Shown one piece after another: positions 1 through 64,000 of a stretch of 64,000 nucleotides of DNA (position 1 is its first letter; each line of letters opens with the position of its first letter). The stretch lies in NCBI GenBank assembly GCA_024235695.1, contig JACKLX010000001.1, positions 186,001-250,000 on the forward strand, read 5' to 3'. Under the pieces are notes generated by a model, which saw only the letters and a program-made list of their open reading frames with translations, had not been told where the DNA came from and ran no database searches. The stretch is from Accumulibacter sp. (GTDB lineage: Bacteria > Pseudomonadota > Gammaproteobacteria > Burkholderiales > Rhodocyclaceae). The translations under genes were made by a program, and so were the position numbers.

Positions 1-2
1 CG

Positions 3-1451
3 GCGCTGGCGCTGGTGTTCATGCTGCGCTATGGCTGGAAGGCCGCGCTGCCGCTCGCTCTGGCCGTGCTGCTGGCAGAAATCTGGGTGCGCAGCCTGCC
101 AGCCGCACTGCCTGCATCGGTCGCCATTGCCGCCATGTTGATGCTCGGCTATGGCGCCATCGGCGGCATCCTCAGGCGGCGGATCGGTGGGCTGGGGATC
201 TTTTCCGACCGCTCCGGCATGCTGCAGTGGTCGGGCATCGTTGTCGCCGGCACGCTACTGACCAGCCTCTGCTTCGTGCTCGCCCTGGTGGGGCTCGATC
301 TGGTACCGGCCGCCGGCTGGCGCGAGGCGGTCAGTCATTACTGGATCGGCGACGGCGTCGGCATTCTGGTGTCGATGCCGCTGCTGTGGATGCTGTTCGA
401 CGAGCACGGTCGGGTGCGGCTGCTGGCCGCCGTCAAACGGCCGGACACGCTGGGCTATGTGCTCGCGGCGATCGCCGCCCTGTGGGTGGTCGTCGGCCTC
501 GGCGCCGAATCGGACTTCAAGCACTTCTACCTGCTGTTCCTGCCGATCATCTGGGCCGCGGCGCGCGAAGGCCTGGTCGGCGCGGTGCTCAGCGCGGCGG
601 TGATCCAGGTCGGGATCATCGTCGTCGTCCACCTGCAGGGCTTTTCGGCGGTGACCGTGCTCGAAATCCAGGTGGTCACCGTGGTGCTGGTGCTGGCCGG
701 ATTCTTCATCGGTGTCGTGGTCGACGAGCAACAGCGCATCAGCGCCGAACTGCGCCACACGCTGCGCCTCGCTGCCGCCGGCGAAATGGCCGGTGCGCTG
801 GCGCACGAACTGAACCAGCCGATCACCGCCCTGTCGGCCTACGGTTCGGCTTGCGAAGAGCTGCTGGCGCGCGGTGAAACAGGCGATCGCCTGAAAACGA
901 CGATCCGCCTGATGGTCGCCGAATCGTATCGAGCCGCCGAGGTTGTCCGCCGCTTGCGCGACTTCTTCCGCGCCGGCACCACCCGGCTGGAGCCGGTTTC
1001 CCTGCAACAGCTGCTGGCCGCGGCGACCGGCGCCTTCGCCAGGCGCGCTGCCAGCGCCGGCGTCAAGCTGACCCTGGGAGCGATCCCGGACGGCGTCCTG
1101 ATGGCCGATCGGCCGCAACTGGAAGTCGTCCTCCGCAATCTGCTGGCCAACGCCTTCGACGCCGTATCCGAGCAGGCCGAAGGCAAGCGTACGGTCAGCC
1201 TCACCGCCGTACTGGAGGGCGACGACCGGGTCTGCATCAAGGTCGAAGACAGCGGCCCGGGCCTCAGCAGCAGCGCCGTAGCGCGGCTCTTCGAACCATT
1301 CAATTCAAGCAAGTCCAGCGGCCTCGGCCTGGGCCTGGCGATCAGTCGCGCCATCGCCGAGGCACACGGTGGCAACCTCTGGGCCGAGGTGGCCGACAGC
1401 GGCGTTTTCAGGCTCGTGCTGCCTTTCGAAGGAACACCCGCAAATGCCTGA
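3..1451 (+). CDS. MASE1-domain sensor histidine kinase (5' end outside window)
   Basis: Membrane sensor kinase that should autophosphorylate and pass phosphate to the response regulator just downstream. The frame is open to the left edge, so the N-terminus is missing. The first ~235 visible residues are a run of hydrophobic helices of MASE1 type. The cytoplasmic part has an H-box with HELNQP (His codon at 804-806), an N-box (RNLLANAFDAV), a G1 box (DSGPGLS) and a GLGLGLAIS G2 box, so a complete HisKA-HATPase core of the FixL/DctB kind. There is no PAS or receiver domain. The stop overlaps the next gene by 8 nt, showing co-translation. The stimulus cannot be read from the sequence. Confidence 0.9.
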   Translation, partial: ALALVFMLRYGWKAALPLALAVLLAEIWVRSLPAALPASVAIAAMLMLGYGAIGGILRRRIGGLGIFSDRSGMLQWSGIVVAGTLLTSLCFVLALVGLDLVPAAGWREAVSHYWIGDGVGILVSMPLLWMLFDEHGRVRLLAAVKRPDTLGYVLAAIAALWVVVGLGAESDFKHFYLLFLPIIWAAAREGLVGAVLSAAVIQVGIIVVVHLQGFSAVTVLEIQVVTVVLVLAGFFIGVVVDEQQRISAELRHTLRLAAAGEMAGALAHELNQPITALSAYGSACEELLARGETGDRLKTTIRLMVAESYRAAEVVRRLRDFFRAGTTRLEPVSLQQLLAAATGAFARRAASAGVKLTLGAIPDGVLMADRPQLEVVLRNLLANAFDAVSEQAEGKRTVSLTAVLEGDDRVCIKVEDSGPGLSSSAVARLFEPFNSSKSSGLGLGLAISRAIAEAHGGNLWAEVADSGVFRLVLPFEGTPANA

Positions 1452-2046
1452 TCTGAACGTCTTCATCGTCGACGACGACCCCTCGGTGCGCGATTCGCTT
1501 GGCCTGTTGCTCGGCCTGCGCGGCTACCGCACGGCGATCTTCGCGGACGCCGAGAGTTTCCTCCAGGCACTGTCGCCGCACTGGCGCGGCTGCGTGCTGC
1601 TCGATATCCGGATGCCGGGAATGGATGGCCTGGCCCTGCAGCGGCGCCTGCTCGAACTCGGCTGCCGCCTGCCGGTGATCGTCATCACCGGCCACGGCGA
1701 CGTCGAGTCGGCGCGCAACGCCTTCAAGGCGCAGGCGGCCGACTTCCTCGAGAAGCCGCTCGATCAGGCCCGGCTGATGGCGGCGATCGACGACGCTCTG
1801 GCGAAGTACGGGGTGAGCAGCCACGAGAGCGACCAGCGCAAGCATTTCGCCGAGTTGCTGGCGACGCTGACGCCGCGCGAACACGAGGTCATGGAATTGA
1901 TCGTCGCCGGCGGCCACAACCGCGACATCGCTGACCAACTGGGCATCAGCCCGCGTACCGTCGAAGTGCATAAGGCGCGGGTGATGCAGAAGCTGAACGT
2001 CGACAGCGTCGCACAACTGGTCAGGTATAGCCTGGGGAAGCGCTGA
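1444..2046 (+). CDS. FixJ/NarL-type response regulator
   Basis: Two-domain transcription regulator of 200 aa. The receiver domain has the acidic pocket VDDDPS near residue 10, the phospho-acceptor Asp54 in LLDIRMPG and the conserved Lys in EKPLD. The C-terminal LuxR-type helix-turn-helix begins at LTPREHEV and contains ISPRTVEVHKARVMQKL. The ATG at 1444 is preferred over an upstream in-frame start because it begins exactly at the receiver domain and overlaps the kinase stop. It is the cognate partner of the MASE1 kinase. No target operator is evident nearby; the next gene is convergent. Confidence 0.92.
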   Translation: MPDLNVFIVDDDPSVRDSLGLLLGLRGYRTAIFADAESFLQALSPHWRGCVLLDIRMPGMDGLALQRRLLELGCRLPVIVITGHGDVESARNAFKAQAADFLEKPLDQARLMAAIDDALAKYGVSSHESDQRKHFAELLATLTPREHEVMELIVAGGHNRDIADQLGISPRTVEVHKARVMQKLNVDSVAQLVRYSLGKR

Positions 2047-2131
2047 CACGAGGCGACGGCAAACAACAGCCACGAGGCTTCAGGCATGCGATTCTCCCGG
2101 CAGCCGCGAAAACCGGCGGGTGAGGATGGAC

Positions 2132-2749
2132 TCAGGACCCCGGTTGGCAGCGCATCGGCGAGCTGCCGCGTCCCCAGACGATCGTCGCTTCGCCCTGGTG
2201 TTCCCAGAGCGATTCGTTCTGACTCTGATACTTGCTGCCGCTGGCACTGGCCTGGATGAACATCAGCGAGGTCTGCTCGCCGCGCCGGGCAATCAGCGTC
2301 GGCGGCTCGGTGCGGAAGAAGGTGACGACCACCGTGCCGTTGCGCATGCCGTCGCAGCGATAGCTGATCGGGCCATTGCCGGGGACCAGACGATACCTGG
2401 CCTGCAGCTCGGCGATCCGCAGGCGGTAGCTCTGCTCGACGCACTCGCGCTGGGCCTTTTTCTTCCAGCAATCGTTGCGCTCGCGGATCCAGCGGCGTTG
2501 CGAGGCCCGCAAGAGCGGCGGGCGCTCTTTCACCGCCTTGGCCTGCGCGTCGACGAGAACCCGCGCCAGCTTGCTGTCGAGGCTGGCCAGACGCTCGTCC
2601 TTGCAGACCAGTTCCTCGACGCGGCTGGTCGTCGCGCTTCGGCAGTCGAGCGACGGAACGACGGCGGGCGTCGGTACGCTCGCCCGAGCAGCCGGTGCCA
2701 GGACGAGGCCGGCAACGAACAACAGGGCTTTGAACGGATCGCTCTTCAT
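2132..2749 (-). CDS. Secreted LprI-like / MliC-like lysozyme-inhibitor fusion
   Basis: A 205-aa exported protein. The start at 2749 has a strong Shine-Dalgarno (GGAGGA) and gives a signal peptide ending near AARA. The middle looks like the LprI/DUF1311 fold: paired cysteines, the RVEELVCKDERLASLD pattern and a later RRWIRERNDCW. The last ~75 residues resemble MliC/PliC C-type lysozyme inhibitors: YRCDG, then a SASGSKYQSQN-type loop, a W and a terminal Cys. Both families inhibit lysozyme, so a periplasmic role in lysozyme tolerance is likely. The fusion is an inference from motifs; the MliC half is divergent. It is separated by ~165 nt from rarD upstream. Confidence 0.75.
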   Translation of the reverse strand: MKSDPFKALLFVAGLVLAPAARASVPTPAVVPSLDCRSATTSRVEELVCKDERLASLDSKLARVLVDAQAKAVKERPPLLRASQRRWIRERNDCWKKKAQRECVEQSYRLRIAELQARYRLVPGNGPISYRCDGMRNGTVVVTFFRTEPPTLIARRGEQTSLMFIQASASGSKYQSQNESLWEHQGEATIVWGRGSSPMRCQPGS

Positions 2750-2914
2750 GATGGTCCTCCCGCTGAGCTGGATTGCCAATGACCACAGCTGGCACATTCA
2801 CCGCGAAGCCCGCTGCGAATGCCTGCCAGGGCCAACGCTGATTGTCCGCTTGCCCGGCGCCGCTTGGCAAGTCTCGGCCGCGCCGGCTGTCGTGGCGCTG
2901 CCGGCAACCGCCGA

Positions 2915-3802
2915 CTACGCGGGCGCGCGGTACCTGCCCCAGGCGCTCCAGCTGTACACCAGCAGGCCGAGCCAGATCAGGGCGAAACTGACCAGCTGGG
3001 CAGCGCGCAGCGGCTCGCCGAAGATCCACACTGCGGTCAGGAACTGCAGCGTCGGATTGATGTACATCAGCATCCCGACCGTCGCCAGATCGAGGCGCTG
3101 GGTGGCGGCGGCGAAGGCCATCAGCGGCAGCGCGGTGATCACGCCAGCACTGATCAGCAACAGCGTCGTCCGCAGGTCCTGGCCACCGAAGACGGCGTGT
3201 CCGTGCTGCGCCTGCCACCAGGCGTAGAGCGCGCACACCGGCAGCATGGCCAGCGTCTCCAGCCACAGGCTGGAAACCGAATCGACCGGCAGTCGCTTGC
3301 GGACCAGGCCGTAGGTGCCGAAGGTGCCGGCGAGGACCAGCGACACCCACGGCAGGCTGCCGAGGGCGATGATCTCGTTGGCGATCGCCAGCAGCGCCAG
3401 ACCGACCGAGATCCATTCCAGGCGATTCAGCCGCTCCTTGAGCACCACCAGGCCGAGCAGCACGTTCACCAGCGGGGTCAGAAAGTAGCCAAGACTGGAG
3501 GCAACCACCTGCTGGTTGGCGACGGCCCACAGGAAGACCAGCCAGTTGCTGCCGATCAGCAGCGCGGCGACGGTCAGCATCGCCAGGTGGCGCCAGGTCC
3601 GGAAAACGGCGCCGACCTTGCCCCATTGCCGACGCAGGGTCAGCAGCCCACCGACGAAGATGCAGGCCCACACCGCGCGATTGCTCAGGACATCCATCGG
3701 CGAAACGTGCGACAGCTGCCGGAAGAACAGCGGAAAGAAGCCCCACATGCCGTAGGCCAGCAGCCCGAAACCGACGCCTGCGAGCTGCCGGTCGGCGTTC
3801 AT
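2915..3802 (-). CDS. rarD: RarD-type EamA-family permease
   Basis: Polytopic inner-membrane protein of 295 aa with about ten hydrophobic segments, the usual RarD length. Diagnostic stretches are GLLAYGMWGFFPLFF at the N-terminus, GSNWLVFLWAV, and LGYFLTPLVNVLLGLVVLKERL at the end of the first EamA repeat. Family members are drug/metabolite-superfamily transporters; the substrate of RarD itself is not settled. The start lies 4 nt after the stop of the DUF599 gene, so the two are probably co-transcribed. Confidence 0.9.
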   Translation of the reverse strand: MNADRQLAGVGFGLLAYGMWGFFPLFFRQLSHVSPMDVLSNRAVWACIFVGGLLTLRRQWGKVGAVFRTWRHLAMLTVAALLIGSNWLVFLWAVANQQVVASSLGYFLTPLVNVLLGLVVLKERLNRLEWISVGLALLAIANEIIALGSLPWVSLVLAGTFGTYGLVRKRLPVDSVSSLWLETLAMLPVCALYAWWQAQHGHAVFGGQDLRTTLLLISAGVITALPLMAFAAATQRLDLATVGMLMYINPTLQFLTAVWIFGEPLRAAQLVSFALIWLGLLVYSWSAWGRYRAPA

Positions 3803-3806
3803 GCAC

Positions 3807-4499
3807 TCATGGCTCGCGCCGCAGGACGTCGAGCGTTGCCGAACGATAATCGCGCCGATAGAGGACGATCAGGATGCTCACCGACAGGAAGCCCAGGACC
3901 AGCGGACTGAGCAACCAGCCCGACGCCGCAAGGCCAAAATAGTAGGCACGGATGCCGCGGTTGAAATCGTCGCCGGCGAGGTTGTGGGCGCCCGCCACGC
4001 GACGGGCGTAGCGTTCGACCTGCGGGTCGTCGCTGCGGCCCAGCGGTGCCGCGCCGATCAGGATCGACAGCAGGTTGAACTGGCGTAGAGCCCAGGTGAA
4101 CTTGAAGTAGCCATAGACGAAACTGGCCAGCACCAGCATCAGCTTGATTTCGAGCAGTTCGCGACTGCCGGTGCCGCCGAGCGCCAGATCGGCGGAAAAG
4201 CTCATCAGCTTGTCGGCGGCGCCGAGCGCGGCGACCAGGCCGGCGATGATGTAGATGGTGGTATTGGCGTAGAAAGAAACACTGCCCATCAGGTTGCCGA
4301 TCAGTGTCGAGTCGGTCACCCGGATGTCGCGTTCCAGCATTCGCTCCGCCCAGTCGCGCCGGTAGGCGTGCAGGTGTCCGATCAGACCCTCGCAAGACCA
4401 GCGGCTATGCTCGGAAAACCAGGTGTAGCCGGCCCAGCAGCTGACGAAGACGAGCAGGGCCAGCCAGTCGGTCAGGGAGAGATGCGAAAGGGCGCGCAT
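3807..4499 (-). CDS. DUF599 family membrane protein
   Basis: A 230-aa integral membrane protein. It has a first helix right after the start (LALLVFVSCWAGYTWF), two central helices around NTTIYIIAGLVAALGAADKL and LEIKLMLVLASFVYGYFKF, and a final pair near the C-terminus. The FRQFN-like stretch and the overall spacing match DUF599. No enzymatic motif is visible and no function is established for the family. It is the first gene of a probable pair with rarD. A weak -10-like hexamer (CAAGAT) sits 6 nt before the ATG. Confidence 0.8.
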   Translation of the reverse strand: MRALSHLSLTDWLALLVFVSCWAGYTWFSEHSRWSCEGLIGHLHAYRRDWAERMLERDIRVTDSTLIGNLMGSVSFYANTTIYIIAGLVAALGAADKLMSFSADLALGGTGSRELLEIKLMLVLASFVYGYFKFTWALRQFNLLSILIGAAPLGRSDDPQVERYARRVAGAHNLAGDDFNRGIRAYYFGLAASGWLLSPLVLGFLSVSILIVLYRRDYRSATLDVLRREP

Positions 4500-4722
4500 C
4501 GGGGCATCTTGCCACAGAACGCCCCGCCTCCGACATCGGGCTGGCAGCTGACCGGCGATCTGGCGCCGACCACCGACCGCCGGCTAGTGACTTGCCGATT
4601 GCCGATCGGGCACCGATCGCTGCCGGCAGGAACCAGCCCTTTGCCACCGGATAGCCGAGTGTCGCATGGTCGGTTGCGTGCCGTTCCTCCTCGATGGCGG
4701 TGAACGAACGGTCACGACGTTG

Positions 4723-6519
4723 TCACGCTCCTCCGCTGCCGGCGCCGGCGGTGGCGAGTCGTCCGACCAGCCAGTAGGTGAGCAGCAACGCCCCGAGGTG
4801 GTAGGCGGTGTTGAACAGCACGCCGTACTGGGCGTGGATCAGCACCGTCAGCGCCAGGTACAGCAGCACTCCGGCAGCGACCAGCAGGCGTCGCGACAGC
4901 GGCCGCAGGGCCGGCCGAAACAGCCGCAGCCAGCCGCCGGCAGCGGCCATGGCAACCATCAGCAGCATCTGCAGCAGCGGGTCGAGGCTGCGGACGTGTA
5001 TGCCCTGCAGCAGGTTATTGACGATGTCGGCGTGCAGCTCGACGCCGTGGCGAAGCTCCGAGCCGAGTCCGCGGCGAACGAGAAACTGGTCGTTGCCGGC
5101 CCGGGCGTCGCCGATCAGGACGATTTTCCCGGCCAGCTCGCCGGCAGCGATCGTCGCCGCCGGGCCGGTGAGCTGTTCGTAGTCGTAGCGCTGCGGTGCC
5201 TGCCGCCAGGCCTGCAGCGGCGCCAGGCGGATCAGCGACTCGGCGACGTCGTCGCCGGCCGACAGCAGCGGGCAATCGTTGCGCGCCTGTCCGGAGCCGT
5301 CGACGCTCGTCGTCACCGGCTGCAGCGGCCCTTGCCAGAGCGTCTTGCCGGTCTCGCTGACGACCGTCAGTTCGCGCCGCTGATCGTCCACTGCCAGCGT
5401 CGTACCGCCGACCGCAAGGGTAGCGATGGCGGCGAGCTTGCGGCTGACGCGATCGATCGGCGCGCCGTCCGGCGAGCCGGCGACGGCGGTGGGAGTTGCT
5501 CGCAGTGCGAACTTGAGCGCGGCGATCGGGGCGACCGAAGCGTAGCCGAGCCGGCCGCCGACGCAAAGCAGGCCGGTCGCGACGCCGGCAAGGCCGGGGA
5601 TCACCGCCGGCTGCTCGCCGATCAGCCGATTGACGCCGACGATCACCTGCGTTCCGCGCTGCCTGGCGCGGGCGACGGCGGCGGTCAGCTCGGCGTCGGC
5701 CGCCGACGGCCGCTCGAAATAGGCGTCGAAGACAATCACGCCGGCGCCGGCATCGACCAGCCGGTCGATCGCGCGGGCGTGCTCGCGGCGCCACGCGGGC
5801 CCGAAGCTGCCCAGACGTGCTTCGGATTTCTCGTCGAACCCGGCAATGACGATGCGCTCGCTGACCGGCACACTGGCGACCAGGTCGCCGAGCGCCATGG
5901 TATAACTTTCGATGCGGGTATCGATCCGGAGCGCGTCGAAGAGCTGCACCCAGGCGAACAGGACCATCAGCAGCGCGATGCCGGCGACGCTGTAGCGCCG
6001 CCACTTGCGGACGCGTTCGCCGTTCATCAGCTGCGCGAACTGGCCGAGCAGCGACGGCCGCCGTTCGATGCTGCGGATCAGCGCGTCGAGGTCGAACTGG
6101 AAGCGCGTGTCGTCGAGTGGGTGTGCCTGATGGCGCGCCAGTGCGCCGATCGCCGCCGGCAGTTGCTTGATGTCCGGCATGCGGGCGCCACCGACCAGCA
6201 CCGGGATCAGGCGCTTACCCTGCTGCAGTGCCGCGGCGAGTTCGTAACGGACGAAATCATCGGCCTGATCGAGTCGCCGGCCCTGCTCGTTGTGCGCGCC
6301 CAGCCATTCGGGACCGATCAGCGCAATGACAATGTCACTGGCGCCGACACGGTGGTCGAGGACGGTGATGAAGTCGTCGCCGGGCGCGATCTGGCCGATG
6401 TCCATGAACACGCGATCGGCGCCAAAGTGCGCGCTGAGGTGATCGTAGAGTCGCCCGGCGTAGGCGATGCTGTCTTCGCGACGGTAGCTGATGAACAGCC
6501 GGGGCGCTTCCTTCGCCAC
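4723..6519 (-). CDS. TIR-CHASE2 membrane protein
   Basis: A 598-aa protein with an unusual order of domains. Residues 5-150 form a TIR domain: FISYRREDS, the VFMDIGQIAPGDDF loop, VIALIGPEWL, and Glu93 in YELAAAL, where bacterial and SARM1-type TIR NADases carry their catalytic Glu. One transmembrane helix follows at ~176-194. A CHASE2-like extracytoplasmic domain spans ~200-505 (IVIAGFDEKS, VIVFDAYFERP, GKIVLIGDARAG, then GVELHADIVNNLL). Three helices end the protein at ~515-590. In most CHASE2 proteins the output domain follows the last helices; here it precedes the sensor. The FecR-like lipoprotein gene lies ~100 nt upstream on the same strand. NAD hydrolysis is an inference from the Glu, not shown. 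Confidence 0.85.
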   Translation of the reverse strand: MAKEAPRLFISYRREDSIAYAGRLYDHLSAHFGADRVFMDIGQIAPGDDFITVLDHRVGASDIVIALIGPEWLGAHNEQGRRLDQADDFVRYELAAALQQGKRLIPVLVGGARMPDIKQLPAAIGALARHQAHPLDDTRFQFDLDALIRSIERRPSLLGQFAQLMNGERVRKWRRYSVAGIALLMVLFAWVQLFDALRIDTRIESYTMALGDLVASVPVSERIVIAGFDEKSEARLGSFGPAWRREHARAIDRLVDAGAGVIVFDAYFERPSAADAELTAAVARARQRGTQVIVGVNRLIGEQPAVIPGLAGVATGLLCVGGRLGYASVAPIAALKFALRATPTAVAGSPDGAPIDRVSRKLAAIATLAVGGTTLAVDDQRRELTVVSETGKTLWQGPLQPVTTSVDGSGQARNDCPLLSAGDDVAESLIRLAPLQAWRQAPQRYDYEQLTGPAATIAAGELAGKIVLIGDARAGNDQFLVRRGLGSELRHGVELHADIVNNLLQGIHVRSLDPLLQMLLMVAMAAAGGWLRLFRPALRPLSRRLLVAAGVLLYLALTVLIHAQYGVLFNTAYHLGALLLTYWLVGRLATAGAGSGGA

Positions 6520-6618
6520 GGGCAGATCGCCGGCGTTCAGCCGCCTGGCGGCGCGGGCGGGCGATACCGTCGCGCCGGGCAGTCCGCCGATCGCCGCCGC
6601 CGGCCCGGCCGCTCGGCC

Positions 6619-7515
6619 TCAACGCACATCGATGCCGCTGGACGACGGTATTTGCGTCGTCGGGAACCGTGTTGCCGGAATTTGTGTCGTCGGTATCCGC
6701 GTCGGAAACCGCGTCGCCGGAGTCGGTGTCGTCGGAGTCGGTGTCGTCGGCACCCGCGTCGGTGGCGTCTGCTGCGGTGACTGCCAGCCGCTGTCGTGAT
6801 CATCGCGCGAATCACTGGCCGCGGCGCCGACTCCGATGGCAAAAAGGCCGCCGACCAGCGCCGCCGTCCCGAAATTGCTGGGTTTTGGCACCAGCCGGTC
6901 GAGTTCGCGGATGCGGTTGCGGATGTACTCGACCTCGCCGGGGCTTGCCCGGCCGACTTCAACCAGGTCGGCGCCGGCGATCGACGCCGCCTGGCCGACG
7001 CCGAGCGAGGTTCTCGTCCAGCGCCCGATGTTCGACGTCAGCCCGACCCGGTCCTCGGCGACGACCACCCTGACCCGCCGCTCGGGCTCGACCCGGACGA
7101 GATACTCGGTGCCTTCCGAGCCGGCGGTGGCGTACTCGGTCTGGACCTTGAAATAACCCTTGACCTTGACCAGGACCTCACCGAAGAAGACGAAGATCGA
7201 GCCCAGCCGGACGTGCGTCGCCGGCTGCACGTAGACCCGCGCACCGTCGGCGAAGCTGATCACGGCGGTCGATTGGGCGTTGGTTTCGATCTCGTCGCCA
7301 GGCTGCAACGGCATGCTGTCCTTCGCCTGCGAGCGAACGCCCTGGTGGATGACGTCGACGCCACCGATCGCGCCGCCCTTGACCAGTCGCCCTTCCTGGA
7401 CGACGTTGAGGCTCGTCGCCGCGCAGCCGCCGAGGGCGACAGCGAGGACCAGAAGCAGGCCGTGAAGAACCGGGGACCTGCCGGATGTTGCCTCTCTCTG
7501 AATGCCGGATGTCAT
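6619..7515 (-). CDS. FecR-domain lipoprotein with Thr/Pro-rich tail
   Basis: A 298-aa lipoprotein. The ATG at 7515 has a GGAGGG Shine-Dalgarno; a signal peptide ends in a lipobox LGGC with Cys31 followed by Ala, which predicts outer-membrane sorting. The central FecR-like domain includes LQPGDEIETNAQSTAVISF, ARVYVQPATHVRLGSI and YATAGSEGTEYLVRV. A helical stretch (VEYIRNRIRELDRLV) and a short hydrophobic patch (ALVGGLFAIGVGAAA) follow. The last ~60 residues are low-complexity TPT/ATRFPTTQIP repeats. FecR-like domains are often encoded beside CHASE2 proteins, and the TIR-CHASE2 gene is directly downstream. A ligand-binding or signal-relay role is inferred. Confidence 0.82.
   Translation of the reverse strand: MTSGIQREATSGRSPVLHGLLLVLAVALGGCAATSLNVVQEGRLVKGGAIGGVDVIHQGVRSQAKDSMPLQPGDEIETNAQSTAVISFADGARVYVQPATHVRLGSIFVFFGEVLVKVKGYFKVQTEYATAGSEGTEYLVRVEPERRVRVVVAEDRVGLTSNIGRWTRTSLGVGQAASIAGADLVEVGRASPGEVEYIRNRIRELDRLVPKPSNFGTAALVGGLFAIGVGAAASDSRDDHDSGWQSPQQTPPTRVPTTPTPTTPTPATRFPTRIPTTQIPATRFPTTQIPSSSGIDVR
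6640..6780. repeat. Imperfect tandem repeat encoding the Thr/Pro tail
   Basis: On the plus strand, units of the form GTCGGNNNCGGTGTCGTCGGA and close variants recur every ~18-24 nt. They encode the TPTTPTP and RFPTTQIP motifs of the FecR-like lipoprotein tail. Such tracts usually vary in copy number between strains. Confidence 0.6.
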
Positions 7516-7818
7516 GCGAACGCCCTCCATACCGCGGTGCAAACCTGGCGGCGGCTTGCCAGCAGCGGGCGCTGGTGGCGAGCGACGGCCACGAGTCCAG
7601 GCCAGGGTGGCTGTTCCTCGACTGCCGGCAAACGAAACGGCGACCGCTCGCGCAGTCGAGGTATTGGTTCACGAGTATATTCAGCGCGAGCAGCAAAGAC
7701 AAACGCGGCCTGCCGCTGGTGGCGATTGTCCGGCGGTGTCGCCACGCTGCTCGCCGGGACGAGGCGGTGTCAAGGGCAAGGGGCGGCGACGTCCCGGACA
7801 ACGGGAAAGGACAGGGAA
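7516..7818. other. Divergent intergenic region
   Basis: A gap of 303 nt between the FecR-like lipoprotein (minus) and the membrane protein (plus). It contains the minus-strand promoter described at 7674-7702. I see no convincing plus-strand promoter, RNA gene or supported short ORF; open frames crossing it are extensions of neighbouring frames. Confidence 0.6.
7674..7702 (-). promoter_or_regulatory. Sigma-70 promoter for the fecR-like / TIR-CHASE2 unit
   Basis: Reading the minus strand: TTGTCT, a 17-nt spacer, then TATACT, at 7702-7697 and 7679-7674. It points at the lipoprotein gene and leaves a leader of about 150 nt before the start at 7515. It lies in the most AT-rich part of the divergent gap. 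Confidence 0.55.
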
Positions 7819-8637
7819 ATGCACATCGTGTACCGATTCTTGATGATCCTGGCGGTCGTCGGGCTGGTCGCCTCCTCGTGGTTGGCGCCGCTGGACTCGG
7901 TCGCCATGCACCAGGCCGAAGCCGGCCTGAAGCGGGCGCTGGTCAGTTTTGCGACCGCCAGAGCCTTGAACGCGGTGATCTCGGTCGCGCAGGGAACCGA
8001 AGTGTCGATGCAGCCGGCCGGGATGGGGGTGGTACTCACTCCAGGGCAGCTGCTCGATCCGGTCAACGATCTGGTCGAGCAGTTTTCGCATCTGATGCTG
8101 GCCGCCAGCGTCGCTTTCGGCGTTCAGAAAGTGCTGATCAGCATCGGCGCGTACTGGGTGATCTCACTGCTGTTGACCGCGGTGGCGCTGGCCTGGGCAT
8201 GGTGCCACCTGCGACAGCAAACGCCGCCCGCCTGGCTCTCGAGAAGCCTGATCATCATCGTCATGCTGCGCTTTGCCGTTCCGGCGGTCGGCGTCGGCAG
8301 CGACCTGCTGTTCGAACAATTCCTGGCTGCCGACTACGACGCCAGCCAGCAGATCATCAGTGCGGCGCCGGCGCGGGTCGCCAGCCTCGACCTGCCGCTG
8401 CCGCCGGCTTCCGCCGAACAGAGCCTGGTCGAAAGGATCCGTTCGTGGTGGTCACACGACGTCGATCTGAAGGCGCGCTTCGATGCCCTGCAGCAGGCTG
8501 CCGAGCAGGCCACCGAGCACATCATCACGCTGATCGTGATCTTCCTGCTGCAGACCCTGCTGATCCCGCTGCTGCTCCTGTGGGCCTTGTATGGTCTGGC
8601 AAGCAGCGCTTTCGACACGCTGCGGGGAAATGGCTGA
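7819..8637 (+). CDS. Conserved-looking membrane protein of unknown function
   Basis: 272 aa. The ATG at 7819 follows AAAGGACAGGGAA, a fair ribosome-binding site, and starts with a membrane anchor (FLMILAVVGLVASSWLAPL). Residues ~20-95 look extracytoplasmic. Two hydrophobic segments follow (YWVISLLLTAVALAWAW and LIIIVMLRFAVPAVGV), then a second soluble region with an amphipathic helix rich in Ala/Glu, and a C-terminal helix (TLIVIFLLQTLLIPLLLLW). I do not recognise a family. It is divergent from the FecR/TIR-CHASE2 unit and lies 59 nt upstream of uvrD. Confidence 0.75.
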   Translation: MHIVYRFLMILAVVGLVASSWLAPLDSVAMHQAEAGLKRALVSFATARALNAVISVAQGTEVSMQPAGMGVVLTPGQLLDPVNDLVEQFSHLMLAASVAFGVQKVLISIGAYWVISLLLTAVALAWAWCHLRQQTPPAWLSRSLIIIVMLRFAVPAVGVGSDLLFEQFLAADYDASQQIISAAPARVASLDLPLPPASAEQSLVERIRSWWSHDVDLKARFDALQQAAEQATEHIITLIVIFLLQTLLIPLLLLWALYGLASSAFDTLRGNG

Positions 8638-8660
8638 AGCGGCGGCCCGACGGCGGCGGC

Positions 8661-8666
8661 TATAAT
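8661..8666 (+). promoter_or_regulatory. -10 element for uvrD
   Basis: A perfect TATAAT, 30 nt before the uvrD ATG; no good -35 is present. A short leader containing CAGGAAG as ribosome-binding site would result. Confidence 0.5.
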
Positions 8667-8696
8667 CGGGGCTGCCTCGCCAGGAAGCCGCATTCG

Positions 8697-10892
<2,196 letters not shown>

Positions 10893-11023
10893 GCGTTCCG
10901 CTCGGCTTGGCTGCATTTGCTGCGGCGCGCGCCGCCGCCGAGCCGAGCCGGCAGTCACCGGCCATACCCGTCCACGCGGATTCCGGCGCCGTTTCACGGT
11001 CGCTGCCAGTTGCCCACCGTTGG

Positions 11024-11044
11024 TGTGGACAAGCCTGTGGAGAG
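11024..11044 (+). promoter_or_regulatory. Pair of DnaA-box-like 9-mers
   Basis: TGTGGACAA and TGTGGAGAG lie three bases apart between uvrD and the oxidoreductase gene. The first differs by one base from TGTGGATAA, the complement of the TTATCCACA DnaA box; the second is weaker. There is no AT-rich unwinding element and no replication-initiation gene here, so this is not an origin. Confidence 0.2.
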
Positions 11045-11151
11045 AGCGTCGAATTGGCGACCGCCTGGCCTCCACGACAGGTCTTTTTGTCCTTGCTCAA
11101 AAAGCGGGCAGCGCACTAGACTGTCACGCTGGACCCATCAAGGAGATCGAC

Positions 11152-12126
11152 ATGCCTTTTGCCATTCGCATCCATCAGACCGGCGGCCCCGAAACGATGT
11201 GCTGGGAAGAGGTCCAGGTCGGCGACCCGGGACCGGGCGAGGCGCGCGTGCGACACGAGGCGGTCGGCCTCAATTTCATCGACACCTATCATCGCAGCGG
11301 TCTTTATCCGCTGCCGCTGCCGAGCGGCCTCGGCCTCGAAGGGGCGGGGGTCGTCGAAGCGGTCGGCGACGGCGTCAGCGAGTTGACGGCCGGCGACCGC
11401 GTCGCCTACGCCGGTGGACCGGTCGGCGCCTACAGCGAGGTGCGCTGCCTGCCTGCCGACCGGCTGCTCAAGCTGCCCGACGGCATCGGTGCGCGCACTG
11501 CGGCGGCGATGATGCTGCAGGGACTGACCAGCGCCTACATGCTGCTCCGTACCTATCGCGTGCAGGCCGGTGACACCGTGCTGATCCACGCCGTCGCCGG
11601 CGGCGTCGGGCTGATCGCCTGTCAGTGGGCCAAGGCGCTGGGGGCAACGGTGATCGGCACGGTGTCGAATCCGGCCAAGGCGGCGCTGGCCAGCGCGCAC
11701 GGCTGCGACCACATCATCGACTACACGCGCGAGGACTTCGCGCCGCGCGTCCGCGAGATTACCGGTGGCGAAGGCGTCGCGGTGGTCTACGACGGCGTCG
11801 GCAAGGACACCTTTGCCGGCTCGCTCGACAGCCTGCGGACCTGCGGCATGCTGGTCTGTCTGGGCAATGCCTCCGGCCCGGTGCCGCCATTCGATCCGCT
11901 GCTGCTGTCGCAGAAGGGCTCGCTGTTCCTCACCCGGCCGACCCTGATGCACTACGTCGCCAGGCGCGCCGACCTGGTCGCACTCGGCGCCGAGCTGTTC
12001 GACATGGTCGGTAGCGGCAAGGTCAAGATCGAGGTCAACCAGACCTATCCGCTGGCCGAAGTGGCCAACGCCCACCGTGACCTGGCGGCGCGCAAGCTCT
12101 CCGGATCGACCATCCTGCTGCCTTGA
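11152..12126 (+). CDS. qor: Zeta-crystallin-type NADPH:quinone oxidoreductase
   Basis: 324-aa medium-chain dehydrogenase/reductase of the quinone-reductase branch; catalyses NADPH-dependent one-electron reduction of quinones in the family. The N-terminal GroES-like half has GEARVRHEAVGLNFIDTYHR and GLGLEGAGVVEAVG. The Rossmann half has AVAGGVGLIACQWAKALGA. There are no zinc-binding cysteines, as expected for this branch. The ATG at 11152 follows AAGGAGATCGAC, a strong ribosome-binding site. Its TGA overlaps the next ATG by one base. Confidence 0.92.
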   Translation: MPFAIRIHQTGGPETMCWEEVQVGDPGPGEARVRHEAVGLNFIDTYHRSGLYPLPLPSGLGLEGAGVVEAVGDGVSELTAGDRVAYAGGPVGAYSEVRCLPADRLLKLPDGIGARTAAAMMLQGLTSAYMLLRTYRVQAGDTVLIHAVAGGVGLIACQWAKALGATVIGTVSNPAKAALASAHGCDHIIDYTREDFAPRVREITGGEGVAVVYDGVGKDTFAGSLDSLRTCGMLVCLGNASGPVPPFDPLLLSQKGSLFLTRPTLMHYVARRADLVALGAELFDMVGSGKVKIEVNQTYPLAEVANAHRDLAARKLSGSTILLP

Positions 12127-13466
12127 TGGAGCGCTTGCGCGCCAGACTGGTAGCCGTCCGCTACCTGCTGGCGACCGCCTGGCCGATCGTCCTGATCACG
12201 GCGATCGGCCTGGTGGTCGCCTATCAGTTCGTCGAACCCGAGCCGCCGCGCAAGATGACGATCAGCACCGGCAGCGAAGCCGGCGCCTACTATGCGTTTG
12301 CGACGCGCTATGCGCCGTTGCTTGCCGCCAAGGGGATCACCCTCGAGATCCTCACCTCGGCGGGCTCGATCGAGAACCTCGAGAGACTCGACAAGGGCGA
12401 AGCCGACATCGCTTTCGTGCAGGGCGGCATCGTGCCGCCGGCCGACGATCCCGAGTCGACCCACCTGCGTTCGCTGGGCAGCGTGTCCTACGAGCCCGTT
12501 TGGCTCTTCTATCGCGGCGAGCAGAAGATCAGCAAGCTGTACCAGCTGGCCGGCCGGCGGATTGCCGTCGGCCAGGAGGGAAGCGGCATTCGCGGCCTGG
12601 CGCTACAGTTGCTGGCAGCCAACGAGATCGCCTCGGACAACCCCAAGCTGCTGCCGATGGGCGGCCTCGAGGCCGCGGAAGCGCTGCAACAGGGCGAGAT
12701 CGACGCCGTCTTCGTGGTCGCCGCGCAGGAAGCGCCGGTCGTGCAGGTGCTGTTGCGTTCGCCGGATCTGCAGGTGGCCAGCCTCAGCCAGGCCGACGCC
12801 TATCTGCGGCTGTTCCCCTTCCTGTCGAAAATCGTCCTGCCACAGGGCGTCGTCAACCTCGTCCGCGATGTGCCGCCGCAAGACACCGTGCTGCTGGCGA
12901 CCACCGCCAACATCGTCGTCCGCGATGACCTGCATCCGGCGCTCGCCGGCCTGCTGCTGCAGGCGATGAGCGAAGTCAATGGCAAGAGCGGCTTCTTCCA
13001 GCACGCTGGCGAGTTTCCGGCGTACAAGGACCAGAGCCTGCTGCTCTCGGACGACGCCCGACGCTACTACAAGTCGGGCCCTCCCTTCCTGCAGCGCTAC
13101 CTGCCATTCTGGCTCGCGGTGCTGGTCGAACGGCTGTTCGTGATGATCCTGCCGCTGGTGATGCTGTCGCTGCCGCTGCTGAAGTTTGCGCCGGCACTCT
13201 ACAGCTGGCGCGTACGATCGCGGATTTTCCGCTGCTACGGCGACCTCAAGTTTCTCGAGAACGAACTGCGCAAGAACTACCAGCCGAACCGTCACGCCGA
13301 ATACGTGGACCGCCTCGAGCGCATCGAGGAAGACGCCAGCCAGCGCAATATTCCGCTGGCCTATACCGATCTGCTTTACACTTTGCGTGAGCACATCAAC
13401 CTGGTTCGCGAGAAGCTTATGCGTTTCGACACGAGCCACGCCAAGGACAAGGACAAGAGCGCATGA
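12126..13466 (+). CDS. TAXI-family TRAP solute-binding-like protein, membrane anchored
   Basis: 446 aa. The N-terminal helix (WPIVLITAIGLVVAYQFV) is followed by a TAXI-type binding domain starting at KMTISTGSEAGAYYAFATRYAPLL, with ADIAFVQGGI and GRRIAVGQEGSGIRG. A C-terminal helix (RLFVMILPLVMLSLPLLKF) leads to ~85 cytoplasmic residues rich in charged helices. Classical TAXI proteins are free periplasmic binders; this one is tethered at both ends, and no TRAP membrane subunits are adjacent. It starts inside the previous stop (TGATG) and its own stop overlaps the parA-like gene by 4 nt, so the two are tightly coupled. The tethering suggests sensing or recruitment rather than transport; that is inference. 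Confidence 0.85.
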   Translation: MERLRARLVAVRYLLATAWPIVLITAIGLVVAYQFVEPEPPRKMTISTGSEAGAYYAFATRYAPLLAAKGITLEILTSAGSIENLERLDKGEADIAFVQGGIVPPADDPESTHLRSLGSVSYEPVWLFYRGEQKISKLYQLAGRRIAVGQEGSGIRGLALQLLAANEIASDNPKLLPMGGLEAAEALQQGEIDAVFVVAAQEAPVVQVLLRSPDLQVASLSQADAYLRLFPFLSKIVLPQGVVNLVRDVPPQDTVLLATTANIVVRDDLHPALAGLLLQAMSEVNGKSGFFQHAGEFPAYKDQSLLLSDDARRYYKSGPPFLQRYLPFWLAVLVERLFVMILPLVMLSLPLLKFAPALYSWRVRSRIFRCYGDLKFLENELRKNYQPNRHAEYVDRLERIEEDASQRNIPLAYTDLLYTLREHINLVREKLMRFDTSHAKDKDKSA

Positions 13467-14089
13467 AATCCTTCCTGATTGCCAATCCCAAGGGTGGTTC
13501 GGGCAAATCGACGCTGGCGATCAACCTTGCCGGTCATCTCGCCCGCAGCGGCCATCGGGTGATGCTCGGCGACGTCGATCGCCAGCAGTCGTCGCGCGAG
13601 TGGCTGCGCTTGCGGCCGAAGCTGTTACCGAACATCCGCAGCTGGGAGATCGAACCGGGCAAGACCGCCCGGCCGCCGAAGGGCACCACGCACGTCGTCC
13701 TCGACACCCCCGCGGCACTGCACGGCAAGGCCCTGGACAACGTCGTCAAGCACGTCAACCGGGTCCTCGTGCCGGTACAACCGTCGCTGTTCGACATGCT
13801 CGCGACGCGTCATTTCCTCGAAGCGCTGCTGGCCGAAAAGGTCGTGCGCAACGAGCAGGCATTCGTCGCCGTGGTCGGCATGCGCGTCGATCCACGCACC
13901 CGCGCCGCCAGCGAGCTGGAACGTTTCCTCGAGAAGTTCGACCTGCCGGTGCTGACCTTTCTGCGCAACACGCAGCTGTACGTACAGACGACGCTCAACG
14001 GCATGACCATGTTCGACCTCTCGCCGTCACGGGCGGCCAGGGACCTCGAACAGTGGCAGCCGATCATCGACTGGGTGCGCGACAGCTAG
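13463..14089 (+). CDS. Orphan ParA/MinD-like ATPase
   Basis: 208-aa P-loop ATPase with a deviant Walker A (PKGGSGKST, residues 9-17, including the signature Lys), an Asp-rich VDRQQSSREWL segment and a VVLDTPAAL Walker B. This is the compact ParA form without an N-terminal DNA-binding domain. No parB or centromere-like repeats lie nearby, so it is probably not the chromosome-partition ParA. ATGA overlap with the membrane-tethered TAXI protein suggests it works with that protein, perhaps positioning it. Confidence 0.88.
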   Translation: MKSFLIANPKGGSGKSTLAINLAGHLARSGHRVMLGDVDRQQSSREWLRLRPKLLPNIRSWEIEPGKTARPPKGTTHVVLDTPAALHGKALDNVVKHVNRVLVPVQPSLFDMLATRHFLEALLAEKVVRNEQAFVAVVGMRVDPRTRAASELERFLEKFDLPVLTFLRNTQLYVQTTLNGMTMFDLSPSRAARDLEQWQPIIDWVRDS

Positions 14090-14201
14090 GCACCGGCGAC
14101 GGCAGGCCGACGCCGATCCGCCGCTGACACCAGCGCTTCGTCGCGCGAACGCGAACTCCGCTGCGACCGGCGATCACCGCCTTCGCGCTGCCGCGTCGCG
14201 G

Positions 14202-14207
14202 TAGAAT
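14202..14207 (+). promoter_or_regulatory. -10 element abutting dnaE
   Basis: TAGAAT ends 6 nt before the dnaE ATG. Transcription from it would start at or next to the A of the ATG, giving a leaderless mRNA. No Shine-Dalgarno precedes the ATG. The -35 is weak. Confidence 0.4.
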
Positions 14208-14213
14208 GGCCGG

Positions 14214-17200
14214 ATGCCTGAAACCCCGTTCATCCACCTTCGCCTGCATAGCGAATACTCGGTCACCGACGGCATCGTCCGTCTCGGCGACGCGATCGAC
14301 CGTGCCGACCGCTACGGCATGCCGGCACTGGCGCTGACCGACCTGGGCAATGTCTTCGGCCTGGTCAAGTTCTACTCGGCGGCGCGGAACCGGGGAATCA
14401 AGCCGCTCCTCGGCAGCGACGTGTTCATCGCCAACGAGACCGACGCCGACCGTCCTTACCGGCTGCTGCTGCTGGTCCGCTCGCGGCAGGGCTACCTGCA
14501 GCTTTGCGAGCTGCTGAGCCGTGCCTATCTGGCGCCGCGCGTACGCGGGCGCGCCGAGATCAGCCGCCGGATGCTGCGGGAGGTCGGAACCGACGGGCTG
14601 ATCGCGCTCGCCGGCGCCGCCTCGGGCGACGTCGGTGAAGCGCTGTTGCAGGGCAACGTCGAGCAGGCCGGGAGCCGGGCGCGGCGCTGGCAGGCGCTGT
14701 TCCCCGACGCCTTCTATCTCGAAGTGCAACGCTGCGGGCAGCCGCAACAGGAACATCTGGTCGCCGCCACGGCCGACCTGGCGGCGGCGCTCGACTTGCC
14801 GCTGGTCGCGACCCATCCGATCCAGTTTCTCGAGCGCGACGACTTCAAGGCGCACGAGGCGCGGGTGTGCATTGCCGAGGGCTACATGCTCGGCGACGCC
14901 CGCCGCCCGAGGTTGTACACCGAAGAGCAATACTTCAAGTCGACCGACGAAATGGTCGAGCTGTTTGCCGATCTGCCCGAAGCACTCGAGAACTCGGTGG
15001 AGATCGCCCGGCGCTGCAACCTGGAAATAACCCTCGGCAAGAGCTATCTGCCCGATTTTCCGACCCCGGAAGGGATGACGCTGGCCGATTTCCTGCGCCA
15101 GGAGGCACTCGCCGGCCTCGAAGTCCGCCTGCGGCAACTTTTCCCCGACGACGCCGAACGAGCGGCGAAGCGGCCACCTTACGACGCGCGCCTGCAGCTG
15201 GAAACCGACACCATCGTCGAGATGGGCTTTCCCGGCTACTTCCTGATCGTTGCCGATTTCATCAACTGGGCGAGGCACAATGGCTGCCCGGTGGGACCCG
15301 GGCGCGGCTCGGGCGCCGGCTCGGTGGTCGCCTACGCGCTGGGAATCACCGACCTCGACCCGCTGCGCTTCGCGCTGCTCTTCGAGCGCTTCCTCAACCC
15401 CGAGCGGGTGTCGATGCCCGACTTCGACATCGACTTCTGCCAGGACAACCGCTGGCGGGTGATCGAATACGTGCGCGAGAAATACGGTGCCGCAGCGGTT
15501 TCGCAGATCGTCACCTTCGGCACGATGTCGTCGAAAGCGGTGATTCGCGACGTCGGGCGGGTGCTCGACCTGCCCTACAACTTCTGCGACCAGCTTTCCA
15601 AGCTGATTCCGGTCGAAACCAACAAGCCACTGTCGCTGGCCAGGGCGATCGTCGCCGAGCCACAGCTGAAGGAGAGGATCGACGACGAGGAAGAGGTCCG
15701 CGAACTTTTCGATCTCGCCGCCCGGCTCGAGGATCTGACGCGCAACGTCGGCATGCACGCCGGCGGCGTGCTGATCGCGCCCGGCAAGCTGACCGATTTC
15801 TGCCCGGTCTATTCGGCCGACGGCGGCGGCTCGGTGGTCTCGCAGTACGACAAGGACGACGTCGAGAAGATCGGTCTGGTGAAGTTCGACTTCCTCGGCC
15901 TGCGCAACCTGACGATCATCGAACTGGCGCTCAACTACGTCGAGCAGCTCAGTGGCGAGCGTCCCGACCTGGCGGCGTTGCCGCTCGACGACGCGAAGGC
16001 CTACCAGATCCTCAAGGACGGCAACACCACGGCGATCTTCCAGGTCGAATCGGAAGGCATGAAGAAGCTGGTCCGCAAGCTGGCGCCGGATCGCTTCGAG
16101 GACATCATCGCGGTGCTTGCGCTGTACCGGCCCGGCCCGCTCGGTTCGGGAATGGTCGACGACTTCATCCTGCGCAAGAAGGGTCAGCAGAAGATCGATT
16201 ATTTCATCGACGACCTGCAGGCCTGCCTCGAGCCGACCTACGGGGTGATCGTCTATCAGGAACAGGTGATGCAGATCGCGCAGATCATCGGCGGCTACAC
16301 GCTCGGCGGCGCCGACCTGCTGCGCCGGGCGATGGGCAAGAAGAAAGCCGAGGACATGGCGCTGCATCGCGACCTGATGCGCGACGGCGCGAAGCAGAAG
16401 GGCTACGACGAGCGGCTGGCGATGCAGCTCTTCGACCTCATGGAGAAGTTCGCCGAGTACGGCTTCAACAAATCGCACACGGCCGCCTACGCGGTCGTCA
16501 CCTACCATACCGCCTGGCTGAAGGCGCACCATTGCGCGGCGTTCATGGCGGCAACGCTGTCGTCGGACATGGACAACACCGACAGCGTCAAGATCTTTCA
16601 CGACGATGCGCTCGCCAACCGCCTGACGATCCTCGGTCCGGACGTCAATGCCTCGGCGTACCGCTTCACACCGGTCGATCGCGGCACCATCCGCTACGGC
16701 CTCGGCGCGGTCAAGGGTACCGGCGAGCAGGCGGTGAATACCCTCCTCAAGGCGCGCCAGCAGGGCGGGCCGTTCAAGGACCTGTTCGATTTCTGCCGGC
16801 GTTCCGACAAGCGACTGGTCAACCGGCGGACGATCGAAGCGCTGATTCGCGCCGGCGCCTTCGACTCACTCGACGACCATCGGGCGCGCCTGCTGGCGTC
16901 GGTGGGCGTCGCCATCGAGGCGGCCGAGCAGGCCGAGCGCAACGCCATGCAGGTCAGCCTGTTCGACATCCTCGACGCGGACGGTGACGATCGCGGCGAG
17001 CACGGGCCACGGCCCGTCGAAGTGCCGCGCTGGAGCCAGCGGCAGCAGCTCAACGAAGAAAAGCTGGCGCTCGGCTTCTACTTTTCCGGCCACCCTTTCC
17101 ATGAACTGCAGGCCGAAGTGTCGCGTTTCGCGCGCAAGCCGCTGGCTGCGCTCGAGGCGCGCAAGGAAACGCAGTTGCTCGCCGGTCTGGTGGTCGGCGT

Positions 17201-17687
17201 GCGCAGCAAGTTCACCAGCCGTGGCAAGATGGCCTTCATCCAGCTCGACGATGGCACCAGTTCGCTCGAAGTGGCGGTGTACAGCGAGTTGCTCGACGCC
17301 GCCCGCGCCAAGATCCGGGAAGACGAAGTGCTGATCGTCGAAGGCCGCGTCCAGCGCGACGACTTTGCCGGCGACGGGCGGCTGAAGATCGTTGCCGAAC
17401 AGCTGCTGACGCTGGCCGACGCACGCGGCCGCTTCGCCCGCCATCTGCGCCTGTCGCTGAACGGCCATGCCAGCGGCGCCAACGCCAGCAGCGCCGTGCG
17501 CCGTCTGCGGACGCTGCTTGAGCCATACACGCCAGGCAGCTGCCCGGTGCGACTCTGTTACCGCAATGGTGAAGCCGTCTGCGAGCTGCAGTTCGGCGAA
17601 GCGAGCCGGGTTCGCCTCGAAGACGATCTGCTGCAGTCGCTGAGCGACTGGTTGAGCAGCGACAACGTCAGTGTGGACTACCATTGA
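14214..17687 (+). CDS. dnaE: DNA polymerase III alpha subunit
   Basis: Catalytic subunit of the replicative polymerase, 1157 aa (E. coli DnaE is 1160). The start MPETPFIHLRLHSEYS is the conserved N-terminus of the PHP domain. The palm motif PDFDID places catalytic Asp residues at 403 and 405; GPGRGSGAGSVVAY lies just before it. A helix-hairpin-helix region (LVNRRTIEALIRAGAFD) and an OB-fold nucleic-acid-binding domain (LAGLVVGVRSKFTSRGKMAF) complete the polymerase. The gene is intact. It is followed at once by a small lipoprotein gene. Confidence 0.98.
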   Translation: MPETPFIHLRLHSEYSVTDGIVRLGDAIDRADRYGMPALALTDLGNVFGLVKFYSAARNRGIKPLLGSDVFIANETDADRPYRLLLLVRSRQGYLQLCELLSRAYLAPRVRGRAEISRRMLREVGTDGLIALAGAASGDVGEALLQGNVEQAGSRARRWQALFPDAFYLEVQRCGQPQQEHLVAATADLAAALDLPLVATHPIQFLERDDFKAHEARVCIAEGYMLGDARRPRLYTEEQYFKSTDEMVELFADLPEALENSVEIARRCNLEITLGKSYLPDFPTPEGMTLADFLRQEALAGLEVRLRQLFPDDAERAAKRPPYDARLQLETDTIVEMGFPGYFLIVADFINWARHNGCPVGPGRGSGAGSVVAYALGITDLDPLRFALLFERFLNPERVSMPDFDIDFCQDNRWRVIEYVREKYGAAAVSQIVTFGTMSSKAVIRDVGRVLDLPYNFCDQLSKLIPVETNKPLSLARAIVAEPQLKERIDDEEEVRELFDLAARLEDLTRNVGMHAGGVLIAPGKLTDFCPVYSADGGGSVVSQYDKDDVEKIGLVKFDFLGLRNLTIIELALNYVEQLSGERPDLAALPLDDAKAYQILKDGNTTAIFQVESEGMKKLVRKLAPDRFEDIIAVLALYRPGPLGSGMVDDFILRKKGQQKIDYFIDDLQACLEPTYGVIVYQEQVMQIAQIIGGYTLGGADLLRRAMGKKKAEDMALHRDLMRDGAKQKGYDERLAMQLFDLMEKFAEYGFNKSHTAAYAVVTYHTAWLKAHHCAAFMAATLSSDMDNTDSVKIFHDDALANRLTILGPDVNASAYRFTPVDRGTIRYGLGAVKGTGEQAVNTLLKARQQGGPFKDLFDFCRRSDKRLVNRRTIEALIRAGAFDSLDDHRARLLASVGVAIEAAEQAERNAMQVSLFDILDADGDDRGEHGPRPVEVPRWSQRQQLNEEKLALGFYFSGHPFHELQAEVSRFARKPLAALEARKETQLLAGLVVGVRSKFTSRGKMAFIQLDDGTSSLEVAVYSELLDAARAKIREDEVLIVEGRVQRDDFAGDGRLKIVAEQLLTLADARGRFARHLRLSLNGHASGANASSAVRRLRTLLEPYTPGSCPVRLCYRNGEAVCELQFGEASRVRLEDDLLQSLSDWLSSDNVSVDYH

Positions 17688-17716
17688 GCGGCTACGGGTC
17701 GTGCAAGGAGCCGTTG

Positions 17717-17986
17717 ATGAAGAGCAGAGCCCTGCGCTCGATTTCCCGCGTGCTGCTGGCCAGCGCGCTGCTCGCTGCCTGCAGCCGGCAAGTCAGCCTC
17801 GAGAACTACAACCGGCTGCAGGTCGGCCAGTCGTTCGACGAGGTCAAGCTGATCATTGGCGACCCGGCACGCTGCGATGAAATGCTGGGCATCCGCAGCT
17901 GCATCTGGGGCAACGAGCAGAGCGGCATCAAGGTCGCCTTCATGGGCGGGCAGGTGGCGCTGCTCTCGGCGCACAACCTGAAATGA
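17717..17986 (+). CDS. Small lipoprotein, BamE/DUF3862-like
   Basis: 89-aa predicted lipoprotein. AAGGAG lies 6 nt before the ATG at 17717. The signal peptide ends in LLAAC with Cys22 followed by Ser, consistent with the outer membrane. The mature part begins ENYNRLQVGQSFDEVKLIIG, the SmpA/OmlA-type pattern shared by BamE and DUF3862 proteins, and has two further cysteines that could form a disulfide. The true BamE is longer; this is a relative of unknown role. Confidence 0.8.
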   Translation: MKSRALRSISRVLLASALLAACSRQVSLENYNRLQVGQSFDEVKLIIGDPARCDEMLGIRSCIWGNEQSGIKVAFMGGQVALLSAHNLK

Positions 17987-18014
17987 CGAGACGACGAAGT
18001 GACGAACTGACGAA

Positions 18015-18515
18015 ATGGCCACGCTGAAGACCTCCCGGAAGCCCTTGCTGATCGATCTGCCGCTGCTCGACGCGGTCAGCGCGGAAGCGCGTGGCAACAC
18101 CCGCCGGCGCAAGAACCGCAACTTCCACGACGACGATGCGGCGCTCGCGCACCGGCTGCTCAACGCCATCGAACCGGGCTCGTACCTGCTGCCGCACCGT
18201 CACCTCGACGCCAACAAGGACGAGACGATGATCGTCCTGCGCGGCTGCCTCGGGGTGATCTTCTTTGACGACGTCGGCGAGGTCGAGCAGACCGTCGAAC
18301 TGACCCCGCAAGGCTTCGTCTGCGGCGTCGACATCCCGCACGGTGTCTATCACACGATCCTGGCGCTGGCGCCCGGCACGGTGATCATCGAAGCCAAGGC
18401 CGGCCCCTACCTGCCACTCACGGATGCCGAGCGCGCGCCATGGGCGCCGGCCGAGGGAACGTCGGCGGCAGCGGCCTACGCGCGCACCCTCAGCGAGCGT
18501 TTCGCCAGGCGCTGA
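18015..18515 (+). CDS. WbuC-family cupin
   Basis: 166 aa. Cupin fold with the metal-site motif SYLLPHRHLDANKDETMIVLRG and the second-motif region DIPHGVYHTI. The N-terminal ~45 residues (ARGNTRRRKNRNFH) are basic and typical of WbuC proteins. Relatives occur in O-antigen and exopolysaccharide loci, but no biochemical function is established. There is no signal peptide, so it is cytoplasmic. The leader carries short TGACGA repeats rather than a clear ribosome-binding site. Confidence 0.8.
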   Translation: MATLKTSRKPLLIDLPLLDAVSAEARGNTRRRKNRNFHDDDAALAHRLLNAIEPGSYLLPHRHLDANKDETMIVLRGCLGVIFFDDVGEVEQTVELTPQGFVCGVDIPHGVYHTILALAPGTVIIEAKAGPYLPLTDAERAPWAPAEGTSAAAAYARTLSERFARR

Positions 18516-18542
18516 AGCCCTGGTTGGACCCGCCCGGCGGGC

Positions 18543-18565
18543 CGGCCGACGGCCGTCGTCGGCCG
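18543..18565. terminator. Hairpin between convergent genes
   Basis: CGGCCGACG, a 5-nt loop (GCCGT), then CGTCGGCCG: a perfect 9-bp GC stem between the stops of the WbuC-family gene and the convergent periplasmic-protein gene. There is no T-run on either side, so termination is likely but weaker evidence. Confidence 0.4.
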
Positions 18566-18611
18566 TTCGCGACGGCTTCCTCGCCGCCCTTGCCGGCGCT
18601 TTCGGGACCGC

Positions 18612-19070
18612 TCATGGCTCGCCAGGAGTGACCGCGACGATCTTCGGCACAACCGTCGAGCACCGTTGGCTCATGCACACGCCCGAAACCGTTACCGGGC
18701 TGCTGCCGGCATTCGCCCCGCGCCAGAGTTCCTGCAGCCCGCCGGCGTCGCGGGCAAGGATCGCTGCCCTGGTCTGCGGGCCGAACAGCTGGCCATACTC
18801 GGAAACGAAGTCCACCCGGTTGACCAGACGAAAGCGGCCTGGCCCGGTGTTCACGCGCAGCGGAAAAGCGATATGCGCCTCGACCTGTTGCCACTTGCCC
18901 GACTCGATCGCCGACCGCAGCGTCGTCGCGAAGCGCGCCAGTTCCTCCTGCGTGACGCCGTTCAGCCCCAGGCCGGGCGCTTGGGCGTGCACCAGCTGAG
19001 CTGCGCTCAGCGCAGTCGCGACAAGCAGCGCACGCGCAAGCGGCAAGACGGACGATGGAAATCGGATCAT
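18612..19070 (-). CDS. Exported protein of unknown function
   Basis: 152 aa. A clear Sec signal peptide (LARALLVATALSAAQLVHAQA) precedes ~120 mature residues. The sequence has the look of an NTF2/SnoaL-type small domain (GKWQQVEAHIAFPLRVNTG, then VDFVSEYGQLFGPQTRAAIL), with two cysteines near the C-terminus, but I cannot name a family. Its ATG overlaps the stop of a 75-codon open frame upstream that I could not support as a gene. It lies at the edge of the lower-GC patch. Confidence 0.6.
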   Translation of the reverse strand: MIRFPSSVLPLARALLVATALSAAQLVHAQAPGLGLNGVTQEELARFATTLRSAIESGKWQQVEAHIAFPLRVNTGPGRFRLVNRVDFVSEYGQLFGPQTRAAILARDAGGLQELWRGANAGSSPVTVSGVCMSQRCSTVVPKIVAVTPGEP

Positions 19071-19570
19071 GATCGGTCACTCACAACGAGGTTTATCGGC
19101 CATCCGCGAAGCACCCAAATCAAGACATCGCGGCGGGGGTCTGAAGCGACGAGTGGACCGTAGCTGAGGGGATTGTAGGCGACGACAGTTACGCCAACAA
19201 AGGGGCCACGTGCAGTCAGTCGCAGCGTGCGCCTCCCGCAGAGACCACAGCCCTGTTCATGGTAAGCGTCAGCGTATCTGTGGCGAGTGCTCAATCGCCT
19301 ACTCCAGGACTCGGGATCGATTGCGCATGTCGAAATTTTTTACAGTAGCGACGTGATTAATTCGTAACTCTCTGATTCCATGACTTGGCGGGCTTTATGC
19401 TTGAGAAACCAATCCGGTACGAAAACATCGGCAACCCATTGCCGGGGAATGGTTGTCTTGACTTCTCCCATTTCCGTAGCCGATCCCACTGCGAACGTCA
19501 ATGCTGAGCAGGATTCAACGTTGATCCGGCAGCGTGGGCAATTAGTGACGCCATTGACTGGAGGTCCACC
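19071..19570. other. Intergenic region upstream of the M10 protease
   Basis: 500 nt, lower in GC than the surroundings. It holds a sigma-54-like element at 19385-19402 and a Shine-Dalgarno (GGAGG) just before the protease ATG. A minus-strand open frame ending at 19340 has protein-like C-terminal residues (ADVFVPDWFLKHKARQV) but no good start or homology I can name; it may be a remnant. No RNA gene is seen. Confidence 0.5.
19385..19402 (+). promoter_or_regulatory. Possible sigma-54 promoter for the M10 protease
   Basis: TTGGCGGGCTTTATGCTT has the obligatory GG-N10-GC spacing of a -24/-12 promoter, with TGGC and TGCT at the two ends. It lies ~170 nt before the protease start. GG-N10-GC is frequent by chance in GC-rich DNA, so support is modest. 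Confidence 0.3.
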
Positions 19571-22465
19571 ATGACACAAATCGTCAATCTGTCCGGCAGC
19601 CAGGACATCAACGGCATTCTCTGGGGTTGGGTGTGGGGCGACGGCGGCCCTGAAAATCTGACTTTTTCGTTCCCCACCGGTACGGCGGAATATACCGATA
19701 ACGGCTACACGTCCATTACCAACTTCAGTTCCTTCAACGCCATGCAACAGACGGCGGTCCGCACGGCCTTGGCCAATGTCGCCAGCTTTAGCAACCTGAC
19801 CTTTACCGAGACGACGGCTACATTCGCGGTTCTACGATATGCGGACGCTACTTCGATCTTCTACACGACTGACACCTCTGTCGCCACGCACACGAAGACC
19901 GACCCGCTGGGTACCGCCGAAGCGAACCCGCCCGAATTGGGATTCGGCGGCACCGCGCCATTTTCGGCCCCCTATGCGCAAGGCGACAGCTGGTACAACG
20001 GTTACCTCAGTCCCCTGCTCGGCAGTTTCCAGTATGCTGCAGGCATCATGCACGAGACCGGCCACAACCTTGGTTTGAAGCATGGCCACGTCACCCAAGA
20101 CGGTCATGGCATCACCTTCCCAATGCTGCCCGCCGATCACAATTCGTATGAATACTCGGTGATGACCTACAGCCAGTTTCCGGGCGACAACGCGACTAAC
20201 GGCGACAACGCACCTGATCATCCAACCACCTACATGCAGAATGACATCGCCGCATTGCAGTACCTGTACGGCGCCAATTACGGCGCTAGTGCCCACAACG
20301 GCAATACAACCTACACCTGGAGCACGGCGACTGGCCAGTGGTTCATCGATGGCGTTGGTCAGGGCGCACCGCAGACGAACTTCGTGCTGATGACCCTCTG
20401 GGATGGCGGCGGCATCGATACCTACGATTTTTCCAATTACACCACCAACCTCTCGGTCGACCTCGCTCCAGGAGCGTGGACCATCCTCGACACGAGTTCA
20501 GCGCACCTGCAGCGCGCCGATCTGGGCAACAACGGAGCAGGTGGCGCCGAGTATTTCGCTCGCGGCAATATCGCCAACGCCCTGGCCGATCCGAACAATC
20601 CCACCGAGACCACGTCCCTCATCGAGAATGCCGTCGGTGGATCGGGCGCCGACACCCTTCTCGGCAATGCCATCGACAATACGCTCACGGGCGGTGGCGG
20701 TGACGACACGATAGACGGTCGGGGCGGTGACGACACCGTTGTCTACAGCGGAGCCCGATCGCAATACGCGACGTCAGATGTCAGCGGCTCGGTTCGCATC
20801 GAGGATCAGCGTTTCGGGACGCCGGACGGGACGGATACCGTGTCAAACGTCGAGTTCTTCCGGTTCGCCAACCGAACCTACACGCGCAGCGAGGTGCTCA
20901 ATCAGCCACCGGTGCTCTCGCCCGACAGCGGGTCACCACATGCCTTGACCGAACGCCTGGCAAGCACGAATTCCGGTAGCGCGGACGCGGTTTCCGGCAC
21001 ACTGCCGTTCACCGACGATGGCGGAGACACGCATACCGCGAGCACCCTCCTGAGTACCGCAATCTGGTCGGCTGGCGCCATCCCCGGGTCGACCTCAGCC
21101 GCGTTGGCCAGCGCGATGTCGGCCTCAATCAGTGTTGACAGCGCAGCGGGCTTACTCGCGTGGCAATTCAGTCTGACCGACAGACACGTCGACTTTCTCG
21201 CTGTGGGCGAGACTCTGCAAGCAATCTACGATGTCACGATCGCGGATCAACTGGGTAACAGCGCGACCCGACCGGTGACGATTGCCTTCACCGGTACGAA
21301 TGACGCGCCGGCAGTCGATTCTGGCAGCTCAGTCCTCGCGAAGTCGATCAACGAACTGCCTCTTGTGACTGGCAGCCCGGCGACCGATTCCGCATCCGGC
21401 GTGATCGCATTCTCCGACGCCGATCTCAATGACCGGCCAACGGCAACGGTCGACACCTCCCAACAGACCGTCAGCTGGCAAGATGCCACCCATGACTACA
21501 GCGCGGAACTGACCACCGCCCAGATGGCAACACTTCTACACGCCTTGCAGATTGCCGCAGAGGCCGGCAACACCAATAGTGGAAAGATCGACTGGAGCTA
21601 CAACATCTTCGACAGTGAGCTTGACTTCCTGGCTGTGGGTGAGAGCATCACCGTTACCAGTCCGGTCATCATCGACGACCATCACGGGGCGACAGTTGAT
21701 CCCAAGGTCGTGGTCACTCTGAACGGTGCCAACGACGCACCGATTGCTGTAGCCGACAGCAACGGGACAGCAAAGAGCAAGACGGTTGCTGTCTCCGCGT
21801 CGGCTGGCGTCCTTGGCAACGATAGCGATCCTGATGTCCACGACCAGGATGACTTGTTCGTCAGCCAGGTGAATGGCGCGTTGGGAAACGTCGGGCACAC
21901 GGTCAAAGGCAGCTACGGGTCACTGACCATGAACGCGGATGGCAGCTATGTTTATGCCGCCAACAAAGGGGCGCTGCCGGCGAAAATCGTCGCCCAGGAT
22001 ACGTTCGCCTACACCGTTGCAGATGGTCATGGCGGCACCGACACATCCACCCTCAGCATCGTCGTGTTCAATCCAGGCGTCAGCTACCAAGCGGGCATCA
22101 ACACGACATTGAACGGCGGCAACGGCCCAGACGTCCTTGACGGCTCCGCGGGACACGATATCCTGCTCGGCGGCAACGGCCCAGATGTCCTGATTGGCGG
22201 CGATGGCGATACGCTCACCGGCGGCAATGGGCCGGACACGTTCCTTTTCCGCCCCAACTTCGGCGCCAACACGATCACCGATTTCAACACAAACATCGAT
22301 GCGATCCAGTTCGACAGGTCGCTTTTCACGAGCGCAACCGACATCCTGAATCACACAACGGATACCACGGGCGGAGCCGTCATCACCGACGCAACTGGCG
22401 ATACGGTCACGCTTGTCGGCGTCACCCTTGCACAACTGCATGCGATCGATTTCTTCCTCGCTTGA
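19571..22465 (+). CDS. Secreted serralysin-like M10 metalloprotease with RTX repeats
   Basis: 964 aa, no Sec signal, as expected for type I secretion. The protease domain carries the zinc site HETGHNLGLKH (His161, Glu162, His165, His171) and a Met-turn SVMTYSQ (Met198). Glycine/Asp-rich RTX calcium repeats occur twice: ~356-395 (GGGGDDTIDGRGGDD) and ~848-895 (GGNGPDVLDGSAGHD and GGNGPDVLIGGDGD). Between them lie VCBS/cadherin-like modules (TNDAPAVDSG, ANDAPIAVADSNG, GVLGNDSDPD). The C-terminus ends in hydrophobic residues typical of type I substrates. A GGAGG ribosome-binding site precedes the ATG. No type I transporter is in the window. GC content and codon use are lower than in neighbouring genes, suggesting transfer. 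Confidence 0.92.
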   Translation: MTQIVNLSGSQDINGILWGWVWGDGGPENLTFSFPTGTAEYTDNGYTSITNFSSFNAMQQTAVRTALANVASFSNLTFTETTATFAVLRYADATSIFYTTDTSVATHTKTDPLGTAEANPPELGFGGTAPFSAPYAQGDSWYNGYLSPLLGSFQYAAGIMHETGHNLGLKHGHVTQDGHGITFPMLPADHNSYEYSVMTYSQFPGDNATNGDNAPDHPTTYMQNDIAALQYLYGANYGASAHNGNTTYTWSTATGQWFIDGVGQGAPQTNFVLMTLWDGGGIDTYDFSNYTTNLSVDLAPGAWTILDTSSAHLQRADLGNNGAGGAEYFARGNIANALADPNNPTETTSLIENAVGGSGADTLLGNAIDNTLTGGGGDDTIDGRGGDDTVVYSGARSQYATSDVSGSVRIEDQRFGTPDGTDTVSNVEFFRFANRTYTRSEVLNQPPVLSPDSGSPHALTERLASTNSGSADAVSGTLPFTDDGGDTHTASTLLSTAIWSAGAIPGSTSAALASAMSASISVDSAAGLLAWQFSLTDRHVDFLAVGETLQAIYDVTIADQLGNSATRPVTIAFTGTNDAPAVDSGSSVLAKSINELPLVTGSPATDSASGVIAFSDADLNDRPTATVDTSQQTVSWQDATHDYSAELTTAQMATLLHALQIAAEAGNTNSGKIDWSYNIFDSELDFLAVGESITVTSPVIIDDHHGATVDPKVVVTLNGANDAPIAVADSNGTAKSKTVAVSASAGVLGNDSDPDVHDQDDLFVSQVNGALGNVGHTVKGSYGSLTMNADGSYVYAANKGALPAKIVAQDTFAYTVADGHGGTDTSTLSIVVFNPGVSYQAGINTTLNGGNGPDVLDGSAGHDILLGGNGPDVLIGGDGDTLTGGNGPDTFLFRPNFGANTITDFNTNIDAIQFDRSLFTSATDILNHTTDTTGGAVITDATGDTVTLVGVTLAQLHAIDFFLA

Positions 22466-22607
22466 GGAGGGCGGCTGGGCACTGTTCGGCGTTATCATCG
22501 GGAAGAGAAGGCCATGAATTCCCCCGTTCAGTTCCCAGATGACATCGCCGATGGCCGTCGTCGACCGCACTGAGCGATCACTGGCCAACTAACGCCAGGT
22601 ACCTACT

Positions 22608-22961
22608 ATGCGACATCTGTTGAAACTGGCCATGGCCGCGACGACCATGGGCATCGTGTCTATCACCTTGGCTGGAAATGCTGGTTCACACAACAGTCTC
22701 TCGGCATCGCCGACGTTCGGAACAGCGCCCCTTGAGGTGACATTTTCAGGCACGGGCTCGGGAGATTCCGAGGGCATCATGCTGCTGGATTTTGGAGATG
22801 GCCAAACGGACGATTCCATTTCGCCCATTCGCACGTTCACACGAACGCATACCTATGCTGTGGCCGGATCGTACACGGCTGAACTCAAGAGCGGAGCATT
22901 TGGTGGGCAAAGGGCGACGACGCTGATCACTGTGGCGAGAGTGACAATCACCGTCCAGTGA
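22608..22961 (+). CDS. Exported PKD-domain protein
   Basis: 117 aa. Signal peptide (LLKLAMAATTMGIVSITLAGNAG) then a single PKD domain: SASPTFGTAPLEVTFSGTGSGDS, LDFGDGQTDD, and HTYAVAGSYTAEL. PKD domains are extracellular beta-sandwich modules for protein or glycan contact. The gene lies 142 nt downstream of the M10 protease, on the same strand and with the same lower GC, so it may belong to the same acquired segment. Confidence 0.8.
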   Translation: MRHLLKLAMAATTMGIVSITLAGNAGSHNSLSASPTFGTAPLEVTFSGTGSGDSEGIMLLDFGDGQTDDSISPIRTFTRTHTYAVAGSYTAELKSGAFGGQRATTLITVARVTITVQ

Positions 22962-23225
22962 GCGAGGTGGCATACAACTCAGGCGCCGCCGCCGAGTGTT
23001 TTTCCTACCGTACGGTTAGCAGTGCTCCTGTGGGTCTTGGTGCGACATTCAACGGGTCCAGGTCGTTTCGCGTGGAACGGGCGCCGGCCGCCCTCGGCGG
23101 CCCCGCGCGCGCGCCAACCAACAAAGGCAACGTTGAGGGCGCTGCCCAGGGCGCGCGGAGCCCGGCGAAGCGAACCTGCAGTGGTCAAGTTGTTTCGGAC
23201 ACCGGGTTTGAGGCTCCCTTGCCCG

Positions 23226-24110
23226 TTACAGACCCAGCGGCGAGAGATCGAGCCGCCCATTGGTCATCGCCGGGCACCAGAAATAGGCGCCCGACTCGGG
23301 CCGGGTGAACCGGAACAAGGCGTCGACAATGCCGTCGTCGATGCCGACCATTCGCCGCAGCTGCGCTTCGAAGGCGTCAAGGGAGGCGCCGAAGGCGACG
23401 AACATCAGGCCTGCCCGCGTGCCGTCGGCCCAGGGCATCGAACGGCGCAGGACGAAAGCCTCCGGCGTGAAACTCTCCTGCGCCGTCCGTTTGACGTGCG
23501 CCGACGCCGGCGCGTCGTCGATCTCCTGATTGTCGAGCCGACGACGACCGATGGCAAGGTCCTGTTCTTCCGCCGACATGCCGGCCAAACGCGCGAAGTC
23601 GTGCGCCCAGCGCTGGACGGCGACAAAGCTCGATCCCGCGAGTTCCGGACGGCCATCGGCAGCGACGATCGCGGCAGCCAGCGCGGCGTCTCCGGTCGGG
23701 TTCTCGGTACCGTCCTCGTAACCGGAAAGGTCGCGTCCGCCGGCATGAACGAAGGCGTCGCGGGTGTCGTCCAGGGCGAAGGCCGGCGCCAGGGTGTCTT
23801 CGATGCGCCTGGCGCGATGCAGGAGTTCGCCACGATCGTCGCCGCGCAGCCAGACCCACAGTGCGGCCGGCGTTGCCGGCAATTCGAGCCCGCGGCCGGC
23901 GAGCGCCGGGAAGCTGTGCAAACCGTCGATCTCGCCGGCCAGCGCCGACACCAGCGAATGGCCGAGGCCGACCACCGTCGCTTCGCCGTCGGCCAGTTCA
24001 CGCAGGGCCCGCAGGCCATCGCCGGCCGCCGCCGGGGCTTGCAGCGCGAAGCACTGGTAACGCGCAAGAGGTGGCAGTGGCTGCAGGATGCCGGCTTGTG
24101 GTGTATTCAT
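23226..24110 (-). CDS. DyP-type haem peroxidase
   Basis: 294 aa. The diagnostic GxxDG motif is GYEDGTENP (130-138; catalytic Asp133). A proximal haem-ligand His lies at 205 in SAHVKRTAQESF, and the distal Arg pair is in FVLRRSMPWADG. There is no Tat or Sec signal, so it is a cytoplasmic YfeX-like (class P/B) enzyme rather than the exported EfeB type. These enzymes reduce peroxide and oxidise dyes or porphyrin substrates. It lies downstream of a TIR-protein gene but with a 170-nt gap, so a shared transcript is uncertain. Confidence 0.92.
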   Translation of the reverse strand: MNTPQAGILQPLPPLARYQCFALQAPAAAGDGLRALRELADGEATVVGLGHSLVSALAGEIDGLHSFPALAGRGLELPATPAALWVWLRGDDRGELLHRARRIEDTLAPAFALDDTRDAFVHAGGRDLSGYEDGTENPTGDAALAAAIVAADGRPELAGSSFVAVQRWAHDFARLAGMSAEEQDLAIGRRRLDNQEIDDAPASAHVKRTAQESFTPEAFVLRRSMPWADGTRAGLMFVAFGASLDAFEAQLRRMVGIDDGIVDALFRFTRPESGAYFWCPAMTNGRLDLSPLGL

Positions 24111-24281
24111 CGCAAGTCTCGTGTGGTTTCAGGAAATCCCCGTCAGGGCGGTGACATGGCCCTGACGGCCGGGCTGGCTCGGCGCCTCGCAGGCGGGTCG
24201 GCGCGCGGCGGCTCTCGATCGGCGCGGCTGGCGATGGCGGCGGAGAACTCGAGAACGGGCATCGGCGGAGAATCCACGGCC

Positions 24282-25202
24282 TCATTTCCGCCGGCTGCCG
24301 GTGTAGGCCAGTTCATTGTGCGGATTGAAGGTCAACAGGGGGGGATCGCGATCGAGGTTGAGCATGAATGGCGTATCGCCGTCGGCATTGACGATCTGAT
24401 TTTCGACCCGCGTCAAGCGCACGTCAATGGTCGCCAGTCGAGCATGGTCGGAACTGACGCGGACCGTCGACCGGTCGATCTTCACGACCCTGACGCCGAC
24501 ATCGCTGCGCGAACTGCCCTTCGAGTCCGCCGTCACCTCGCCGAAATAGCTGCCAGCGACCAGGTCGGCAAGTTCAAGGTCGGTGGCAAGCGGCTTCTCC
24601 CCGGCGGACGACGCGCCGGACTGGCGCCCGGCGTGCTGGCCGACGGTCACGCCCGGCTGATCGGGTGGTGGCGCCGGGGCGTCGAGCCCGGCGCCAACAA
24701 CTGCCGCAATCACCGCAATCGTCACCACCGTTGCCAGAATGGCGGCCAGCCGGCGACCACTCGGCCATCGCCGACGCGCTGCGCCGAGAGTCGTCGCTGG
24801 CCGCCGCGGGGCGCTGCCAAGCGCGGCAGCGACGCCTTCGCACAGCGTCTGCAAGCCACGGTGGGATGCTTCGCCATGCCAGTCGAGCAATTCCGCCGCT
24901 TGCCGGCGCCGGAACTCGAGCGGCGGCTTGACGCGATCGATCATCACCGGCACCAGTACACCGCGCTGCAAACCGACGGTCGCTTCGTTGTTCACCCACT
25001 CCGATGCTACCGAGTACCTGGACCAGAGTACGACGACGCTGCCGGCGGTTTCCAGCTCGCGCTCGATCGCCCGATCATAGGGCTGTCCGGCAACGATCTT
25101 GCGATCCCACCAGACCGACCAGCCGGTCGTGGCAAGCACCCTGGCCAGACTTTCGGCCTGCTCCCGGTCTTCGCTGGCATAGCTGACAAAGACGTCACTC
25201 AT
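24282..25202 (-). CDS. TIR-domain membrane protein with uncharacterised C-terminal domain
   Basis: 306 aa. Start at 25202 (MSDVFVSYASEDR) after a GAGGTG ribosome-binding site. TIR domain at ~2-125: FVSYASEDREQAESLA, WSVWWDRKIVAGQPYDRAIE, VVVLWSRYSVASEWV and Glu73 in NNEATVGL, the position of the catalytic Glu in TIR NADases. One transmembrane helix lies at ~155-177 (RLAAILATVVTIAVIAAVVG), then a Pro/Gly-rich linker. A C-terminal ~90-residue beta-rich domain follows (LVAGSYFGEVTADSKGSSRS, VRVSSDHARLATIDVRLTR) and ends TGSRRK. I cannot name that domain. The protein is independent of the TIR-CHASE2 gene at 4.7 kb. Confidence 0.82.
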   Translation of the reverse strand: MSDVFVSYASEDREQAESLARVLATTGWSVWWDRKIVAGQPYDRAIERELETAGSVVVLWSRYSVASEWVNNEATVGLQRGVLVPVMIDRVKPPLEFRRRQAAELLDWHGEASHRGLQTLCEGVAAALGSAPRRPATTLGAARRRWPSGRRLAAILATVVTIAVIAAVVGAGLDAPAPPPDQPGVTVGQHAGRQSGASSAGEKPLATDLELADLVAGSYFGEVTADSKGSSRSDVGVRVVKIDRSTVRVSSDHARLATIDVRLTRVENQIVNADGDTPFMLNLDRDPPLLTFNPHNELAYTGSRRK

Positions 25203-25320
25203 CGGCCACCTCGCGGCGCCGACCTGGTCGTGCATGCCGACTCGCCAGCGTCGGCGCACGACGCCATGGTCGCAAGGAATGTCCTGGCGCCAATTCGTTC
25301 GACCGGCCCGTGCGGCTCAC

Positions 25321-25614
25321 TCAGCGACTGGCGATCGGCGCGAAACCGTCGCTGGTGCCGATTTCCGCGACGTTGCCCTGGTTGCTGAGGACGCTGTCAA
25401 CACGCGCCATGGCTGGCCCGCGATGCGCCCAGACGATCAAGGCGTCTACCGCCTCGACGGGACCGCGGACCAGCGCCTCGACGCTGCCGTCGCGCCGGTT
25501 GCGCACCCAGCCGGAGAGGCCCAGTCGCTGGGCTTCGGCGCTCAGCGCCCAGCGATAGCCGACGCCCTGGACGCGACCACGGATACGCAGATTGCGGCAG
25601 ATGACTTCGCTCAT
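25321..25614 (-). CDS. acyP: Acylphosphatase
   Basis: 97 aa, normal length. Hydrolyses acyl-phosphates in the cytoplasm. The phosphate-binding loop GRVQGVGYR contains catalytic Arg21, and GWVRNRRDGSVEA contains catalytic Asn39. The usual C-terminal block is altered after PAMARVDSV, ending in a tail unlike most family members (GTSDGFAPIASR). It is divergent from the DAB-type operon. Confidence 0.93.
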   Translation of the reverse strand: MSEVICRNLRIRGRVQGVGYRWALSAEAQRLGLSGWVRNRRDGSVEALVRGPVEAVDALIVWAHRGPAMARVDSVLSNQGNVAEIGTSDGFAPIASR

Positions 25615-25672
25615 TGTTCGATTGACGACCTGGCAAGCGGGCTGGCGGGGAGGAAACCCCCGGCAATGCTGG

Positions 25673-25678
25673 CATAAT
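25673..25678 (+). promoter_or_regulatory. -10-like element before the DAB-type operon
   Basis: CATAAT, five of six bases of the consensus, in the gap between acyP and the first antiporter gene. Transcription would begin near 25685, which excludes the upstream GTG at 25680 as the start of the first gene. The -35 is poor. Confidence 0.35.
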
Positions 25679-25742
25679 CGTGGTCGATGACAAGAAGAAT
25701 TTCAAGGGGAGCCGCAGCGCTGCAAGGCGCCGTCGCGTGTCG

Positions 25743-27215
25743 ATGCTGAAAACCCTGCTGCTGCTGCCACTGGTCGGTGCCGCTCTGTTGGCGCTGCTGC
25801 CGGGCCGCCGGGTCGATCTGCTGCGCCACCTGGCAAGCATCGCCGCCGCCGCGACGATGCTTTGCGCCGGCCTGCTGCTGTTCAGTTTCGACCCGGCGAT
25901 CGGCGACATCCAGCTCTTCGAAACGCGACCGTGGAATCCGCGCGTCGGCTCGAGCCTGGCGCTTGGTGTCGACGGCGTGTCGATGCCGATGCTGGTGCTG
26001 GCGACCGTGCTCTGCTTCGTCGCGATCGTCTCGTCGACCGGCGTGCGCAACGGCGCCAAGCTCTACTTCTCGCTGATCCTGGTTCTCGAAACTTCCCTGC
26101 TGGTCGTTTTTGCCGCCCGCGACTGGTCGCTGTTCTACGTCTTCTGGGAACTGACGCTGATCCCGCTGTTCTTCCTGATCGACCGTCTGGGCGGCGCCAA
26201 CCGCCACCGCGCAGCACTGAATTTCGTGCTGTACACGCTCGGCGGCTCGGTGTTCATGCTGATCGCACTGCTGCTGCTCTACGACGTCGCCCCCGGCCAC
26301 AGCTTCGCCATGGCCGACATGGCTGCCGGCAGCGCACAACTGCCCGAGCGCACGCAGCTGCTGGTGTTTCTCGGCCTGCTGCTCGGTTTCGGCGTCAAGA
26401 TGCCGATCGTGCCGCTGCACGGCTGGTTGCCGCTGGCGCACGTCGAGGCGCCGAGCCCGATTTCCATCCTGCTCTCGGGAATCCTCCTGAAGATGGGTGC
26501 CTACGGGCTGATCCGCGCCGCCTGGACCCTGCCAGCGGCGGTGCAGGCGCTACAGGACTGGCTGGCGCTGCTCGCCCTGATCAGCCTGATTTACGGCGCC
26601 GTTCTGGCCTGGCGGCAGACCGATCTGAAAGCCATGATCGCCTACTCGTCGATCTCGCACATGGGCGTCGTGCTGCTTGGCATCGCCGCGCTCAACGAGG
26701 CCGGGCTGAACGGCGCCGTGACGCAGATGGTCGCGCACGGCCTGGTGGCCGGGCTGCTGTTCCTGCTGATCGGCCTGCTCTACGAGCGCACGCACAACCG
26801 CGATCTGGCCGCCTACGGTTCGCTCAACCGCGTCGCACCACGCTTCGCGGTATTCATCGTCCTGACCCTGCTGGCGTCGATCGGCCTGCCTGGAAGCGCC
26901 GGCTTCATCGCCGAGTTGCAGGTGCTGGTCGGCGCCTACGGCCGCTGGGGCGGCTGGCTGGTGCTGCTGTCGATCGGTGTGCTGATCTCCGCAGCCTACG
27001 CGCTGCGCGCGATTCGCTGTTTGTCGACCGGCCCGGAGCGACCCTTCGCCGGGGCGCCGGCTGGCGTCGCGACCTTCGCCGACCTCAACCGCGGCGAAAC
27101 GGCAACCGCCGCGCTGCTCGGTGTCGGGATCGTCGGCATCGGTTTCTATCCGGCACCACTGCTCGGCCTGATGGCCGCGTCGGTGGCCCGCCTGGCGCAG
27201 CAGTTCGGTGGCTGA
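25743..27215 (+). CDS. NuoM-like antiporter subunit, DAB-type operon
   Basis: 490-aa polytopic membrane protein of the proton-antiporter family (NuoL/M/N, MrpA/D). The transmembrane-channel residues are present: Glu in VFWELTLIPLFFL and Lys in GFGVKMPIVPLHGWLP, followed by HVEAPSPISILLSGILLKMGAYG. The ATG at 25743 begins at the usual hydrophobic N-terminus; an in-frame GTG at 25680 would add 21 basic residues and lies at the likely promoter. It is the first gene of five that abut or overlap. No redox or quinone-binding NDH-1 subunit is nearby, so this is not respiratory complex I. Confidence 0.88.
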   Translation: MLKTLLLLPLVGAALLALLPGRRVDLLRHLASIAAAATMLCAGLLLFSFDPAIGDIQLFETRPWNPRVGSSLALGVDGVSMPMLVLATVLCFVAIVSSTGVRNGAKLYFSLILVLETSLLVVFAARDWSLFYVFWELTLIPLFFLIDRLGGANRHRAALNFVLYTLGGSVFMLIALLLLYDVAPGHSFAMADMAAGSAQLPERTQLLVFLGLLLGFGVKMPIVPLHGWLPLAHVEAPSPISILLSGILLKMGAYGLIRAAWTLPAAVQALQDWLALLALISLIYGAVLAWRQTDLKAMIAYSSISHMGVVLLGIAALNEAGLNGAVTQMVAHGLVAGLLFLLIGLLYERTHNRDLAAYGSLNRVAPRFAVFIVLTLLASIGLPGSAGFIAELQVLVGAYGRWGGWLVLLSIGVLISAAYALRAIRCLSTGPERPFAGAPAGVATFADLNRGETATAALLGVGIVGIGFYPAPLLGLMAASVARLAQQFGG

Positions 27216-30200
27216 GTGGTGACGCCTGCAACTCCCGACGCTGCCCTGACGAATGGCGGCCCGGCGCCGGCGTCGGAGGCGCCCGCTTCACTGGTGCGGA
27301 TCAAGGCCTGCCTGGCAGAACTCGAACATCTGCTGCCGGCACAGGCGCCGTTGCGCGATTTCGTTCACCACAACACCCTGCATGCCTTTCAGCACTTGCC
27401 GTTTGCCGAGGCCTGCAGCACCGCCGCGCGCCTCACCGGTGGCCGTCCGTGGCTCGCCGAGGAGCGCTGTCGTGAGCTCTTCCGGCAGGGGCGAATAAAC
27501 GCCACCGACATCGACGCCGCACTGCGGCAGCTGCCGGAGCTGCGGCCGGACGAAGTCTTGTGCTGCAGCAAGGAACGGACGCTTTGCCGCGGCGAAATCC
27601 TGCAGGTGGCGCTTCGCCATCCGTCGGCGACGCTCTCGCCGGTGCAGTTGCGCTGGCAGGCCGAGGAGCACGCGCTTTTCGAGGCCTTGCCGGCCGATCT
27701 CGACCCGGCGCAGCGGCAACGCCTGCTGGCCGCTGCCGGCGGCGTGCACGAGCAGGCCGCCGTCGCCGACCTGTGGGCGGCGGCTTGCGAACTGCACGCC
27801 GCTGCCGTACCGATGGCCGTCGCGGCGCCGGCTGGCGACGGACTTGCCGAGCTCGGCTGGGGGCGGGAGCGCGTCGAAGGCGGGAGACCTGGCGACGACG
27901 CCGCCGACGCTTCGCACGCGAGCGCCCTTTGGCTCTGGCAGGAAATGCGGGCCGGCCTCGGCGAACGCTGGACGCTGGCGGCGCTGCTCGCGCACCTCTG
28001 CGGTGAGGACCTGCGCACGGCGCTGCAGCCGACGCTGATTCGCCATCTCGGCGCACATCTCGATCAGGGCCTGGCGGCCTGGCCAAACCCGGCGCGCGAC
28101 CAGGGCTTCTACGCCGCGTGGCGGCACAGCGCCGGCAACGACTGGGCGTGGGAGCTCGACGAATTCGCCGACGCCCGCGACGACATCGCGCTGTTGCCCG
28201 ACGACCCACTGCTGGTGATCGACGGCGAGCTGTCGCGCCTCGACGTCGCGCCGGCACAGCGGGCGGCGTATCTGCAAAGGCTGGCACTGGAACTGCCGGG
28301 CTGGGCCGGCATGTTCCATTGGCGCGAATCGCACGCAGCGCAAGCCGGCAGCGGCAAGGCGCCAGTGGCACTGAGCGATCTGCTGGCCGTGCGGCTGCTG
28401 CTCGAGCGCCTGCACGCGGAACAGCTGCTGCAGCGGCTGTGCGGCCTGCCGCTGCGCGTCTCGGAACTCGGCGACTACTTCACGGCGCAGCCGGCCGAGT
28501 TGTGGGTCAGACACGCGCGCGGCAGCGGCCGTTTGCCGGAAGAGCTGCTCGACGCGGTCGCCCCGCTGCTCGCCGGGCGTCCGACCGACGGCGTCGCCGA
28601 CTGGCAGCGTGTCTGGCGGCTGTTTCGCCAGCCAACCGCGGCCATGGCCAGGCGGCGCGGCTCACCGGCCCTGGCGGCGTGGCCGCTGTTGGCGCTGGCG
28701 CAGCGGCTGGCGCTGAGCGGTCGCGATTTGCGTGAAATCGGCGCCGCCGGCGCGGCGGCCTTGCTGAACTGCGCCGGCTCGCTGGCCAGCGCGCAGCGCG
28801 GGCTGCTCTGGCTGCTGGCTTACGAACATCACTACCGACAGCAGATTCTCGCCGCGCTGGCGGCCAACCATGGCCGCGTGCCGGCGACCTCGGGCGTCAT
28901 CGAAGCGCAGTTCGTGTTCTGCATGGACGACCGGGAGGAAGGTTCGCGACGGCACCTCGAGGAAGTCAATCCGGCCTTCGAGACCTTCGGCGCCGCCGGT
29001 TTCTTCGGCGTGCCGATGTTCTGGCAGGGGATCGACGACGAGACGCCGGCGGCGCTCTGCCCGATCGTCGTGCGACCGACGAACACGCTGCGCGAGGATC
29101 CGCCGGCCGGCGCCGAGGAAGCGCTGCGGCAACACCGACGGCGTCGGCAACTGCGCCTGGCGTGGCAGGAGAAGCTGCATCAGGGGAGCCGCCGCGGCTG
29201 GCTGCAGGCGTCGCTGCTGACCGTCGCTGCCGGCCCGGCAGCATTGCTGGCGCTGCTCGCCCGGACGCTTGCGCCGAGCCGTTTCGCGGCGCTCATCGAC
29301 GGTCGCCGCGAAGCCTTCGAGCGGCCCGTGCCGGGCGTTCCCGGCCTGACGGCAGAAGCCGCCGAAGCGGCGCGGCAGGCCAGCGCCGAGCAACCGCGTC
29401 GCGGTTTCAGCGAAGACGAACAGCTGGCACGGGTCGGTGGCTTCCTGCGCAGCATCGGTCTGACCGCCAACTTTGCGCCACTGGTAGTGATCGTCGGGCA
29501 CGGTTCGGACAGTCGCAACAACCCGCACCTGGCAGCCTACGACTGCGGCGCGTGTTCCGGCCGGCATGGCGGACCGAACGCGCGGGTCTTCGCCGCCCTG
29601 GCCAACCGGCCGCAGGTGCGCGCCCGACTGGCCGAGCAGGGCCTGGCGATCCCGCCGACGACGTACTTCGTCGGTGCCGAGCACAATACCTGCGACGAGA
29701 GCTACCTGTGGTACGACCTCGAGCAGTTGCCGGCGAGCCATCGGCAGGCATTCGCAGCGCTGCGCGCCGACTGTGCGCGGGCAGCCGGCCTGCACGCCGT
29801 CGAGCGCTGCCGCCGTTTTGCCTCGGCGCCGCGCGACCCCTCGCCGAGGCAAGCGCAGCGGCATCTCGCAGACCGCCGCCAGGACCTCGCGCAGGCGCGT
29901 CCCGAACTCGGGCATGCCACCGTCGCCAGCGCTTTCATCGGCCGGCGGACGATGAGCCGCGGCGCCTTCTTCGATCGCCGCGTCTTCCTGATCTCCTACG
30001 ACCCCTTGCCCGACGTCGACGGCCGCATCCTCGAAGCGACGCTGCTGGCGGCCGGGCCGGTCGGCGCCGGGATCAACCTCGAGTACTATTTCTCGACCGT
30101 AGACAACGAGGGTTTCGGCTGCGGCACGAAGGTGATGCACAATCTGGCCGGCCTCTTTGGCGTCATGCAGGGCGCCAGTTCCGACCTGCGCACCGGCCTG

Positions 30201-30533
30201 CCCCTGCAGATGATCGAAATCCACGAGCCGATGCGGCTGCTGGTGGTCGTCGAACAGACGCTCGAACTGCTCACCGCGATCTACCAGCGGCAGCCGCCGC
30301 TGCGGGAACTGATCGGCAACGGCTGGGTAGTGGTGGTCGCCAAACACCCCGAGACCGGGGTCATGCACCTCTTCGACCCGGCGGCCGGCTGGCAGCCGTG
30401 GAACGACGCGGATGCCGACGCCGGCGCGGCGGCGCCGCCGCTGCCCGAGGTCGAGCGTTCGGTCGACTGGTTTGCCGGCCACCGTCAGGCGCTGCCGCCG
30501 GCGCTGCTGCGGCGGCCGCTGCCGGGGGGATGA
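27216..30533 (+). CDS. dabA: DabA-like inorganic-carbon accumulation protein (DUF2309)
   Basis: 1105 aa, the long form of the DUF2309/UPF0753 family. DabA is the cytoplasmic, beta-carbonic-anhydrase-like partner of an antiporter-type membrane protein; the pair is thought to drive one-way CO2 hydration with the ion gradient. The four zinc-site residues can be placed: Cys569 and Asp571 (FCMDDREEGSR), His762 (VIVGHGSDSRNN) and Cys777 (YDCGACSGRHGG). The His-Cys spacing of 15 equals that in characterised DabA. An N-terminal region (FVHHNTLHAFQHLPF) also matches the family. The GTG at 27216 directly follows the preceding stop, which argues for coupling. Confidence 0.92.
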   Translation: MVTPATPDAALTNGGPAPASEAPASLVRIKACLAELEHLLPAQAPLRDFVHHNTLHAFQHLPFAEACSTAARLTGGRPWLAEERCRELFRQGRINATDIDAALRQLPELRPDEVLCCSKERTLCRGEILQVALRHPSATLSPVQLRWQAEEHALFEALPADLDPAQRQRLLAAAGGVHEQAAVADLWAAACELHAAAVPMAVAAPAGDGLAELGWGRERVEGGRPGDDAADASHASALWLWQEMRAGLGERWTLAALLAHLCGEDLRTALQPTLIRHLGAHLDQGLAAWPNPARDQGFYAAWRHSAGNDWAWELDEFADARDDIALLPDDPLLVIDGELSRLDVAPAQRAAYLQRLALELPGWAGMFHWRESHAAQAGSGKAPVALSDLLAVRLLLERLHAEQLLQRLCGLPLRVSELGDYFTAQPAELWVRHARGSGRLPEELLDAVAPLLAGRPTDGVADWQRVWRLFRQPTAAMARRRGSPALAAWPLLALAQRLALSGRDLREIGAAGAAALLNCAGSLASAQRGLLWLLAYEHHYRQQILAALAANHGRVPATSGVIEAQFVFCMDDREEGSRRHLEEVNPAFETFGAAGFFGVPMFWQGIDDETPAALCPIVVRPTNTLREDPPAGAEEALRQHRRRRQLRLAWQEKLHQGSRRGWLQASLLTVAAGPAALLALLARTLAPSRFAALIDGRREAFERPVPGVPGLTAEAAEAARQASAEQPRRGFSEDEQLARVGGFLRSIGLTANFAPLVVIVGHGSDSRNNPHLAAYDCGACSGRHGGPNARVFAALANRPQVRARLAEQGLAIPPTTYFVGAEHNTCDESYLWYDLEQLPASHRQAFAALRADCARAAGLHAVERCRRFASAPRDPSPRQAQRHLADRRQDLAQARPELGHATVASAFIGRRTMSRGAFFDRRVFLISYDPLPDVDGRILEATLLAAGPVGAGINLEYYFSTVDNEGFGCGTKVMHNLAGLFGVMQGASSDLRTGLPLQMIEIHEPMRLLVVVEQTLELLTAIYQRQPPLRELIGNGWVVVVAKHPETGVMHLFDPAAGWQPWNDADADAGAAAPPLPEVERSVDWFAGHRQALPPALLRRPLPGG

Positions 30534-30537
30534 GCGC

Positions 30538-32091
30538 ATGAGCGGACTCGAAAGCGTCGTCGGCGCGCTCGGCCAAGCGACGCGCCTGCTCTGGCTGGTG
30601 CCGGTGCTGCCCTTGCTGGCGGCCGGGGCAATCGGCGTGCGCTTGCTCGCCTGCCCGCAGCACGGCGACGAGCACGAGCCGCTGACGGCGGCGCTGGCCA
30701 GCCACGCGGCGCTCGCCGCACTGGCGCTGCTGCTGCTTTTCGATCTGGCTGCCCTGGCCGGCGCCACGCCCGGGCATCTCGCCTTCGGCGAATGGCTGGC
30801 GATCGGCACGACGCCGGTGCGGCTATCGTTCATGCTCGACGCCTACAGCCTGCCAATGGCGACGCTGGTGACGCTGATCGTCTGGATCGCGCTGCGCTTT
30901 TCGGCGGCCTATCTGCATCGGGAGCGCGCCTTCCGGCGCTACTTCGTCGGCATGTCACTGTTTCTGGCCGGCATGCTGCTGATCGTTCTCGCCGGCAACG
31001 CAGTGCTCGCCTTTGTCGGCTGGGAACTGGCCGGCATTTCGTCCTGGCTGCTGATCGCCTACGCCTGGGAGCGACCACTGGCGACCGCCAACGCCCTGTT
31101 CGTGTTCGTCGCCAACCGCGTCGGCGACGCCGGTTTCCTGCTCGGCATCGGACTGGCAGTCTGGTCGGTGGGCACCGTCGACTGGTCCGGACTGGCCGGC
31201 GACGGGACGATGAGCACCGTCACGGCGCGGCTGCTGGCAGCGGGTTTCGTCCTCGCGGCACTGGTCAAGTCGGCGCAGCTGCCATTTACGCCGTGGATCG
31301 CACGCGCCCTCGAAGGGCCGACGCCGTCGTCGGCGGTGTTCTACGGCTCGCTGATGGTGCACGCCGGCGTTTTCCTGCTCTATCGGCTGCAGGGGCTGCT
31401 GCTGCAGGTGCCCGACATGATGGCGCTGCTGCTGGTGGCCGGCCTGTTGACCGCCCTGTACGGCGCCCTCTGCGCGCTGGTGCAGAGCGATGTCAAGTCG
31501 GCGCTGATCTTTTCGGCGGTCGGTCAGGTCGGCCTGATGTTCTTCCTCTGCGGACTGGGCCTGTTCTGGCTGGCGGCGTGTTACTCGGCCCTGCACGCGG
31601 CCTGGCGCGCCTACCAGTTCCTGCTGGCGCCGTCGTACATGCACCTCGTTCACCAGCCGGCGCGACCGGTACCGCACTGGCTGCGCGGACAGCGCTGGCT
31701 GTACACCGCGGCCCTGCAGCGCTTCTGGATCGAGGCCCTGGCCGGCAGCCTGCTGAGCCGCCCGACACTGGCGCTCGGCCGCGACGTGCGGACGCTCGAC
31801 GAGCGCGTCATCGACCCGCTGATCGGCGCGCCGCGCACCGATCGGCACGCCGTCAGCGGTGAACCGGAGGCCGGCGAACTGATTCGCGGCCATGGTCTGG
31901 CGGGGCGCGCGCTGCTGGCCTTCGCCAACCGCCTGCAAACGATCGAGGATCGCCTGCTGCTCAGCGGCGACGACGCGATGATGAGGCCGCTGCGACGCAT
32001 CGGCGCCTACGCCGACGCCATCGAGTTGCTGCTCGAACAACCGCGCTACCTGATGCTGATGGTCATGGCGACCTTCGTGGTGATCCTGTGA
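30538..32091 (+). CDS. NuoL/DabB-like antiporter subunit
   Basis: 517-aa polytopic membrane protein. The conserved Glu is in FVGWELAGISSWLLIAY and the Lys in LVKSAQLPFTPWI; EGPTPSSAVFYGSLMVHAGVFLLYR is the NuoL/DabB signature. It starts 4 nt after the dabA-like stop and is the best candidate for the direct DabA partner. A ~110-residue hydrophilic stretch (~380-490) precedes a final helix, which would sit where DabA could dock. Its stop overlaps the next gene (GTGA). Confidence 0.88.
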   Translation: MSGLESVVGALGQATRLLWLVPVLPLLAAGAIGVRLLACPQHGDEHEPLTAALASHAALAALALLLLFDLAALAGATPGHLAFGEWLAIGTTPVRLSFMLDAYSLPMATLVTLIVWIALRFSAAYLHRERAFRRYFVGMSLFLAGMLLIVLAGNAVLAFVGWELAGISSWLLIAYAWERPLATANALFVFVANRVGDAGFLLGIGLAVWSVGTVDWSGLAGDGTMSTVTARLLAAGFVLAALVKSAQLPFTPWIARALEGPTPSSAVFYGSLMVHAGVFLLYRLQGLLLQVPDMMALLLVAGLLTALYGALCALVQSDVKSALIFSAVGQVGLMFFLCGLGLFWLAACYSALHAAWRAYQFLLAPSYMHLVHQPARPVPHWLRGQRWLYTAALQRFWIEALAGSLLSRPTLALGRDVRTLDERVIDPLIGAPRTDRHAVSGEPEAGELIRGHGLAGRALLAFANRLQTIEDRLLLSGDDAMMRPLRRIGAYADAIELLLEQPRYLMLMVMATFVVIL

Positions 32092-33587
32092 GCGAATGGT
32101 ACTGGACTTCGCAGGCCGGCTACCCGCTGCTGGCAACGCTGCAGTGGCTGCCGCTGGCCGGCGCGCTGTTGCTGTCGATGATCCGCAGCGCGCCGCTGGC
32201 GGTGACTGTCGGCCGCCTGGTCGCGGCCGGCGAACTGCTGCTGGCGATCGACCTCTACGCGCGTATCGACGTTTCGACGCAGGTTCTGCAGTTTGCCGAG
32301 CGGCTGCGTCCGCTGGCCTATCATGCCGCCGTTGACGGCATCAGCGTGCTGTTCATCCTGCTCGCGGCGCTGCTCGGCCTGCTGCTGTCATGCTACGGCA
32401 TGGCCCGCCAGCAGATCACGCCGGTACGCCTGCTGGCCGTGCTGCTGGTGATCGAGTCGTCGCTGATGACCATGCTGACGACGATGAACCTGCTGTGGTT
32501 TGCCGGCGCTTCAGCCGTGCAACTGGCGCTGGTCGGCTACCTGCTGTGGCGCTGGGCGTCGGCCAGCGAGGAGCGCCTGGCGCTGTCGCGCTTCCTGCAA
32601 TATCAGTTGTTCGGCTGGCTGCTGTTCGTCGCCGGTTCGGTGGTCCTGGTCTGGAGCCACGTCGATGTCGTCGGTGGCCGCTGGAGCTTCGACCTCTTCG
32701 ACCTGCTGGCAACGCCGCAGCTCGACAAATACCAGTCGGCCGCCTTCTACCTGCTGTTCTACGGCCTGGCGATCCGCACGCCGCTGTTCCCGCTGCACGG
32801 CTGGCTGCCCAATTCGGCCGGCTACGGCCTGATCGCCGTCGGTCCGGTACTGCTGCTCGGCGTCAAGGTCGGCATCTACGGTATGGCGCGCTTCCTGCTG
32901 CCACTGACTGCCGAGGCGGTGGTGGTCTGGCAGCCGTACGTCGTCGCTTTCGCCATGGTCGGCGTTTTCTACGCGGCGGTGCTGGCTTTCCGACAGGCCA
33001 ACCTGCGCCGCCTGATGGCCTTTGCCGTGGTCAGTCATACCAGCCTGATCGTCATCGGCCTGTTCACCCTGCATGCCGCCGGACTGCAGGGCGCGCTGCT
33101 GCTGGCGGTGAACTTCGGCCTCGCGGTCACCGTGATGCTGATGATGATCGGCTACGTCTATCGGCGCGCCGGAACCACCAATCTCGATCGCCTCGGTGGC
33201 CTCTTCGATCGCGTTCCGTTCATCGCCATCGCCTTCCTGATCGGCGGCCTGGCGCTGCTCGGGATGCCGGGAACACCGGGTTTCGACGCTGTTCACCTGG
33301 TGCTCGAGGCGTCGATCGAAACCTTCGGCGCGCTGCCGACAATCGCCACCGCGCTCGGCAACGTCGCCGCCGCCGGCTTCCTGCTGTGGGCCTTTCAGCG
33401 CGCCTTTCTGGCGCCGCGGCCGAAGGATCTGCCGGCGCGCCGCATCGCCCGCACCGGCGCCATGGAATATTTCGTCGGCGGCGCGACGCTGCTGGTGCTG
33501 CTGATCGCCGGCTTCTACCCGGAGCCATGGCTGCAGCTGACCGACAGCGCAGCGCAGGCGCTCGCCGCCCATTTTCAGCATGAATGA
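32088..33587 (+). CDS. Degenerate NuoM/N-like antiporter subunit
   Basis: 499-aa polytopic membrane protein with the family fold (GMPGTPGFD near residue 390, PLFPLHGWLP near 232). The usual WEL motif with its channel Glu is missing: the segment at ~136-150 reads LLWFAGASAVQLALVG. The usual Lys before PLFPLH is Arg230 (LAIRTPLFPLH). A later Lys (GVKVGIYG) is kept. Loss of the Glu/Lys pair suggests it no longer pumps as a standard channel and may be structural. It starts with GTG overlapping the preceding stop and itself overlaps the next gene by 8 nt. Confidence 0.85.
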   Translation: MSEWYWTSQAGYPLLATLQWLPLAGALLLSMIRSAPLAVTVGRLVAAGELLLAIDLYARIDVSTQVLQFAERLRPLAYHAAVDGISVLFILLAALLGLLLSCYGMARQQITPVRLLAVLLVIESSLMTMLTTMNLLWFAGASAVQLALVGYLLWRWASASEERLALSRFLQYQLFGWLLFVAGSVVLVWSHVDVVGGRWSFDLFDLLATPQLDKYQSAAFYLLFYGLAIRTPLFPLHGWLPNSAGYGLIAVGPVLLLGVKVGIYGMARFLLPLTAEAVVVWQPYVVAFAMVGVFYAAVLAFRQANLRRLMAFAVVSHTSLIVIGLFTLHAAGLQGALLLAVNFGLAVTVMLMMIGYVYRRAGTTNLDRLGGLFDRVPFIAIAFLIGGLALLGMPGTPGFDAVHLVLEASIETFGALPTIATALGNVAAAGFLLWAFQRAFLAPRPKDLPARRIARTGAMEYFVGGATLLVLLIAGFYPEPWLQLTDSAAQALAAHFQHE

Positions 33588-35079
33588 ACTCGCTTCCTGG
33601 CCACTGCTGAGCACGCTGCTGGCCTTGCCGGCGCTCGGCGGGCTGGCGACGCTGGTGCTGCGCAATGCCCCCTGGGCGCAGCGGATCGCGCTGACCAGCG
33701 CGCTGTTGACGCTGTTCTGGTCGCTGCTGATCGTCGCCGTCTTCGACGGCAGCGAAGCGGGCTTCCAGCTGCTCGATTCGGCGCCCTGGATCGCCAGCCT
33801 TAAGGTCGGTTATCTGGTCGGCGTCGATGGCATCTCGCTGCTTTTTCTGCCGGCGACGGCGCTGCTGTTCGGTGCGGCGGTGGTCGCCGGCTGGCGCGTT
33901 TCGGCGACCGCGTCGCGATTGCCGCCAGGGCTCTACTTCGCCCTGCTGCTCTTGCTCGAAGCGGCCACCCTGGGCGTCTTCTGCGCCCTGGACACGATCC
34001 TGTTCTTCTTTTGCTGGGAATTGACGCTGCCACCGCTGTACTTCCTGGTCAGCCTGTGGGGCAGCGGCGCCGGCCGCCAGACGGCCGCCGTACGCTATTT
34101 CCTGGTGATGCTGGCGAGCGGCGTGCCGCTGCTGTTCGGGCTTCTGGCGCTGGCCTTCGGCGTCGCCGAGCAAGGCGCAGAGCTGACTTTCGACCTGCCG
34201 AAGCTGCTCGCCACGCCCCTGCCCGAAGGCAGGCAATCCGTCGTCTTCCTGCTGCTGCTGCTCGGCTTCGCCGCCAAGGTGCCGCTGGTGCCGGTGCACA
34301 CCTGGCTGCCGTCGCTGGCGATGGGCGCGCCGGCGGCGGTCACCGCGCTGATCGTCGGGCTCAAACTCGGTGCTTACGGACTGATCCGGCTGGCGATACC
34401 GCTGGCACCGATCGCCGCGCGCGAGCTGCACTGGTTGCTCGCCGGCCTCGGCACGCTGGCGATGCTCTACGGCGCGGTCGCCGCGCTGGCGCACAGCAAC
34501 CTGCGCGGCGTACTGGCCTATGCCAGCCTGTCGCACGTCGGGCTGGTGGTGCTGGCGCTGGCGACCTTCTCGGCGTCGGCGCTGCAGGGGGCAGTGCTGC
34601 AACTGCTCAATTTCAGCGTCGCTGCCGGCGGCGCTTACCTGGTGCTGGCCTTCCTGCAACGGCGCAGCGGCTCGACCGACATCGCGCAGCTCGGCGGCGT
34701 AATGCGCTGCATGCCGCGGCTGTCGGGTTTCTTCCTGCTCTTCGGGCTGGCCGGCATCGGCCTGCCGGGAACCAGCGGCTTCCCCGGCGAACTGCTGATC
34801 ATCGTCGCCGCGCTGCATAGCCACACCGGTGCCGGCCTGGCGGCGCTGTTCGGCACGGTGCTCGCCGCCGCCGCCTTCCTGGCGCCTTTCCGGCGCGCTT
34901 TCCTGGGGCCGCCCGGCAATCCCGATGTCGCCGCCGGCGAAGACCTGCTGCCGCGCGAACTGGCGCTGCTGCTCGTGCCGGCGGCGTTGATTCTGCTGAT
35001 TGGCGTCTGGCCGATGCCGATTCTGGAGGCGCTGCGGCCGACCAGCGAGGCCTGGGTGGCGGCGCTGGCTGGCTTGTAG
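33580..35079 (+). CDS. NuoM-like antiporter subunit, last gene of DAB-type operon
   Basis: 499-aa polytopic membrane protein. The channel Glu is present in FCWELTLPPLYFL and the Lys in GFAAKVPLVPVHTWLP; GLPGTSGFPGELLI lies near residue 395. This is a normal-looking NuoM/MrpD-like subunit, unlike its immediate upstream neighbour. It overlaps that gene by 8 nt and is followed by a hairpin terminator, which closes the operon. Confidence 0.88.
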   Translation: MNELASWPLLSTLLALPALGGLATLVLRNAPWAQRIALTSALLTLFWSLLIVAVFDGSEAGFQLLDSAPWIASLKVGYLVGVDGISLLFLPATALLFGAAVVAGWRVSATASRLPPGLYFALLLLLEAATLGVFCALDTILFFFCWELTLPPLYFLVSLWGSGAGRQTAAVRYFLVMLASGVPLLFGLLALAFGVAEQGAELTFDLPKLLATPLPEGRQSVVFLLLLLGFAAKVPLVPVHTWLPSLAMGAPAAVTALIVGLKLGAYGLIRLAIPLAPIAARELHWLLAGLGTLAMLYGAVAALAHSNLRGVLAYASLSHVGLVVLALATFSASALQGAVLQLLNFSVAAGGAYLVLAFLQRRSGSTDIAQLGGVMRCMPRLSGFFLLFGLAGIGLPGTSGFPGELLIIVAALHSHTGAGLAALFGTVLAAAAFLAPFRRAFLGPPGNPDVAAGEDLLPRELALLLVPAALILLIGVWPMPILEALRPTSEAWVAALAGL

Positions 35080-35114
35080 CGGCGCCTGCCGCGTCGTCAC
35101 GGCAGGCAACAGCG

Positions 35115-35141
35115 AAGCAAGGCCCGCGATGGGCCTTGCTT
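35115..35141. terminator. Bidirectional terminator hairpin
   Basis: AAGCAAGGCCC, loop GCGAT, GGGCCTTGCTT: a perfect 11-bp stem between the end of the antiporter operon and the convergent PEP-CTERM gene. The flanking A/T at the stem base (AAGC...GCTT) provides short U-runs in both directions. Confidence 0.75.
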
Positions 35142-35149
35142 GTGATCGC

Positions 35150-35986
35150 TCAGCTGATCGAACGCCGACTCCGGCGGACGTTGACCGCCGCGGCCATCGC
35201 CAGGAGCAGCAGCAGCCCGGTCGAGGGTTCCGGCACCACTCGCGGCAGCACCGGTTCACCGTAGATGAAATCGTCCATCACCACCAGATCGGTCGCGGTG
35301 TTGCCCTGCGCGAGAACCTGGTTACCGCTGGTGATGCGCGCGCGCGCGACGACGCTGCCCTCGCTGAAGCGCACGCCGAGAAAAGAGAGCGTCTCGTTGC
35401 CCGAGATGCTGGGTGCGAAGAACTGCCCGAGCGACTGGTCGGCGAGGTCGAAAAATTCGATGCCGGTGATGCTCGGCAGGTCGACGTCGGAGAACACCAC
35501 GCCGAAGCCGTTGGTCAGCGCCGCGCTTGCCGAGCCGGGAATGAAAAAGCGCACATCGGTAATGCTGCTGCCGAGCGCGGTGAACAGGCGCTGCGCGCTG
35601 AACGGCACAAACAGGTCCGGGTAGTTGGCGTCGATGTTGCCGAATTCGACCGGCGCAACGCCGGCGTTGGCGCTGACCTGCAGGCCGCTGCCCGGCGTCG
35701 ACAGTTCGACGCCGCGCGGGCTGTTGGCGTTGAAAAAGTTGCCCGGCAGGTTGTTCGGTGCGGCGAAGTTGTTGGGCACGCCGTCCCAGTTGATTTCGCG
35801 CCGACCGCTGCCGAAGGAACCGGCGACGTTGGCATTGAGCGGGCCGAGCGAAAGGCGGAAGGCGTCAACGGTTCCCTGGATCGCCGCGGCGTTGGCGCCG
35901 GCGGCCGACAGGACAACGGGTAGGGCTTGGACGCTCGCGGCGGCGCAGGCCAGCGCCGCGCCGAACACCATTCTTGAAATTGTCAT
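35150..35986 (-). CDS. PEP-CTERM exported protein
   Basis: 278 aa from the ATG at 35986, which follows AGGAG at good spacing. Sec signal (MVFGAALACAAASVQALP), a ~225-residue mature region rich in Gly/Asn/Ser with few charged residues, and a C-terminal sorting signal VVPEPSTGLLLLLAMAAA ending in a basic tail (RRSRR). The PEP motif, helix and arginines are the exosortase substrate signal; such proteins are surface or biofilm-matrix proteins. No exosortase gene is in the window. A near-consensus sigma-54 promoter lies 73 nt upstream. Confidence 0.92.
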   Translation of the reverse strand: MTISRMVFGAALACAAASVQALPVVLSAAGANAAAIQGTVDAFRLSLGPLNANVAGSFGSGRREINWDGVPNNFAAPNNLPGNFFNANSPRGVELSTPGSGLQVSANAGVAPVEFGNIDANYPDLFVPFSAQRLFTALGSSITDVRFFIPGSASAALTNGFGVVFSDVDLPSITGIEFFDLADQSLGQFFAPSISGNETLSFLGVRFSEGSVVARARITSGNQVLAQGNTATDLVVMDDFIYGEPVLPRVVPEPSTGLLLLLAMAAAVNVRRSRRSIS

Positions 35987-36058
35987 GGCTTGTCTCCTGC
36001 TGATGGGGAATCTGCGAAGCAGTTGGGCCGCTGGGGAAAAGCACGGCTCGTTCCGATA

Positions 36059-36074
36059 AGCAAAATTCGTGCCG
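36059..36074 (-). promoter_or_regulatory. Sigma-54 promoter for the PEP-CTERM gene
   Basis: On the minus strand CGGCACGAATTTTGCT matches TGGCACG-N4-TTGCW with only the first base changed, with exact GG-N10-GC spacing. Its position gives a leader of ~60 nt. PEP-CTERM genes in floc-forming relatives are controlled by RpoN with the PrsK/PrsR system, which fits. Confidence 0.75.
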
Positions 36075-36256
36075 CTTTCTAGGCGCATCTATTAATCAAT
36101 GACTTGGTCGCGACGTGAGGCAGCGCCGGTCGACCAGTGTAAAGCGGAGCGACAGCAACGGCCTTCGTCGAACGAACCTACGCGGTGGCCGCACGGCGTC
36201 GTTCTCGCGCCACAATCATCGCACCGCGACGGCTGGACGCGACCCGACCGATGACC

Positions 36257-36262
36257 TATGCT
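36257..36262 (+). promoter_or_regulatory. -10 element abutting the GGDEF-EAL gene
   Basis: TATGCT ends 6 nt before the ATG at 36269, with CTGGAC 18 nt upstream as a weak -35. Transcription from here would give a leaderless mRNA. Confidence 0.35.
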
Positions 36263-36268
36263 CGGGCA

Positions 36269-39268
36269 ATGGTGACCGAGAACAAACGGATTTTCTCCCT
36301 GCACCGGGCCATCTTCACACGGGTGGCGCTGCTGGTCACCGGGACGACGCTGCTGGCGGCCGCCCTTTTCGTTCTGTTCACCCTGTTGCCGGTATCACAG
36401 CGCATCGCCGAGGGTCAGTTCGACGAAGCGGCAGCGCGTACCGACGCGGCGCTCGGTGCCCTGTTCTCGCCGGCCGAAGACCTGCTGCGAATCAGCCGCC
36501 AGTGGGTTGACGGGGAAGCTCCCGATATCGATTCGCCGGAGGCTTTCAACCGCTTGTTTCAACCGGCTCTCGAGACCTTCGCGCATATCACCTCGGCGGT
36601 TGCCGGTACGTCGACCGGGCAGGGCTGGCTGCTGCTGCAACTGCCCGAGGGCGGCTGGCGCAACCGCTTGACGGACCTGCCGCGCCGGGGCTCGCGGCAG
36701 CTGTTTGTCGACCGCCTGGCCGACGGGCGAGTGACGCGCTACTGGAAGGACGTGGACTACGATGCGCGGCAGCGGCCCTGGTACCGGGGCGCGGTGGAAA
36801 ACAGGGACGAGGGTCAACTGCACTGGACGCCCCCGTACGTCTTCTTCACCACCGGCGATCCGGGGATCAGCGTTTCGACGCATTTTCACCTGAACGACGG
36901 TCGTGATTTCGTGCTGGGTTTCGATCTGAAGCTGCGCGACCTGTCACGACACACGATGGACTCACGGATTGGCCGCAGCGGATTGGTGCTGGTGATCACC
37001 GATGACCAGCGGGTTGTCGCGCTACCTTCGGCACCGGCGGCGGCGACGCCGACGCAGTGGCTGCGCCAGACCCTCAAACCGGCACAGCAGCTCGGCTTGC
37101 CGCCGCTGAACGACGCGCTCGTCGCCTGGCAGGACGCCGGGAAGCCTTCCGCCAGCATCGTCCACTTTGATTCCGAAGGTGCGGGGTGGCTGCTCAGTGC
37201 CCGCCAGCACACGCTCGGGGAGCAGTTGCTGTGGATCCTGACGCTGGCGCCACGGGCCGATTTCGCCCCGTCGTGGCTGAAGGTGGGCGGTGTCTTCGGC
37301 GGCGCGATCGTGCTGGTGCTGGCGGTGGCGATGTTGATCACGCACGCACTGGCGCAGCGCCTCGCTCGTCCGCTGGAAACGCTGGCCAGGGACAGCGAAC
37401 GCATCGGCCAGCTCGATTTTCGGCCGGTCGACAGTGCGCGAAGCAGAATTGCCGAAATCAGGCAACTGCAGGGCTCGCAGGAGACGATGCGCGCGATGCT
37501 GCAGCAGAACCAGCAGCAGTTGGCCGAAAACGCCAGCCGCTTGCGCCGGCAGGTGAAGGCGCTGCAGACCACCAGGGCGGACTTGCGCGGCAGCGAGCTG
37601 CGACTGCGCTCGTTCTACGACCTCGGCCTGGTCGGGGTCGCGATCACCGCTCCCGACCAGCGCTGGATCCATACCAACGAGTACACCTGCCGCCTGCTCG
37701 AGTACGCCGAGCACGAGCTGCACCGGATGTCCTGGTCGCAGGTGACACACCCGGATGATCTCGGTGCCGAAATCGAGCGCTTCGAAGCGCTGCTGGCCGG
37801 CGGGGTCGACGGCTACGAACTCGAAAAGCGATTCGTCAGCCAGAGCGGCCGGGTGATTCCGACCCGGCTGGTGGTACGTTGCGTGCGCAAGCCGGATCGA
37901 TCGGTGGACTTCATCACGATGATGATCGACGACCTCAGCGAGCGCAAGCGCGCCGAAGAGCGGATCCACCACCTGGCCAATTTCGACGCCTTGACCGGCC
38001 TGCCGAATCGGGCGCAGCTCGACGAGCGGATGCACTACTCGCTCAGCGTCGCGCGGCGCAACGGGCAGAGCCTGGTGCTGATGTTTCTCGATCTCGATCA
38101 CTTCAAGGACATCAACGACAGCCTCGGGCACAGCGTCGGCGACGCCCTGCTGGTCGAACTGGCGAGGCGGCTTCGCCTGCTCCTGCGCGAGGAGGACATC
38201 GTCTCGCGGCTGGGCGGCGACGAGTTCATTCTGTCGCTGCACGGAGCCGACGCACGTGGCGCGGCGCAGGTCGCGAAGAAGCTGCTGGACGTGATCGCCG
38301 AACCGTACCGCGTCGAGCAACACGACCTGCACGTCACCGCTTCGATCGGTATCGCAATGTTTCCGGACGACGGCCCGGATCTGGAAACACTCTCCCGGAA
38401 TGCCGATGCCGCGATGTACCGCGCCAAGCAGGAAGGGCGCCACGCGTATCGCTTCTTCACCGCTGAAATGCAGGCGCATTCGGCCCGCCATCTGAAGTTG
38501 ATCTCGGCCTTGCGAAACGCCGTCGAGCTCGGTCAACTGGCCTTGCACTTCCAGCCCCAGATCGCACTGAAGGACCAGCGGATCATCGGCGCCGAAGCCC
38601 TGTTGCGCTGGGTTCACCCGGAACTTGGCGCGGTCTCACCGGCCGAGTTCATCCCGGCGGCAGAAGACAGCGGCCTGATCCTGCCGATCGGCGAGTGGGT
38701 GATCCGGCAGGCCGTACGACAGGGCAAGCGGTGGATCGCGAAGGGCCTCGAACCGCTGATCATCGCCGTGAATCTATCGGCGGTGCAGTTCCGGCACCCC
38801 GACCTGCCGGATCGGGTGACGCGGATCCTCGACGAGGAGCAGCTGCCGCCGGCGTGTCTCGAGCTCGAACTGACCGAGGGCGTCGCGATGCACGATCCGC
38901 AGGGGGCGATAGCGGTGATGGACAAGCTGCACGCGCGCGGCGTACGGATGTCGATCGACGACTTTGGTACCGGTTACTCGTCCCTGAGCTACCTCAAGAA
39001 GTTCAAGGCGTACAAGCTCAAGATCGACCAGTCCTTCGTGCGCGACATCAGCACCGACTCCGAGGACAAGGCGATCGTCAGCGCGATCATTCGCATGGCG
39101 CAAAGCCTCGGCCTGCAGACCATCGCCGAAGGCGTCGAAACGCCCGGCCAGCTGCTCTACCTCGACGAGGAAGGCTGCGACGAGGTCCAGGGCCATTACT
39201 TCAGCCAGCCACTGCCGGCCGAGCGCTTCGAGCGCTTCGTGACCACGCATCAGGGTGGCCGCCGGTAG
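36269..39268 (+). CDS. Cache-HAMP-PAS-GGDEF-EAL cyclic-di-GMP protein
   Basis: 999 aa from this ATG; an in-frame ATG at 36251 adds six residues and cannot be excluded. Helix at ~16-40, periplasmic dCache-like region (DYDARQRPWYRGAV) to ~330, second helix ~340-360 and HAMP, PAS ~445-565, GGDEF and EAL. The GGDEF motif at 649-653 is intact and preceded by an RxxD inhibitory site (REED). The EAL domain keeps EALLRW (776), ELTEGV, DDFGTGYSSL, KIDQSFV and EGVET. Both cyclase and phosphodiesterase residues are therefore present, so net activity may be set by the sensor domains. It is monocistronic. Confidence 0.93.
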   Translation: MVTENKRIFSLHRAIFTRVALLVTGTTLLAAALFVLFTLLPVSQRIAEGQFDEAAARTDAALGALFSPAEDLLRISRQWVDGEAPDIDSPEAFNRLFQPALETFAHITSAVAGTSTGQGWLLLQLPEGGWRNRLTDLPRRGSRQLFVDRLADGRVTRYWKDVDYDARQRPWYRGAVENRDEGQLHWTPPYVFFTTGDPGISVSTHFHLNDGRDFVLGFDLKLRDLSRHTMDSRIGRSGLVLVITDDQRVVALPSAPAAATPTQWLRQTLKPAQQLGLPPLNDALVAWQDAGKPSASIVHFDSEGAGWLLSARQHTLGEQLLWILTLAPRADFAPSWLKVGGVFGGAIVLVLAVAMLITHALAQRLARPLETLARDSERIGQLDFRPVDSARSRIAEIRQLQGSQETMRAMLQQNQQQLAENASRLRRQVKALQTTRADLRGSELRLRSFYDLGLVGVAITAPDQRWIHTNEYTCRLLEYAEHELHRMSWSQVTHPDDLGAEIERFEALLAGGVDGYELEKRFVSQSGRVIPTRLVVRCVRKPDRSVDFITMMIDDLSERKRAEERIHHLANFDALTGLPNRAQLDERMHYSLSVARRNGQSLVLMFLDLDHFKDINDSLGHSVGDALLVELARRLRLLLREEDIVSRLGGDEFILSLHGADARGAAQVAKKLLDVIAEPYRVEQHDLHVTASIGIAMFPDDGPDLETLSRNADAAMYRAKQEGRHAYRFFTAEMQAHSARHLKLISALRNAVELGQLALHFQPQIALKDQRIIGAEALLRWVHPELGAVSPAEFIPAAEDSGLILPIGEWVIRQAVRQGKRWIAKGLEPLIIAVNLSAVQFRHPDLPDRVTRILDEEQLPPACLELELTEGVAMHDPQGAIAVMDKLHARGVRMSIDDFGTGYSSLSYLKKFKAYKLKIDQSFVRDISTDSEDKAIVSAIIRMAQSLGLQTIAEGVETPGQLLYLDEEGCDEVQGHYFSQPLPAERFERFVTTHQGGRR

Positions 39269-39270
39269 GC

Positions 39271-39298
39271 GCGCAAGCGGCCGCCCGGTGGCTTGCGC
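39271..39298. terminator. Hairpin between convergent genes
   Basis: GCGCAAGC, 12-nt loop, GCTTGCGC between the stop of the GGDEF-EAL gene and that of azlD. The 8-bp stem lacks a T-run. Confidence 0.4.
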
Positions 39299-39310
39299 CA
39301 AACGATCTGA

Positions 39311-39613
39311 TCAGAGCACGGCGCGGAGAGCGACCACCGCGGCAACACCGATCGCCACCACCGCGATCATTGGCAAGCGCAGCAAGGCGGCCATGGCGGT
39401 GATCGCGGCGGCCAGGGTTTCGGCCGTCCCCGTCGCCAGCACCGTCGGTGCGATGACGGCCATCAGCACCGCCGGCGGCAAGGCGTCGAGCGCTGCCTTG
39501 AGCCGCCCCTTGACGGTGACTCCCTTCATCAGGAAGAGACCGCCGACGCGCGTCAGCCAGGTCGCCAGCGCCATGCCGATGATCGCCGCGATGGTCACGA
39601 GCGAGTCATTCAT
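39311..39613 (-). CDS. azlD: AzlD-family branched-chain amino-acid export subunit
   Basis: 100-aa membrane protein with three to four helices and the AzlD pattern: ATWLTRVGGLFLMKG, ALDALPPAVLMAVIAPTVLA. It is the small partner of AzlC; the pair exports branched-chain amino acids or analogues in characterised cases. It overlaps azlC by 4 nt (ATGA). Confidence 0.9.
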   Translation of the reverse strand: MNDSLVTIAAIIGMALATWLTRVGGLFLMKGVTVKGRLKAALDALPPAVLMAVIAPTVLATGTAETLAAAITAMAALLRLPMIAVVAIGVAAVVALRAVL

Positions 39614-40341
39614 GGCGCCGCGGATTCGCCCCGTTGGTCGGCATCGTCGGCATCGACATCGTTGTCGAGAAGCGCGGCGACGATGACGCCGGCGACGCCA
39701 CCGATGATGATGTACCAGGCGCCGGGCACGGCGAGCTTGGCCAGCGCCGCACTGACGGCACTGGTGGCGAGCACGGCAGCGGTGCGCGGACCCTTCCAGA
39801 AGCCTGCCAGTATGGCGATGAACATCGCCGAGAAAGCGAAATCGAAGCCATAGACCGCCGGATCGCCCAGCGTGCGCCCAGCGACCGCACCGGCCAGCGA
39901 CGCGGCGGTCCACACCAGCCACATCGGCCCGGCAACGCCGAAGTAATAGGCCGGTCGCAGCGGTTCGGCCAACACCTTGCGCTCGGCGAAAGCCCAGCTT
40001 TCGTCGGTCATCATCAACATCGCGAGCAGCCTGCCGGGGCCGGAAAAATCGCCTAGATGGCGCTGTAGCGAAGCGCCCATCAGCAGGTGGCGGACATTGA
40101 CGATCAGGGTGGTGACGACGATCAGCAGCAGCGGCAGCGGGTCGCGCCACATGTCGACGGCGACGAACTGCGCGGCGCCGGCAAATACCGTCGCGCTGGT
40201 CAGCCATGCTTCAAAGGGCGACAATCCCCTGGCGGCGGCGAGGGTGCCCCACAGCAGGCCGATCGGCGCCGCCGCAGCGAGTACCGGCAGGATGTCGAGG
40301 ACGCCACGCCGAAAATCCGCCGCGCGCCGGGAGGTGTGCAT
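39610..40341 (-). CDS. azlC: AzlC-family branched-chain amino-acid permease
   Basis: 243-aa membrane protein. The start at 40341 has GGAG at proper spacing; a TTG four codons earlier is unlikely. Family motifs: AAAAPIGLLWGTLAAARGLSP, SATVFAGAAQFVAV, VNVRHLLMGASL, MMTDESWA. The C-terminus is an acidic tail (DNDVDADDADQ). It follows the acyltransferase gene by 26 nt on the same strand and is overlapped by azlD. Confidence 0.92.
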   Translation of the reverse strand: MHTSRRAADFRRGVLDILPVLAAAAPIGLLWGTLAAARGLSPFEAWLTSATVFAGAAQFVAVDMWRDPLPLLLIVVTTLIVNVRHLLMGASLQRHLGDFSGPGRLLAMLMMTDESWAFAERKVLAEPLRPAYYFGVAGPMWLVWTAASLAGAVAGRTLGDPAVYGFDFAFSAMFIAILAGFWKGPRTAAVLATSAVSAALAKLAVPGAWYIIIGGVAGVIVAALLDNDVDADDADQRGESAAP

Positions 40342-40367
40342 GGGCTGCTCCAATAGGATCAGGTGGC

Positions 40368-42470
40368 TCAGCGGCGGTCGGCCGACGAAAAGCCTCGTTG
40401 GCTGCCGGCGCTTGCGCCTGGCGCGTCCGACTCGCGCCGCAGCCAGGCGAGGTCGGCGGCCAGGTAACGTCCGAGGTCGCGAGCGGCCGTTGTCGTCAGA
40501 TGATCGTCGTCGTGGTAGAGGATCTTGCCATCGCGCGAGGCATAGCAGGTCTGTGCGTCACAGAAGAAATCCAGCAGGCGGATCAACCGTGCATTGCGCT
40601 GCTGAGCTACAACCTCCGCCAAGGCCTCGGTGGTATCGGCCAACAGGGCGTCGTTCAGCGCACGTGGCGCGTGGCAGTGGTCCTTTTCTCGCAGGGCCAG
40701 GCATTGCGGCGCGGAATAAACCAGTTGCGGAGTCGGCGCGATCACCAGCACGCGCAGGCCGAGGTCCTCAAGCGCACCGAGGGTTGCTGCCAAACTCGCC
40801 TGCATGTCGGCGCGTACCTGCGCCATTGTCGTCGCATCCGGTGGCGGTTCACCGTCCGCCTGGTCGGCAGTGGAGAAGCTTCGATACGAAAAATGGAGCG
40901 GCCATCTTGCTGCAATGACGACGCCTTCCAGCCCGATTTCCTTGAGCTCGAGAATTTCCTCCAACACCCGCTGATTGAACGCGATGCAGGCACTCGACGT
41001 GGTCGACGGAGGCGATTCGAGATCGAAGAAAGGCACGCAGGTGGGCATCGTGAGCTCGTAAACGGCCACGTCGGAGAACACCTCGGTTAGCATCGGTAAC
41101 AAGTGCTGCGCGTGCGAGTCGCCCCACAGGAGTATCTTTGGGTGCTTCTTGTCCGGGCCGTGACCGCACTCTTCCAGTGGCAGACCAGCCACCGGGCGCT
41201 CGGGCCGGGAACATGCCGCCAGAAATCGGGGGCGGTCCGCACGCGCCATTTCGATCCAGCGATAGCTATCGGCGGACTTCTGATGGTCACGCCATGCCCA
41301 TAAACCGGCGGACATCAGGAGAGTTGCCAGAGAGATCGCGCCGCCCGCCAGCAAGGTCGTCCGGACGCCGCCGAACAGAAACGTCCGACGCATGCGCACC
41401 GGCCGTTCGATCCAGACGTAGGTGAGCCAGGCCAGCACCAGCGCGACCGACAGCGCCAGCGCATTGGCAAGCAAACTCTGACTGCCCAAATTGTAGATTC
41501 TGTACAGGGAAAGCAGCGGCCAGTGCCACAGATACCATGAGTACGACAACAGGCCGATCGACACCAGCGGCCGGGAAGCCAACAGTCGCCGCACGATGCC
41601 CTGTTCATTTGCAGTCATGCCAACGATCAGCAGCGCCGCACCGAACACCGGCAAGATGGCCGCCGACCCCGGAAACGGGGTGCTGTCGTCGAAAGCCGCC
41701 ACCGAGTAGACAATCAGGCCAAGGCCGAGCATGGCCAATGCTTCGCCCCAGCGTGTCAGACGCGCAAGGAAGCCTGTACCGACCAGTCCGACCATGCCGC
41801 CGATGGCGAACTCCCAAACCCGGGCCGGCAAGAGGTAAAAGGCGAAATTCTGGTGATCTTGCGACATGCCGATCGACAGGGCAAGCGACAACACGAACAT
41901 CACGCACAAGGCCAGGACGACACGTACGCGCAGCGAATCCGCCACCGGCGATTGGCGTGAGAAACGGACAACCAGGAGCATCAGGAGAGGCCAGATCAGG
42001 TAATACTGCTCCTCCACTGCCAGCGACCAGGTATGCAGCAAGGGCATGCTGAACGATGGCGCGTCGAAGTAGCCGCCGGTCGTTGCGTAGAAGAAGATAT
42101 TTGAGCTGAAGAAAGCCACAGCCATTGCCGAACGGGCCAGGGAACGCTGCTCATCCGATGCTGGAGGCATGAAAAAGGCGGCAAGCAGGATCGTCACCGC
42201 CAGCACGATCAACCCGGCGGGCATCAATCGGCGCACCCGCCGGGCATAGAAGGCGGCGAGACCGAGGCGGCCGGTAGCAGCTGCCTCGTTGAACAGCAGG
42301 GCGGTAATCAAGAAGCCGGAAATGACGAAAAAGACGTCAACTCCGACGAAGCCGCCGGAAAACCCTGGGAAACGTGCGTGATAGAAAGCCACCGAAATGA
42401 TCGCGACAGCTCGCAAGCCATCAATGTCCGGACGATACTTGGCAGGAGTAGGGTCGCTTGGGTGGTGCAT
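40368..42470 (-). CDS. OafA-type membrane acyltransferase with SGNH domain
   Basis: 700 aa. Acyltransferase-3 domain (residues ~10-380): YRPDIDGLRAVAIISVAFYHA with the catalytic-type His, GVDVFFVISGFLITALLF, then ten or so helices. After one more helix comes a periplasmic SGNH domain (~430-690): LLWGDSHAQHLL around residue 448 (Ser) and DDDHLTTTAARDL near the end (Asp/His). This architecture O-acetylates O-antigen or other surface glycans. It lies 2.6 kb from the polysaccharide cluster, which could provide its substrate, but that link is inferred. Confidence 0.9.
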   Translation of the reverse strand: MHHPSDPTPAKYRPDIDGLRAVAIISVAFYHARFPGFSGGFVGVDVFFVISGFLITALLFNEAAATGRLGLAAFYARRVRRLMPAGLIVLAVTILLAAFFMPPASDEQRSLARSAMAVAFFSSNIFFYATTGGYFDAPSFSMPLLHTWSLAVEEQYYLIWPLLMLLVVRFSRQSPVADSLRVRVVLALCVMFVLSLALSIGMSQDHQNFAFYLLPARVWEFAIGGMVGLVGTGFLARLTRWGEALAMLGLGLIVYSVAAFDDSTPFPGSAAILPVFGAALLIVGMTANEQGIVRRLLASRPLVSIGLLSYSWYLWHWPLLSLYRIYNLGSQSLLANALALSVALVLAWLTYVWIERPVRMRRTFLFGGVRTTLLAGGAISLATLLMSAGLWAWRDHQKSADSYRWIEMARADRPRFLAACSRPERPVAGLPLEECGHGPDKKHPKILLWGDSHAQHLLPMLTEVFSDVAVYELTMPTCVPFFDLESPPSTTSSACIAFNQRVLEEILELKEIGLEGVVIAARWPLHFSYRSFSTADQADGEPPPDATTMAQVRADMQASLAATLGALEDLGLRVLVIAPTPQLVYSAPQCLALREKDHCHAPRALNDALLADTTEALAEVVAQQRNARLIRLLDFFCDAQTCYASRDGKILYHDDDHLTTTAARDLGRYLAADLAWLRRESDAPGASAGSQRGFSSADRR

Positions 42471-42554
42471 TCGGCGATGAATCTCGTGGAATGTTAGAGC
42501 GATCGACCCACATGCAAGCCGCCACCGTTACGGAGCCTGATGCCGTTCGCAGCG

Positions 42555-42815
42555 TCAGGATTCGTCGGCGCCACCGTTCTGCGCTGCCTTGATCAGCTCG
42601 CGAAGCATCTGGGCGGTTGCCCAGAGCATCAGCGAAATGCCGGCGACGACGGTGAGCACCGCCGTTGGCGTGCTCGTCGGGAAGTCGGGAATGAACAGCG
42701 TCTGGCTGCGGACCAGCCACATCGCGCCGCTCGCGAAGACGATGATGCCGGCGCCGTCGAGCACTGCGAAGAACAGCACTTTCAGCGTCACGCGGGGTCG
42801 TCCCCGGCTGTTCAT
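42555..42815 (-). CDS. Small two-helix membrane protein
   Basis: 86 aa with helices at ~10-33 (VLFFAVLDGAGIIVFASGAMWLV) and ~48-72 (PTAVLTVVAGISLMLWATAQML) and a short charged C-terminus. No family recognised. It starts 6 nt after the metG stop on the same strand and probably shares its transcript. Confidence 0.6.
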   Translation of the reverse strand: MNSRGRPRVTLKVLFFAVLDGAGIIVFASGAMWLVRSQTLFIPDFPTSTPTAVLTVVAGISLMLWATAQMLRELIKAAQNGGADES

Positions 42816-42820
42816 GCCGC

Positions 42821-44926
42821 TTACTTGACGCGCATGCCGGCCTCGGCACCCGCGTCGGCCGAAAGCAGGAAGATCCCCGGCGCCTGCCCGTCGGCGTCCG
42901 AGGCGGCCAGCACCATGCCTTCGGACATGCCGAACTTCATCTTGCGCGGCGCCAGGTTGGCGACCATCACCGTCAGTCGGCCGACCAGCGCCGACGGCTC
43001 GTACGCCGCCTTGATGCCGGCGAAGACCTGACGGCTGCCGAGCGGGCCGACGTCGAGCAGCAGGCGGATCAGCTTGTCAGCGCCTTCGACCGGCGTCGCT
43101 TCGGCGATCCGTGCGATCCGCAGGTCGATGGTGAGGAACTGGTCGATGCTGATATGCGGGCCGCCGCCAGCGCCGACGGCGGCCTGCGCGACAGCCACCG
43201 CGGCGGCTTTTTCCTGCTGCTCGGCGTGATGCTGCGGCGCCGGCGGCGGCGGTGCGCCCAGCGACTCGCGGTTGGCCTCGACCAGCCGGTCGACCTGTTT
43301 CTTGTCGACGCGCGTCAGCAGGTGCTGGTAGGCATTGATCGCGTGTCCGGCGGCGAGCACGCTGCCGCCGTCTTCCCAGACGAAGGGAGCGACGTTGAGA
43401 AATCCCTCGGCCTTGGCGGCCAGCGCCGGCAGAACCGGCTTGAGCAGAATGGCGAGCAGGCGGAAGAGGTTCAGTGCGTTGCTGCAGGCCGCCTGCAGTT
43501 CGTGCTCGCGATCGGGCTGCCGGGCGAGCTCCCAGGGTTTGACGCTGTCGACGTACTGATTGGCAAGATCGGTGAGCGCCATGATCTCGCGAATCGCCTT
43601 GCTGAACTCGCGCGCCTCGTAGTGATCGGCGATCAGCGCCCGACGATCACGGCTGGCCTGGATCGCCGGCAGCGATTCATCGCAGGTGCACAACTGGCCG
43701 GCGAAGCGCCTGCTGATGAAGCCGGCTGCACGGCTGGCAATATTGACGAACTTGCCGACCAGATCGGCATTGACGCGGGCGATGAAGTCGTCGAGGTTGA
43801 GGTCGATGTCCTCCATCGAGCTCGACAGCTTGGCGGCGTAGTAATAGCGCAACCACTCGGGATCGAGGCCCTGCGCAAGATAGCTCTCGGCGGTGATGAA
43901 GGTGCCGCGCGACTTCGACATCTTGGCGCCGTCGACGGTCAGGAAGCCGTGCGCGAAGACCTTGCTCGGTGTCCGGTAGCCAGCATGCTGCAGTTCGGCC
44001 GGCCAGAACAGCGCGTGGAAGTAGAGGATGTCCTTGCCGATGAAGTGGTACAACTCGGCGCTCGAGTCGGCGCCCCAGTATTCGTCGAAATCGAGCCCTT
44101 CGCGGTGGCAGAGGTTCTTGAAGGCGCCCATGTAGCCGATCGGTGCGTCAAGCCAAACGTAGAAGTACTTGCCGGGCGCGTCAGGAATTTCGAAGCCGAA
44201 GTAGGGAGCCTCGCGCGAAATGTCCCAGTCGGTGAGCTTGTTCTCGCCGACCTCGCCCAGCCACTCCTGCAGCTTGTTGGCCGCTTCGTTCTGCAGTCGG
44301 CCCTCGCCCTGCGTCCAGCGCCGCAGGAAGCCCTGGCAGCGCCGATCCGAGAGCCTGAAGAAGAAGTGTTCGGACTGCCGCAATTCGGGCTTGGCGCCGG
44401 AAACGACCGAGTACGGGTTTTTCAGCTCGTTGGCGGTGTAGGCCGAGCCGCAGCTTTCGCAGTTGTCGCCGTACTGGTCAGAAGCGCCGCATTTCGGACA
44501 CTCGCCCTTGATGTAGCGGTCGGGCAGGAACATCTGCTTGAGCGGATCGTAGTACTGCTCGACGATGCGCGTCTCGATCAACCCGGCGGCCTTCAGCCGG
44601 GCATAGATCTCGTTGGCGCAGGCCCGCGTCTCCTCGGAGTGCGTCGTGTAGTAGTTGTCGAAGCCGACGTGGAAGCCGGCAAAGTCGCGCGTATGCTCAC
44701 CATGTACGCGTTCGATCAGCGTCTCGGGCGTGATCCCTTCGGCCTGGGCGCGCAGCATGACCGGCGTGCCGTGCGTGTCGTCGGCGCAAACGTACCAGCA
44801 CTGATGGCCGCGCATTTTCTGGAAGCGCACCCAGATGTCGGTCTGGATGTATTCGACCAGATGACCGAGGTGGATGGCGCCGTTGGCGTACGGCAGGGCG
44901 GAGGTGACGAGGATCTTGCGGCTCAT
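42821..44926 (-). CDS. metG: Methionyl-tRNA synthetase
   Basis: 701 aa, class I synthetase charging tRNA-Met. HIGH motif as HLGH (19-22), KMSKS motif as AKMSKSRGT (near residue 335), and a zinc knuckle CPKCG...CESCG at ~146-165. The C-terminal ~110 residues are the Trbp111-like tRNA-binding/dimerisation domain ([20 protein letters not shown]). The start is at [16 protein letters not shown]; the 24 upstream codons are not conserved-looking. Confidence 0.97.
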
Positions 44927-44955
44927 TGGGCTTGGCGCAACCGGGGCAAAGCGGC

Positions 44956-44961
44956 ATTCTA
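44956..44961 (-). promoter_or_regulatory. -10 element for metG
   Basis: TAGAAT on the minus strand, ~30 nt before the metG ATG, preceded by TTTGA. No good -35. Confidence 0.35.
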
Positions 44962-45061
44962 TCAAAGGGGGCCAGGCTGCGCCGCGCCGGGCGAGCAAAC
45001 ACCAGGATCGGCGCCGCCGTTGCCGCCGGCACCGACGTCGCCCGAGCGCTCGTCAGGCTCC

Positions 45062-46981
45062 TCAGGTCTCGACGATGCGGGCGGCCCGATCGTCGTCGCG
45101 CTGCTCGCCGGCGACGCTCATCAGCACTGCCCGCACGGCGTCTTCGTCACGCGCTTCGAGGGCTGCGCGCAGCTGGTCGATACGTTCCGCCAGGGTGTCG
45201 GGGTCGAGCGACGGCTCGTCGGCTTTCATGATCTTCGGATGCGACGTGCCAACCCCGTTGCTGCTGGCGATGAGCAGTTCCTCGTAGAGTTTCTCGCCCG
45301 GGCGCAGGCCGGTGACGACGACTTCGATATCGCCCTCGGGGTTGCCCTCGTCGCGAACCGTGTAGCCTGCGAGGCGGATCATGTTGTGCGCCAGGTCGAG
45401 GATTCGTACCGGCTCGCCCATGTCGAGCAGGAAGACCTCGCCGCCGTTGGCCAGACTGCCGGTCTGGATGACCAGCTGTACCGCTTCATGAATCGACATG
45501 AAGTAGCGCGTCACTTCCGCGTGGGTCACGGTTACCGGTCCGCTCTGGGCGATCTGCTCCTTGAACAGCGGAATGACCGAGCCGGAAGAACCGAGGACGT
45601 TGCCAAAGCGCACGGCACAGAATCGCTGACCGGTGCCGGACGCTCCGGCCTGCCGGGCTAGGCCCTGGACGACCAGTTCCGCCCAGCGCTTGCTGGCGCC
45701 CATGACGTTGGTCGGGCGCACCGCCTTGTCGGTGGAAATCAGCACGAAGGTCTCGACGTCGGCGTCGAAGGCGGCGCTGGCCAGCGTCAGGGTGCCGAGG
45801 ACGTTGTTGCGCGCCCCTTCAAGGACGTTGGCTTCGACCATCGGCACGTGCTTGTAGGCGGCCGCGTGGTAGATCGTCGCGATTCGGTGCTTGTGCAGCA
45901 GACGCGTGACCAGAGCGGCGTCGCCGACCGAGCCGAGGCAGGGCACCAGCTCGCAACCGAGGACCGACTGCAGGACGCGGTGGATCTGGTACAGGGCGTG
46001 CTCGCTGGCTTCGAGCAGAACCAGGCTGCCGGGCTGCAGCGCGGCGATCTGCCGACACAGCTCCGAGCCGATCGAGCCGCCGGCACCGGTAACCAGTACC
46101 GCCTTGCCGGTGATGCAGCGCCCGAGCAGCGTCGGGTCGGCGGCGACCGGGTCGCGACCGAGGAGATCGCCGATGTCGACCTCGCGGACCATATTCACCA
46201 GGTGCCGGCCGTTGGCGATATCGGTCAGCGCCGGCAGGATGCGCACACGTACCGGGTATTGTTCGAGAAGGGCGACCACCTCACGCCGGCGGACGCTGGA
46301 TACCGACGGCAGGGTGACGATCACGTCGTGGATATCGAAGCGTTCGAGCAGCGTCGGCAGGTGCTCGGGCGGATAGACGCGCAAGCCGCCGACGTCCTTG
46401 CCGTGCAGATTGTGGTCGTCGTCGAGAAAGCCGGCCGGGAACAGCTCGCGCCCGCGCCGCAGCGACTCGGCCAGTTGCCGTCCGGCGTCGCCGGCCCCGT
46501 AGATCAGCACCTGCTTGCCGGAAAAGCGGCTGCGGGTCGGCAGCCAGAGCAGCCAGCGCGCGCCGAAACGCGAGCCCGCCACCAGCGCGAAGCCGATCAA
46601 CCAGTAGAGGAAGGGCACCGCCCGCGGTACGCCCTCCCAGCCGGTCATCTGGGTCATGAACGCCAGCACCGTCCACAACAAGGCCGCCAGCGACATCCCC
46701 TTGAACACCGACCATAGCGCCTGTTCGCCGAGGTAGCGAATCACCGAGCGATAGAGCCCCATCTTGAGGAAGACCGGCATCGCCAATAGCGGCGCTATGA
46801 CCATCAACAGCACCTGCGAGCGGTTCGGTACGAACCACTCGCCAAGACGCGCGGCGTACGCCGCCCAGACGGCAAAGACCAGCATCAGCGCATCGGCCAG
46901 CAGCATCAGGCCCTGCTTGGTCGGCCGCCCCATCAGCACGAGATAGCTGGAGAGGCGATCGGGAACACGCAGGCGGATCAT
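45062..46981 (-). CDS. WbpM/CapD-type membrane nucleotide-sugar 4,6-dehydratase
   Basis: 639 aa. Four N-terminal helices and a CoA-binding-like Rossmann region are followed at ~285 by an extended SDR domain: VLVTGAGGSIGSELCRQIA, YHAAAYKHVPMVEANV, and STDKAVRPTNVMGASKRWAE, in which the Met/Lys pair replaces the normal Tyr-x3-Lys as in WbpM and PglF. These enzymes convert UDP-GlcNAc to the 4-keto-6-deoxy sugar for O-antigen or glycoprotein glycans. It is the last gene of the polysaccharide cluster; in Pseudomonas O-antigen loci wbpM is also terminal. Confidence 0.92.
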   Translation of the reverse strand: MIRLRVPDRLSSYLVLMGRPTKQGLMLLADALMLVFAVWAAYAARLGEWFVPNRSQVLLMVIAPLLAMPVFLKMGLYRSVIRYLGEQALWSVFKGMSLAALLWTVLAFMTQMTGWEGVPRAVPFLYWLIGFALVAGSRFGARWLLWLPTRSRFSGKQVLIYGAGDAGRQLAESLRRGRELFPAGFLDDDHNLHGKDVGGLRVYPPEHLPTLLERFDIHDVIVTLPSVSSVRRREVVALLEQYPVRVRILPALTDIANGRHLVNMVREVDIGDLLGRDPVAADPTLLGRCITGKAVLVTGAGGSIGSELCRQIAALQPGSLVLLEASEHALYQIHRVLQSVLGCELVPCLGSVGDAALVTRLLHKHRIATIYHAAAYKHVPMVEANVLEGARNNVLGTLTLASAAFDADVETFVLISTDKAVRPTNVMGASKRWAELVVQGLARQAGASGTGQRFCAVRFGNVLGSSGSVIPLFKEQIAQSGPVTVTHAEVTRYFMSIHEAVQLVIQTGSLANGGEVFLLDMGEPVRILDLAHNMIRLAGYTVRDEGNPEGDIEVVVTGLRPGEKLYEELLIASSNGVGTSHPKIMKADEPSLDPDTLAERIDQLRAALEARDEDAVRAVLMSVAGEQRDDDRAARIVET

Positions 46982-47105
46982 CGCCGCCGCCTCGCGCCTT
47001 CACGCGCCGGCGCCGCTGATCGCGCCAGCCGGTGCAAGCGAAGCGACGACCCGTCACCGGCGATGCAGCGTCCGCTGCGCAGCGCTGCTGGCAAGGCTCC
47101 GGCGT

Positions 47106-48008
47106 TCATTTCGGCAAGTCCGCGCTGGTCAGCGCAAAGGGCCGCGGTGCGAAGGCGAAGTCGCGAACCGCCTCGCCGTGATCGAACACCAGGTCGCGAT
47201 TCATCCGCTCGGCCATCGCCGCCGACCAGTGGCGATAGCGCGGCAGGCAGCGCAACAGTGCGACGGCGAGACCGAAAACCGACAAGGGAACCTGCAGCAG
47301 GCGTGGCGGCCGGCCGAGGGCGGCAAAAACCTGCGCCGCCATCTCGCGGTAGGCGAGCGTGCTGCCGCCGGAGATATTGTAGGCGCGGTTGGCCGCCGCC
47401 GGCGCCCCCAGTGCGGCCAGACAGGCGGCGGCGACGTCCTGCGCGTGGATCGGCTGGCGCCGGCCCTGCGCCTCGCCGAGCAGTGGAAAGAAACCGAAAC
47501 GGCCGATCACCCGGGCCATCTCGCAGAGGTTCTTGTCCCGGCCAAGGCCATAGATCAGCGTCGGGCGCAGTACCACCCACTCGACGCCGCGACGCCCTGC
47601 CCACTCCGCCAGCGCCTCCTCGGCGTCGGCCAGGCGACGCGCGACGGCGTTCTCTTCCGGATCGGACGAGTCGTCCTTGGTGAAACGGCTGGTCGAGGAG
47701 AGCGCCAGCACGCGCTGCAGCGGATGCGCTTCGAGCAGGGCAAAATGCTCCGGCAGCACCCAGATCGGCGCCGCACAGATCCACAGGGCAATGCCGCCGT
47801 CGCTGACCTCGGCGACGGCCGGCTGGCGCCGGCCGGGCGAGTCGGAGCGCGGCAGGCACCGCCACTCGATGGCGTCGCCCGGTGGCGAGACTTGCTCGTC
47901 TCGCGAGTACGCCACCACCGGCGTGCCGACTTTCGCCAGCTCGCTCAGCAGGCATTGGCCGACCAGGCTGGTCGCGCCAAGAACGCCGACGCGAGTCTCA
48001 GGCCGCAC
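47106..48008 (-). CDS. Atypical NAD-dependent epimerase/reductase-like SDR protein
   Basis: 300 aa from a GTG at 48008, preceded by GGGGGTGG; it overlaps the upstream glycosyltransferase by 11 nt. N-terminal nucleotide-binding motif VGVLGATSLVGQ, then LSSTSRFTKDD and VVLRPTLIYGLGRDKN, the substrate-region pattern of extended SDRs. The catalytic Tyr-x3-Lys is not present at the expected place (NAVARRLADAEEAL). Position next to the WbpM-type dehydratase suggests a 4-keto reductase or epimerase like WbpV, but the missing residues make this uncertain. Confidence 0.8.
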   Translation of the reverse strand: MRPETRVGVLGATSLVGQCLLSELAKVGTPVVAYSRDEQVSPPGDAIEWRCLPRSDSPGRRQPAVAEVSDGGIALWICAAPIWVLPEHFALLEAHPLQRVLALSSTSRFTKDDSSDPEENAVARRLADAEEALAEWAGRRGVEWVVLRPTLIYGLGRDKNLCEMARVIGRFGFFPLLGEAQGRRQPIHAQDVAAACLAALGAPAAANRAYNISGGSTLAYREMAAQVFAALGRPPRLLQVPLSVFGLAVALLRCLPRYRHWSAAMAERMNRDLVFDHGEAVRDFAFAPRPFALTSADLPK

Positions 48009-48885
48009 GCGCCACCCCCAGCCGGTTGAGCGCGTGGCGAAAGCCGTGGTACACGGCAAGCACCGCGAACCGTAACCAGACACCGGCGATTACCAGCGCC
48101 CAGAGCAAACCGGAGTACTGCCGGCGGTAGAACTTGCGGTAGAAGCGCAGCATGCCATGGTGCTTGTGCCACTCGACGAAAACCGGCCGGCTGCGGCTGC
48201 ACGCGCCCCAGACGTGTACGACGCGGGCATCGGGTACGAAGATCACCTGCCAGCCCTTCTGCCGGAAGCGCATGCACCAGTCGAGATCCTCGCAATGGAG
48301 AAAATAGGCTTCGTCCCATGGGCCGACGTCGTTCACCGCGGCTCGCTTGACCAGCATGCAGGCGCCGGAGATCGCCTCGACCGCCACCGGCACGGTCGGC
48401 AACGGTTCCTGGTGCAGCAGGAAATCGGCAAACAGTCGCGGCGCGACGCGTTGCAGCCAGGACAAGCGGAAGGCGCGGATGAACGCGCTTCCGGGCGTCG
48501 GGAAGGCTCGCCGGCCGCCGGGTTGCTCGGAACCGTCGGGATTGCAGAGCATGCCGCCGACCATGCCGACGGTATCGTCGGCATCAAGCACCTCGAGCAG
48601 GCGCGACAGCGCCTGCGGCGCCATGGTCGCGTCCGGATTGAGGAACAGCAGGCGTTCGGAAGACGCCGCCGCAAGGCCGATGTTGCAGGCTGCCGAAAAA
48701 CCGAGATTGCGGTCGTTGCGGATGATTCGCAGTCGCTCCTCGCCGGGTGAAAGAGTCTCCAGGCGCGCGAGGCTGTCATCGGCGGACAGGTTGTCTACGA
48801 CAATCACCTGGTGAACGTCATCCCCGAGCAAGGAACGAACGCAATCGACCAGCAGTGCCCCGGCGTTGTAGTTGACGATGATCAC
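47998..48885 (-). CDS. Family 2 glycosyltransferase
   Basis: 295 aa, GT-A fold. IIVNYNAGALLVDCVRSLL, DNLSADDSL, NDRNLGFSAACNIGLAAA and LFLNPDATM (the Asp-x-x metal site) are typical of WbbL/rhamnosyltransferase-like enzymes; EDLDWCMRFRQKGWQ is the acceptor-side motif. A C-terminal hydrophobic segment (GLLWALVIAGVWLRFAVLAVY) may anchor it to the membrane. The start is a GTG just before the first strand; a few upstream codons may belong to the protein. Confidence 0.9.
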   Translation of the reverse strand: MIIVNYNAGALLVDCVRSLLGDDVHQVIVVDNLSADDSLARLETLSPGEERLRIIRNDRNLGFSAACNIGLAAASSERLLFLNPDATMAPQALSRLLEVLDADDTVGMVGGMLCNPDGSEQPGGRRAFPTPGSAFIRAFRLSWLQRVAPRLFADFLLHQEPLPTVPVAVEAISGACMLVKRAAVNDVGPWDEAYFLHCEDLDWCMRFRQKGWQVIFVPDARVVHVWGACSRSRPVFVEWHKHHGMLRFYRKFYRRQYSGLLWALVIAGVWLRFAVLAVYHGFRHALNRLGVARAA

Positions 48886-49219
48886 GTCGACCGCCGCAGC
48901 GACTCGCTGGCGAGGACTGACGCTGGAATGGCCGACAGAAATCTGGATTACCCCTGAACAAGTGTTGGCGTACGAGACATCTGGTCAAGCACAACGATGC
49001 CAGCCGACGTCGCCGGCCACCGTCTCCGTTCGCGCCCGGCGGGGCCCGGCGCGAGCCGCTGGCGGCGTCGATCACCGCGTCCCGGGCCAGTGCATGGCCT
49101 GCGCCCATTGTAGGGCGCCGTGCCTTACCCCGCAAACGTCGCGCCGCTGCCGTCGCCCCCTCAGCGAGCGCTCATCGGCCTGGCGACCGGGCCCGGCCGC
49201 CAGCCGCATCGGAGGCCTT
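48886..49219. other. Intergenic gap within the polysaccharide cluster
   Basis: 334 nt between two minus-strand glycosyltransferase genes. Open frames crossing it are not supported by codon use or motifs. I see no RNA gene or terminator. Confidence 0.5.
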
Positions 49220-50671
49220 CTACCACCACGCCCTGAGCCGCCGGAAGGCACGGTAAGCGGCTCTCGACAGCACGCGCCGAAGACTCAACTGACGTTCCAT
49301 CCACAGCGCAAATTCGTCGGCCTCGATGGTGAACGCGGCGGCTGAATCGCCCGGAACGGCCTGCTCACCGGCTGTCCCGTCGAGGATTGCGCGCAATCGT
49401 TCGGGACGATGGAAGCTTTCGTACTGCCGACGACCGGCCCGGCCGGCCCGCTCCAGATCGCTGGCGGTCAGCGTCGCGCAGTAGCCGAGCAGTTCCTCCG
49501 GGAAGCGCCAGTTGAAAACACCGGGATAGGCGAGACCGATCCCGCTGAGAACCGGCGAGAAGATATGGCGATGGAGGGCGACGGGGACGCCGGCGCCCAT
49601 CGCCTCGATCAGGGTCAGGCCGCCACCGTAGGGAAACGACGCCACGTACAGGTCGACGTCAAGTTCGTGCAACGCCTGCCAGACACTGGGCACCCACGCC
49701 GTGTAGATGAACCGTTCGGCCGGGACGCCGGCGCGCTTCAGGCCGCGGCGGATCTTGAACAGGGCCCATGGCGTCAGGCGGCCGAGATGGTAGTGGCGGC
49801 CGCCGGTGGCCTTGAGAAGTTCCGGAATCAACTCGAGATAGCTGACGAAATAGGGCACTTCGATCTTGTTCGAGCGTGCCGCCGTGCAGGTGGTGAGCTG
49901 GCCACCGCACAGGAAAGGCCGGTCGGCGGGGCGATCGCCCTTGTCGTCGGCAGTCAGTGGAATATAGGTGTTATCGACACCCAGCACTTCGCGACAGGTG
50001 TGGTAACCCATCGGATGAAGGTCGATGTGCTGCAGGTGCGACAGGTAGACACCCAGGCACAATTGATGGTCACCGTGATGGTAATAGCTGGCGTCAAGCG
50101 TCATCGCCGGCTGGATCGCCGCGACCGCGACACTGTCCTGATGGTGATTGAACAGGTAGACCTTGTCCGCTGCGGTCTGCAACAGGCGACCCTGCAGCCA
50201 GCTCAGACGCTGCTGGAAGTTCCCTTCGCCGGCTCCTTCAAGCAGCACGTTGGCGTTCCTGCCGACGCCGTTCAGCAGGTAATCGATGTCGGATTTGCCA
50301 CCGAGGTCGGTCGACAGGATGAGATGCCGGGCCAGCGGCCGCGCGGCGATGAAATCCTCGATGACGCGGGAGTGTCCACCCGATTTCTGCAGCCGGGTCA
50401 CGATGTAGATGACCAGCGGCGAATCGGCCGGGCGATCCGCTGCGCTGGCCGGACCGGTGGACAGTGTCGCGAGGTTCAGTCTACCGACCCGTTGGCACAG
50501 TTCGTCGAGTTTCCTCGAACCATAGACCTGCGACGTACACAGCGGCTCGGTAACGATCCGCTCGACGAAGTCGTGGATGACACGCAGTGCGTGATCCAGC
50601 CGGCCCTGGTCGATTTCGCTGGCGAGCTGTCGAGCCAGGGAGTGCAGGGACTGACAGGTGTCAATACGCAA
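49220..50671 (-). CDS. GT-B type glycosyltransferase
   Basis: 483 aa. An N-terminal ~85-residue helical region precedes a GT-B core. VIYIVTRLQKSGGHSRVIEDF resembles the N-terminal Gly-rich loop; the C-terminal half has VDLYVASFPYGGGLTLIEAMGAGVPVAL, where Glu/Gly residues bind the nucleotide-sugar. It also contains a His-rich middle (ASYYHHGDHQLCLGVYLSHLQ). The donor sugar cannot be told. It lies between the aminosugar genes and the GT2 gene. Confidence 0.8.
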   Translation of the reverse strand: MRIDTCQSLHSLARQLASEIDQGRLDHALRVIHDFVERIVTEPLCTSQVYGSRKLDELCQRVGRLNLATLSTGPASAADRPADSPLVIYIVTRLQKSGGHSRVIEDFIAARPLARHLILSTDLGGKSDIDYLLNGVGRNANVLLEGAGEGNFQQRLSWLQGRLLQTAADKVYLFNHHQDSVAVAAIQPAMTLDASYYHHGDHQLCLGVYLSHLQHIDLHPMGYHTCREVLGVDNTYIPLTADDKGDRPADRPFLCGGQLTTCTAARSNKIEVPYFVSYLELIPELLKATGGRHYHLGRLTPWALFKIRRGLKRAGVPAERFIYTAWVPSVWQALHELDVDLYVASFPYGGGLTLIEAMGAGVPVALHRHIFSPVLSGIGLAYPGVFNWRFPEELLGYCATLTASDLERAGRAGRRQYESFHRPERLRAILDGTAGEQAVPGDSAAAFTIEADEFALWMERQLSLRRVLSRAAYRAFRRLRAWW

Positions 50672-50749
50672 TCATTTTCCTGTCGAAAGTGCATCCCGGC
50701 ACGCTACGCCGGCGCCGGCGGACGACGGTGGCAGCCATGTCCCGTACCC

Positions 50750-51874
50750 TCAAAGTCCCTGGACGATTCGTACCCGGGCCGATTCACCGGCACATGTCTC
50801 GCCAACGACGCGCTCGACGTCGGCAGCGTCCATCAGGGGATCCATCGGCAGGCTCAGGACTTCGCTGGCCAGCGTTTCGCTGACCGGCAGGTGCAGGCCG
50901 GCGAATTCGGCATAGCATCGCTGGCGATGCGGCGGCGTCGGATAGTGGATCACCGTCGAGATGCCTTGTTGCTCGAGATGCGACTTCAGCGCATTTCTGT
51001 CCTTGCTGCGAATCACGTAGAGGTGCCAGACCGGATCGGCGTGGTCAGGAACCACCGGCAAGGTGACCCCGGTGTTCGCAAGCAGGCGCGAGTACTGGCG
51101 CGCGACTTGCCGGCGACGCTCGTTCCAGGCGTCGAGAACGGCCAGCTTGCTGCGCAGGAAGGCCGCCTGCAACTCGTCGAGGCGGCTGTTGTAACCGGCC
51201 AGGTCGTGCTGATACTTGACCATCGAGCCGTAATTGCGCAGCTGCCTGACCTTGTCGGCAATCGCCGCGTCATTGGTCAGCACCGCCCCACCGTCACCGA
51301 GCGCACCAAGGTTCTTGCCGGGGTAGAAACTGGTCGCCGCGGCGTCGCTCAGCGAGCCCGCCCGGCGACCCTTGTAGCGGGCCCCCTGCGCCTGCGCGGC
51401 GTCTTCGATGACGATCAGCCCGTGGCGCGCGGCGAGCGCATTGATCGGGTCCATGTCGGCCGGCTGCCCGTAGAGGTGCACCGGGATGATTGCCCGCGTG
51501 CGCTGGCTGATGGCGCTGGCGATCAGTTCGGGATCGATGTTGTGCGTCGCGATGTCCGGCTCGACGGCGACCGGCGTCGCGCCGCACTCGCTGACCGCCA
51601 GCCAGGTGGCGATGAAGGTATTGGACGGCACGATGACTTCGTCGCCGGGACCGATGCCATAGGCCCGCAGCAACAGATGCAGCGCCTCGAGGCCGTTGCC
51701 GACGCCGACGCAGTGCCGCACTTCGCAATACAGTGCGAATTCGGCCTCAAAGGCTTCGAGCTCGGGCCCCATGATGAACCACCCCGAGTCGACCACCCGG
51801 CGATAGGCCGCGTCGAGTGGTTCACGAATGGCCTGATGCAGGCGGCCAAGGTCGAGAAACGGCACCGGTTTCAT
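50750..51874 (-). CDS. DegT/DnrJ-type sugar aminotransferase (FdtB/QdtB-like)
   Basis: 374-aa PLP enzyme. PLP Lys187 lies in SFYPGKNLGALGDGG, with IVIEDAAQAQGA supplying the cofactor Asp. It should transaminate the 3-keto sugar produced by the adjacent isomerase to give a dTDP-3-amino-3,6-dideoxyhexose. The start overlaps the isomerase stop (ATGA). Whether the product is the Fuc3N or the Qui3N configuration cannot be read from the sequence. Confidence 0.92.
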   Translation of the reverse strand: MKPVPFLDLGRLHQAIREPLDAAYRRVVDSGWFIMGPELEAFEAEFALYCEVRHCVGVGNGLEALHLLLRAYGIGPGDEVIVPSNTFIATWLAVSECGATPVAVEPDIATHNIDPELIASAISQRTRAIIPVHLYGQPADMDPINALAARHGLIVIEDAAQAQGARYKGRRAGSLSDAAATSFYPGKNLGALGDGGAVLTNDAAIADKVRQLRNYGSMVKYQHDLAGYNSRLDELQAAFLRSKLAVLDAWNERRRQVARQYSRLLANTGVTLPVVPDHADPVWHLYVIRSKDRNALKSHLEQQGISTVIHYPTPPHRQRCYAEFAGLHLPVSETLASEVLSLPMDPLMDAADVERVVGETCAGESARVRIVQGL

Positions 51875-52284
51875 TGCCCGCTCCTGCGTGCGTCAGCGAC
51901 GAACTGGTCGTAATCGCGGTAGTAGTCGAGCTCGTCGTAGTAGTTCGAGGCCAGCACCATGCACACCGCGCCCGACGAGAAGTTGTCTATTTCCCGCCAG
52001 ATCATCGGGCACACATAGAGGCCGTAATAACTGCGGTTCATGTGCACGGTCTTTTTCGCGAAGCCGTCGTCAAGATGGATATCGAACGATCCCGACATGG
52101 CGATGATCAGCTGATGAAGCGCCTTGTGGGCGTGGCCGCCACGCTCGGCGCCGCCGGGGACGTCGTACAGGTAGTAGACCCGGCGAATATCGAAGGGGAT
52201 GTGACGACCCGCCTCGACGAAGGTCAGATTGCCTCGCGGATCGTTGATTATCGGCAGGTCAATCGTCTTGCAGCTCTCGATCAC
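51871..52284 (-). CDS. dTDP-4-keto-6-deoxyhexose 3,4-ketoisomerase (FdtA/QdtA-like)
   Basis: 137-aa WxcM-like cupin. The GTG at 52284 follows GGAGAA and overlaps the acetyltransferase stop (GTGA). Characteristic core: DPRGNLTFVEAGRHIPFDIRR, VYYLYDVPGGAERGGHAHK, QLIIAMSGSFDI, and NRSYYGLYVCPMIWREI. These residues form the active site that moves the keto group from C4 to C3. It precedes the aminotransferase in the same pathway. rmlA and rmlB, needed for its substrate, are not in the window. Confidence 0.92.
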   Translation of the reverse strand: MIESCKTIDLPIINDPRGNLTFVEAGRHIPFDIRRVYYLYDVPGGAERGGHAHKALHQLIIAMSGSFDIHLDDGFAKKTVHMNRSYYGLYVCPMIWREIDNFSSGAVCMVLASNYYDELDYYRDYDQFVADARRSGQ

Positions 52285-53036
52285 GGCTGTTCTCCATTGT
52301 CTTGCGACCAGGCTTCGGTCACCGATGCGGGATAGCCACGGGTGAAGTGGCGCGTCCATGGGTACGCCGCCCGGCCGGAGTCATCGCGCAGGCGGATGCT
52401 GTGGGTACTGCCGACCACCCGCGCCGGCACGCCCGCCGCGATCATGCCCGGCGGCACGTCACGGGTGACGCAGGCCTGCGCCGCGACCAGCGAGTGGCGA
52501 CCGACAGTGACCCCCGGCAGCACGACCGAGGCCGCCGAAATGCTCGCGTAGTCTTCGACGGTGCAGCCGATCAGCACGTTGCTCGGCGGCGTCGGGTCGT
52601 TGGCGAGCACCACATAGGGCAGGATCCAGACAAAGTTTCCGATCGTCGTCTGCTTGCCGACAAAGACGTTCGACTGAAAACGGACGTAGTCGCCAATCCG
52701 GCAATCGCCCTGGATTTCGCTCAGGGTGCCGATCTGGAAACCGGCGCCGGCGATCGTCTTTTCGCGTACCGTGACGTGATGGCCGGTTGCCAGGCCGGCT
52801 GCGAACGATGACGATTCGTAGAACACCGAATGCGATCGAATCAGCGAGTCGTCGCCGATCACCAGTGCTGTCCCGTCACCGAGCGGCGTGGCGATTCCGA
52901 GCTCGCAGTAAGCGCCGATGCGCACCCGATTGCCGATGCGCACGTTGTCATGGACGATCGAGAAAGGTCCGATCTCGACGTCGTCGGCAAGTCTCGCCTG
53001 CGGCGAAACAAGTGCGGTTGGATGTACCGATGTCAT
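52281..53036 (-). CDS. Left-handed beta-helix acetyltransferase (FdtC/QdtC-like)
   Basis: 251 aa. Hexapeptide repeats run through residues ~5-215 (ADDVEIGPFSIVHDNVRIGN, IGDYVRFQSNVFVGKQTTIG, PGVTVGRHSLVAAQACVTRD). It should N-acetylate the 3-amino group made by the neighbouring aminotransferase, giving dTDP-Fuc3NAc or dTDP-Qui3NAc. It overlaps the GT61 stop by 4 nt. Specificity is inferred from context. Confidence 0.9.
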   Translation of the reverse strand: MTSVHPTALVSPQARLADDVEIGPFSIVHDNVRIGNRVRIGAYCELGIATPLGDGTALVIGDDSLIRSHSVFYESSSFAAGLATGHHVTVREKTIAGAGFQIGTLSEIQGDCRIGDYVRFQSNVFVGKQTTIGNFVWILPYVVLANDPTPPSNVLIGCTVEDYASISAASVVLPGVTVGRHSLVAAQACVTRDVPPGMIAAGVPARVVGSTHSIRLRDDSGRAAYPWTRHFTRGYPASVTEAWSQDNGEQP

Positions 53037-54514
53037 GTCGTTTCGAGGGCCTCCAGCAGGTCGCCGATGTGCGAAGTTGTGGCGAGGAAATCGCCGTGAA
53101 TGCCAAGCTTGCTGCCCTCGACGAGTTCGCCGAGGACATAGCTGACGTCAATCCCGAGCGGCGTCAGCATGTCGCACCAGTAACGGTAAATCATCTCTTG
53201 GTGCTTGGCCATGAGCACCGCCACCTGCGTTCCCGGCTGGCAGAAGATGGCGTTCGCCAGGGCGGCGCCGGTCGGCGAAACGACGATTCTCGCGTTGGCA
53301 AACAGTCTCACCTGCTGCATGAACGACAGGGTCTCGGGCTGAATGATCGTGTAGCCGCGGGCGATCATCAGCGTTTCGACCTCGGCGGTGTTGGCAAGCA
53401 TCCGCGCGCCCGAACCGCGCCGGATGAAGATCCTGGCTGGCCAGTGCGCCGCGTCGGCGCTTCGCGCCGGCTCGCCGAGACGCTTGCGCAGCAACGCCAG
53501 AGCCTGCGGACTGAAGACACCGTGCGAATGGCCGGAAAGGCGCGTGTTGCGCTGCCCGAACGGGACGTAGCCCGCCGCCGCGGTCAGATGCAGCTGCCCG
53601 ACGAGCAGCGCCCGACCGACCGCCAGGGTGATGATCTCACGCTCGGGACCGACCACCCGCAGCAAGGACTCCATGATGTTGCGGTGCAGTCCGTCGTTGA
53701 CCACGATCGGCACGTGCCGGAAGCGCTCTTCGGCACAGAACAGGACGATGCGCGGCAGCACCTCGCTCAGCCAGTGCGCGTAGTTGATGGCGCAGGCATC
53801 GACGAAGGTGGCGGCTTCGGCGACCGACTCCGGCTGATCGTCGTTCATCAGCCAGCGGATCCGCCGGCGCTTGGCGGAAATCAGCGTCCGGCCGTGCAGT
53901 TCTTCACTGGTGTAGTCGCGAGCGAAGTCGTAGAGGTCGTGGCAGACGACCTCGCCGTCGACCAGAACGAGATTGCTGCCGCCGTAGATGCGGGCGTTGG
54001 GCAGCGTCGCGACGAATATCTCGGGGAACTCGTAACGTTCATGCGGCGATGCCAGACAGGCGCGATCGTCAGCCGGAAAGACCCGCGGTTGAGGCGTTTC
54101 GACCAGGCAGGCGGCGACCAGCCGGCAGCTGCCGAGATGCTTCTTGCGGACCAGCTCGCTGAGCGGGATCAGCCGCCGCCATCTTCGCGCGTGTCCCCGC
54201 TGACCCCGCGTCGCAACGTGATTGACGTAGATCGGATAGCCATGCCGCCAGATCCACTGCACCGCCCAACGCACCGCGGCGTAGGGCCTGAGATGCTTGC
54301 GGTAGAAGCTTCCCAGCGGCGATTCCCGCAAGCGGGCGAAGCTGTCGGGTCGCTTGCCGGCGAGCGCCTCGACCTTCCTGATCCTGGCCGACGATTCGAC
54401 CAGCGAGCCGCTGTCTTCTTCCGGCGAAGGAATCCATGCGGCGGCGGTTGGCGAGTTCTCTGCCATGTCCTGGTCGTTCGCGAGCTCAGCCTGCGGCGTG
54501 CACGGTGCGATCAT
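53033..54514 (-). CDS. GT61-family glycosyltransferase
   Basis: 493 aa from 54514; an alternative ATG at 54466 has AGGAC just upstream, so the start is uncertain. The C-terminal half matches GT61 (DUF563): ACAINYAHWLSEVLPRIVLF, IVVNDGLHRN, IFIRRGSGARML, and RIVVSPTGAALANAIFCQPGT. The N-terminal ~150 residues are basic and lack a recognised domain. Predicted cytoplasmic or peripheral; builds the repeat unit before ABC export. Confidence 0.85.
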   Translation of the reverse strand: MIAPCTPQAELANDQDMAENSPTAAAWIPSPEEDSGSLVESSARIRKVEALAGKRPDSFARLRESPLGSFYRKHLRPYAAVRWAVQWIWRHGYPIYVNHVATRGQRGHARRWRRLIPLSELVRKKHLGSCRLVAACLVETPQPRVFPADDRACLASPHERYEFPEIFVATLPNARIYGGSNLVLVDGEVVCHDLYDFARDYTSEELHGRTLISAKRRRIRWLMNDDQPESVAEAATFVDACAINYAHWLSEVLPRIVLFCAEERFRHVPIVVNDGLHRNIMESLLRVVGPEREIITLAVGRALLVGQLHLTAAAGYVPFGQRNTRLSGHSHGVFSPQALALLRKRLGEPARSADAAHWPARIFIRRGSGARMLANTAEVETLMIARGYTIIQPETLSFMQQVRLFANARIVVSPTGAALANAIFCQPGTQVAVLMAKHQEMIYRYWCDMLTPLGIDVSYVLGELVEGSKLGIHGDFLATTSHIGDLLEALETT

Positions 54515-54546
54515 CGCGCCCGGCAGCAAGCCGGCATCGGCCGCGC

Positions 54547-55290
54547 TCAGCCATCGAGCCTGCCCGCCAGGTAACGTTCGACGATCTCGTCCGGCGGACC
54601 GTCGGCAACCAGCCGGCCGTGATCCATCCACAAGACCCGGTTGCAGAGCGACTTCACCAGCAGATGATCGTGCGAAACCATGATCATGATGTTCGCCTTG
54701 TCGATCAGGTCGTGCATCCTGGCCTTGGCCTTGGCCATGAACGCCGCGTCGCCGCCGGCGAAAATCTCGTCGAGCACCAGGATGTCCGGATGCATCGCCG
54801 TCGCCAGCGAAAACGCCAGGCGGGTGTACATGCCGGTCGAGTAGTACTTGACGGGCGTGTCGATGAACTCCTCGAGACCGGCGAAGCTGATCACTTCCGC
54901 TTCGATTGCCGCCAACTGCGGCTTGCTGTAACCAAGGATCGCGCCGTTCAGGTAGATATTCTCCCGGCCGGTAAACTCGGGATGGAAGCCGGCGCCAATC
55001 TCGAGCAAGGGCGCGATCCGTCCATCAACCGAGATCTTTCCGTCGGACGACTCGTAGACCCGGCACAGGGCCTTCAGCAGGGTGCTCTTGCCGGCACCAT
55101 TGTGGCCGATGATCCCCACCCGGTCGCCGGCGGTGATCTCGAAACCGACGTTCTTGACCGCCCAGAAATCCGAGTAGGCGGTCTGACGCTGTCGCTTGAA
55201 GAGATTGGCGAAATACTCCTTGAGCGACGGCGAGCGATCGTGGTAGATGCGAAACTTGATCGACAGATCTTCAACACGAATGCTTGACAT
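54547..55290 (-). CDS. wzt: Polysaccharide ABC exporter ATPase (Wzt-like, short form)
   Basis: 247 aa. Walker A GHNGAGKST (62-70), signature region YYSTGMYTRLAFS, Walker B DILVLDEIF and switch His in MVSHD. It ends directly after the nucleotide-binding domain, without the C-terminal carbohydrate-binding domain found in Wzt proteins that read a capped chain end. Export would then not need a terminal methyl or phosphate cap. It starts 6 nt after wzm. Confidence 0.93.
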   Translation of the reverse strand: MSSIRVEDLSIKFRIYHDRSPSLKEYFANLFKRQRQTAYSDFWAVKNVGFEITAGDRVGIIGHNGAGKSTLLKALCRVYESSDGKISVDGRIAPLLEIGAGFHPEFTGRENIYLNGAILGYSKPQLAAIEAEVISFAGLEEFIDTPVKYYSTGMYTRLAFSLATAMHPDILVLDEIFAGGDAAFMAKAKARMHDLIDKANIMIMVSHDHLLVKSLCNRVLWMDHGRLVADGPPDEIVERYLAGRLDG

Positions 55291-55296
55291 GTCCGC

Positions 55297-56085
55297 TCAC
55301 AACCGGAAAACGATTTTCTTCTGATGACGCTGGAAAACCAGCAAGCCGATCGCCATCGCCAGGGCGGCGAGCAGGCTTGCCTGCACGACGACCTCGGCGC
55401 TCGGCAATCTGGCGAGATAGAGCGGCGCCCGGAAAAGCTCGATGAAGGGCACGACCGGGTTCAGGCCGACCACCCAGCCTACCCTGCCGACCAGGGCATC
55501 GTGCTGGTAGAGGATCGGCGTCAGGAAGAACAAGCCCTGCATGGCGATCAGGATGACGTGCTGCAGGTCGCGGAAGAAAACCGTGGTGATCGAGACGATG
55601 AGGGCGATCCCGAGCGCGAAGAAGAACAGCAGCACGTAGGCAACCGGCGTGAACAGGACCGCCCAGGACAGCGAGCCGCCAATCGCGATGATGATCGCGA
55701 ACAGCGCCAGAAAGGACAGCGCGCTGTCGATCAGTAGCGCCGACGCGATACTCAGCGGGAAGACCACCTTCGGCAGGTAGATCTTCTTGATCAGCCCCTC
55801 GTTGTTGATGAACGAAGAACCCGACTGGGTCACCACCGAGTTGAAGAAGTTCCACGGAATCATGCCGGCAAAAAGGAAGACGGTGAAGGTCTTCAGGTCG
55901 GTCTTGAACAGCGCCGAGAACACCACCGCCATCACCGACATCATCAGCAGCGGGTTGATCAGCGTCCACAGGTAACCGAGCGCGGTACGCCGGTAACGCA
56001 GGATCAATTGCTGTGCGACCAGCTGCTGCAGGACGTTGCGACTGTTGTACAGCTCGCCGAAGAACGAGCGGTCGTTGACCCTCAT
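55297..56085 (-). CDS. wzm: Polysaccharide ABC exporter permease (Wzm-like)
   Basis: 262-aa ABC-2 permease with six helices. RYRRTALGYLWTLINPLLMM and FKTDLKTFTVFLFAGMIPWNFF are the family signature. Together with the ATPase it flips completed undecaprenyl-linked polymer to the periplasm. Its ATG overlaps the stop of an uncertain open frame (ATGA). With an ABC exporter present and no wzx/wzy, the cluster makes an ABC-dependent O-antigen or exopolysaccharide. Confidence 0.93.
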   Translation of the reverse strand: MRVNDRSFFGELYNSRNVLQQLVAQQLILRYRRTALGYLWTLINPLLMMSVMAVVFSALFKTDLKTFTVFLFAGMIPWNFFNSVVTQSGSSFINNEGLIKKIYLPKVVFPLSIASALLIDSALSFLALFAIIIAIGGSLSWAVLFTPVAYVLLFFFALGIALIVSITTVFFRDLQHVILIAMQGLFFLTPILYQHDALVGRVGWVVGLNPVVPFIELFRAPLYLARLPSAEVVVQASLLAALAMAIGLLVFQRHQKKIVFRL

Positions 56086-56691
56086 CGATGCGCCTGCCGC
56101 CGGAAAACGCTCGCGACGCGGCGCCCCGGATCGACCACCGCCGGGAATGACGTCACCGAGCAGGCGCCGGCGGCGGTCGGCATCCGGATCGACACGGCGC
56201 GGACGGCCGGATCGGCCCGATCAAGTAGCTCGCTCATCACCAGGCTCGTCAGGCGAGCGCCGGGGACGACGTTGTCGTCGCAAGCGAACCGGCGGCAGCC
56301 GCGTTCCGGCGGCAATCGAGGTGACATGACGACGTCGGCTCGGAGAATGTCGGGAATCGAGTCATAGGGGAAATCGCTTCGAAGGTCCGGCCCGCCCGGT
56401 CCACGATCGGCGACGGACCACCGGCGGGGATCGCTCGACCCCGGCGCAAGTGCGATCGCGGAACTGCGGACTCCGGGGACACAGTAACGTGGAGTCTGCG
56501 GATGCGAAAGGACGAGAACCGCAGGTGAGCGAGCTTCGCCCAGGCACTCTGGTGGTGAAGAAGGGTCGATTTCAACCGCCCCCCCACTCCGGGGCGCAGT
56601 ATAGCGCAAGTGCAAACGTTTGTGCGCGCCGAATGCGGGTCGAGTCAGCTCAAGCTGAGGCCGACAAACCGTCCGACGAAAGGACAGCTGC
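56086..56691. other. Intergenic region upstream of wzm
   Basis: 606 nt between the GT-C-like gene and wzm. It holds a minus-strand -10 (TATACT) and an overlapping palindrome at 56598-56625. From 56327 to 56082 a minus-strand frame has high third-position GC and ends in an ATGA overlap with wzm; it resembles no family I know and could be a short gene or a remnant. No RNA gene is evident. Confidence 0.5.
56598..56625 (-). promoter_or_regulatory. Promoter -10 with LacI-family-like operator
   Basis: On the minus strand a palindrome GCACAAACGTTTGCAC (56625-56610) is followed by TATACT (56603-56598). The palindrome covers the spacer and -35 zone. Its AAACGTTT core with flanking GC resembles operators of LacI/PurR-type repressors. 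It would control transcription toward wzm. There is no regulator gene nearby. Confidence 0.35.
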
Positions 56692-58575
56692 TCAAAATTC
56701 GACAGGTTTCCATAAACTATAGGAAGACTTCGCACCGTAAGCCGATGTGGAGTCTACCGTTCCAATCCTTTCATAGCCTCCAGGGAAATCGAGCCCCCGG
56801 CTGGAAAGTATATCCACGGCCTCAGCCGCATCTGTATTTATCAAGACAAGCGCCTTTCTGAGTCGTGCGATGTCTGCAAACTGAAGTGCCAACTTGCTGT
56901 AATCCTCAGCGGCTTTGGATCCTGTTAGAAATGCTGGATGCCCTGGAGATCTTCCACCCATCGCGAACACCAGGCTGGGTAGATAACTGATGGCCACAAT
57001 ATCGTCACCCTGCTGAAACCCGTTTTCCTTGGCAATCGAAGTCAATTCTTGCACAAGAGCATGGGTTTGCGCGTCGAGTTTTAGCGTTCGGACCGGGAAT
57101 CCGACATCGGTTGGCACCACTTGCTGTATTAAACTGCTTGCTAGCTGCTGCGGGTTGAATATGCTGCCCTGAATGATCTGGCTGGTGGTAAATGCGGCAA
57201 TGAGCACTGCGCAAGAATGCAATAGCCAATAGCTGCGCGACTTCTCAACGAAAGTTAGCAGCAACAAGAAAACGGCACCGAACCAGGGCGCCGAATAGAA
57301 TCCTGTGACATTGAAAATCGGGTTTGCCGTACCGACAGCACCTGCAAAAGGCAAGGCAATCAGCAAGATCAATATCATTCCTGTATTCTTGTTTACGTAC
57401 GCACAATCTCCTGTGACTGTTCCTGTACCGCAGCCAGCAACCATGGTCTGGTTTCGCCATAATTCATAAGCAACAATGGTCAGCAACAGCAGGACCCATG
57501 CCAAATGGAAAACAAGGTAAAACGGAATCGTCTTGTCGGCAACCATTCTCTGGTCAATGTGAATAGCTGGACTCATTGACATAAAGGCCGCGACAAGCAA
57601 TGCCAAGAATAGTAAGCAAGAGCTGGCCTTCTCGCCAATATCGTTGCTCTTCCCGCGCAAGAATGAATAAATGAAAACGCCGAATATTATTATGTAACAA
57701 GGCCAGAAAGCTCTTGCAGCAGAATAGAACAAATGGAATATTTCAGTACTGTAAAGGAATATTTTTATCCGAGGAACGTGCACTCCGAAGCTTTGATACA
57801 GCGCCCATCCTTCCTTAAACATTCGCCATGACGGTTCAGGCGGAAGAACCAATATGAAATGCCCAGCAAACCAAAGCCCAACACCAAAAGCGACGGCGGT
57901 CGATACCGTCACCTTAAGGCGCGCACTGATTGATTTATACAAATAAACAAACAAACAATAAAGCAGGGCAAGACTAACTCCGGTCGTGATTTTTGTGAAC
58001 AAGGCCAACCCGATGCTCAAACCTGTCGCGGAAAAGACGGCCAGAATTTGTTTTCTATTTTCACTCCATTTTCCGAGAAGCGACAACCCGAACAACAATG
58101 TTCCCAAAAAAATATTTATGGCTATGGCCGTTAAGGTGTAGTTGTTGGGTGTTGCGAAAAACCACTGGTAGTACAACATCGCCCCAATTAGTATAAAAGC
58201 AAGCGACTCGGGGCGCAGGTATTTTACTTCAAAAGACTTAGTTTCTAGCATGAAAAACCTGTCGAATCCAATCCAGAATATGGAAGCGGCGGCTAGAATC
58301 AATACCATCCCAACCAATCTGAATGCTGCGGGATCATAGTCGGCAAGCCGGTACAAGAGCCCTGTGTAAACATATACTGCAGAGACATTTTGCAATATGT
58401 CTTCAGGGAATCGCGCGCTCAGGAGGTACACTCCCTCGTCGCCCAACCCCAAACCCTTATCCGCAGCCCAGAAAATCGCCGCAATGGAGGAAAACAACAT
58501 CACGTACAAGGCGATCAGGGCGACAATATTCGCGGATTGCTCGAAATGATTTCTGAACAGAATATTCATGGTCAT
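56692..58575 (-). CDS. Polytopic GT-C-like membrane protein, low GC
   Basis: 627 aa with about eleven helices in the first ~490 residues and a soluble C-terminal ~130 residues. After the first helix comes GLGLGDEGVYLLSARFP, whose Asp-Glu resembles the acidic catalytic motif in the first loop of GT39/GT-C glycosyltransferases; this is suggestive only. GC content is far below that of the rest of the window, with A/T-rich third positions (tttt, ataaat runs), so it was probably acquired. AAGGAAAAAG precedes the ATG. It stands at the outer end of the polysaccharide cluster. Confidence 0.75.
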   Translation of the reverse strand: MTMNILFRNHFEQSANIVALIALYVMLFSSIAAIFWAADKGLGLGDEGVYLLSARFPEDILQNVSAVYVYTGLLYRLADYDPAAFRLVGMVLILAAASIFWIGFDRFFMLETKSFEVKYLRPESLAFILIGAMLYYQWFFATPNNYTLTAIAINIFLGTLLFGLSLLGKWSENRKQILAVFSATGLSIGLALFTKITTGVSLALLYCLFVYLYKSISARLKVTVSTAVAFGVGLWFAGHFILVLPPEPSWRMFKEGWALYQSFGVHVPRIKIFLYSTEIFHLFYSAARAFWPCYIIIFGVFIYSFLRGKSNDIGEKASSCLLFLALLVAAFMSMSPAIHIDQRMVADKTIPFYLVFHLAWVLLLLTIVAYELWRNQTMVAGCGTGTVTGDCAYVNKNTGMILILLIALPFAGAVGTANPIFNVTGFYSAPWFGAVFLLLLTFVEKSRSYWLLHSCAVLIAAFTTSQIIQGSIFNPQQLASSLIQQVVPTDVGFPVRTLKLDAQTHALVQELTSIAKENGFQQGDDIVAISYLPSLVFAMGGRSPGHPAFLTGSKAAEDYSKLALQFADIARLRKALVLINTDAAEAVDILSSRGLDFPGGYERIGTVDSTSAYGAKSSYSLWKPVEF

Positions 58576-58796
58576 CTTTTTCCTTGGTTTACCTGGCGCC
58601 TTGAGTGTTCCAGTGTCCGGGGACGTGCTGAACCAATCGGGGTCTTCGTGAAAACGAGTCGGGCAATTTGCCCTTGGTCGAAGCTGTGTTTCCGACCATC
58701 GATTACCTTTCGTCCGAAACCATTTGTTGCGACATTATCCAAGCAGCCGTGGCGAGGTCTTACAGTCTTGCCACTTCATGACGCATCCCGGGCGTT

Positions 58797-59729
58797 TTAT
58801 TCGGAACTGCTCGGCTTGGCGGTCAACAGATTGGCGAAGCCTGGCAAGGCGAAGGAGTGAGCGGTGTTCTTCGCCAAACCACCGTAGCGCATTTTCTTCA
58901 GGGGGCAGATGTTCTTTGCGATGTGGAGCGGATGCTCGAACTTGGCGCACACCTGCGCCTTGAGTCTCGCGGTCCGTTCGTTGATCCGACTCAGCGGGGT
59001 GTCAGGCAAGGCTTTGCGCTTGCCCGGTCGCATGGCAACCGGGCAACGAACCGCTGTAACCGGCTTCGCCTTCCGTGTCTCCGCGCCCTGGTAGCCGGCA
59101 TCGCTGAAGACGATACTCTCGTCACCATACGGCAGCGCATTTGCGTGCGTCACGCAGTGGGTGGTGGCCGGTGTTGTCACCACGGTAAGGGTGATGCCTG
59201 ACTTCGCATCAGCGCCGACATCAATCTTCATGGCAAAGCGCCGCTGATTATCCTTCCGGGTCTGATGGATCTCGGGATGGCGCTCACCACCCCGATTCCT
59301 GGTCGAAGATGGGGCAGCAATGGTCGTCACGTTAACGGCGGTGGCTTCACTGATCATCAGACCTTCGAGGATCCGGTGTGCGTTGACGGCGGTGAACATG
59401 CGCTCGGTCAGTTGGCGCTGCCCAAGCAATCGCCTGGACTTGAGCAGGAAGGTCGCATCCGACGCGCGCTCACCTGACCGACCGATACCGATTAAACGAC
59501 GAACGGTTCGGCTGTCGTAGATGCCATCCTCGGTGCCTTCATTCCTAAAGCCGAAACATTGCCGGGCAACTGGCATGCGCCGCATACCTTCCAGTCTACC
59601 TGGCAGACGAACAGGGCGATCAGCTTTGGGATAGCACGGCGCAAGCGCGCTGATTTCACCAGGAAATCGATCACACGGCGTCACCTTCGTCTTGGCCGCG
59701 TCCTCCAGTTCGGAAAAGCTCGCTTGCAT
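58797..59729 (-). pseudogene. Decayed IS5-family transposase
   Basis: 310-codon open frame that follows the IS5-group transposase throughout (QCFGFRNEGTEDGIYDSRTVRR, FTAVNAH, IAAPSSTRNRGGERHPEIHQT, VFSDAGYQGAETRKA, VAMRPGKRKALP, KFEHPLHIAKN, RYGGLAKNTA). Of the DDE triad, Asp210 and Glu265 remain, but the first Asp, in the usual VDAT motif, is Asn133 (VNVTTIAAP). About eleven residues also seem deleted near residue 30. The protein is probably inactive. I could not find clear terminal inverted repeats. Confidence 0.8.
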
Positions 59730-60051
59730 GACGATCTACCGTTCAACCCTCCATCGGCCGATTTTCGCATGTCATCGACTGTCACGCGAGGCATTGGTGC
59801 GCTATTAACTATGCGCAATAGAAAAAATGTCTGTCTTAGCCGTTTTGCGCGCGAACTTCGCCAATCCTCGTCCCGGCGCATGCCGAACAGGCGCAATTCG
59901 CTTAGCCGGCATGGATTGCGGCATGGCGAGTTAGCTGAAGGTGTTGATGACGGCGTTGCAGACTAGCCGCAGGCAGGTCGGTCCGCACCCCGTGTGGCGT
60001 GGGAAGGGCAAGAGAAGGAAAGGGCAACCGAGAACGGTTGCCCTTGAATGG
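59730..60051. other. Intergenic region between IS remnant and tRNA-Phe
   Basis: 322 nt. The right end holds the tRNA terminator hairpin. The AT-rich part near 59810-59840 looks like former element DNA. No supported gene. Confidence 0.45.
60020..60045 (-). terminator. Terminator of tRNA-Phe
   Basis: AAGGGCAACCG, loop of four, CGGTTGCCCTT: perfect 11-bp stem 6 nt past the tRNA 3' end, followed on the minus strand by TCCTTCTCTT. Confidence 0.85.
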
Positions 60052-60127
<76 letters not shown>

Positions 60128-60139
60128 AACGAGCTCGGC

Positions 60140-60168
60140 AGTATATCGAATCGATTCGCGGTCGTCAA
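60140..60168 (-). promoter_or_regulatory. Sigma-70 promoter of tRNA-Phe
   Basis: TTGACG, 17-nt spacer, TATACT on the minus strand; transcription starts about six bases before the tRNA 5' end. The best promoter match in the window. Confidence 0.85.
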
Positions 60169-60249
60169 AGACTGCATTTGCCGAATGGCTGACCTGCGCC
60201 GTTGCCGACCGGCAACGGCGCAATGGCGGCACGGGCACGGCCGATCGCC

Positions 60250-61557
60250 TCAGCTCGCGCCGTCCGGGCGGCGCCGCTCGAGGCAGCTGCGGTAGCGGCT
60301 GTCAACGCGTTTCGCAAACCACTCGGTGGTCAGGCGCCGGGTGATCTTGGGGCTCTCCAGGTCGATTTGCGGCAGCCGTTCACGCGGCTGCCGCGCGCCG
60401 CCGTTCGCATCGGCGAGGGCGTAAAGCCGCTGGTAAAGGAGCGACTGTTCGAAGGCGAAAGTCTTCTCGAGTCTCAGGTCGCGCTGGATCTCGGCCTCGC
60501 TCAGTTGCAGACGCGGCCGCAGCGCCAGGACGGCGCGCTGGGTGTCGCTGGTTGCCGCCGCCGGTACGCCACCCTGGTAGCGCAACAGGTCGCCATCGAG
60601 CGTCAGCCTCTGGCCGCCGAGGCGGCCGACGGCATCCTGAAATGCCGCGTTGCGGCTGCTGTAGCGGCCGGCGTTGAAGTCGGCGAAGCGGTAGATCATC
60701 TGGCTGTAACTGGCCGGATAGTCGAGCAGCATGGCGATGCCGAAATAGAGTCCGCCGCGCCGGCTGAAAACCTCGTCACGGACGCTGTCGCGGAGCGGGT
60801 AGGGGTAGGGCCGCTGGCGCACCTGTTGCTCGGCAAACTCGACGCTGACCTGCATCGGACCGCCAGTACGCACCGGGTTGTAGCCGGCAAACAGCGTCCT
60901 GCCGCCGGGCAGTTCCGAAATCATCGCGTCGTACAGTGCGTTCATCTGCTTCTCGGTGCGCAGGGCGTCGATTCGTTCGCGGTAGCTGCGCCCGTCCGGT
61001 GACTTCTTCGAGACCGCGACGTCGACCACGACTTTCGGGATGGCGTACTTTTCTCGCCGCTTGTCGAGCTCCTGCCAGACGATGCGCGACAGGCCGGGAA
61101 CCGGCGGGTCGGCTTGGAAAGTCGACTCCTGGGCGATGATCGAGATGACGGCGCAGAGGTTTTCGGCGGTCAACGGAATCCGCAGGGCAACAAACGCGGC
61201 GACGATATCGGCCGCCCAGCCAGCGCGCTCGCCGATGCCGGCCGGCAACAGGGTGTCTGCCGTCGCGGGACCTTCACGCTCGCTCGGATAAGGGAGCGGG
61301 ATGGGGAGGGAAACCGCTGGCGGTCGCGCTGCCGTGGTCGTCGGCGGCGGGCCTGGCGCCGGCGCGAGTTCCGGCCGCGCCGGCGGCGACGGACGCGATT
61401 CGTAGCCGCCGTCGGTGGCGCAGCCGACGATCACGGCGAGCAGCAAGAGCGGCAAGCAGCTGCGCCCGACCGGCGTCTCGGCTCGCCGGCAGCAACTTCG
61501 CCGCGAGCAGGGTGGCTCGTTCGTTGGCGGGACGCAAGCTGGCGGCGTGGTCCTCAC
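60250..61557 (-). CDS. DUF1615 lipoprotein
   Basis: 435 aa. GTG start overlapping the ggt stop (GTGA). A long Arg-rich n-region leads to LPLLLLAVIVGC, a lipobox with the Cys at ~46, then a Pro-rich linker. The DUF1615 core begins at IGERAGWAADIVAAFVALRIP and includes ENLCAVISIIAQESTFQADPPVPGL and NPVRTGGPMQVSVEFAE. The AQES...Q pattern recalls lytic-transglycosylase folds, but no activity is established for the family. Expected at the outer membrane. Translational coupling to ggt suggests co-regulation. Confidence 0.88.
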   Translation of the reverse strand: MRTTPPACVPPTNEPPCSRRSCCRRAETPVGRSCLPLLLLAVIVGCATDGGYESRPSPPARPELAPAPGPPPTTTAARPPAVSLPIPLPYPSEREGPATADTLLPAGIGERAGWAADIVAAFVALRIPLTAENLCAVISIIAQESTFQADPPVPGLSRIVWQELDKRREKYAIPKVVVDVAVSKKSPDGRSYRERIDALRTEKQMNALYDAMISELPGGRTLFAGYNPVRTGGPMQVSVEFAEQQVRQRPYPYPLRDSVRDEVFSRRGGLYFGIAMLLDYPASYSQMIYRFADFNAGRYSSRNAAFQDAVGRLGGQRLTLDGDLLRYQGGVPAAATSDTQRAVLALRPRLQLSEAEIQRDLRLEKTFAFEQSLLYQRLYALADANGGARQPRERLPQIDLESPKITRRLTTEWFAKRVDSRYRSCLERRRPDGAS

Positions 61558-63350
61558 TCGCCGATCACCAGGCCCTCGCGGCGCGGGTCAGCGCCGCCGG
61601 CGAAAGCGCCGCTGACCTTCTGGATCGCCTGTAGCCCGCTACTCAGGCCCAACTCCCTGACCTCGTGGCCGCGGGCGCGCAAAGCGTCGATGAAGGGCGG
61701 TGGAAAGCGCTGCTCCTCGAGCAGGGTCGGACCGTTCAGCGAGCCGAAGTTGGGCAGGTCGATTGCCTGCTGCGGCGTCAGGCCCCAATTGAGCGTCGCG
61801 TAAAGCAGCTTGGCGGTGTAGTTGATGATCATTGCGCCCCCCGGCGAGCCGCCACTGAGCACCAACTCGCCGCTGTCGTTGTCGAAAACCAGCGTCGGAC
61901 TCATCGACGAGCGGGGCCGTTTGCCGGGCTCGACGCGGTTGGCGATCGGCCTGCCGCTGGCGTCTGCCGGCAAGAACGAGAAGTCGGTCAACTCGTTGTT
62001 GAGCAGGAAACCGTGCACCATCTGGCGGGCGCCAAAAGCGTCCTCGATGGTGGTGGTCATTGCCAGAGCGTTGCCCCGGGGGTCCACGATGCTGATATGC
62101 GAGGTGCCGTACTCGACCTGTTCCGGCATCGAGGAGTAGTCCGTGGTGGCGGGCCAGGGCGTGCCTGGCGTCGCGACCTTCATGCTCTGCGGCCCGATCA
62201 GCCGTGCCCGTTCGGCGAGGTATGCCGGACGGATCAGTGATTGCCAGCTGCCGGCCGGCGCGGCGACGAAATCGGGGTCGGCAACGTACCTGGCGCGATC
62301 AGCGAAAGCCAGACGCGATGCTTCAGTGTAGTAGTGCATCCACAACGGATTGTCGATGCGCAGGAAGCGCGCTTCGGTATCGTTCAGGATGCCGAGGATC
62401 TGGTCGATGGCGATCGCCCCCGAACCTGGCGGCGGGAAACCGCAGATCCGGTAGCTGCGCATCTGCCGGGTTGCCCGCGGTGCATAGTCGGTACAAAACG
62501 GTGACCGCCGCCTGGCCTGGTACGCCGCCATGTCGTCCAGGCTCAGCTGGCCGGGATTATCGGGATGATCGCGTACCCGCTCGACGATGGCCTGCGCGAT
62601 CTCGCCTTCGTAGAATGCCCGCGAGCCTTCGGCGGCGATCCGCCGCAGGACATCTGCCAGTTCGCTGTTGCGCAGCAGGCTGCCAACCGCACGTGGTTCG
62701 CCGTCGCGCTCGTAGAAGTAGGGGCCGGCCTTTGGATCCTTGCGCAGATGGCGGTCGGTCCTGAGCAGGGTGTACAGGCGCAGGCTGACCGGAAAGCCTT
62801 CTTCCGCCAGCTCGATCGCCGGTTCGAAGAGACGCTCCCAGGGCAGCTTGCCGTACTCGGCGTGCGCCATTTCGAGCATTCGCACGGTCCCCGGAACGCC
62901 GACCGCACGGCCACCGACGACGGCCTCGCGAAAGGCCATCGGCTTGCCGTCGGGCTTGAGGAACAGCGTCTCGCTGACCGCCGCCGGTGCCGTCTCGCGC
63001 CCGTCGAGCGCGACGACCTCGCGACCATCGTAGTGGAGCATGAATGCGCCGCCGCCGATACCGCTCGACTGCGGCTCGACCAGCGTCAGGACCATCTGCA
63101 CGGCGATCGCCGCGTCGACCGCCGAACCGCCGGCCTTGAGGATTGCCAGTCCCGCTTCACTTGCCAGCGGATGCGCGGATGCGACGGCGAATTTCTCGCC
63201 GCGCCAGCCAGGCTGCGTTACCGACCCCGAAGTACCCTCTGGCTGGCGCCAGTCGGTGCCGCCCGGGACGGCCGGCGGGGCCATCGATGGGGCGTGCGAG
63301 CAGCCGCCGGCCAGCAATGCGGCAAGCAGAACGGTATGGAAAAGTTTCAT
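61554..63350 (-). CDS. ggt: Gamma-glutamyltransferase
   Basis: 598 aa. Cleaves gamma-glutamyl bonds such as in glutathione. The ATG at 63350 gives a lipoprotein-type signal (LLAALLAGGC). The autoprocessing nucleophile is Thr416 in EYGTSHISIVDPRG, dividing the protein into large and small chains. Substrate-site segments GGSAVDAAIAVQMVLTLVEP, SSGIGGGAFM, and RPRSSMSPTLV are present, as is the GGSPGGAMI oxyanion region. Most relatives are soluble periplasmic; lipid anchoring here is predicted from the Cys. Confidence 0.95.
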   Translation of the reverse strand: MKLFHTVLLAALLAGGCSHAPSMAPPAVPGGTDWRQPEGTSGSVTQPGWRGEKFAVASAHPLASEAGLAILKAGGSAVDAAIAVQMVLTLVEPQSSGIGGGAFMLHYDGREVVALDGRETAPAAVSETLFLKPDGKPMAFREAVVGGRAVGVPGTVRMLEMAHAEYGKLPWERLFEPAIELAEEGFPVSLRLYTLLRTDRHLRKDPKAGPYFYERDGEPRAVGSLLRNSELADVLRRIAAEGSRAFYEGEIAQAIVERVRDHPDNPGQLSLDDMAAYQARRRSPFCTDYAPRATRQMRSYRICGFPPPGSGAIAIDQILGILNDTEARFLRIDNPLWMHYYTEASRLAFADRARYVADPDFVAAPAGSWQSLIRPAYLAERARLIGPQSMKVATPGTPWPATTDYSSMPEQVEYGTSHISIVDPRGNALAMTTTIEDAFGARQMVHGFLLNNELTDFSFLPADASGRPIANRVEPGKRPRSSMSPTLVFDNDSGELVLSGGSPGGAMIINYTAKLLYATLNWGLTPQQAIDLPNFGSLNGPTLLEEQRFPPPFIDALRARGHEVRELGLSSGLQAIQKVSGAFAGGADPRREGLVIGE

Positions 63351-63461
63351 GGCCGGAATCGATTGGGCAGACCCGCGCTTTGTCTCATTCATGGCGGTCG
63401 GGCGTCAAGAGGGAACGCCACGGGCAGGCGATCAAGGGGCACGCTGGCCGATCGCGGACTC

Positions 63462-63490
63462 TTGTTTTCCTTCGTATATCAGGATATGCT
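63462..63490 (+). promoter_or_regulatory. Sigma-70 promoter for the efflux adaptor gene
   Basis: TTGTTT, 17-nt spacer, TATGCT. The -10 ends 7 nt before the ATG, so transcription would begin at about the ATG (leaderless). It lies in the AT-rich part of the divergent gap with ggt. Confidence 0.5.
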
Positions 63491-63497
63491 TATAGAC

Positions 63498-64000
63498 ATG
63501 ACGAAAGACCGCCGACCCCGTAATTGCCGCTGGCAGGCGCTGCTCGCCGTGCTGGCCAGCGCTGCTGCCCTTGCCGCGCACGCGCAAACCCTGCCGACGG
63601 TGGTCGTCGCGCCGCATGCGGTCGAGCTGACGCTGCCTGCCGAAGCGCTGGTCGAGGCGGTCAAGCAGGCGACCGTGGCGGCACAGGTCTCCGGGCGCGT
63701 CGTCGAAGTCCGCGTCGACGCCGGCCAGGCGGTACGCAAGGGCGATCTGCTGATGAGGATCGATGCGCGCGAAGCGAGCGAAGCGGCGGCTGGCGCTTCC
63801 GCCCAGTACGGCAATGCCCGCGCCCACTACCAGCGCACGCTGCAGCTGCGCCAGCAGGGCTTCGTCAGCCAGGCAGCGGTCGATCAGGCAAAGGCCGATC
63901 TCGACGTCGCGGCGGCGGCGCGCGGACAGACCAGCGTCAACGTCGCGCACGCGACGGTACGCGCACCGATCTCCGGAATCGTCGGCGAGCGGCTGACCGA
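63498..64000 (+). CDS. RND efflux periplasmic adaptor (3' end outside window)
   Basis: 167 codons visible, open to the window end. Sec signal (WQALLAVLASAAALAAHAQ), then a biotinyl-lipoyl half-motif (VSGRVVEVRVDAGQAVRKGDLLMRID), a helical hairpin (residues ~95-145) and the return strand VRAPISGIVGERL. This is the membrane-fusion subunit that bridges an RND pump and outer-membrane channel; the pump gene should follow. The start has no Shine-Dalgarno. Confidence 0.9.
   Translation, partial: MTKDRRPRNCRWQALLAVLASAAALAAHAQTLPTVVVAPHAVELTLPAEALVEAVKQATVAAQVSGRVVEVRVDAGQAVRKGDLLMRIDAREASEAAAGASAQYGNARAHYQRTLQLRQQGFVSQAAVDQAKADLDVAAAARGQTSVNVAHATVRAPISGIVGERLT

Follow-up and report, generated by a model that had tools for sequence, protein, structure and literature searches.

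A conserved FecR-lipoprotein/TIR-CHASE2 gene pair in Accumulibacter and relatives, a candidate trans-envelope receptor

The TIR domain belongs to a type of enzyme known chiefly for its part in immunity and cell death. Where the trigger of a bacterial TIR enzyme has been established, it is mostly an intracellular event. SARM1 has a soluble ARM-SAM-TIR architecture. In the FecI-FecR-FecA type of system, sigma factor and TonB receptor genes lie beside fecR, and FecR has no lipid anchor. Among the known systems close to the locus considered here are the BiofilmReg-type operons of Burkholderia and relatives, in which, according to the available passages of PMC5192318, the gene for an exported LysM-FecR protein lies beside that of a CHASE2 histidine kinase with one plus three transmembrane (TM) helices and a C-terminal PAS-kinase output, mostly with a response regulator gene. 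A Trichodesmium erythraeum protein likewise combines an N-terminal metacaspase, a cell-death-type effector on the cytoplasmic side, with C-terminal CHASE2 and one plus three TM helices (passages of PMC3501461; also PMC2853523), and related EACC2-caspase proteins carry a C-terminal CHASE2 (in part of PMC8195603). In Sinorhizobium meliloti, a signal acts via the outer-membrane beta-barrel NsrA on the CHASE2 cyclases CyaD1, CyaD2 and CyaK, as set out in sections of PMC13001267.

In the window, the whole 64,000-nucleotide stretch of DNA that was analysed, a FecR-domain lipoprotein gene is followed 99 bp downstream by a TIR-CHASE2 gene, both on the minus strand where the sequence-only reading had placed them (Table 1). 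The promoter which that reading put before the pair was borne out by a sigma-70-like TTGTCT-17-TATACT element at 7702-7674, the one such promoter found in 4400-7900 compared with 0.1 expected in shuffled sequence, and its TTTGT and GAATATACTC blocks are identical across six aligned upstream regions (the window and five other Accumulibacter loci). The FecR ORF as listed opens at TTG (7542); since the same six regions share GGAGGG followed by ATG at 7515, we place the start at 7515, giving a CDS of 6619-7515. No terminator-like site was reported in the gap, and a single transcript likely covers both genes. The divergent gene beyond the promoter, without a Pfam match, was detected in 5 of 28 genus genomes (E 1e-20), all five of which carry the pair at this site.

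Table 1. Features of the FecR/TIR-CHASE2 locus, in window positions
Feature	Position	Strand	Basis
TIR-TM-CHASE2-3TM receptor, 598 aa, GTG start	4723..6519	-	Pfam, AlphaFold model, homologues
TIR domain, predicted cytoplasmic, residues 1-151, including Glu93	6067..6519	-	
CHASE2 region, predicted periplasmic, about residues 199-513, between TM helices	4981..5925	-	Pfam and model secondary structure
Intergenic gap, 99 bp, between the two genes	6520..6618	-	
FecR-domain lipoprotein, 298 aa, Pro/Thr-rich C-terminal tail	6619..7515	-	Pfam, lipobox, conserved start (longest ORF 6619-7542)
Sigma-70-like promoter TTGTCT-17-TATACT upstream of the pair	7674..7702	-	Shuffles and aligned upstream regions
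Divergent predicted membrane protein, doubtful third member	7819..8637	+	Presence in relatives

Both domains of the receptor scored above their Pfam cut-offs, TIR_2 with 55.8 bits (cut-off 28; residues 9-117) and CHASE2 with 72.9 bits (cut-off 26.3; residues 183-527). The AlphaFold model (mean pLDDT 78, pTM 0.61, 15 sequences) predicts a helix at 168-197, an alpha/beta domain and helices at 514-533, 540-565 and 571-593, its confidence being low for loop 41-50 of the TIR and for the linker that joins TIR and TM helix; the order of TIR, helix, CHASE2 and three helices proposed from the sequence thus agrees with the predicted one-plus-three topology of CHASE2 receptors. A search of solved structures with the CHASE2 part returned no significant match. 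The chain stops just after the last helix, leaving no room for a C-terminal kinase or cyclase output, and the Pfam scan found no kinase domain in the pair. The architecture had been called inverted, but the layout is not new in itself because the T. erythraeum protein shares it (PMC3501461), with a caspase instead of TIR and, in the passages concerned, described without mention of a FecR partner. The suggested resemblance to eukaryotic TIR receptors holds as a functional analogy only, since these are ordered ectodomain, TM helix and then TIR (as outlined in part of PMC7075850), whereas the TIR here is N-terminal.

The upstream protein had been read as a FecR-like lipoprotein, in keeping with its Pfam FecR score (32.3 bits, cut-off 24) and with a lipobox cysteine that is invariant in 15 aligned FecR proteins. 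Among the FecR lipoproteins of TIR-CHASE2 relatives, four of seven exceeded the Pfam cut-off and three fell below it, one of these having no match at all, although the sub-cut-off proteins still align with the rest and are picked up by leave-one-out profiles; all four FecR partners of non-TIR CHASE2 receptors that were checked exceeded it. Gene adjacency is shared with the BiofilmReg type, from which the window pair differs in its lipoprotein without LysM (no match in the Pfam scan), its N-terminal TIR instead of a kinase output and the lack of a regulator gene in the pair. NsrA resembles the lipoprotein in the latter's proposed role as an outer-membrane protein passing a signal to CHASE2 receptors, but is a beta-barrel and has cyclases as output (passages of PMC13001267). 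As for the FecI-FecR-FecA type, no sigma factor or TonB receptor gene was found among eight window genes scanned, and the lipobox is present.

Is the pairing conserved? A contig profile search yielded 442 relatives, the best 80 of which were used. The counts may therefore lack TIR-CHASE2 genes of greater divergence, whether paired with FecR or not. Among the matches listed, a same-strand FecR lipoprotein gene adjoins all 19 distinct TIR-CHASE2 genes (upstream in 12, downstream in 7) and none of the 68 TIR-only relatives. Culturable carriers of the pair are Aromatoleum diolicum 22Lin and Thauera sp. 2A1. A conserved neighbourhood in relatives, named beforehand as one point on which the idea could fail, is thus seen. 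As the iterated FecR model had been trained on the same loci and was partly circular, the 19 pairs were retested with leave-one-out seed profiles, each omitting the locus tested, and all 19 were recovered. The CHASE2 parts form one clade, as do the FecR parts, in trees for which the program warned of long branches, and the distances of the two correlate; the adjacency therefore outlived a swap in gene order. Such a correlation of distances also arises without contact when neighbouring genes are passed on as a unit. In the TIR tree, unlike those of CHASE2 and FecR, the Aromatoleum sequence is placed outside, with weak support, and the TIR part may or may not have a single origin.

The combination of FecR with CHASE2 recurs more widely, and what is new here is that the output is a TIR. 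Elsewhere in the genus, FecR adjoins 36 of 46 other CHASE2 places (within 1 kb, same strand); the gap is at most 100 bp in 19 of the 46, and among the 40 places whose ORFs reach at least 500 aa, 34 have FecR. Where the output was checked, in four of these FecR-partnered receptors, it was a cyclase in two, a histidine-kinase ATPase in one and GGDEF-EAL in one. At the class level, a Pfam FecR match lay within 2 kb of 14 of 67 CHASE2 genes (71 matches merged) in 66 genomes including the window, for which reason we rejected FecR beside CHASE2 as a universal rule; with our own FecR model, FecR was found in 8 of 40 fetched class regions and on the opposite strand in two more.

The closest solved relatives of the TIR domain are SARM1 NADase TIRs and not adaptors, and structure prediction, proposed earlier as a check, points to a SARM1-like fold. 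The putative NADase residue Glu93 is correctly numbered and invariant in the alignments, and it aligns with the catalytic Glu of SARM1 (residue 642 by hand count), giving the domain two features of TIR NAD hydrolases; compared with SARM1 and TIR-1, the window protein is a membrane receptor. Glu occupies this position in all 19 TIR-CHASE2 homologues and all 68 controls without CHASE2, and as a trait of all 87 TIRs it says little about this receptor and is no proof of activity. We therefore rejected it as a discriminating sign.

With moderate confidence, we favour the reading that the pair is one trans-envelope receptor in which a periplasmic signal gates a TIR enzyme. The FecR-domain protein would be exported and lipidated, most likely at the inner leaflet of the outer membrane, and the TIR-CHASE2 protein would sit in the inner membrane with CHASE2 in the periplasm and TIR in the cytoplasm. 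By contacting CHASE2, the lipoprotein may report a cell-surface or envelope change; CHASE2 would then change how the four TM helices pack and gather the TIR domains, which, once assembled, could cleave NAD+, lowering NAD or yielding an ADP-ribose-type product.

It is possible, if somewhat improbable, that the TIR instead converts NAD+ to a signal of the cyclic ADP-ribose type for an effector encoded elsewhere, making the protein a signalling receptor and not a killer by NAD loss. The four checked FecR-partnered receptors of the genus make or relay signals, and in PADLOC and NCBIfam the TIR is matched best by Thoeris TIR proteins (ThsB, ThcB4), related over about 68 residues; however, the NCBIfam ThcB4 score of 47.7 bits is far below the cut-off of 220, and no Thoeris partner gene was seen beside the window pair. 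From the surroundings of 12 of the 19 pairs, 109 neighbour ORFs were picked; PADLOC and Pfam scans of 96 of them gave no recurrent third gene, the commonest family occurring in three members, and no ThsA-type gene was found among the window genes scanned. A search of 28 genus genomes for SLOG-type STALD was also without match, although the control search was equally silent. In the same neighbour scan, a consistent defence-island context was looked for and rejected. Single matches included DpdF (E 9e-266) in an ORF about 1 kb beyond the pair of Thauera sp. 2A1 (L045), mad3 (1e-34) in one ORF of L040, and DrmC, mad8 and others; 16 of 18 ORFs scanned singly had no match at 1e-10.

We regard as unlikely a non-enzymatic scaffold, by which the TIR, on activation of CHASE2, would recruit another protein, for instance one of the cell's other TIR proteins. 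Genome G000 holds three further TIR places, and scaffolding is the commoner role of TIR domains as presented in part of PMC7075850, but the kinship with SARM1 NADases and the Glu kept in 19 of 19 homologues, though in the controls as well, speak against it. That common descent alone keeps the genes side by side, the lipoprotein serving the envelope on its own, is very improbable: 7 of 11 genus pairs occupy one inherited site, and inheritance thus explains some of the adjacency, but the two genes also stay together at further sites, in other genera and with their order swapped, and FecR accompanies 36 of the 46 other CHASE2 places of the genus.

A trans-envelope receptor of the kind we favour would put TIR chemistry under a periplasmic or outer-membrane sensor; in some Accumulibacter sludge bacteria and their relatives, it may couple an external signal to machinery that consumes NAD. 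More doubtful is a class of surface receptors in which an outer-membrane lipoprotein and CHASE2 turn an external event directly into TIR-driven NAD+ loss; if it exists, the events could be phage adsorption or envelope damage, and a TIR immune or death receptor sensing from outside the cytoplasm would have arisen by output exchange on a common FecR-CHASE2 module. The outputs that this recurrent module can carry include cyclase, kinase-type, GGDEF-EAL and TIR domains, and since one genus holds all versions, output swaps could read the FecR-CHASE2 signal by cAMP and not by NAD loss, which would make the question of what CHASE2 senses testable.

Genome surveys with a CHASE2 profile of the TIR-CHASE2 group (E 1e-20), in which at most four candidates per genome were scored in the first pass and misses are therefore possible, matched at least 13 of 395 family genomes and, among the matches scored in 369 class and 398 phylum genomes, only the window's own. 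A search of PHROGs gave no match, and eight plasmid records matched in the TIR part only. Within the window's own assembly, this pair accounts for the sole match to CHASE2 and the sole match to FecR.

The FecR/TIR-CHASE2 pair is genuine and conserved. We searched genome contigs of 84,980 species (one genome per species) with a five-sequence alignment and analyzed the best 80 of 442 relatives, among which profile searches identified 12 with both TIR and CHASE2 and 68 with only TIR. In this set of the best 80, a same-strand FecR lipoprotein gene adjoined all 12 TIR-CHASE2 genes and none of the TIR-only loci, some of which are cut by contig ends. At two TIR-only loci (L086 and L097), a long ORF on the opposite strand matched FecR weakly, its near end lying ~1.5 and ~0.9 kb away, respectively; these ORFs of >1000 aa (L086:9831-12938 and L097:9202-12447, minus strand) lie near Nitrosospira TIR protein genes. 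The 12 pairs, together with those of the window and of loci L005, L006, L145, L148, L154 and L215, made 19 distinct pairs after removal of same-contig copies; they are not 19 independent events, since a few, such as L038 and L154, are closely related. Using FecR profiles built without the locus being tested, we found that every receptor has a FecR domain next to it on the same strand (E 3e-41 or better). The co-occurrence that the sequence-only reading proposed to check thus holds across genomes, at 19/19 against 0/68 for TIR-only loci.

FecR lies upstream of TIR-CHASE2 in 12 of the 19 pairs (Accumulibacter and an Azonexus bin nesting among Accumulibacter) and downstream in seven, namely Aromatoleum, Thauera sp. 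2A1, one further genome of the same genus label, two genomes of one other family genus, a Burkholderiales MAG and a gammaproteobacterial MAG. For 18 TIR-CHASE2 proteins, the CHASE2 portions grouped in one clade (100/97) apart from other CHASE2 receptors of the genus; their FecR partners did likewise (98/93), both with long-branch warnings. Across 15 pairs, FecR distances correlated with those of CHASE2 (0.96) and TIR (0.93), values reached in none of 5000 permutations. The FecR-CHASE2 correlation was 0.91 within the nine FecR-first rows (0/5000 permutations) and 0.81 within the remaining six (11/5000). Adjacency was kept although gene order had switched, a pattern poorly accounted for by simple linkage.

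In the window, located at C1:186001-250000 of an assembly with a completeness of 83.7% (G000), the claimed order of TIR, helix, CHASE2 and three helices was borne out. The only CHASE2 match and the only FecR match of this assembly are the pair itself. No terminator-like site was reported between the two genes, so a single transcript is likely.

Features of the FecR/TIR-CHASE2 pair in the window
Feature	Position	Strand	Remarks
Sigma-70-like promoter	7702-7674	minus	conserved, 5' of the FecR gene
FecR-domain lipoprotein gene	6619-7515	minus	start set by conserved GGAGGG and ATG
TIR, TM helix, CHASE2, three TM helices	4723-6519	minus	598 codons, 99 bp 3' of the FecR gene

GTG or TTG, apparently not ATG, starts TIR-CHASE2 at five aligned loci (the window, at 6519, L036, L037, L038 and L042), which might hold down the level of a costly protein. 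Elsewhere in the window, LprI-type and MliC-type lysozyme-inhibitor domains are fused in one protein (2132-2797, minus strand; Pfam).

The pair was detected in 11 of 28 genus genomes and 13 of 395 sampled family genomes. At the threshold used, none of 368 further class genomes and none of 397 further phylum genomes yielded it. One common site holds it in seven of the 11 genus carriers (in G201 and G199 a contig end removes part of the site), flanked by DUF599-EamA on one side and a UvrD-type helicase, with or without a predicted membrane protein, on the other. The window's neighbour genes were not found in the flanks fetched from the other four carriers. DUF599 and EamA, the next minus-strand genes in the window (beginning 223 bp past the pair), were not seen adjoining the pair at its other sites, and seven genus genomes have DUF599 genes with no pair within 1.5 kb, two of them carrying it elsewhere. 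The pair is an accessory locus that now and then changes place. The predicted membrane protein of the window (7819-8637, plus strand), divergent from the pair, occurs in 5/28 genus genomes, all with the pair at the common site; it was not found beside L150 and L151, two other carriers at that site. No recurrent third gene was seen at the 12 loci examined. One of them, in Thauera sp. 2A1, has a DpdF-type gene ~1 kb past the FecR gene (L045:6742-9144, minus strand; PADLOC E 9e-266).

We counted 57 CHASE2 places in the 28 genus genomes. TIR-CHASE2 accounts for 11 of them, each in a different genome and each with FecR alongside; 36 of the other 46 have a same-strand FecR gene within 1 kb. Among six of these 46 scanned with Pfam, the four FecR-partnered proteins had GGDEF-EAL, cyclase (two) and histidine-kinase ATPase outputs, their partners including LysM-FecR proteins and one small FecR protein; the two lacking a FecR neighbour were L195 (cyclase) and L155. 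The latter (L155:1535-3217, minus strand, genome G220) is a divergent CHASE2 protein with an N-terminal extension and no TIR match or other Pfam domain. Across 66 class genomes, window included, 14/67 CHASE2 genes and 14/38 FecR matches had their partner within 2 kb, always on the same strand; the pairing is less general there than in the genus. This survey, and the FecR-CHASE2 sensor already described as BiofilmReg in the available part of PMC5192318, make the sensor half a known theme, on which TIR is a new output. No description of the FecR/TIR-CHASE2 pair was found in the literature searched, which covers a minority of subscription papers. The accessible portions of PMC8195603, PMC3501461 and PMC12457778 do not describe it (FecR and TIR are merely unrelated entries in the last), and the word CHASE is absent from that of a TIR-domain survey (PMC7075850).

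The mechanism proposed for this putative receptor, in which an envelope signal would gate a predicted TIR enzyme, is plausible. Input to CHASE2 from an outer-membrane partner has been described before in Sinorhizobium meliloti, where, according to the excerpted PMC13001267, a plant protein acts on CHASE2 cyclases via the outer-membrane protein NsrA; against this, a FecR-domain protein of the same regulon was dispensable for perception (PMC5498481, in part). The output would be cytoplasmic in either layout, after the last helix (cyclases) or before the first (TIR), so the sensor itself would need no change. Of the 'inverted architecture' claimed by the sequence-only reading, the N-terminal output before CHASE2 stands, but it is precedented by a metacaspase-CHASE2 protein, the nearest architectural likeness (PMC3501461, in part).

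The lipobox Cys is invariant in 15 aligned FecR proteins, none of which has Asp after it (one, in L047, has Glu). The lack of Asp at this position is expected for outer-membrane sorting. FecR tails vary by clade, being Pro/Thr-rich in the window and Cys-rich in L045, L046, L047, L005 and L006, with 10 to 18 Cys per mature protein (14-18 in each but L047); such changes in composition between clades would fit a variable sensing end. In the FecR-second clade, Cys-rich C-terminal units are repeated, with a WCC...C pattern (L005:3234-4409, L006:3038-4384, L045:4547-5770 and L046:7783-8781), and these units matched no Pfam family.
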